Of a stretch of DNA of 20,506 bases, positions 1 to 20,506 are shown in pieces. The translations under genes and the position numbers were made by a program. The notes under the pieces are model-generated. The model ran no database searches. It had not been told where the DNA came from and saw only the letters and a list, made by a program, of their open reading frames with translations. The number at the start of each line of letters is the position of its first letter. Position 1 is the stretch's first letter. Source of the stretch: a virus; IMG/VR virus record IMGVR_UViG_3300042892_000206, positions 1 through 20,506 of that record. One strand, written 5' to 3'.

Positions 1-851
1 GTTTGATTGACGTAGGTGTAGAGGATGTCTTTAAGATCACTTAGACCTGGAGTATCCATTAGAAAATTGTCAATTTCCTGTGCATGTTGTTGTAGGTATG
101 CTTCTACTTTGTCTATGGCCTTGGTATCGATAGTTACCGGAGTTGAGTTATAAACTGGACCTTGAACTACCAGTTCTCTTGTGCCGTTGAACATTGAAAA
201 ATCGTCTATTGGTTTCTGCGCACTGTCGTCCATACCAAACTGTGGGAAGAATGCATGTCCCACTACCATTACCTGTGCCTGTGCTATTCTTGATCCTAGT
301 TCACTATCGGCCTTGACATGATAACATGTTTGACTCTTAGGGTTAGGGCAGAATGTATAAGCACCTTGTTGATCAATTGATGGGCGTTTTAAAAATAATC
401 CGTCTGCATAGACAAAGCCCACAAAGTCTCTAGGTGTAGCGCGATCAAACAACGGATACAAGTTGGCAAACTCCTGTGCAAATGAGTTGCGGGCTTGTTG
501 TTCTTCGGGTGTCTTAGGCTTGCCGCTTTGATTAGCAATAAAGTCTTTTACAGCTTCTGGGTTATCTGTTTTTGCGCCGCGACTCCAACCGTTGTGCCCA
601 GCTAATATTAGGGGGCCGTTTTTCTTTTCTCTGCCCCAATAGATTTGAGGATTGCCGTCCCACTTCATACGAATACTTTGCGAACCTTCTTGGGTGGCAA
701 TTTCTTTAATGTGTTGTAGTGCTTCAAGTGTACCGTCACTGCCGTTGAAAAATACTAGATCTTCTAAATGGTTAAAGGTACGGCCAAGTTTCTTTTTCTT
801 TGCAGCTACTACAGCAGCTTCGGCTTCTTTTAGGAATTCATTTATTCTCAT
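1..851 (-). CDS. KxDG ligase-like phage protein (3' end outside window)
   Basis: The open frame starts at ATG 849-851 and runs off the left edge (283 codons visible), so the C-terminus is missing. The start lies 5 nt after the stop of the nucleotidyltransferase-like gene, and an AAGGT ribosome site overlaps that stop. Residues 63-66 read KWDG, followed by NPQIYWGRE. This resembles the K-x-D-G nucleotidyl-lysine motif of ATP-dependent nucleic acid ligases and capping enzymes, and K63 would be the adenylated residue. The later segment RDFVGFVYADG could be a ligase motif III-type strand. Similar KWDG proteins occur in marine T4-like phages, from memory. The N-terminus MRINEFLKEA resembles the T4 capsid-targeting sequence, with a gp21-type LKE/A cleavage site. 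Ligase activity is inferred from one motif and could be absent. Confidence 0.8.
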   Translation of the reverse strand, partial: MRINEFLKEAEAAVVAAKKKKLGRTFNHLEDLVFFNGSDGTLEALQHIKEIATQEGSQSIRMKWDGNPQIYWGREKKNGPLILAGHNGWSRGAKTDNPEAVKDFIANQSGKPKTPEEQQARNSFAQEFANLYPLFDRATPRDFVGFVYADGLFLKRPSIDQQGAYTFCPNPKSQTCYHVKADSELGSRIAQAQVMVVGHAFFPQFGMDDSAQKPIDDFSMFNGTRELVVQGPVYNSTPVTIDTKAIDKVEAYLQQHAQEIDNFLMDTPGLSDLKDILYTYVNQ

Positions 852-856
852 TGCTA

Positions 857-2017
857 TTACCTTAATCTTGCAATAGTCAACATTGCTGTTAGTTCAGGAG
901 ACTCTTTTACTGCTGTGGGATTTTGCTTTTGGAATCGTGCAAACTTTTTAGGGTCTGCTCCTCGAGCTGCTGCAACAGCGGACGTTGGCATTAGTTGATG
1001 TGCTGCCGCAAGGGTTGCGTCAGTGTCAGTGCCGTCTCCAACTCTTGGAGCGACTTCAGTTGATTTAATACCGGTAACATGATCTTGTTCTGAGTCAACT
1101 TTAGCAACGCCGAGATCATAACTTGATTTACTTTTAATAGGCTTTCCTTGTGCATCTACTTTGTTTGTAGTTTGCAAAGGGCCTTGTTGATAGTCTGTAG
1201 TTTGGCTACCGTCGGCATGTTTAGTTTGTTGCACACCTGCAAAGCGAGGACTGGTTACATCAGCTTCTTTCATGCCTGCTAACTTACGCATTCTATTGAT
1301 GGATTCGAAGTGTACATCTTCTGCTGGTTTCTTTTCAACCCAGTTAGGGTCCTGTCGGGCACGATCTAATAATGCGGCGGCTTCGTCATCGGGTAGACCT
1401 TTCATTATGCCTTCTACGCTGCTTAAATTTGAAGAATTAGCCTGCGGGCCCATTAATACTTTTGCAATCTCGTCTAGGTCATCGGACACAAAGTTACCCT
1501 TCTTACCTTCAGGATTACGATCAAACAGTCCTTGCCAAGCTGACCACATGTAGCCTTTGCTCTTGGCCAACATAGCCAACATTAGTTGTTTGTTGACGCC
1601 TTTGAATGGACTGCCTTGCGGAATATCGTGTGTATGAAACTTTGCCACACGGGGGGCATTACCAGTAACCATAATATCAACTTGATGATACTGATCGCCC
1701 ACTGGCACATTAACGTGTACATTAATGCCGCTCTGTGCTGTTTCTAATCCCTTGCCAGTAATGTAGTCATTAAGTGCTTTTCGGGCACTTTTAGCGTCTT
1801 TAGCTTTGAAAAAGTCTAGTACCGTTTTTTCGTCTACAATAACATCCATATCACCGCTTTGCTGGCCCGGACGAGGAGTTGCAGCAGAACCTACAGGAAT
1901 GGCTTCAATCCCTGTACCTTGTAGGGCACCGTTAATTGTTTTTAGTATTGACGGAACGTCCTTGTGATCAAATGGTTCTGCATTGGCAAAAACATTTCCG
2001 CCTTCATTGAGTATCAT
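857..2017 (-). CDS. Nucleotidyltransferase-fold (Pol beta superfamily-like) phage protein
   Basis: The start is placed at ATG 2015-2017 (386 aa), 14 nt inside the end of the upstream gene. A longer frame reaches 2086 but would overlap that gene much more. Residues 42-58 contain VGS, then a spacer, then GDMDV. This is the G-S-x(n)-D-x-D signature of Pol beta-type nucleotidyltransferases (G43, S44, D56, D58). A third acidic residue lies in HQVDIMV (D114), as expected for the metal-binding triad. The second half is hydrophilic and low in complexity, with RMRKLAGMKEA near the middle. Substrate is unknown: tRNA, other RNA, a protein or a small molecule are all possible. It is followed within 5 nt by the KxDG protein, so the two are probably co-translated and may act together. 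Confidence 0.85.
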   Translation of the reverse strand: MILNEGGNVFANAEPFDHKDVPSILKTINGALQGTGIEAIPVGSAATPRPGQQSGDMDVIVDEKTVLDFFKAKDAKSARKALNDYITGKGLETAQSGINVHVNVPVGDQYHQVDIMVTGNAPRVAKFHTHDIPQGSPFKGVNKQLMLAMLAKSKGYMWSAWQGLFDRNPEGKKGNFVSDDLDEIAKVLMGPQANSSNLSSVEGIMKGLPDDEAAALLDRARQDPNWVEKKPAEDVHFESINRMRKLAGMKEADVTSPRFAGVQQTKHADGSQTTDYQQGPLQTTNKVDAQGKPIKSKSSYDLGVAKVDSEQDHVTGIKSTEVAPRVGDGTDTDATLAAAHQLMPTSAVAAARGADPKKFARFQKQNPTAVKESPELTAMLTIARLR

Positions 2018-2267
2018 TATTCTTATCTTCCTGTATCTTTTTAATGCCACGTTTGAACTTAGCAGGCTCTGCTGTTCTAATGGCATTTAGGAACCTGCGC
2101 TCTAATTCAGCAGCTGTTTCTAAATCGTAGTTTTCGCGGATTAACGAGATTAGATTGATAGCACTTTCAATAAGGTTAGTGCCGCGACTCTCTATCACCA
2201 AATCTTTATTACGATTGACGCCTAAATCGCTTAATTCTTGTAGTATTGATCTCGTGCTTTTTCTCAT
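2004..2267 (-). CDS. Conserved small T4-like phage protein, function unknown
   Basis: The chosen start is ATG 2265-2267 (87 aa, beginning MRKSTRSILQEL). A longer frame opens at 2306, but the late promoter TATAAATA at 2288-2295 lies between 2306 and 2267, so only the shorter protein fits transcription from it. An AGGG lies about 12 nt upstream. The protein is charged and probably all helical: an N-terminal SILQEL segment, a middle stretch NLIESAINLISLIRENYD, and a basic tail FKRGIKKIQEDK. The pattern is like small proteins I remember from cyanophages, but no function is known to me. It is the first gene of the operon leading into the nucleotidyltransferase-like and KxDG genes. Confidence 0.8.
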   Translation of the reverse strand: MRKSTRSILQELSDLGVNRNKDLVIESRGTNLIESAINLISLIRENYDLETAAELERRFLNAIRTAEPAKFKRGIKKIQEDKNNDTQ

Positions 2268-2287
2268 TATCTGAAATCCCTTTGCTA

Positions 2288-2295
2288 TATTTATA
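2288..2295 (-). promoter_or_regulatory. T4-type late promoter
   Basis: The minus strand reads TATAAATA exactly, the T4 late promoter consensus. It lies 20 nt before ATG 2267 and heads the operon running to the left edge. Confidence 0.75.
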
Positions 2296-2297
2296 GG

Positions 2298-2326
2298 ATT
2301 ATACACTCTTGTTACAACAAAATCAA
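2298..2326 (-). promoter_or_regulatory. Sigma-70-like promoter, TTGATT-N17-TATAAT
   Basis: The -35 TTGATT (2321-2326) and -10 TATAAT (2298-2303) are 17 nt apart on the minus strand. It lies just upstream of the late element at 2288-2295, so this operon may be read both early and late. Confidence 0.55.
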
Positions 2327-2338
2327 TCTACATTTATA

Positions 2339-2352
2339 TTGTGTCCACACAA
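2339..2352. repeat. Inverted repeat between divergent promoters
   Basis: A perfect palindrome TTGTGT-CC-ACACAA sits in the middle of the divergent intergenic region, just before the plus-strand late promoter at 2357. It could be a protein-binding site. The two-base centre makes a normal hairpin unlikely without opening the inner pairs. Confidence 0.5.
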
Positions 2353-2356
2353 ATTG

Positions 2357-2364
2357 TATAAATA
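2357..2364 (+). promoter_or_regulatory. T4-type late promoter
   Basis: Exact TATAAATA on the plus strand, 47 nt before ATG 2412. It would drive the two small genes and perhaps the hydrolase. Confidence 0.7.
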
Positions 2365-2411
2365 TATCAGTAGAAACCATGAGTCTCTACAACACTTACA
2401 GAGGACACACT

Positions 2412-2588
2412 ATGAAATACATATCATTAACCATGCTGAGTATCCTAGAACGATTAGCTGAAATGTTTCCGGGTAGCAGCTACCAAACTCGTTTAGATGC
2501 ATATCTAAGCACCAAAGGCATTACCGATGCCGCACAGTTAGAACACTATATCCAAAAATTTACTTCTCAAAAGGAATCTTATCTATGA
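2412..2588 (+). CDS. Small protein, faintly DUF3563-like
   Basis: ATG 2412 is chosen because GAGG (2401-2404) is spaced well in front of it. A longer in-frame start at 2379 has no such site and lies only 14 nt after the late promoter word. The product is 58 aa with an amphipathic N-terminal half (ILERLAEMF) and a C-terminal half AYLSTKGITDAAQLEHYI. The AYL...D..QLE pattern recalls small proteobacterial DUF3563 proteins, but the match is weak. Its stop overlaps the start of the next gene by 4 nt (ATGA), which suggests translational coupling. Confidence 0.7.
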   Translation: MKYISLTMLSILERLAEMFPGSSYQTRLDAYLSTKGITDAAQLEHYIQKFTSQKESYL

Positions 2589-2707
2589 AAAACTTTTTAA
2601 ACACACTATACGAAATTGGTCTAAATATTGGACGAGTAAGAGCAGCATCTGCATTTGCCCGCGCTGGAATGTATAAGGAAGCCAAAGCTGTAATGTTGGC
2701 AAAATAA
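2585..2707 (+). CDS. 40-aa protein of unknown function
   Basis: ATG 2585 overlaps the preceding stop (ATGA), and the frame closes at TAA 2705-2707. The product is basic and mostly helical, with the core GRVRAASAFARAGMYKEAKAVML. This looks like one amphipathic helix pair of the kind seen in small host proteins. No catalytic motif is visible. The coupling to the 58-aa gene and the following hydrolase on the same strand support it as real despite its size. Confidence 0.65.
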   Translation: MKNFLNTLYEIGLNIGRVRAASAFARAGMYKEAKAVMLAK

Positions 2708-2712
2708 TAATA

Positions 2713-2723
2713 TTGCGCCGCAA
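2713..2723. repeat. Short inverted repeat before hydrolase gene
   Basis: TTGC-GCC-GCAA lies in the 30-nt gap before the hydrolase start. It could be a weak hairpin or binding site. A TATATA word follows at 2728-2733, but no -35 box is visible at 16-18 nt. Confidence 0.3.
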
Positions 2724-2737
2724 GGCATATATACACT

Positions 2738-3313
2738 ATGAATCTAGTTTATATACATGGTGCTAATGCCACAAGCGAGAGCTTTAACTATATTAAGAGT
2801 AAATTAGGCAACGGGCTAGACATTAATTACGACAGCCGCAATGGGTTTGAAAACAACCTAAATGACATGCAGTCGACATTGCAGAACTATAAGAACCTAG
2901 TGTTTGTTGCACACAGTCTAGGCGGCATCTATAGCCTACATCTAGCCAATGCAATGCCAGCAGCTGTTAAGGGTGCTGTTACCCTAAGCACTCCATATGG
3001 TGGTGCTGAAGTGGCGGACTATGCTCAATACTTCTTACCGTTTAGCAGGCTAATGCGTGACATTGGTCCAAGTAGCTGGGTTATGCAGCAGGCTAAACGT
3101 ATTAAGATACAGCATCCTTGGACCAATATAGTAACAGTCAAAGGACAAAGTGCGTTTATGCATGAACCCAATGATGGCGTTGTAACCATTGCCAGTCAGA
3201 AGCATCATGAAGATATGGAACTAGTAGAAGTAGAATGTAACCACTATGAGGTTGTGCTCAGTGACGTAGTGGTTAAACTTATCAAGGAACGAGTAAACAA
3301 GTTCAAGAAATAA
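2738..3313 (+). CDS. Alpha/beta hydrolase (lipase/esterase-like)
   Basis: A 191-aa protein with a full alpha/beta hydrolase outline: an oxyanion HG motif at residues 7-8 (YIHGAN), the nucleophile elbow AHSLGG with S60, an acid in NDGVV (D146), and the last histidine in CNHYEVV (H169). It has no signal peptide, so it should act in the cytoplasm. The LSTPYGG segment after the nucleophile strand is typical of lipase, acyltransferase and PGAP1-like members. Substrate is unknown. It stands directly before a phasin-like gene with its own promoter, so an action on lipid or polyhydroxyalkanoate is possible but unproven. The ribosome site is poor (AAGG 12 nt before ATG). Confidence 0.9.
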   Translation: MNLVYIHGANATSESFNYIKSKLGNGLDINYDSRNGFENNLNDMQSTLQNYKNLVFVAHSLGGIYSLHLANAMPAAVKGAVTLSTPYGGAEVADYAQYFLPFSRLMRDIGPSSWVMQQAKRIKIQHPWTNIVTVKGQSAFMHEPNDGVVTIASQKHHEDMELVEVECNHYEVVLSDVVVKLIKERVNKFKK

Positions 3314-3314
3314 G

Positions 3315-3343
3315 TTGCTTTTTTATCGCAGAGCATATATAAT
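3315..3343 (+). promoter_or_regulatory. Sigma-70-like promoter, TTGCTT-N17-TATAAT
   Basis: -35 TTGCTT at 3315-3320 and -10 TATAAT at 3338-3343, with a 17-nt spacer. It begins directly after the hydrolase stop and drives the phasin-like gene and the next one. Confidence 0.7.
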
Positions 3344-3346
3344 AGT

Positions 3347-3366
3347 ACAACAGCAGAAGTTGTTGT
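3347..3366 (+). promoter_or_regulatory. 5' leader hairpin or operator
   Basis: An 8-bp stem with a 4-nt loop, ACAACAGC-AGAA-GTTGTTGT (one G-T pair), starts 3 nt after the -10 box, so it spans the predicted transcription start or forms the 5' end of the mRNA. It could protect the mRNA or bind a repressor. Confidence 0.5.
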
Positions 3367-3397
3367 AACACACAAACATAACACACAGGAGAATAAT

Positions 3398-3640
3398 ATG
3401 TTTACATCATTTGATACAATCATCGACACCGTTCAAGGTGCTCAAACTAAATTCGTAGAAACCTACGTTACAGACAAAAAGATTCAAGCAGAGCTAGTTA
3501 AGCTAACAGAAGCACAAGCTAAGTTTGCCAAAGGATCTTATCAAACTACTCTAAGTATTGCCGAAGCCGTATTTAAAACAACTAGCGATGCTGTTCAAAC
3601 GCAAGTTAAGAAAGCAACTACTAAGAAGGAAACTGTATAA
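3398..3640 (+). CDS. Phasin-like small helical protein
   Basis: An 80-aa, all-helical, highly soluble protein: FDTIIDTVQGAQTKFVETY, then a central amphipathic segment ELVKLTEAQAKFAKGSYQTT, then a lysine-rich tail. The A/K/T-rich helices with evenly spaced hydrophobic residues resemble phasins (PhaP), which coat polyhydroxyalkanoate granules in betaproteobacteria. The match is by composition and pattern only. A strong AGGAG ribosome site and a near-consensus promoter suggest high early expression, which suits a coat-type protein. The stop shares one base with the next ATG (TAATG). Alternative: a generic phage coiled-coil protein. Confidence 0.75.
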   Translation: MFTSFDTIIDTVQGAQTKFVETYVTDKKIQAELVKLTEAQAKFAKGSYQTTLSIAEAVFKTTSDAVQTQVKKATTKKETV

Positions 3641-3909
3641 TGTCTGAATTCAATACACCAAAGCTACCAGAAGTAAAGTTCAGCAAGAACGGTTACGAAA
3701 TCCGTACAGATGTGTTGGCCATGGCCAAAGACGCTGTTATGGAAGAATATCATTCTAAGTTCCGTGGCTGGGAAATGTCAGTGGCCAAGGACGAAAAGAC
3801 TGGGCAAGTTGTTACCAGAGTAGATATGCCAGAGTTTCCAGGTCTAGACAAGATCATGGAAGCAGCTGAAAAGTTCTATGGCTTCGTTAATACTGGCGCT
3901 AAAAAATAA
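3640..3909 (+). CDS. Conserved small phage protein, function unknown
   Basis: An 89-aa product that starts in a TAATG overlap with the phasin-like gene, with AAGGA upstream. The pattern VKFSKNGYEIRTDVLAMAKDAV followed by GWEMSV and a C-terminal helix KIMEAAEKFYGFV looks like a conserved small protein of marine T4-like phages, from memory. It is one globular domain, with no membrane segment or signal peptide. Its strict pairing with the preceding gene suggests the two proteins work together. The terminator 50 nt downstream ends this transcript. Confidence 0.8.
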   Translation: MSEFNTPKLPEVKFSKNGYEIRTDVLAMAKDAVMEEYHSKFRGWEMSVAKDEKTGQVVTRVDMPEFPGLDKIMEAAEKFYGFVNTGAKK

Positions 3910-3954
3910 ATTATATACTCGCATAGCGAACATTTAAGTTATAATATTATAAAC

Positions 3955-3980
3955 AAAAAGGACTCTTCGGAGTCCTTTTT
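3955..3980. terminator. Bidirectional intrinsic terminator
   Basis: AAAAAGGACTC, loop TTCG, then GAGTCCTTTTT forms an 11-bp stem with a UUCG tetraloop and T-tracts on both strands. It sits between convergent genes and would stop the plus-strand transcript of 3398-3909 and the minus-strand transcript ending at 3980. Confidence 0.9.
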
Positions 3981-4615
3981 TATTCATATGTTATTGTATC
4001 ACTATCACCTAACCGCCACTTGGGATTGGTTTCAACCACCCATTTCTTAGTAGCAACTTTAAAGTCTGGATGCAGCATCTCTTTTGGATTGCTAGCAGCA
4101 TCTAGGAAGATACAGCGATTGTTGGGCTGGGCAGCATATTGTCCGTTGTCCAACTCAATGAAGTTAAAGCTCTTGTGATCTTCGGGCCATTCTGAATAGG
4201 TGGTGTCTATGATATTCATGTCAGGTGCGGCATTGTCCACAGTGAACAAGTAGTTGCCCTTGTGTAGCTGACGATCCTTGGCATAGAATTTACAGCTGAG
4301 ATTACGTAGAAATGCTTTCTGGATTACAGCAATGTCATAGCTAAAGCAGTCCCAAATCTGTAATGTATCTAAGGCTAGAAACTTGTCCGGTTCTAGATTG
4401 TCTGTTCGACTCACATAGGCATGCAAGGGCAGCTTGTCATATAAAGCACCATAGCGTGGCAAGTAGGCTTCTATGCGAAATGCTTGACTGCGTAGGCTCT
4501 TGATTGAAACCCATATGCAGGGTTCATATTCACCATGCCCACTTTTAAAATCGTAAAGAAATTCTCTACGAACAAAACAGTGTACGGGCGGAAGGTTAGC
4601 TACTAGAAAGCTCAT
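3980..4615 (-). CDS. Conserved T4-like phage protein, probably virion-associated
   Basis: A 211-aa protein opening MSFLVANLPPVHCFVR. It is rich in aromatic and beta-forming segments (PCIWVSIKSL, LQIWDCFSYD, GQYAAQPNNRCIFLD) and has no signal peptide. I recognise the overall pattern as a protein found beside structural genes in marine T4-like phages, but no function is established in my memory. Its start shares one base with the stop of the 631-aa virion protein (TGATG), so the two are coupled. It is the last gene of the structural operon, and the UUCG terminator overlaps its stop codon. Confidence 0.85.
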   Translation of the reverse strand: MSFLVANLPPVHCFVRREFLYDFKSGHGEYEPCIWVSIKSLRSQAFRIEAYLPRYGALYDKLPLHAYVSRTDNLEPDKFLALDTLQIWDCFSYDIAVIQKAFLRNLSCKFYAKDRQLHKGNYLFTVDNAAPDMNIIDTTYSEWPEDHKSFNFIELDNGQYAAQPNNRCIFLDAASNPKEMLHPDFKVATKKWVVETNPKWRLGDSDTITYE

Positions 4616-6510
4616 CAGTTATGCTCTTGCCAGTTTACAATACCCACAGCATCATCGTTGTTGGTAGTGGCTATCGCTGCCAAACACCATATGTCTGACA
4701 CACCTGCTATAGTTCTACCCAACTGTTGACTAAAGTCTATTTCATTGCTAGTAACTTGAGCAGATCCGCCCTTGTTAGATCCTACAAATACACCTTGTGT
4801 TACAACCTTACCGCCGGATAATGCTGTAGCAGAGATGTCATACTCTACTGTGCTGTCTGTGTCAGCACTGGTCCAGTCAGCATCAGTCAGTGTGGGATTG
4901 AGAATAATTTGATAGGAAAAGGCTGCTAGTTGTAGTCCAAATACATCAAACGCAGTAGGCACTACAATAGAGTCTAGGGCTGTTGACTTCATACGCAAAC
5001 AGACTAATGGTCTCCAAGCAGTGGCACTGAGATTTTTACCAGTTAGTGGTGTTCCTATAGCACGGGTGAAACTACGATTACCGTAGCCGCCTTCTGACAT
5101 AACTGTACTACAGATTGCTCGCATTGCGGCGGCGGGCCCAGTGCTGATCAATTCATATCGCAAGGGTAATGTAGCACTGGTCATATAGACCTTGTTTAAT
5201 ATGTTGGCATGGTGAAAACTGTGACAAACAATGAACTGTCCGTTAACCACAAATCCACAACGCACTGTTCCTACACCTAACCATTCTATATCTGTCCAGA
5301 AGATTTGTGCTTTGGTTACATCTAATGTTATTCCGCTGGCTCCAGTCCCATCTAACTTATCACCATTCCACAAATTTTGTGGAAATTTTTCTGTAGTGTC
5401 ATCTACTGAACCAGAAGTGGATTTTCTAATAACTAGATTTTTTGTAGTGCCAGCCACTTCAAAGTAAACACCATTCTCTGCTCCAAAATAGCCTGCTCGT
5501 TGTGTAACGCCCGCGGTAGGAGTGTTCATAACAAAAGTTAATAGAACCAATAGACTCTTACCAGGCTGGTAGGAAAATACCTGTTTAGTCTGACGAATGG
5601 CTGATCCTGCTCCTGTAGCGTTCATCAGTATGGAACTTTCGTTAGGTAAGAAAGAGGAAGTGGCCGCTCCTGTATCCACTTGGTCCCACTTGTATGTGTT
5701 GTCAAAGTAACGAGTACCACCATCAAACAAAGTATAAGGATTACTTACACGAAGTCTTCCAAACGCATCAGTAGCCGCTGCTCCTAAAGTTACAGCACTG
5801 GTGCCAGTTAGGGTAGCATTTACATTACCACTAATAGGTATAGGATTGCCGCTGTCGTTTTTAATCTCTACTTCTGGCATTGTACCGATGTTAACAGTTC
5901 CATCTACTGTGATACTGCCTCCGCCATCTTGTACTGTGACTGTGCCACTAACTGGTTGTATTGCTTGCCAGAACGTTCCAGTCACTGGAGTAGTAGGCAT
6001 TGTAGCTATTGATACAGGCTGTGTTGCTTGCCAGAATGTACCTGTTACTGCTTGGGTAGCAGGGAAGTTACTTACACTTACGCTACCACTTACTGTGATA
6101 TTTTCTAATGCAGCTAAGGTCGTAGTACCTAACTCCACTGTTCCACTAGCATTGACAAATATGCGATTGCTATCACTGTTGGCATCAGTGTCTTTACTTA
6201 TTTTGTATATGCTAGGAAAAGTTACATTGGCATCAACTGTGCCACCAACGGGCATATAGGGCACATCGAGTATGCCGCTGGTCCCTATTTCTGTAACGTG
6301 AGTGTGTATAGGATCTTCAGGAGTACTAGTAACTGTTACAGTTCCAGGAATGGTAACATCACCAGTGATGGTAATGTCACCTTGTATGTTACTCAACACT
6401 CTAACTGCTGGATCACCGTTAGGTAGATAATCCATGGCCTTGTGCAGGTTTAAGAGGTTAGGCTCGTCCGGATGGACATAGTCCGTGGAGTTTTGATTTC
6501 TTACGCCCAT
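4615..6510 (-). CDS. Virion structural protein, tail-fibre-like, with internal repeats
   Basis: A 631-aa protein rich in T, V, G and S and low in lysine. The N-terminal 240 residues are beta-rich (GDITITGDVTIPGTVTV) with a repeat VTGTFWQA-x-QPVS at about residues 156-168 and 177-189. Such FPATQ/FWQ-type repeats are common in phage fibre or adhesin stalks. From residue 248 (AFGRLRVSNPYTLFD) to the end it matches my memory of a large conserved structural protein of marine phages, with FSYQPGKSLL and QIFWTDIEWLGVG. It probably forms a trimeric fibre or surface decoration that meets the host. Its start overlaps the upstream gene by 10 nt. Confidence 0.85.
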   Translation of the reverse strand: MGVRNQNSTDYVHPDEPNLLNLHKAMDYLPNGDPAVRVLSNIQGDITITGDVTIPGTVTVTSTPEDPIHTHVTEIGTSGILDVPYMPVGGTVDANVTFPSIYKISKDTDANSDSNRIFVNASGTVELGTTTLAALENITVSGSVSVSNFPATQAVTGTFWQATQPVSIATMPTTPVTGTFWQAIQPVSGTVTVQDGGGSITVDGTVNIGTMPEVEIKNDSGNPIPISGNVNATLTGTSAVTLGAAATDAFGRLRVSNPYTLFDGGTRYFDNTYKWDQVDTGAATSSFLPNESSILMNATGAGSAIRQTKQVFSYQPGKSLLVLLTFVMNTPTAGVTQRAGYFGAENGVYFEVAGTTKNLVIRKSTSGSVDDTTEKFPQNLWNGDKLDGTGASGITLDVTKAQIFWTDIEWLGVGTVRCGFVVNGQFIVCHSFHHANILNKVYMTSATLPLRYELISTGPAAAMRAICSTVMSEGGYGNRSFTRAIGTPLTGKNLSATAWRPLVCLRMKSTALDSIVVPTAFDVFGLQLAAFSYQIILNPTLTDADWTSADTDSTVEYDISATALSGGKVVTQGVFVGSNKGGSAQVTSNEIDFSQQLGRTIAGVSDIWCLAAIATTNNDDAVGIVNWQEHN

Positions 6511-6758
6511 GGCCTACCTTGAACTAACGTACTTGCTCCATCGTCTGGTTCAATGTCATTACCGTTATATGGATTAGGCAGTTGATTTTTATCTAGTGTG
6601 TTGTTGGCTCTATACCATGGAGCAGTAGGGTCGACACTTCCTGATACTGTGCCGTCTGGTGCTACAACTTTGCCTTGACGCTTTGCTTCGGCAATGGCCA
6701 GCTTGGCGTCTTGGCGTTCTTGTCTTGTGGATAAATGTGCGATTCCATTAGCTGACAT
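6501..6758 (-). CDS. Conserved 85-aa phage protein
   Basis: The sequence opens MSANGIAHLSTRQERQDAKLAIAEAKR, a charged helix, followed by a flexible, proline- and asparagine-rich second half (WYRANNTLDKNQLPNPYNG) that ends VQGRPWA. The N-terminal pattern is familiar from marine T4-like phages, always near structural genes. No enzymatic motif is seen. The disordered C-terminal half suggests a small virion linker or an assembly partner of the 631-aa protein, with which it overlaps by 10 nt. Function is unknown. Confidence 0.8.
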   Translation of the reverse strand: MSANGIAHLSTRQERQDAKLAIAEAKRQGKVVAPDGTVSGSVDPTAPWYRANNTLDKNQLPNPYNGNDIEPDDGASTLVQGRPWA

Positions 6759-6759
6759 A

Positions 6760-7059
6760 TTAAAACTCCTGTTGTCCAGGGTGTTGACTTGGATCTTTTA
6801 CACGTAGATCGTGTGGATGTTTTGGACCGTTAACGCCGCCGCCGGCATGTATAGTAACACTGGTCATGTCAGCATATTCTTCTTGCGGTGTATTTTCAAG
6901 TTCGCCGCGCCGCTCTTTAGAAACTAAGTCCATAATTTGTCTAAATCTATTAGGATCGTCGCCGTTGGCTAGAGGACTCATTTCTCCTGGTCTGCTGTCG
7001 GGTTGATCTGCTTGATCAATAATGTCAGCGAACTGACGTAATAAGTCTGCTATTCTCAT
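6760..7059 (-). CDS. Conserved 99-aa phage protein, first gene of structural operon
   Basis: Starts at ATG 7057-7059 after a GGAGAG ribosome site. The N-terminal 15 residues (RIADLLRQFADIID) form an amphipathic helix. The middle has DDPNRFRQIMDLVSKERRG, and the rest is disordered, with GGGVNGPKHPHDLRV and HPGQQEF. It has no prohead-protease motif and no signal peptide. It is headed by a late promoter variant and followed within 1 nt by the 85-aa gene, so it is probably a late virion-related protein of unknown function. Confidence 0.8.
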   Translation of the reverse strand: MRIADLLRQFADIIDQADQPDSRPGEMSPLANGDDPNRFRQIMDLVSKERRGELENTPQEEYADMTSVTIHAGGGVNGPKHPHDLRVKDPSQHPGQQEF

Positions 7060-7076
7060 GTAACTCTCCGTTATGA

Positions 7077-7084
7077 TATTTATC
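7077..7084 (-). promoter_or_regulatory. T4-type late promoter variant
   Basis: Minus-strand GATAAATA, one base from TATAAATA, 17 nt before ATG 7059. It heads the structural operon 7059-3980 and lies back to back with the plus-strand promoter at 7091. Confidence 0.55.
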
Positions 7085-7090
7085 GATAGA

Positions 7091-7119
7091 TTGACAATGT
7101 TTAAATAAGAGTATATAAT
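7091..7119 (+). promoter_or_regulatory. Perfect sigma-70 consensus promoter TTGACA-N17-TATAAT
   Basis: TTGACA at 7091-7096 and TATAAT at 7114-7119 with a 17-nt spacer. Only 5 nt separate the -10 box from ATG 7125, so transcription should start at or next to the start codon. Confidence 0.85.
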
Positions 7120-7124
7120 GTACT

Positions 7125-7415
7125 ATGCGTATTGAACCTGATGAAACTTACGAAAGTTGGGCTAAAAGAGTCCAAATGTACGAATACGGTGTTGCCTTAC
7201 AGCAAGTTGCTCAAGGTAAGGATTTTGACGAAGTTTTAGAACAAATGTCTGCTCGTATTAATCAAAAGATGTTGCATCCAATTATAAAAGCATTACAAGA
7301 CACTAGGATAGATCAAACCGAACTCGATGCTTCGAAAAAAGCATACGAAGAAAACTATATCAAACGATATGGTCCCAAGGCGGACCATATCTCAGATGAT
7401 GTTAATACAGACTAA
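7125..7415 (+). CDS. 96-aa phage protein from an apparently leaderless mRNA
   Basis: An acidic helical protein: MRIEPDETYESWAKRVQMYEYG, a central FDEVLEQMSARINQKMLHPIIKAL and a polar tail. The HPIIK segment and overall pattern look like small proteins of T4-like aquatic phages. No catalytic motif is visible. It is the only gene on its strand in this area and has a perfect promoter but no ribosome binding site. The ATG is placed 5 nt after the -10 box. Its last codons contain a strong hairpin (7366-7391) and overlap the convergent gene by 14 nt. Probably expressed very early; function unknown. Confidence 0.8.
   Translation: MRIEPDETYESWAKRVQMYEYGVALQQVAQGKDFDEVLEQMSARINQKMLHPIIKALQDTRIDQTELDASKKAYEENYIKRYGPKADHISDDVNTD
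7366..7391. repeat. Perfect 10-bp inverted repeat inside coding sequence
   Basis: GATATGGTCC, a 6-nt loop (CAAGGC), then GGACCATATC. It lies near the 3' end of the 96-aa gene and just before the convergent gene end. There is no T-tract, so it is not a standard terminator. Confidence 0.6.
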
Positions 7416-7632
7416 TCAGTTGTGTTACACCAAAAACTAGAGCTGCACGGGCTTGTTGGTCAGCGGCTGCTTCTTCTAGTTTCTCTGTGCTAATCAAGTC
7501 TTGTAAGATTTCCTTGGCTTCGCTTGGACTTAGTTGTCCAGCACCTACAGCTTCGTGAACTTGTAATGCATACTGGGCACGTTCTGCTGCCCAATTATTA
7601 CCACTATTCATTAATTCAGCTAGTACACTCAT
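7402..7632 (-). CDS. Conserved 76-aa phage protein
   Basis: A helical protein: AELMNSGNNWAAERAQYALQVHEAVGAGQLSPSEAKEIL and a C-terminal hydrophobic stretch ARAALVFGVTQLISLY. The pattern (WAAERAQYAL...LSPSEAKEILQDL) is like a small protein near lysis or structural genes in marine T4-like phages, from memory. It starts in a TAATG overlap with the lipoprotein gene, so it is coupled to it. It could be a membrane-associated partner, but the C-terminal stretch is short for a membrane span. It ends convergently inside the plus-strand gene. Confidence 0.75.
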   Translation of the reverse strand: MSVLAELMNSGNNWAAERAQYALQVHEAVGAGQLSPSEAKEILQDLISTEKLEEAAADQQARAALVFGVTQLISLY

Positions 7633-8018
7633 TAGAATCTCCCTTGTACAGATTTAGCCAATATGTCTGCTTGTTGTTGTATTATCTTCTTCTTAAGGTC
7701 ACAGTACAATGGACTCACTGGTCCTTTGACTACCCTGTCCTGTAGTTCGTTAACAGTATTAGTCATGGTGCCTGTTAACTTGGCAATATCACGTGTGGGC
7801 TTTGTTTTAGCATAGATATCAAACCACTCAACATCTTTGGCCAGTTGATCAACTTGTGGTTTTAAATCTGCCTTACAATCAAAGTGTCTTGCCCGTTGTT
7901 GTATATCTGTTATTACCTTGGCTTGATTGACATCCCATCCGCTAGGGATATATTCCATTATACTGGCACAACCTGTTAGACCTAATGTCACTACTGTTAT
8001 TGCTATTAGTCGTTTCAT
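7632..8018 (-). CDS. Phage lipoprotein
   Basis: A 128-aa product with a clear lipoprotein signal: MKRLIAITVVTLGLTGC, with lipobox LTGC and C17 as the lipidated residue, so it should sit in the inner or outer membrane facing the periplasm. The mature part has two cysteines (HFDCKADL and LYCDLKKK) that may form a disulfide, and charged helices ending QADILAKSVQGRF. A good AAGGAA ribosome site precedes ATG 8018. It could serve as an outer-membrane spanin in lysis or as a superinfection-exclusion protein; neither is proven. Its neighbour upstream is a secreted nuclease. Confidence 0.85.
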   Translation of the reverse strand: MKRLIAITVVTLGLTGCASIMEYIPSGWDVNQAKVITDIQQRARHFDCKADLKPQVDQLAKDVEWFDIYAKTKPTRDIAKLTGTMTNTVNELQDRVVKGPVSPLYCDLKKKIIQQQADILAKSVQGRF

Positions 8019-8027
8019 AATATTTCC

Positions 8028-8096
8028 TTATGCTGGACTATATGGATTACGGGGACGATCATATCCATCGTCCTCTGGATAGACCGGATAGTCCAT
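8028..8096 (-). CDS. Possible 22-aa peptide
   Basis: The frame starts at ATG 8094-8096, sharing one base with the nuclease stop (TAATG), and ends at TAA 8028-8030, whose bases form part of the AAGGAA site of the lipoprotein. The peptide begins MDYPVYPEDDGYDRP and is rich in P, D and Y. Coupled placement on both sides and the lack of other content in this 77-nt gap make it plausible. Its own ribosome site is weak. Confidence 0.45.
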   Translation of the reverse strand: MDYPVYPEDDGYDRPRNPYSPA

Positions 8097-8536
8097 TATT
8101 GACACCAGCTTTGTTTAGCATCGCCATAGTACTCACGTGCTAGGCCGTTGGCAATAAGTCCTTGACGGATGCTCTGTCCGTTTACCAAGATATCTCCCAA
8201 TATACGGCCACCGAACTTATCCCATCCATAGATAATAACTTGGTGCTTCGGGTGAGATTGAATGGCTTGGGTTGTAAATTTACTCGCCACCTGTGCTCGC
8301 TCGTTTTCTTGTGGACATTGGGCTCTGTGTCCTTTTTCTGGCGTGTCGACTCCGTAGATTCTAACAGCAAGTTCGGGCTTGAGCGGCTTTGGTAGAAAGG
8401 GAGCGGCGATTACAATAGTATCGCCATCACTCACTCTAATAATCTGTGCGTCATAAGTTGCCGAATTCTTAGGCATCTTTCCCTGTGCAAGTGCTAGTAC
8501 AGGCACTGCTAACAATAATAGTAAAAACTTCTTCAT
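8096..8536 (-). CDS. Secreted thermonuclease-like (SNase family) nuclease
   Basis: A 146-aa protein with a cleavable signal peptide (MKKFLLLLLAVPVLALAQ). The SNase core is complete: SDGDT (D39), AVRIYGVDTPE (R59, D64, E67) and FGGRILGDI (R111). These match staphylococcal nuclease D21, R35, D40, E43 and R87, so an active Ca-dependent DNase/RNase is expected in the periplasm or outside the cell. Two cysteines (C74 and the one in SWCQ) could form a disulfide. It starts 7 nt after a GGAG site, behind a late-type promoter and the pstS terminator. Likely roles are nucleotide scavenging from outside DNA or blocking superinfecting DNA. Confidence 0.92.
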   Translation of the reverse strand: MKKFLLLLLAVPVLALAQGKMPKNSATYDAQIIRVSDGDTIVIAAPFLPKPLKPELAVRIYGVDTPEKGHRAQCPQENERAQVASKFTTQAIQSHPKHQVIIYGWDKFGGRILGDILVNGQSIRQGLIANGLAREYYGDAKQSWCQ

Positions 8537-8559
8537 TCAATACTCCATTTTAATAAGAG

Positions 8560-8567
8560 TATTTATT
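8560..8567 (-). promoter_or_regulatory. T4-type late promoter variant
   Basis: Minus-strand AATAAATA, one base from TATAAATA, 23 nt before ATG 8536. It would drive the nuclease, small peptide, lipoprotein and 76-aa genes. Confidence 0.55.
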
Positions 8568-8570
8568 CAT

Positions 8571-8593
8571 AAAAATAGGATCTTACGATCCTA
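8571..8593 (-). terminator. Intrinsic terminator after pstS
   Basis: On the minus strand a 7-bp stem TAGGATC, loop GTAA, GATCCTA is followed by five T. It lies 45 nt after the pstS stop. A GC-rich stem CGCCG-GGCTAG-CGGCG (8617-8632) precedes it and may help pausing or protect the mRNA end. Confidence 0.75.
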
Positions 8594-8637
8594 GCTAGCT
8601 ACTTGTCCTATTATACGCCGCTAGCCCGGCGAGTATA

Positions 8638-9642
8638 TTACTTAATCTGTGTCCAGACTCGTTCACGGATTTGTTTTGTTAAACTGTCCGGCAATGCTAC
8701 ATAGTCTAAGTCTGCGGCATCTTTCTTACCATTCTTAAATGCCCAATCAAAGAACTTTAACACTTCATCGCTGGCTGCTTTGTTTTTTGGCTCTTTGTAC
8801 ATGATGATAAAACTGGCAGAACTTACTGGCCAAGCATTAGGATTCTTTTGATCTACAATGCTCAATCCCATGCCCGGAACTGAGAACCAATCAGCACCAT
8901 CTGCGGCTGCGGCAAATGTTACGTCATCTGGACTAACATACTTTCCGCTTTTGTTTTGTAGCTGTAAGAATGTCATATTGTTTTTCTTAACATAAGCATA
9001 CTCTACATAACCAATACTACCTTTAATTCTGTTCACATTGGCAGCAACACCTTCATTGCCCTTGCCACCGATTGACATGGCAGCAGGCCACTTGACTGCG
9101 GCACCTCGACCCACACGCTGTAACCACTCGGGGCTAACTGTGGCAAGATAATCAGTCCAGTTGAATGTTGTGCCTGAACCATCAGCACGATGTACAATAG
9201 TGATAGCCTGATCTGGCAACTGTTTACCTGGATTCAACGCCGCTAGTTTAGGATCATTCCATTTAGTAATGTTTCCCATGAATACATCTGCCATAACTGG
9301 TCCAGTAATACGTAGCTCGCCTGGCTTAAAACCATCTAAGTTAACTACTGGAACTGTTCCGCCAATAATAGCAGGGAATTGAACCTGCCCCTGCTTGTCT
9401 AAGTTCTCTCCGCTTACTGGAGCATCTGTAGCACCAAAGTCTACGGTCTTGTTGTTGATTTGTCTAATGCCGCCTGATGATCCAATGCTTTGATAGTTCA
9501 TACCAGTACCTGTGGCTTTTTTGTAACCTTCAGCCCATTTGGCGTAGATTGGGTAAGGGAATGTTGCCCCTGCTCCTGTGATGTCTGCGGCTGATGCCGA
9601 TACTGTCACTGCGGCTAATAAAATAGCAAATAGTTTTTTCAC
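8638..9642 (-). CDS. pstS: Phosphate ABC transporter substrate-binding protein PstS
   Basis: Start at GTG 9640-9642, set by a strong AAGGAG site; a longer TTG frame to 9684 lacks one. The protein is 334 aa, full length for PstS. It has a signal peptide MKKLFAILLAAVTVSASA, then the phosphate-binding features GAGATFPYP (residues 23-31), GSSGG (54-58), DFGATDAP (68-75) and RADGSGTT (152-159). It binds phosphate in the periplasm and hands it to the host Pst permease, which this window does not encode. The sequence has the look of betaproteobacterial PstS. Phage pstS genes are known in cyanophages as phosphate-stress genes. A Pho-box-like site lies upstream. Confidence 0.95.
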   Translation of the reverse strand: MKKLFAILLAAVTVSASAADITGAGATFPYPIYAKWAEGYKKATGTGMNYQSIGSSGGIRQINNKTVDFGATDAPVSGENLDKQGQVQFPAIIGGTVPVVNLDGFKPGELRITGPVMADVFMGNITKWNDPKLAALNPGKQLPDQAITIVHRADGSGTTFNWTDYLATVSPEWLQRVGRGAAVKWPAAMSIGGKGNEGVAANVNRIKGSIGYVEYAYVKKNNMTFLQLQNKSGKYVSPDDVTFAAAADGADWFSVPGMGLSIVDQKNPNAWPVSSASFIIMYKEPKNKAASDEVLKFFDWAFKNGKKDAADLDYVALPDSLTKQIRERVWTQIK

Positions 9643-9671
9643 TGTAAGTCTCCTTGTGTTAGTGATATAGT

Positions 9672-9679
9672 TATTTAAA
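9672..9679 (-). promoter_or_regulatory. Late promoter variant or -10 region of pstS
   Basis: Minus-strand TTTAAATA, one base from the T4 late word, 29 nt before the GTG. It also stands about 10 nt after the Pho-box-like site, the spacing expected for a PhoB-dependent -10 element. Confidence 0.4.
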
Positions 9680-9688
9680 CACAAATCG

Positions 9689-9706
9689 ATTACAGTATGA
9701 TTACAA
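9689..9706 (-). promoter_or_regulatory. Pho-box-like operator upstream of pstS
   Basis: The minus strand reads TTGTAAT-CATA-CTGTAAT, two 7-nt direct repeats with a 4-nt spacer. The PhoB consensus is CTGTCAT, 4 nt, CTGTCAC or similar. It is placed 47 nt upstream of the GTG, between the YbaN-family stop and pstS. Confidence 0.55.
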
Positions 9707-9708
9707 AT

Positions 9709-10131
9709 TTAAAAATTGTTGTTGAACCAGCCTATTTTACGGCCGTTAGCGATGCGACGATCGTGCTCTTCTACGCTACTAGGATAGCGCCATGCCCATA
9801 ACGCAACTAGTCCCATAAAGATGCCTGTGTAAACAACACCTCGCAATGGTACACTGCCAAAGTACATTATTGCTAGACTCACACTCATACTGGCCAGCAT
9901 AAAGAACTTTAGCTTTAAAGGGAACACACGTTTCTGTCCCCAATTACTTATGAAAGGGCCAAACGTTTTGTGATTCATAATCCAGGCATGCATCCTAGGA
10001 CTACTCTTAGCAAAGCAATATGCGGCAAACACTACAAAGGGACTATAGGGAATGCCCGGAGTAACAACTCCTATATAGGCAAACCCTAAACTGATGAATC
10101 CCAGTATCTTCCACAACAGTTGTTTTATCAC
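9709..10131 (-). CDS. YbaN/DUF454 family inner-membrane protein
   Basis: Start at GTG 10129-10131, which overlaps the HNH stop by 4 nt (GTGA) and has GGAG 5 nt upstream; the TTG start at 10146 is less likely. The 140-aa protein has two hydrophobic regions before and after the signature PGIPYSPFVVFAAYCFAKSSPRMHAWIMNHKTFGPF. This is the DUF454 core, with small inner-membrane proteins such as E. coli YbaN as the reference. Later helices carry FFMLASMSVSLAIMYF and GVVYTGIFMGLVALWAW. Cellular function is unclear; some members are linked to heme or haemin uptake. It is probably a host-acquired gene and is unusual in a phage. Confidence 0.85.
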   Translation of the reverse strand: MIKQLLWKILGFISLGFAYIGVVTPGIPYSPFVVFAAYCFAKSSPRMHAWIMNHKTFGPFISNWGQKRVFPLKLKFFMLASMSVSLAIMYFGSVPLRGVVYTGIFMGLVALWAWRYPSSVEEHDRRIANGRKIGWFNNNF

Positions 10132-10637
10132 AGATACTCCAACCAAGCATCATGCCGTACTTGAAATGGTAACCGCTTGCGCTTGTTAACGAGTTCGTAA
10201 AAGTCTGGCTTGTAAGGCTTGTACTTAGGCTTGTACTTAGTACTTGCACCTTTATTAGCATTGCAGGTTGCGCAGGCAGTTACAGTGTTTTCAAATGTGG
10301 TCTTACCACCTTTGCTTACAGGTTGTACATGATCCAGTGTACAGTCTTTTTTCTGTAGAACTTCTTCACAGTATAAGCAAGTGTATAGATCTCGTAGGAA
10401 TACATTGCTCTTTGAAAACCGCACAGTAGTCTTGGCTTTCATGTATTCTTTTAATATGATAACACTTGGCACAGGAGTTTCCCAACGAGCTGATCTTACA
10501 ATCCAATCGTCGTGCCATACCAGTACATGGGCCTTGTCTAAGACCATATACTTAATGGCTTCTTGCCAATCAATTGTTGAAATTGGTAAGAAACTGATCG
10601 GTGCGCCGTCGGCGTTGAGTACGAGACAATCTGACAT
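10128..10637 (-). CDS. HNH endonuclease
   Basis: A 169-aa protein of the small phage and bacterial HNH type. The N-terminal part (VLNADGAPISFLPISTIDWQEAIKY) is typical of this subfamily. The HNH unit has C87 and C90 (CLYC), D102-H103 in LDHVQP, N117, and C122 and C125 (ACATC), which give a four-cysteine zinc site and a beta-beta-alpha metal active site. The C-terminal region is lysine-rich and should bind DNA. It may be a free-standing homing nuclease or a host-DNA degrading enzyme. No clear ribosome site precedes ATG 10637. The promoter lies inside the end of the YqgE-like gene. Confidence 0.92.
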   Translation of the reverse strand: MSDCLVLNADGAPISFLPISTIDWQEAIKYMVLDKAHVLVWHDDWIVRSARWETPVPSVIILKEYMKAKTTVRFSKSNVFLRDLYTCLYCEEVLQKKDCTLDHVQPVSKGGKTTFENTVTACATCNANKGASTKYKPKYKPYKPDFYELVNKRKRLPFQVRHDAWLEYL

Positions 10638-10665
10638 TTTGTTATATCTATAAAGTTACCATAAA

Positions 10666-10680
10666 ACTGTATTATACAGT
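10666..10680. promoter_or_regulatory. Palindromic operator over -10 box
   Basis: ACTGTA-TTA-TACAGT is a perfect inverted repeat that contains the minus-strand TATAAT box (10671-10676). A repressor bound here would cover the promoter of the HNH gene. Confidence 0.5.
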
Positions 10681-10699
10681 CTTATTTGTATTTAAGCAA
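10671..10699 (-). promoter_or_regulatory. Sigma-70-like promoter, TTGCTT-N17-TATAAT
   Basis: -35 TTGCTT at 10694-10699 and -10 TATAAT at 10671-10676 on the minus strand, spacer 17. The -35 box overlaps the last codons of the YqgE-like gene. It drives HNH and the YbaN-family gene. Confidence 0.65.
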
Positions 10700-11240
10700 G
10701 AACGGATTGAGCGAATTCACTTCCCGAATGCTCAATTGCTTCAGTCCATTGTGTTTGGCTATCTAGCTCAAATATAATCTGTTGAGATCCAGATGCAATT
10801 AGCCAACTATTGTTATGCTGATATGGAGGATTACCTTGTAATTCGTTTTCAAGTTGACCCGATGTCCAGCCGCAAAGGCCTACAAATAGTCTCCATACTT
10901 TTGGAACATTTCCCATAGCAAGATTGGTTAAAATATCAGGACTAGAACTTAGACTAAACTTATCGTTAATAGTCATTGTATTCCCACAACTCCATTCTGC
11001 ACTATGCAACATAGTAAGTGCCTTGACATTAACTGGACCACCAACGTGTATGTATCCCGGAATATCTAAACTGATATTGTGTTGGCTAGCAAATTCCGTA
11101 ATAGACATTTGACTTTGTTTATTGAGCACCAGTCCAACAGCACCGTTTTTATGATGTTCTGTTAAAAATATCACAGTCTTCTGCCAAAAATTTCCTCTCA
11201 CGTTAGGGGGAGCAATTAATAAGTTTCCTGTTAGATTCAT
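10692..11240 (-). CDS. YqgE/AlgH family (UPF0301) protein
   Basis: A 182-aa protein of the usual family length. Family segments are clear: GNLLIAPPNVRGNFWQKTVIFLTEH, GAVGLVLNK, YIHVGGPVN, the TMLHSAEW segment, LSSSPDIL and FVGLCGWTSGQLENEL. It is a cytoplasmic one-domain fold whose job in bacteria is not settled; AlgH was named from an alginate-related effect in Pseudomonas. The start shares one base with the stop of the SGNH-lysozyme gene (TAATG), so it is read as part of that late operon. Presence in a phage suggests acquisition from a host. No active site can be pointed out. Confidence 0.9.
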   Translation of the reverse strand: MNLTGNLLIAPPNVRGNFWQKTVIFLTEHHKNGAVGLVLNKQSQMSITEFASQHNISLDIPGYIHVGGPVNVKALTMLHSAEWSCGNTMTINDKFSLSSSPDILTNLAMGNVPKVWRLFVGLCGWTSGQLENELQGNPPYQHNNSWLIASGSQQIIFELDSQTQWTEAIEHSGSEFAQSVLA

Positions 11241-12658
11241 TATACTGTAGCTGTTGATGATAATAACGCAGCGGCATTGGCCACTCGTTGACTTGTGTGT
11301 AATCCGGCACTGCGTTCGTAGTACTTGTCAAACACCCACGCTGCTTCGTCCGTAGTCTTAGCTCTCTTGAGCCAACTTGCAGCTTTGGATTCGGTGTTGT
11401 CTAACTCCCACTGGATGAATGCTAGCTGATCTTCTAGAGTTGATCCTCTTATATTCTTGCCATAGGCTTTGGCAAAGTTTGCTTGTCTAGGAGGGTGCCA
11501 CTGGGCTATTCCGTAGGCAAGTCCGCCGTCGCCTACAGCATCAATTTTTAAGTTTGCACCAGATTCTGCTTGTAGGTTTCCTACAATTCCAGCAGACTGT
11601 TCCGGAGTCCAACCTTTAGCTATAAAATATTCTACAGCTTTCTTAGCATTACCTGTTGAGCCTGCGGCTGCACCAGATCTACCTGCACCCGAACCACGTT
11701 GATAACCGATATCAGCTAATGTACTTTGCTTTAGTTTACTTGCTACTTCAGGCTTAGATTTTAAAATATCATTTAACTTTGCAACAGTTTCTCTATTTGG
11801 TTCGCCGCTTGCTTCTAAACTGTTATCAGCTTGAAACTTCTTAATTGCACCATTAGTTTCCGGACCACGTATGCCGTCAACTCCGTGACGTGGCAGATCA
11901 TAACCTAACGCCATTAATGCTTTTTGCAAGTCTGCAACTGCAGGGCTTCTCTTTGACGTAGGAACAGTTACATTAAACGCTGCGGGCGCCGATGGAGTTG
12001 TGCCGGGGGCACTAGCTGCACCTGCAACAGGTTTAACTATTGGAGATCCGTCTCGTTTGAATCCTGCAATAGTATCTAGATTAGGTTTATTACCTGTACT
12101 AGGTGTTGTAACTTTAGATGCTACTTGACCAGCAACTTCTTTGTACACACCCATTGTAGCATGTACACCATCTGTTAATGGTTTACCGTTTATGTCAATT
12201 ATTTGAACTCCGCTTAATGCTGATTTAATTGCGTTTCTAACTTCTTCTTGATAGTCACCGCCGTAGTATTTTGCTAGGCCAGCACCACGACCTGGACCGT
12301 TAGGAAACAATAAGAAAATAACAGTTGCACCTTGTGCTTGTACCTTACTAACTACATTGGCAACATTTGACGCAATGGTCTGAGCAGGTTTTAAAGGTCT
12401 TTTACCTTGGCTGTCCATATGAGCACGAGCAGCATTAGCAGTGTCATTTGCGCCTTGTGATACCAATACAGTAGCACCTTTTGGTACTTTAGCAATATTT
12501 GCCAACATGGCGCTATCAGTACTACTTCTGCCGCCTATTGCTAAGTTAGTCCAATCTTTTCCGCCTGCAGTAGCCACAGCCACAGCATGACTATCACCAA
12601 TAGTGTAAAGATTACCAGTTGCTTCTCTTAAAACTGTTTTGAATTCTTTAAATCTCAT
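11240..12658 (-). CDS. Three-domain SGNH hydrolase, PG-binding and lysozyme protein
   Basis: A 472-aa protein. Residues 16-185 form an SGNH/GDSL hydrolase: GDSH (S23), a glycine in IGGRSS, GAND (N71) and DGVH (D163, H166). Residues 236-297 form a PG_binding_1 domain (AVADLQKALMALGYDL, VDGIRGPETNGAIKKFQ). Residues 338-460 resemble phage tail lysozymes: WTPEQSAGIVGNLQAES (E365 a likely acid) and AYGIAQWHPP. Linkers rich in A, P, G and T join them. The N-terminus MRFKEFKTVLREA carries a T4-like prohead-protease site (LRE/A). It overlaps the upstream gene by 4 nt. It probably helps breach the wall at entry; the SGNH part may deacetylate glycans. Confidence 0.9.
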   Translation of the reverse strand: MRFKEFKTVLREATGNLYTIGDSHAVAVATAGGKDWTNLAIGGRSSTDSAMLANIAKVPKGATVLVSQGANDTANAARAHMDSQGKRPLKPAQTIASNVANVVSKVQAQGATVIFLLFPNGPGRGAGLAKYYGGDYQEEVRNAIKSALSGVQIIDINGKPLTDGVHATMGVYKEVAGQVASKVTTPSTGNKPNLDTIAGFKRDGSPIVKPVAGAASAPGTTPSAPAAFNVTVPTSKRSPAVADLQKALMALGYDLPRHGVDGIRGPETNGAIKKFQADNSLEASGEPNRETVAKLNDILKSKPEVASKLKQSTLADIGYQRGSGAGRSGAAAGSTGNAKKAVEYFIAKGWTPEQSAGIVGNLQAESGANLKIDAVGDGGLAYGIAQWHPPRQANFAKAYGKNIRGSTLEDQLAFIQWELDNTESKAASWLKRAKTTDEAAWVFDKYYERSAGLHTSQRVANAAALLSSTATV

Positions 12659-12897
12659 TTGCGTGTGCCCCAGTCTGGAATCTTACCACCGTATTTTTTA
12701 CCCTTAACTCTATGGCCACCCATAGTCATTCTACTTTTAGAGTCTTTACCCATTAAGTGGCTTTTGTTACCATCTCTTGCGCGAAGACCTTGACTTTTGC
12801 AACTGGCTAAGTTACTAGCACCTAAATCTGAATCAGGTTTAGTACTGACACATAAGGCTCTTGAGGCTTTTTCTGTAATAATTTCGTGGACTTTCAT
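12655..12897 (-). CDS. Small basic phage protein, possible internal head protein
   Basis: An 80-aa, strongly basic product with SRALCVSTKPDSDLGASNLASCKSQG and a glycine/lysine-rich tail HRVKGKKYGGKIPDW. The conserved ASCKSQGLRAR and KYGGK pieces are like small proteins of marine T4-like phages, from memory. The start MKVHEIITEKA is similar to capsid-targeting N-termini, but the residue after the glutamate is K rather than A or G. A basic charge would suit DNA contact in the head. Its ATG is only 5 nt after a late-type AATAAATA element and lacks a ribosome site, so the start or the promoter is uncertain. Confidence 0.75.
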   Translation of the reverse strand: MKVHEIITEKASRALCVSTKPDSDLGASNLASCKSQGLRARDGNKSHLMGKDSKSRMTMGGHRVKGKKYGGKIPDWGTRK

Positions 12898-12902
12898 ATA
12901 TG

Positions 12903-12910
12903 TATTTATT
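12903..12910 (-). promoter_or_regulatory. Possible T4-type late promoter
   Basis: Minus-strand AATAAATA, overlapping the epimerase stop and only 5 nt before ATG 12897. The mRNA would be leaderless or the true start lower. Weak call. Confidence 0.4.
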
Positions 12911-13730
12911 AGCTTTCTAGGTCAAGCCACTCATATACATTTAGCCAGCTACGTTTACCTATAGTTTCCTTTAAATGATGTAGGTCTGCACAGGTTTTGC
13001 TACGAAAACGTTGTAGTTCTTGTTGCGAAACTGGTTCGTACTCTATTTCTACGCCTTCTTGTTCTGCTATGTATTCGGCAATATCTAGGAAACTATGTGT
13101 AAGTCCTGCGCCTACATTCCATATTCCCGAACCGTTAACGGTATTGATAAAATCAGTGTGTAATCTACAAACATCTCCTACCCATGTCCAATCCCTATAG
13201 ACATGTTCTGCTGTTTCCCATACTGTAATTTTACCTTCTTTACGGGCTTGCTGGCGCCACTTGTAGATAGCATTGGCTCTGCGACCACGTAGGTGCATCC
13301 ATTTACCGTAGACGTTGAAGTAACGGAAACCTTGTACATAGATTGTTGGCGTTTGTTGGAATACCCATCGATCAAACAGATACTTTGACCAGGCGTAGGG
13401 GCTTTGTGGATGACACGGTGCAAACTCGCTAAAATCCTTAGTATTGCCGTAGACAGTACTAGAACTAGCATATTGTAAGTTTACACCCGCTGTCTGACAT
13501 TCTAAGAATAATTGCTGACTAAATTCAAAGTTTTGCTGTAGAACTTTATCTACATCGGATTCGCCTACATCTGCAATAGCACCTAAGTGTATGACCCAAT
13601 CATATGTTCTAACACTGGGAAAGGAATCAACATCCCACTCCCATCCGTCTGCATCATGCCCTTGCTGGTGCAACCAACTCATCATATTACGACCAATAAA
13701 GCCTTCATGGCCGGTGACTAGAATTTTCAT
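12909..13730 (-). CDS. NAD-dependent nucleotide-sugar epimerase/dehydratase (extended SDR)
   Basis: A 273-aa protein with a Rossmann NAD site TGHEGFIG (G7, G10, G13), a dinucleotide-fold strand WVIHLGA, the active-site serine region SSS (89-91) and YAWSK (Y112, K116). Residues NVYGKWMHLRGRRANAIYKW and the overall length recall ADP-glyceromanno-heptose 6-epimerase (RfaD-like) members, but the substrate cannot be fixed from sequence. It probably changes an LPS core or O-antigen sugar of the host, or makes a sugar for DNA or virion glycosylation. It stands alone behind an exact late promoter, with an AGAGG site before ATG 13730. Confidence 0.9.
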   Translation of the reverse strand: MKILVTGHEGFIGRNMMSWLHQQGHDADGWEWDVDSFPSVRTYDWVIHLGAIADVGESDVDKVLQQNFEFSQQLFLECQTAGVNLQYASSSTVYGNTKDFSEFAPCHPQSPYAWSKYLFDRWVFQQTPTIYVQGFRYFNVYGKWMHLRGRRANAIYKWRQQARKEGKITVWETAEHVYRDWTWVGDVCRLHTDFINTVNGSGIWNVGAGLTHSFLDIAEYIAEQEGVEIEYEPVSQQELQRFRSKTCADLHHLKETIGKRSWLNVYEWLDLES

Positions 13731-13745
13731 AATAACCTCTTTTGA

Positions 13746-13753
13746 TATTTATA
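13746..13753 (-). promoter_or_regulatory. T4-type late promoter
   Basis: Exact TATAAATA on the minus strand, 15 nt before ATG 13730 and after the terminator at 13776-13802. This arrangement isolates the epimerase as a late gene. Confidence 0.7.
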
Positions 13754-13775
13754 GATGCTGATTAGGAGGTCGTAA

Positions 13776-13802
13776 AAAAAGCACTAACGAATAGTGCTTT
13801 TT
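13776..13802 (-). terminator. Intrinsic terminator after HTH gene
   Basis: AAAAAGCACTA, loop ACGAA, TAGTGCTTTTT makes an 11-bp stem with A/T-tracts on both sides. It ends the HTH-gene transcript and can act on both strands. Confidence 0.85.
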
Positions 13803-13818
13803 AAAAGTACTAAATTAC

Positions 13819-14100
13819 TTAGATTGCATCAACAGTCAAACCCAATGACTTAGCCTTGTAGCCAAGTGCTACGATTTCACGGCTTGGCTTGCCAAGTGCG
13901 TATTCTGTTACAGTAACACCGTTACCAGACTTGCGGGTATTTGCATAAACAGCATAACCGCTATGACGGATACGACTAGCTTCTGCGGCAATGTTCTTAA
14001 TGCCAAAACGCTTTTCAGCTTGGCTGGCAGTAACGCTCTCGCCATTGTACAATGCGTTAAACAGTTTAAATGTCTTAGTTTCTTTAGAGATGAATTTCAT
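13819..14100 (-). CDS. Helix-turn-helix-like DNA-binding protein
   Basis: A 93-aa protein. FKLFNALYNGESVTASQAEKRFGIKNIAAEASRIRHSGYAVYANTR has the order of a winged helix-turn-helix: helix, QAEKRFGI turn, recognition helix, then a wing with GVTVTEYALG. It matches a small DNA-binding family I remember in cyanophages. Its own strong promoter (14147-14175) and an inverted repeat just downstream (14120-14138) suggest autoregulation, and the terminator below makes it a single-gene unit. An AAGGA site precedes ATG 14100. The last residues GLTVDAI nearly repeat the end of another gene in this window. Confidence 0.85.
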   Translation of the reverse strand: MKFISKETKTFKLFNALYNGESVTASQAEKRFGIKNIAAEASRIRHSGYAVYANTRKSGNGVTVTEYALGKPSREIVALGYKAKSLGLTVDAI

Positions 14101-14119
14101 TTTAAGTTTCCTTGTTAAT

Positions 14120-14138
14120 GTTAGCTTTAATCGCTAAC
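14120..14138. promoter_or_regulatory. Inverted repeat, possible operator of HTH gene
   Basis: GTTAGC, 7-nt spacer, GCTAAC begins 9 nt downstream of the -10 box, about at the transcription start, and 20 nt upstream of ATG 14100. It could be an operator for the HTH protein or a 5' leader hairpin. Confidence 0.5.
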
Positions 14139-14146
14139 GTTCTATT

Positions 14147-14175
14147 ATTATATAGGATGCACTTTAGTAATGCAA
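14147..14175 (-). promoter_or_regulatory. Sigma-70-like promoter, TTGCAT-N17-TATAAT
   Basis: -35 TTGCAT at 14170-14175 and -10 TATAAT at 14147-14152 on the minus strand, spacer 17. Drives the HTH gene. Confidence 0.7.
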
Positions 14176-14193
14176 GTAAAACGGTAAACAATG

Positions 14194-14544
14194 TTATTCT
14201 TGTTTGCTCAAACCCCATTCAATAGCTTTATCAGCAGGAACTAGTCCTCTAAAATACTTATTAGGAAACTGTTGTTCTAATTTGTCTAACGCCGATTCCA
14301 GTGTTGGTGATTGAATCAAAAATTGATTATCGATTTTACTGTAGAGATAATACTGATTATTTTCTTTTTCAACAATACATTCTACAACTTCTTTGCCATC
14401 TTCGTCTTCATCTGGTGCATTTTTGTATGCCTGTAATAATTTAATCATATTAGTAGGATTGGCTAGTATGTTTATCATTAATATCTTACCGTGAATATAC
14501 CAACCAATAATAAATCCAATTAGTATGCCAATTAGTAGTTCCAT
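14194..14544 (-). CDS. Membrane-anchored phage protein, function unknown
   Basis: A 116-aa product. Residues 2-17 (ELLIGILIGFIIGWYI) form one N-terminal membrane segment, followed by a basic and then a negatively charged cytoplasmic part (DEDEDGKEVVECIVEKENNQYYLYS) and a helical end (SALDKLEQQF, then AIEWGLSKQE). The topology suggests a small inner-membrane protein with a soluble domain. No enzyme motif is seen. Its start overlaps the preceding stop by one base (TAATG), so it is coupled to the 60-aa gene. Confidence 0.75.
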   Translation of the reverse strand: MELLIGILIGFIIGWYIHGKILMINILANPTNMIKLLQAYKNAPDEDEDGKEVVECIVEKENNQYYLYSKIDNQFLIQSPTLESALDKLEQQFPNKYFRGLVPADKAIEWGLSKQE

Positions 14545-14726
14545 TATGAATTAACTTCCTCTGTAAAACGATTAAGAAATGCTGCAACTAGACAATTAAA
14601 ATGTTTATCCGATCCTGATAAGTTATAATGTATCCATGTACCGATTTCATTAGTAATAATGTTAGTTACTAAAAACTGTGTCCTATTACTACCAGTCCAT
14701 TTTGATCCAATTTTTACATGTGTCAT
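14544..14726 (-). CDS. Small 60-aa phage protein, function unknown
   Basis: Starts at ATG 14724-14726 behind an AGAGGG site. The sequence MTHVKIGSKWTGSNRTQFLVTNIITNEIGTWIHY is beta-rich, the rest short and helical. It looks like one small SH3- or OB-type barrel, with no recognisable motif. A combined sigma-70/late promoter lies 18-51 nt upstream, so it may be expressed through infection. It heads the pair with the membrane-anchored protein. Confidence 0.75.
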   Translation of the reverse strand: MTHVKIGSKWTGSNRTQFLVTNIITNEIGTWIHYNLSGSDKHFNCLVAAFLNRFTEEVNS

Positions 14727-14743
14727 ATATCTACCCTCTTCAG

Positions 14744-14751
14744 TATTTATT
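14744..14751 (-). promoter_or_regulatory. T4-type late promoter variant
   Basis: Minus-strand AATAAATA, overlapping the -10 box of the sigma-70 promoter below and 17 nt before ATG 14726. Confidence 0.5.
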
Positions 14752-14777
14752 ATACATTAAACAGCATCAACTGTCAA
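14749..14777 (-). promoter_or_regulatory. Perfect sigma-70 promoter TTGACA-N17-TATAAT
   Basis: -35 TTGACA at 14772-14777, inside the last codons of the upstream gene, and -10 TATAAT at 14749-14754. Spacer 17. Drives the 60-aa and 116-aa genes and shares bases with the late element. Confidence 0.8.
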
Positions 14778-15113
14778 TCCCCATTTGAGTTGCCAAAATG
14801 TATAGTCACTATCTTTGAGTTTGGCTGTTACATAATACTCATAACCCCATAATAAGAATTGATGATTTTGTCGATGCCATTCTGGAGTATCTAAAGATCG
14901 CTCCATGACCCACATGCCCATTTCACTTTTTTGCCATTCATACAATGGCTGGGCCGCATACAAGTCCGGATCTTCAACATCACCCATTTTAAATCGGTGT
15001 ACAACTAATTTATGGATTCGATGCACACGATCACCAATTTGAAGATAGTCGTGTACGACCACGGGCTTTGGGTCAGCCAAGTAACCCTTATCCAATGCTT
15101 TCGTCATAGCCAT
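14757..15113 (-). CDS. Conserved phage protein of the WQLKWG type
   Basis: About 118 aa from ATG 15111-15113. Other starts are ATG 15107 and a TTG just after the stop of the upstream gene (behind AAGGG), so the start is not certain. The core KMGDVEDPDLYAAQPLYEWQKSEMGMWVME and the end YTFWQLKWG resemble a conserved protein of T4-like aquatic phages. Its last residues (WQLKWG) are a divergent version of the F-x-L-x-W motif in five nearby genes. The stop region (GLTVDAV) contains the -35 box of the next promoter. It is the last gene of the long operon. Function unknown. Confidence 0.75.
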   Translation of the reverse strand: MAMTKALDKGYLADPKPVVVHDYLQIGDRVHRIHKLVVHRFKMGDVEDPDLYAAQPLYEWQKSEMGMWVMERSLDTPEWHRQNHQFLLWGYEYYVTAKLKDSDYTFWQLKWGLTVDAV

Positions 15114-15465
15114 AGTCAGGATCCACAAACTTGCTCAACAGCTCAAAGTTATCTTCTGCACGTTTAACGGCTTCTAGAGCTTTCATCAGTGCTGGATTGT
15201 TTTGTGCGAGAGTCATACGATTCAGAGCCATAGTACGTTGTGCTCTAGCCCATTGTATGATGTCTAGTATTTCTTGATCTAAACTTACAGTGGCATAATT
15301 GGTAGATAGCTGTTGCCAATTACTACCATTAAACACTTCTAAGTCTTGATTGTTAACCCGTATCATGCCTTGTATAGGGTTACTAGGGTTTTGTGGAATA
15401 TAAGGAAAAGACGTATTACCACCTGAGACTGTTAGTCCACAGACACCTGTTAAGTTTTTAATCAT
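15088..15465 (-). CDS. Phage protein with fibre-like start and helical tail
   Basis: ATG 15463-15465 is chosen (125 aa) because GGAG stands 7 nt before it; a longer frame to 15519 runs through the previous gene. The N-terminal half (LTVSGGNTSFPYIP, then IQGMIRVNNQDLEVFNGSNWQQL) is like the attachment part of phage fibre or capsid-fibre proteins. The C-terminal half is helical and contains NNPALMKALEAVKRAEDNFELL, a motif shared with two other genes here. It begins one base after the preceding stop. Possibly a minor virion protein; function is inferred from pattern only. Confidence 0.75.
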   Translation of the reverse strand: MIKNLTGVCGLTVSGGNTSFPYIPQNPSNPIQGMIRVNNQDLEVFNGSNWQQLSTNYATVSLDQEILDIIQWARAQRTMALNRMTLAQNNPALMKALEAVKRAEDNFELLSKFVDPDYGYDESIG

Positions 15466-15466
15466 A

Positions 15467-15646
15467 TTAACTCCAATGTAATAGGAACAGCGTTGCGTCA
15501 CTGTCCTTTTTAAAATCAATAAACGCTAGATCCCGCAACGTCCACCTAGTGCCTGATGGGCCATAATGTTTCTCTAACCACTTAACCGGTGCCCAAGTAG
15601 GACCTTTGATGCGTTGTGTTAAGTCGCCTAGGTATACCGTTTTCAT
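15467..15646 (-). CDS. Small protein of the FK-x7-F-L-L-x-W-S family (copy A)
   Basis: 59 aa from ATG 15644-15646, which overlaps the upstream stop by 4 nt (ATGA); a longer frame to 15676 is not needed. It ends FKKDSDATLFLLHWS. The body has KGPTWAPVKWLEKHYGPSGTRWTLRD. It is one of five tandem genes with the same C-terminal pattern, so paralogy or a shared docking tail is likely. No catalytic residues are obvious. Function unknown. Confidence 0.75.
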   Translation of the reverse strand: MKTVYLGDLTQRIKGPTWAPVKWLEKHYGPSGTRWTLRDLAFIDFKKDSDATLFLLHWS

Positions 15647-15852
15647 TCGTCTCCGCTCCAACGAAGAATAAACCAATCTCGTTGGCTTTCCTTTTTAAAA
15701 CTCCATAACAGATCAGTCATGCGTGTGCCTACCCCTTGTTCAGTTAGTCGCCACTCGTCCATTTCATGCAGCTTTTCTTCTGTCATTTCTTCTTTGTCTA
15801 GCACCACGCCTGGAAGTCTAAACATTCCTACTTCACAAGTTTGCATTTTCAT
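15643..15852 (-). CDS. Small protein of the FK-x7-F-I-L-x-W-S family (copy B)
   Basis: 69 aa from ATG 15850-15852, overlapping the nucleotidase stop (ATGA). A second Met two residues later is possible. It starts MKMQTCEVGMFRLPG, has a charged middle EEMTEEKLHEMDEWRL and ends FKKESQRDWFILRWSGDE. The F-K-x7-F-I-L-R-W-S core is the same as in copies A, C, D and E. The short body suggests a single small alpha/beta fold. Function unknown. Confidence 0.75.
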   Translation of the reverse strand: MKMQTCEVGMFRLPGVVLDKEEMTEEKLHEMDEWRLTEQGVGTRMTDLLWSFKKESQRDWFILRWSGDE

Positions 15853-16346
15853 TTTGCGTTTACCTCATTGTCTAACCAAGGCAGACACTCATCCCACGAT
15901 CTATATTCATGTGCTCGTCCGCCAGCACTACGCCATTCACTACAGTTGCTATGTCGGTCATCGATTAAGATGTCGCCAGGCTGACAGTGTCTCCATTTGT
16001 CGTGACTAAATGGTCCAAGGAATACAGGAATGCCAGGGAAGTGTTTGTTGGCCCACCATACCTTATCTTGAGCCGCATAAGGCATACTGTAATCGTGTGG
16101 CAATGCTGATAAGAAGAATACCGAGTCTACTCGACCTTTTGACACTTGTTGTTTACAGTAGTCAACTAGTTCATGTGCTTTCGGTTTTAATGGCAAGTCC
16201 AAATAGAACCTACTCCAATTCTTAAGTTGATTCCATTGCTCTTGAGGAATACGTTCTCCGTACTGATCCCACCGCAATTTTAAAAATGACTGGGCTGCTT
16301 CGTGCCAGTCGGCAACAACATCATCCATATCTAGATATATTTTCAT
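15849..16346 (-). CDS. HAD-family 5'(3')-deoxyribonucleotidase-like enzyme
   Basis: A 165-aa protein with HAD motifs: DMDDVVADW (D6 nucleophile, D8 acid/base), a motif II serine in FFLSALPH, a lysine in SHDKW, and the acidic motif IV DILIDDRHSNCSEW. The cap region and the W/AGG/EY end resemble mitochondrial-type 5'(3')-deoxyribonucleotidase. It should remove phosphate from deoxynucleoside monophosphates, controlling the nucleotide pool or supplying salvage nucleosides during phage DNA synthesis. It overlaps both neighbours by 4 nt (ATGA), inside the early operon. Alternative: a general HAD phosphatase. Confidence 0.85.
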   Translation of the reverse strand: MKIYLDMDDVVADWHEAAQSFLKLRWDQYGERIPQEQWNQLKNWSRFYLDLPLKPKAHELVDYCKQQVSKGRVDSVFFLSALPHDYSMPYAAQDKVWWANKHFPGIPVFLGPFSHDKWRHCQPGDILIDDRHSNCSEWRSAGGRAHEYRSWDECLPWLDNEVNAK

Positions 16347-16723
16347 TTTCTACATAACTCCAATAGCATTTGATAATTCCTGTAGGCTTTGGCTACAGCA
16401 GGGTTGTTATAGCGCACTTGTTCATCCTTACGCTGATTTGTCAATATTGTTTTAGCATAGTTAGCTTCGTCTCTCCAGCTGTCTATACGAGAGAATTCAT
16501 CCATAAGATGATCAAACTGTTCTCTGGGCAAATGGATAGCAACAAGAGGTTCTACTCTATGTTCTATTTCATGCATGGCTGTAGCATGATACTGATGGTA
16601 ATTCCAACTAGGTGCAACATACGCAGCACGCCTATACTCTTTGCTTTCAGTTACATGTGCTTGGAATCTAGATTCAAAGCGTTTAGTATCTCTATTTTCT
16701 TCGTCAGTATATCTATATGACAT
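16343..16723 (-). CDS. Conserved phage protein with NPxVxKAY tail
   Basis: A 126-aa helical, charged protein: ENRDTKRFESRFQAHVTESKEYRRA, then SWNYHQYHATAMHEIEHRVEPLVAIHLPREQFDHLM, ending NNPAVAKAYRNYQMLLELCRK. The last motif recurs in the 156-aa and 125-aa genes. The histidine-rich middle could bind metal, but no complete metal motif is formed. It begins in a TAATG overlap with copy C and ends in an ATGA overlap with the nucleotidase, so it is fully coupled. Function unknown. Confidence 0.75.
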   Translation of the reverse strand: MSYRYTDEENRDTKRFESRFQAHVTESKEYRRAAYVAPSWNYHQYHATAMHEIEHRVEPLVAIHLPREQFDHLMDEFSRIDSWRDEANYAKTILTNQRKDEQVRYNNPAVAKAYRNYQMLLELCRK

Positions 16724-17028
16724 TAGCTACTCCACTTCAGTAAAAACATTGTAACATGTTTGTCCTGTTTAAACAACCACATGTCAAAGCTCAATCGTTT
16801 AGCTGTAGGTATATTAGTCCAAATCCATTGTTGTACTTCATCCATGTCACTATCGCGTAGGCCACGTTCAAATCCGCGAGGTTGTACATCGACATAGGCT
16901 TTCAGCTTGCGGCCAGGCAACTGTTGCCATGATATTTTAGGTGTAGACGATTCAGCTTTGGCACTTGCTCGCATCATGGGTACTGATAGTTTTACCGATT
17001 GTCCCAATACTTCGATTATACCTTTCAT
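16723..17028 (-). CDS. Protein of the FK-x7-F-L-L-x-W-S family (copy C)
   Basis: 101 aa from ATG 17026-17028 behind AAGG/GGGG, in an ATGA overlap with copy D; a TTG start at 17052 is rejected. It begins MKGIIEVLGQSVKL, has a loop-rich centre (RGFERGLRDSDMDEVQQWIW) and ends FKQDKHVTMFLLKWSS. The C-terminal 15 residues follow the pattern of the other four copies while the front differs, suggesting a common end module on different bodies. Function unknown. Confidence 0.75.
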   Translation of the reverse strand: MKGIIEVLGQSVKLSVPMMRASAKAESSTPKISWQQLPGRKLKAYVDVQPRGFERGLRDSDMDEVQQWIWTNIPTAKRLSFDMWLFKQDKHVTMFLLKWSS

Positions 17029-17246
17029 GATCCCCACCTTAGTAAGAACCAATGATAGTATTTGGATTCTTTAAACATGAATGTAGTATGACCAAACATG
17101 CTTTCAATCGCCCATACATAGTTACCCATTCCTTCCCATGTCTCTAGTTTGCCGCTGACCCAACGACCTTCACCTACATAAGTACGACACCACTGTTCCA
17201 TCTCACCATTCAGGTGATAGTGGGTGTTATTAAATGTAATATGCAT
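17025..17246 (-). CDS. Protein of the FK-x7-F-L-L-x-W-G family (copy D)
   Basis: 73 aa if started at ATG 17244-17246, in a TGATG overlap with copy E's stop and after GGAG, although the spacing is short; ATG 17255 is an alternative. The body (GEMEQWCRTYVGEGRWVSGKLE) has a short helical and a loop segment, and the end is FKESKYYHWFLLRWGS, the conserved pattern with G for S. Function unknown. Confidence 0.7.
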   Translation of the reverse strand: MHITFNNTHYHLNGEMEQWCRTYVGEGRWVSGKLETWEGMGNYVWAIESMFGHTTFMFKESKYYHWFLLRWGS

Positions 17247-17560
17247 CAACTCCATCGCAATATAAACCAATTTAGATCTTTTTCATTTCGAAACCAGAAC
17301 TTGGCATTGTTAGCATACCATCGCATGTTAGGAGTCCATACTCCGTCCACCGCGCTAGGACCAAATGTCTTTACCATCCAGTCCATCATTTCATTCCATT
17401 GCCAGCTGTTATTAGGATGTACTGTTAGATACTTTGCTCCATATACACGGCCTTCGTCTAGTACAAAATTGTGCCAGCCAATAGCGGTCATTAGAACTTC
17501 TTCATCAATGTCTTTGGCCATTTGACGGGCAATGTTTGTGAGGATATCGTCTTGTGTCAT
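17246..17560 (-). CDS. Protein of the F[KR]-x7-F-I-L-x-W-S family (copy E)
   Basis: 104 aa from ATG 17558-17560 behind AAGAG. An N-terminal helix ILTNIARQMAKDIDEEVLMTAIG is followed by a beta-rich body (HNFVLDEGRVYGAKYLTV) and ends FRNEKDLNWFILRWS. This is the longest of the five and may be nearest the ancestral form. The EVLMTAIGW piece could form a small dimer helix. It starts 4 nt after the preceding stop. Function unknown. Confidence 0.75.
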   Translation of the reverse strand: MTQDDILTNIARQMAKDIDEEVLMTAIGWHNFVLDEGRVYGAKYLTVHPNNSWQWNEMMDWMVKTFGPSAVDGVWTPNMRWYANNAKFWFRNEKDLNWFILRWS

Positions 17561-17564
17561 TGCA

Positions 17565-18035
17565 TTACTCTTTTACGTGGTCCTTAGTTAGTTGTGCCAC
17601 TAACAAGAATCGTTCGTAGGCTTTACGCACACTGGGATTAGTCATTAACTTATCAGCTTCTGCTTGCATGGCTTTGACTCCAGCTTCGGCTGCTTCTCTG
17701 TAACTGCACCACTCTAATGCATAACGTTCATTTCCAAACGTTTTAGCAAGGGCCTTCCATGCTTTCAACTGTGCAGGTGTTAGGGGCTTGTCACGCTCAG
17801 GCACCCGAAGGGCACTGGCATCCATAATGCTTTTGCTTATAGCATCTTCAGCAACACGGCCCGCGGCAATCATCGGAGCATAGGCAGGATCGATATTGAA
17901 CCGTCTGCTTGAACCGCCTGGGTAGACATCTACTAAGTGTGTGCCTTTGGGAAAGCTATCGCAGAACTCTGAACTGTATGTACTGTGCGGAATGTACTTA
18001 CGTCCTTTTTTGATATAGAAAATTGTCTCGGCCAT
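17565..18035 (-). CDS. Conserved marine-phage protein, function unknown
   Basis: A 156-aa protein whose start, IFYIKKGRKYIPHSTYSS, and middle, HLVDVYPGGSSRRFNIDPAYAPMIAAGRVAEDAI, match my memory of a protein present in many T4-like cyanophages and other aquatic phages, never given a function. It ends with TNPSVRKAYERFLLVAQLT, the same NPxVxKAY motif as two neighbours. The C-terminal half, with KALAKTFGNERYALEWCSYREAAEAGVKAM, is helical. It lies downstream of the D,D-peptidase by 15 nt. Function unknown. Confidence 0.85.
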   Translation of the reverse strand: MAETIFYIKKGRKYIPHSTYSSEFCDSFPKGTHLVDVYPGGSSRRFNIDPAYAPMIAAGRVAEDAISKSIMDASALRVPERDKPLTPAQLKAWKALAKTFGNERYALEWCSYREAAEAGVKAMQAEADKLMTNPSVRKAYERFLLVAQLTKDHVKE

Positions 18036-18050
18036 ACGTCACCATTAGAG

Positions 18051-18812
18051 TTACTTTATAATGTAAGTATACATGATCTCTTTTAGTCTGTCAAGTCTAT
18101 CCTGTTTAGTCTTGGCTCCCAATATTACCACAGCATAGGTTTGATTATCTTGTTCGACCAGTACGGCCACGCACCATCCAGCGGCTGTGGTTAGCCCTGT
18201 TTTGGTTATGACAATATTTTCAAATTCAAATAGTGCAGGACCATTGGTATTTTGTAAAATAATAGTATGCGTTTTCTTTTTTAGAACTGTTTCGAATTCA
18301 GCTTGCCGCTTGGGCGAATTTTCTCTAATGAACGGTTGAAAACTAGCAGCTACTAATAGTCTATGTATATCTAGAGCAGTGCTTTTATTTTCGTTGCTCA
18401 AACCGCTAGCATCACTAAAATGAGTATTATTCATTCCCAGGGTCTTGGCACGTAGATTCATTTCTTGCAAGAACGCTGCTCTGCCACCCGGATAATCAGC
18501 AGCCAATGTTTCCGCTGCTGCATTATCGCTTCTAACCAACATGGCTATTAATAACTCTTGCCTAGTGTAGATCTTGCGTGGAAGTACAGCTGGCCAGTTT
18601 GATGACAATGTTAATTTACGATTTAAATCTAGGCCTGCATCTAACGCTACTAAAGCCGTCATTAACTTAGTAATGCTGGCTAACGGTCTAATATTTTGAG
18701 TGCCTTGCGAAACTAGTACAGTACCAGTGGTTTGATTATATACTAATACGCTTGAGCTAGATTTAGCCCAAGCGCAGTTTACAAATAAGGATAGTATTAT
18801 AATCCATTTCAC
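18051..18812 (-). CDS. S11 family D-alanyl-D-alanine carboxypeptidase/endopeptidase
   Basis: A 253-aa protein starting at GTG 18810-18812 with a signal peptide (MKWIIILSLFVNCAWA). All penicillin-binding active-site motifs are present: SITK (S46, K49), SDN (S95, N97) and KTG (204-206). Length and the YNQTTGTVLVSQG start fit PBP7/PbpG or DacA-like enzymes; the C-terminal PBP5 domain and amphipathic anchor are absent. It should trim or cut peptidoglycan cross-links in the periplasm. The ribosome site is weak and the gap to the preceding gene is 7 nt. An S11 peptidase in an early phage operon is unusual and may remodel the wall or prevent superinfection. Confidence 0.93.
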   Translation of the reverse strand: MKWIIILSLFVNCAWAKSSSSVLVYNQTTGTVLVSQGTQNIRPLASITKLMTALVALDAGLDLNRKLTLSSNWPAVLPRKIYTRQELLIAMLVRSDNAAAETLAADYPGGRAAFLQEMNLRAKTLGMNNTHFSDASGLSNENKSTALDIHRLLVAASFQPFIRENSPKRQAEFETVLKKKTHTIILQNTNGPALFEFENIVITKTGLTTAAGWCVAVLVEQDNQTYAVVILGAKTKQDRLDRLKEIMYTYIIK

Positions 18813-18819
18813 GCAAGTG

Positions 18820-19332
18820 TCACTCGATAGAATGGGTTTTAATCATGTCTCTTAGAATTTGTTCAACGTAGGCGTTCAATGACTTGTCAGCTTCGTGCGC
18901 CAGTTTCATCAATTCAAACAGTTGATCATCGTCGAGAGTCAAAGGAACTTCGACTCTAGTGTCATACGTTTCGCCAGCTTTAATGGCTAGACATTTTTGA
19001 ATGAAGTCATCATCTACTTCTAGGCCAACGTAGTTGACATCATCCCATGCCTCATCTTTATTAACATCACGACGTTTGGCTTCTTTTTTATTCTTCTTAC
19101 GAAAGTCTTCATTGATCATGCGATAGGCACGTTGATTCAGATAGTCGTGAGCTTGCACTTCGTAGACAGTTTGGTCTTTGGTATCAAAGATGATAGTAAA
19201 ACTGTAGCCGTCTTGATCACCATTCCAACTGTCAAGATGATAAGCATCTGATCCATAGCATTGCCATCCGAAATCACTACCTTCAGTGATCTTGTAGTCA
19301 ACAAGTTCCATCCATTCTTTCATTGTAATCAT
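18820..19332 (-). CDS. Phage protein with ribbon-helix-helix-like C-terminus
   Basis: A 170-aa protein from ATG 19330-19332 (AAGGA site; ATGA overlap with the preceding gene). The N-terminal half MKEWMELVDYKITEGSDFGWQCYG and SFTIIFDTKDQTVYEVQ looks like a small alpha/beta domain. A lysine-rich linker and acid patches follow. The end, PLTLDDDQLFELMKLAHEADKSLNAYVEQILRDMI, follows the strand-helix-helix order of ribbon-helix-helix (MetJ/Arc-type) dimers. It may bind DNA or regulate the operon. The family is also seen in marine phages, from memory. Role unproven. Confidence 0.75.
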   Translation of the reverse strand: MITMKEWMELVDYKITEGSDFGWQCYGSDAYHLDSWNGDQDGYSFTIIFDTKDQTVYEVQAHDYLNQRAYRMINEDFRKKNKKEAKRRDVNKDEAWDDVNYVGLEVDDDFIQKCLAIKAGETYDTRVEVPLTLDDDQLFELMKLAHEADKSLNAYVEQILRDMIKTHSIE

Positions 19333-19574
19333 TGTAGGTTCCTTTTAGAAGTATCAATATTATCTAGTGCTTGCACAATCTTTTCTGCGTATTCGGGCTC
19401 GTCTTCAAAGAGCTCATCAAAATCAACAGGTGTAGCATTGGCCTCCATCTCGCCTGATTCAAACATTCGATGGATCTCTGCTACCATTTCGTCAAGTTCT
19501 TCCTGTGTTCCTTCAAAGCTGTCAAAACAGCCCGGAGCAAACTCGAGTTTAAGTGCTTTCTTTTCTTTAGTCAT
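19329..19574 (-). CDS. Conserved acidic small phage protein
   Basis: An 81-aa, strongly acidic product: LEFAPGCFDSFEGTQEELDEMVAEIHRMFESG, then DFDELFEDEPEYAEKIVQALD. The FAPGCFD-FEGTQEELDE pattern is widespread in T4-like marine phages, from memory. The acidic surface might mimic DNA or bind a host protein. It sits between two other small genes with ATGA overlaps on both sides. Function unknown. Confidence 0.85.
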   Translation of the reverse strand: MTKEKKALKLEFAPGCFDSFEGTQEELDEMVAEIHRMFESGEMEANATPVDFDELFEDEPEYAEKIVQALDNIDTSKRNLQ

Positions 19575-19888
19575 TCTATTACCGCTTTCTCTCTGGGGGT
19601 TACAAAAACTTTAGTGCCAACATTGCGTATACTGTCTGCTAACTGTTGTGGCATATCTTTAGTATAGCTCAATAACTCTTTTCGACCTACACTGGACCAA
19701 AATGTCCATATTTCGGGAAATCGTTGTGGATTGGCCTTGGCTCTCATGATCAATAAGTGTACTGGCAATCGAGGAGCAGGCTTGTCTCCAAGCACAGCCC
19801 ACATTGCTTTCTTATCTTGATCGCTAAGATCAATGATACACTCGAATCCCAACGAGTCCCAATAGGCTATAAACAGTTTATCAGTCAT
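19571..19888 (-). CDS. First gene of early operon, leaderless, function unknown
   Basis: A 105-aa protein whose ATG 19886-19888 follows the -10 box of a perfect promoter by 5 nt, with no ribosome site. It begins MTDKLFIAYWDSLGFECIIDLSD and contains RFPEIWTFWSSVGRKELL and PQQLADSIRNVGTKVF. The pattern NPQRFPEIWTFWS is like a conserved T4-like phage protein of unknown function. It heads a 14-gene transcript and overlaps the next gene by 4 nt, so its translation could set the level of the rest. Confidence 0.85.
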   Translation of the reverse strand: MTDKLFIAYWDSLGFECIIDLSDQDKKAMWAVLGDKPAPRLPVHLLIMRAKANPQRFPEIWTFWSSVGRKELLSYTKDMPQQLADSIRNVGTKVFVTPREKAVIE

Positions 19889-19893
19889 AGCTT

Positions 19894-19922
19894 ATTATAT
19901 GCTAAGAACGACCAGGTGTCAA
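19894..19922 (-). promoter_or_regulatory. Perfect sigma-70 promoter TTGACA-N17-TATAAT
   Basis: -35 TTGACA at 19917-19922 and -10 TATAAT at 19894-19899 on the minus strand, spacer 17. Only 5 nt (19889-19893) separate the -10 box from ATG 19888. Drives the operon to 14757. Confidence 0.85.
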
Positions 19923-19926
19923 TCGA

Positions 19927-20506
19927 TTAGACTTTCTTAAATAGATAGACTTGCTCAAACTTGTAGCCATTTTGAGCTTTGTTGTTGCCAGCGCCCGGAC
20001 GAACATTCAACATCATTTTGATATTCTCAACGTGTGCAAAATTCATTTTGGTTGACAACTCACACCAACGATCTACAATTTTGAATTGGTCCTTGTCAAT
20101 TTTATAGTCTGCAATGTTGACAGCATAGATGGCACCATCGTCTAGTACCTTGTGTAACATTCTCAGTGTTGGCTCTACGTAGAGTTCAAACCAAGCATCC
20201 ACATTGTCGCAACGGTTCATGCACTGTGTTTCTTCTTCACAATAGGTTTCAAGATTAAAGTAAGGAGGGCTGGAGAATGCTGCATCATATGTTTTAGGAT
20301 CAGCATCAAACTCTTCGCTGACACCGTGATGCATGTTGAAGCCACTGCCTGCGCCAACTTCATCCAGTATATTGCCCAGAGCAAATAGACCGTTGTATGT
20401 TTTAGTATTTGGATCAATGCCTGTATAGTTGTAGCGCATGTTACTGGTTAGGGCACCCATCATTCGCCCACCGTAGCCGCTGCTGAAGTCTAGTACACGG
20501 CCCATA
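19927..20506 (-). CDS. DNA methyltransferase, N-terminus outside window
   Basis: 193 codons are visible down to the stop at 19927. The ATG at the right edge is probably internal, since the SAM-binding motif VLDFSSGYGGR starts at its third residue and usual homologues have more sequence before it. D31 in GIDPNTK fits motif II. SSPPYF (78-83) is the catalytic S/D-P-P-Y/F motif IV of N6-adenine or N4-cytosine methyltransferases. It is followed by LETYCEEETQ, which marks a subfamily seen in T4-like phages, from memory. It would modify phage DNA against restriction or for expression control. The base and the target site are unknown. Confidence 0.85.
   Translation of the reverse strand, partial: MGRVLDFSSGYGGRMMGALTSNMRYNYTGIDPNTKTYNGLFALGNILDEVGAGSGFNMHHGVSEEFDADPKTYDAAFSSPPYFNLETYCEEETQCMNRCDNVDAWFELYVEPTLRMLHKVLDDGAIYAVNIADYKIDKDQFKIVDRWCELSTKMNFAHVENIKMMLNVRPGAGNNKAQNGYKFEQVYLFKKV

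Follow-up and report, generated by a model that had tools for sequence, protein, structure and literature searches.

A tandemly expanded family of small phage proteins with a common C-terminal tail and overlapping gene starts

The gene cassette and its five tails

We analyzed a 20,506-nucleotide stretch of viral DNA (the window), whose minus strand carries a cassette of overlapping genes (15088..18035) in the order 156-aa gene, E, D, C, 126-aa gene, NT5C nucleotidase gene, B, A and 143-aa gene. Gene E (17246-17560) encodes an N-terminal module and a domain for which we propose the name LRW domain; D (73 aa from an ATG at 17246; 17025..17246), B (69 aa; 15643..15852) and A (59 aa from an ATG at 15646; 15467..15646) are predicted to be LRW-domain proteins, as is C (101 aa from an ATG at 17028; 16723..17028), which has an N-terminal extension. 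The pattern F[KR]-x7-F[LI]-L-x-W-[SG] was matched exactly by all five tails, each on the minus strand: FKKDSDATLFLLHWS in A (15470-15514), FKKESQRDWFILRWS in B (15655-15699), FKQDKHVTMFLLKWS in C (16726-16773), FKESKYYHWFLLRWG in D (17028-17075) and FRNEKDLNWFILRWS in E (17249-17293). An earlier note on this DNA had placed the motif, with identical spacing, in the last 15 residues of every copy; the motif is exact in A-E, but B, C and D continue 1-3 residues past it (GDE in B, a final S in both C and D). A slightly looser tail pattern stood at the end of 311 of 7610 ORFs (92 sequences), compared with 4 after per-ORF shuffling; five such tails within one 20-kb window are therefore not a chance occurrence, and the common motif is real. 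Other genes do sit between the copies, as had been noted, with the 126-aa gene and the NT5C nucleotidase gene separating C from B.

The records are fragments from metagenomes, and the start codons given here are predictions. As listed, the ORFs of A, C and D open at TTG codons that lie inside the tail of the upstream gene; judging from the sequence, the ATG overlapping or abutting the upstream stop is the likelier start in all three. Tail codons read out of frame also appear as the spurious MVYIEVV starts of many listed ORFs.

We examined the gene at 14757..15128 (minus strand), whose end (WQLKWG) had been counted as a sixth, divergent copy. Neither the domain profile (up to E=10) nor a search of the whole record recovered this gene, and when compared as a profile with each of the five families it reached a probability of 17% at most; these searches rule it out as a member of the LRW family, and it is instead a conserved neighbour gene (family F). 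The residues after WQLKWG, LTVDAV, are encoded by codons that form the -35 box of a sigma-70-like promoter, a perfect TTGACA-17-TATAAT site (14749-14777, minus strand) overlapping the 3' end of the gene. The gene ending at 13819 has a similar end, GLTVDAI, from TTGACTGTTGAT.

Directly upstream of the cassette lies a sigma-70-like promoter, TTGACA-17-TATACT (18066..18094, minus strand); four TTGACA-17-TATANT sites occur in the window against 0.04 expected. This one promoter site suggests that the cassette is perhaps expressed early. No T4-type late promoter (TATAAATA) was found in or before the cassette, and the three matches in the window are no more than expected by chance. A conserved promoter ahead of the 156-aa gene was also considered and did not convince us: the site varies among relatives, and 10 or more of 12 positions matched in 9 of 28 loci, compared with 78 of 387 upstream of other genes.

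Relatives of gene E were found in 40 IMG/VR loci and relatives of gene B in 51. Probes consisting of E, B and two further relatives gave no DNA or protein match among 50,697 records of named phages, and no relative of gene E was found in the sampled cellular genomes. Fourteen records hold 4-14 LRW copies each, mostly clustered within a few kilobases; a 22.6-kb record holds 17, and a 77-kb record at least 33. The 77-kb record (L136-L139) has more LRW arrays (for example at record positions 63009-68476) with altered tails such as TWFLLQQ and TWFILRWS, which suggests decay or specialization of these arrays. Related phages show the same arrangement, 156-aa gene, LRW genes, 126-aa gene, (NT5C), B, (A), 143-aa gene, F, with most members kept, and differ in the number and type of their LRW genes.

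The 143-, 126- and 156-aa genes (15088-15465, 16343-16723 and 17565-18035, minus strand) have a C-terminal motif of their own, N-P-[AS]-[VL]-x-K-A-[YL], followed by a helix-like stretch; this motif was found in 65 ORFs of the loci versus 6 after shuffling, usually two or three per phage. The gene at 15088-15465 also has, in common with an LRW gene of another locus (L091:6948-7331), the stretch G-[AM]-[MI]-R-x-N-x2-L-x-Q/E-x-E-V-[YF]-[DN]-G-x2-W, which matches PHROG families of unknown function (E 2e-4 to 0.002) and looks like a piece of a fibre-type protein. Elsewhere in the window, the genes at 8638-9684, 10692-11240 and 18051-18812 by eye encode PstS-like phosphate-binding, YqgE-like and D-alanyl-D-alanine carboxypeptidase-like proteins, respectively.

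One domain family behind the tails

We then compared the five families by profile, each family being aligned from its own relatives before the family profiles were compared pairwise. Whole-protein profiles matched with high probability (A-E, B-C and D-E 98%; B-E and B-D 97%; A-D 93%; A-C 91%), and matches persisted when the tails were deleted (B-C 94%, A-E 90%, D-E 80%, B-D 51%). Without its tail, C had no significant direct profile match to A, D or E, and is therefore joined to the family via B. The fronts of the proteins, which the earlier note had called unrelated, are thus related, and the predicted folds of B and E share the same order of elements.

All five proteins matched a domain profile (E 8.6e-8 to 9.2e-15), and a second profile search gave E values of 4e-14 to 6.5e-22, the best for the LRW domain of gene E (residues 32-104; 17249..17467, minus strand); both profiles include window sequences, and the independent test is the family-versus-family comparison. 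The profile spans a helix W(C)xxxxxG, a strand RW, a strand FxF and a helix D..wFxLRW, and each of A-E matched over it. An alignment of 44 members conserves W20, F49, F58, L60 and W62, with an invariant Trp about 30 residues ahead of the tail and F, F, L and W within the tail.

AlphaFold models were obtained for B and E (mean pLDDT 80 and 82). The E model consists of strands 32-39 and 42-49, helix 52-66, strands 81-84 and 87-90 and helix 93-103, mostly with pLDDT above 85, and of a separate N-terminal helix (3-26, pLDDT about 60); the B model consists of strands 3-8 and 13-18, helix 25-35, strand 49-51 and helix 55-65. The order of elements, ββα-ββα, is found in both models, and the tail is therefore assigned to the last strand and last helix of a small fold. 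Structure prediction of the copies, proposed earlier as a check, was run on these two proteins and speaks for one family and against a tag. Together, the profile comparison, the two models and more than 300 relatives indicate that the common tail is the last strand and C-terminal helix of one predicted ββα-ββα domain of about 65 residues, the LRW domain, and that the fronts of the five proteins are largely the first half of the same domain. The earlier note had named a tail belonging to one fold, with related fronts, as the outcome that would count against its own reading, and this is largely what we found.

Foldseek searches with both models returned common uncharacterized proteins of uncultured phages (e.g., A0A6J7WGK8 and A0A6J5T1G0). 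No solved relative of the LRW domain was found in the PDB by sequence or by fold (Foldseek), no family in Pfam or PHROGs covers the domain, and none of the three resources suggested a function. A limited search of the literature found no description of the family.

Tail codons and N-terminal modules

The junctions downstream of the tails were inspected at the codon level. At the E/D junction, TGATG (17244..17248), the tail codons CGA-TGG-AGT stand ahead of the D start; at D/C, ATGA (17025..17028), AGG-TGG-GGA-TCA precede and overlap the C start; at the junction of C with the 126-aa gene, TAATG (16721..16725), AAG-TGG-AGT stand ahead of the start; at B/A, ATGA (15643..15646), TGG-AGC-GGA-GAC stand ahead of the A start; and at the junction of A with the 143-aa gene, TAATATG (15463..15469), TGG-AGT do so (all minus strand). 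The next start lay -8 to +12 nt from the stop in 274 of 318 non-redundant LRW copies (86%), compared with 395 of 1000 other genes, and ATGA junctions followed 172 of the 318 copies, compared with 153 of 1000 other genes. The Arg that precedes the tail Trp was encoded by AGG in 106 of 194 coupled copies (55%), whereas AGG accounted for 5 of 25 in uncoupled copies and for 80 of 1025 Arg codons at other places in these genes (8%); the bias is significant (p=6e-48 for coupled versus elsewhere, p=0.001 for coupled versus uncoupled), with the reservation that related copies are not independent. The AGG excess in coupled tails therefore indicates that the L-R-W-S codons are also shaped by use as the start signal of the next gene. 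From these sequence patterns, the L-R-W-S codons are predicted to double as its ribosome-binding and start signal, and the translational coupling would be functional. The amino-acid motif, which extends through the domain, is not accounted for by such use; the uniformity of the last codons in part is. The locus holds a single domain family, expanded in tandem, with overlapping starts and a codon bias in the tails.

Some LRW proteins carry additional modules at their N-terminus. Residues 35-77 of L073:924-1403 matched positions 2-44 of Pfam Gp23 (E=2.2e-11), and residues 7-88 of L047:3527-3892 matched positions 9-79 (E=3.6e-7), both above the curated cut-off; these matches establish, at the level of sequence, that the N-arm fragments are homologous to gp23. 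The L073 fusion was found in four contigs (identity 63-100%) and is therefore no assembly error, and its gp23 part has a dN/dS of about 0.3 between two diverged forms. L105 has a third gp23 piece, MFYAPYIPV (E=0.0019 in the record search, 0.045 in PHROGs). No LRW protein contained a whole HK97-fold capsid protein; fragments only were found, and six other related records encode a complete gp23 (386-400 aa) in a gene of its own. Among 8968 small ORFs, 8 of 11 distinct gp23 matches (E up to 2) were LRW proteins, which form 5% of the small ORFs. We know of no earlier description of proteins of this kind with short pieces of the phage's own capsid protein at the N-terminal end.

A fourth module, with a core like AxxMAxDIDxEVL, opens gene E in the window (residues 1-25, MTQDDILTNIARQMAKDIDEEVLMT; 17486..17560, minus strand) and resembles a segment of gp23 that would be the spine helix in the HK97 fold. 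A search of 3022 non-LRW ORFs with a profile built from 21 modules of this kind put three gp23s in the first three places (E=3.6e-4, 0.016 and 0.02), and hhalign aligned the module with gp23 at 71% over 25 columns (score 27-30.7), compared with a score of 17.9 for the runner-up among 285 long proteins and of at most 15.9 among 40 shuffled controls; in Pfam, a relative reached E=0.26. These sequence comparisons give good support to a candidate gp23-like helix at the start of gene E, although the aligned stretch is short and the match goes no higher than 71%. In most unsaturated close orthologue pairs the module has a dN/dS of 0.12-0.4, with higher values in several distant pairs, which indicates that the N-terminal modules are mostly under purifying selection.

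Modules resembling other phage proteins were also found. Several LRW proteins bear an endolysin-like module, YKGRGxIQLTGR, which matched PHROG endolysins (E 2e-4 to 0.003) and no Pfam endolysin; by its sequence the KGRGxIQxTGR module is probably endolysin-derived, and it is a short motif only, as no GH19-type catalytic domain was found in LRW proteins. A P-loop module, GRQMGKS, gave a DnaB-like match (E 0.007-0.03). Terminase gp17 was rejected as the source of GRxxGKS, as gp17 of five records has PRQxGKT and was missed by the module profile. Some orthologues of gene E bear the gp23-like helix and the others the GKS module, which also heads C-type genes; the modules have therefore been exchanged. 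One LRW gene, L033:6709-7062, is a double chimera that opens with the endolysin-like KYRGRGLVQITGREN, directly followed by the gp23-like helix LKDEIDREVL.

Possible roles and comparison with known systems

We favor, with fair confidence, an account in which one small phage domain, the LRW domain, was copied in tandem and diverged to give the five genes of a coupled cassette, some members having borrowed N-terminal modules. The last codons of each tail would supply the ribosome-binding and start signal for the next gene, and each copy would then be a ready-made unit to gain, lose or exchange. Some copies would have taken an N-terminal module from other phage genes (gp23 pieces, and probably endolysin-like and P-loop-like pieces), and these modules would be swapped between orthologues. 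The LRW domain may act as a common scaffold or partner-binding unit, with the variable N-termini setting what else is bound; we infer a set of small accessory factors, probably acting early, that use their variable ends to bind different partners. The adaptor family once proposed thus survives in altered form, the common part being the whole LRW domain and not the tail alone, and the variable part being the short N-terminal modules.

Other explanations were weighed against the same data. We regard it as very improbable that the tail is a short tag for docking, export or degradation, placed on unrelated proteins for one common reader. No other part is conserved nearly as well as the tail, which in most copies stands at the very C-terminus; homology, however, runs 40-50 residues upstream of the tail and includes the invariant Trp, the tail is predicted with high confidence as a strand and helix of the fold, and many B-type relatives (e.g., L061 and L072) have residues past the motif, which a strict C-terminal tag is unlikely to tolerate. 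The docking or export tag of the earlier note is not supported, since the models and the homology upstream make the tail integral to one fold that the fronts continue. We consider it unlikely, although less so, that the N-terminal modules are functionless by-products of recombination, in-frame fragments kept as new copies landed behind the starts of other genes. Their origin from several unrelated proteins and their exchange between orthologues agree with this idea, and conserved donors are simply easier to recognize; against it, four contigs share the fusion with the gp23 arm (63-100% identical, dN/dS about 0.3), and many families retain the gp23-like helix, mostly with a dN/dS of 0.1-0.4 in unsaturated close pairs. 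Because of this recurrence and the low dN/dS, the gp23 pieces are taken not to be drifting.

The capsid pieces raise two further readings. In one, a decoy or counter-defence array, the LRW domain would display pieces of the phage's own conserved proteins as decoys, blunting host sensors or the assembly of rival phages. In T4, a segment within the first quarter of gp23, Gol, binds EF-Tu and so favours cutting of EF-Tu by the Lit protease (PMC3014915); other defences are likewise set off by capsid proteins (PMC9712102). The gp23 pieces above the Pfam cut-off on two LRW proteins, the gp23-like helix on many, the excess of LRW proteins among gp23-like small ORFs, the constraint on these pieces and the multi-copy, fast-changing locus would all fit. 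A capsid module is nevertheless missing from the majority of copies, A, B and D of the window among them, and other modules resemble lysis and replication enzymes. By analogy, a decoy or interference role is plausible for the capsid-bearing members; as an explanation of the array we hold it to be rather improbable. A shade less probable still is its widest form, an array of swap-in proteins in which one scaffold shows capsid, lysis and replication pieces as decoys against host immunity or rival phages and each tail is the plug-in start for the next gene. We give a similarly low likelihood to the second reading, in which LRW proteins are minor virion components or assembly factors fitted into the capsid or prohead by their gp23-like pieces. 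Several members carry capsid pieces, and part of the 143-aa gene next to them bears a weak resemblance to a PHROG family (E=0.002), but the upstream promoter is of the early, sigma-70-like type with no late promoter of the T4 type in or before the cassette, and so strongly variable a copy number is unusual for virion parts.

The favored account of tandem LRW copies defines a large, previously unnamed domain family in a group of large uncultured phages and explains a repeated tail that looks like a tag as the product of a tandem domain family. One set of codons ends a protein and is predicted to signal the start of the next, an arrangement by which copies could be added like cassettes. The constrained gp23 fragments offer a testable route to function, namely what binds a lone capsid piece during infection.

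Two features are unusual, namely the capsid-like modules and the dual role predicted for the tail codons. In fold and size the LRW domain is like the BFVD proteins A0A6J5KZB5, A0A6J5KVW6 and A0A6J7WGK8 of uncultured Caudovirales phages (Foldseek E 3e-6, 2e-6 and 3e-4), which are unnamed and undescribed and are probably members of the family. Phage endolysins (phrog_181, phrog_9506) share the motif KYRGRGLVQITGR and its relatives with the start of several LRW proteins, whereas the LRW module is only about 15 residues long and has neither a catalytic domain nor a Pfam match. T4-type gp23 (PF07068, phrog_138) is resembled by the modules of L073 and L047 and, in its spine-helix segment, by that of gene E; the LRW modules differ in being pieces some 25-80 residues long that are joined to an LRW domain, with complete gp23 encoded separately. 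A functional parallel is the Gol region of T4 gp23, a segment that is active alone in the cell (PMC3014915): the L073 and L047 modules likewise come from the first quarter of gp23, whereas here the gp23 piece sits on a separate small protein.
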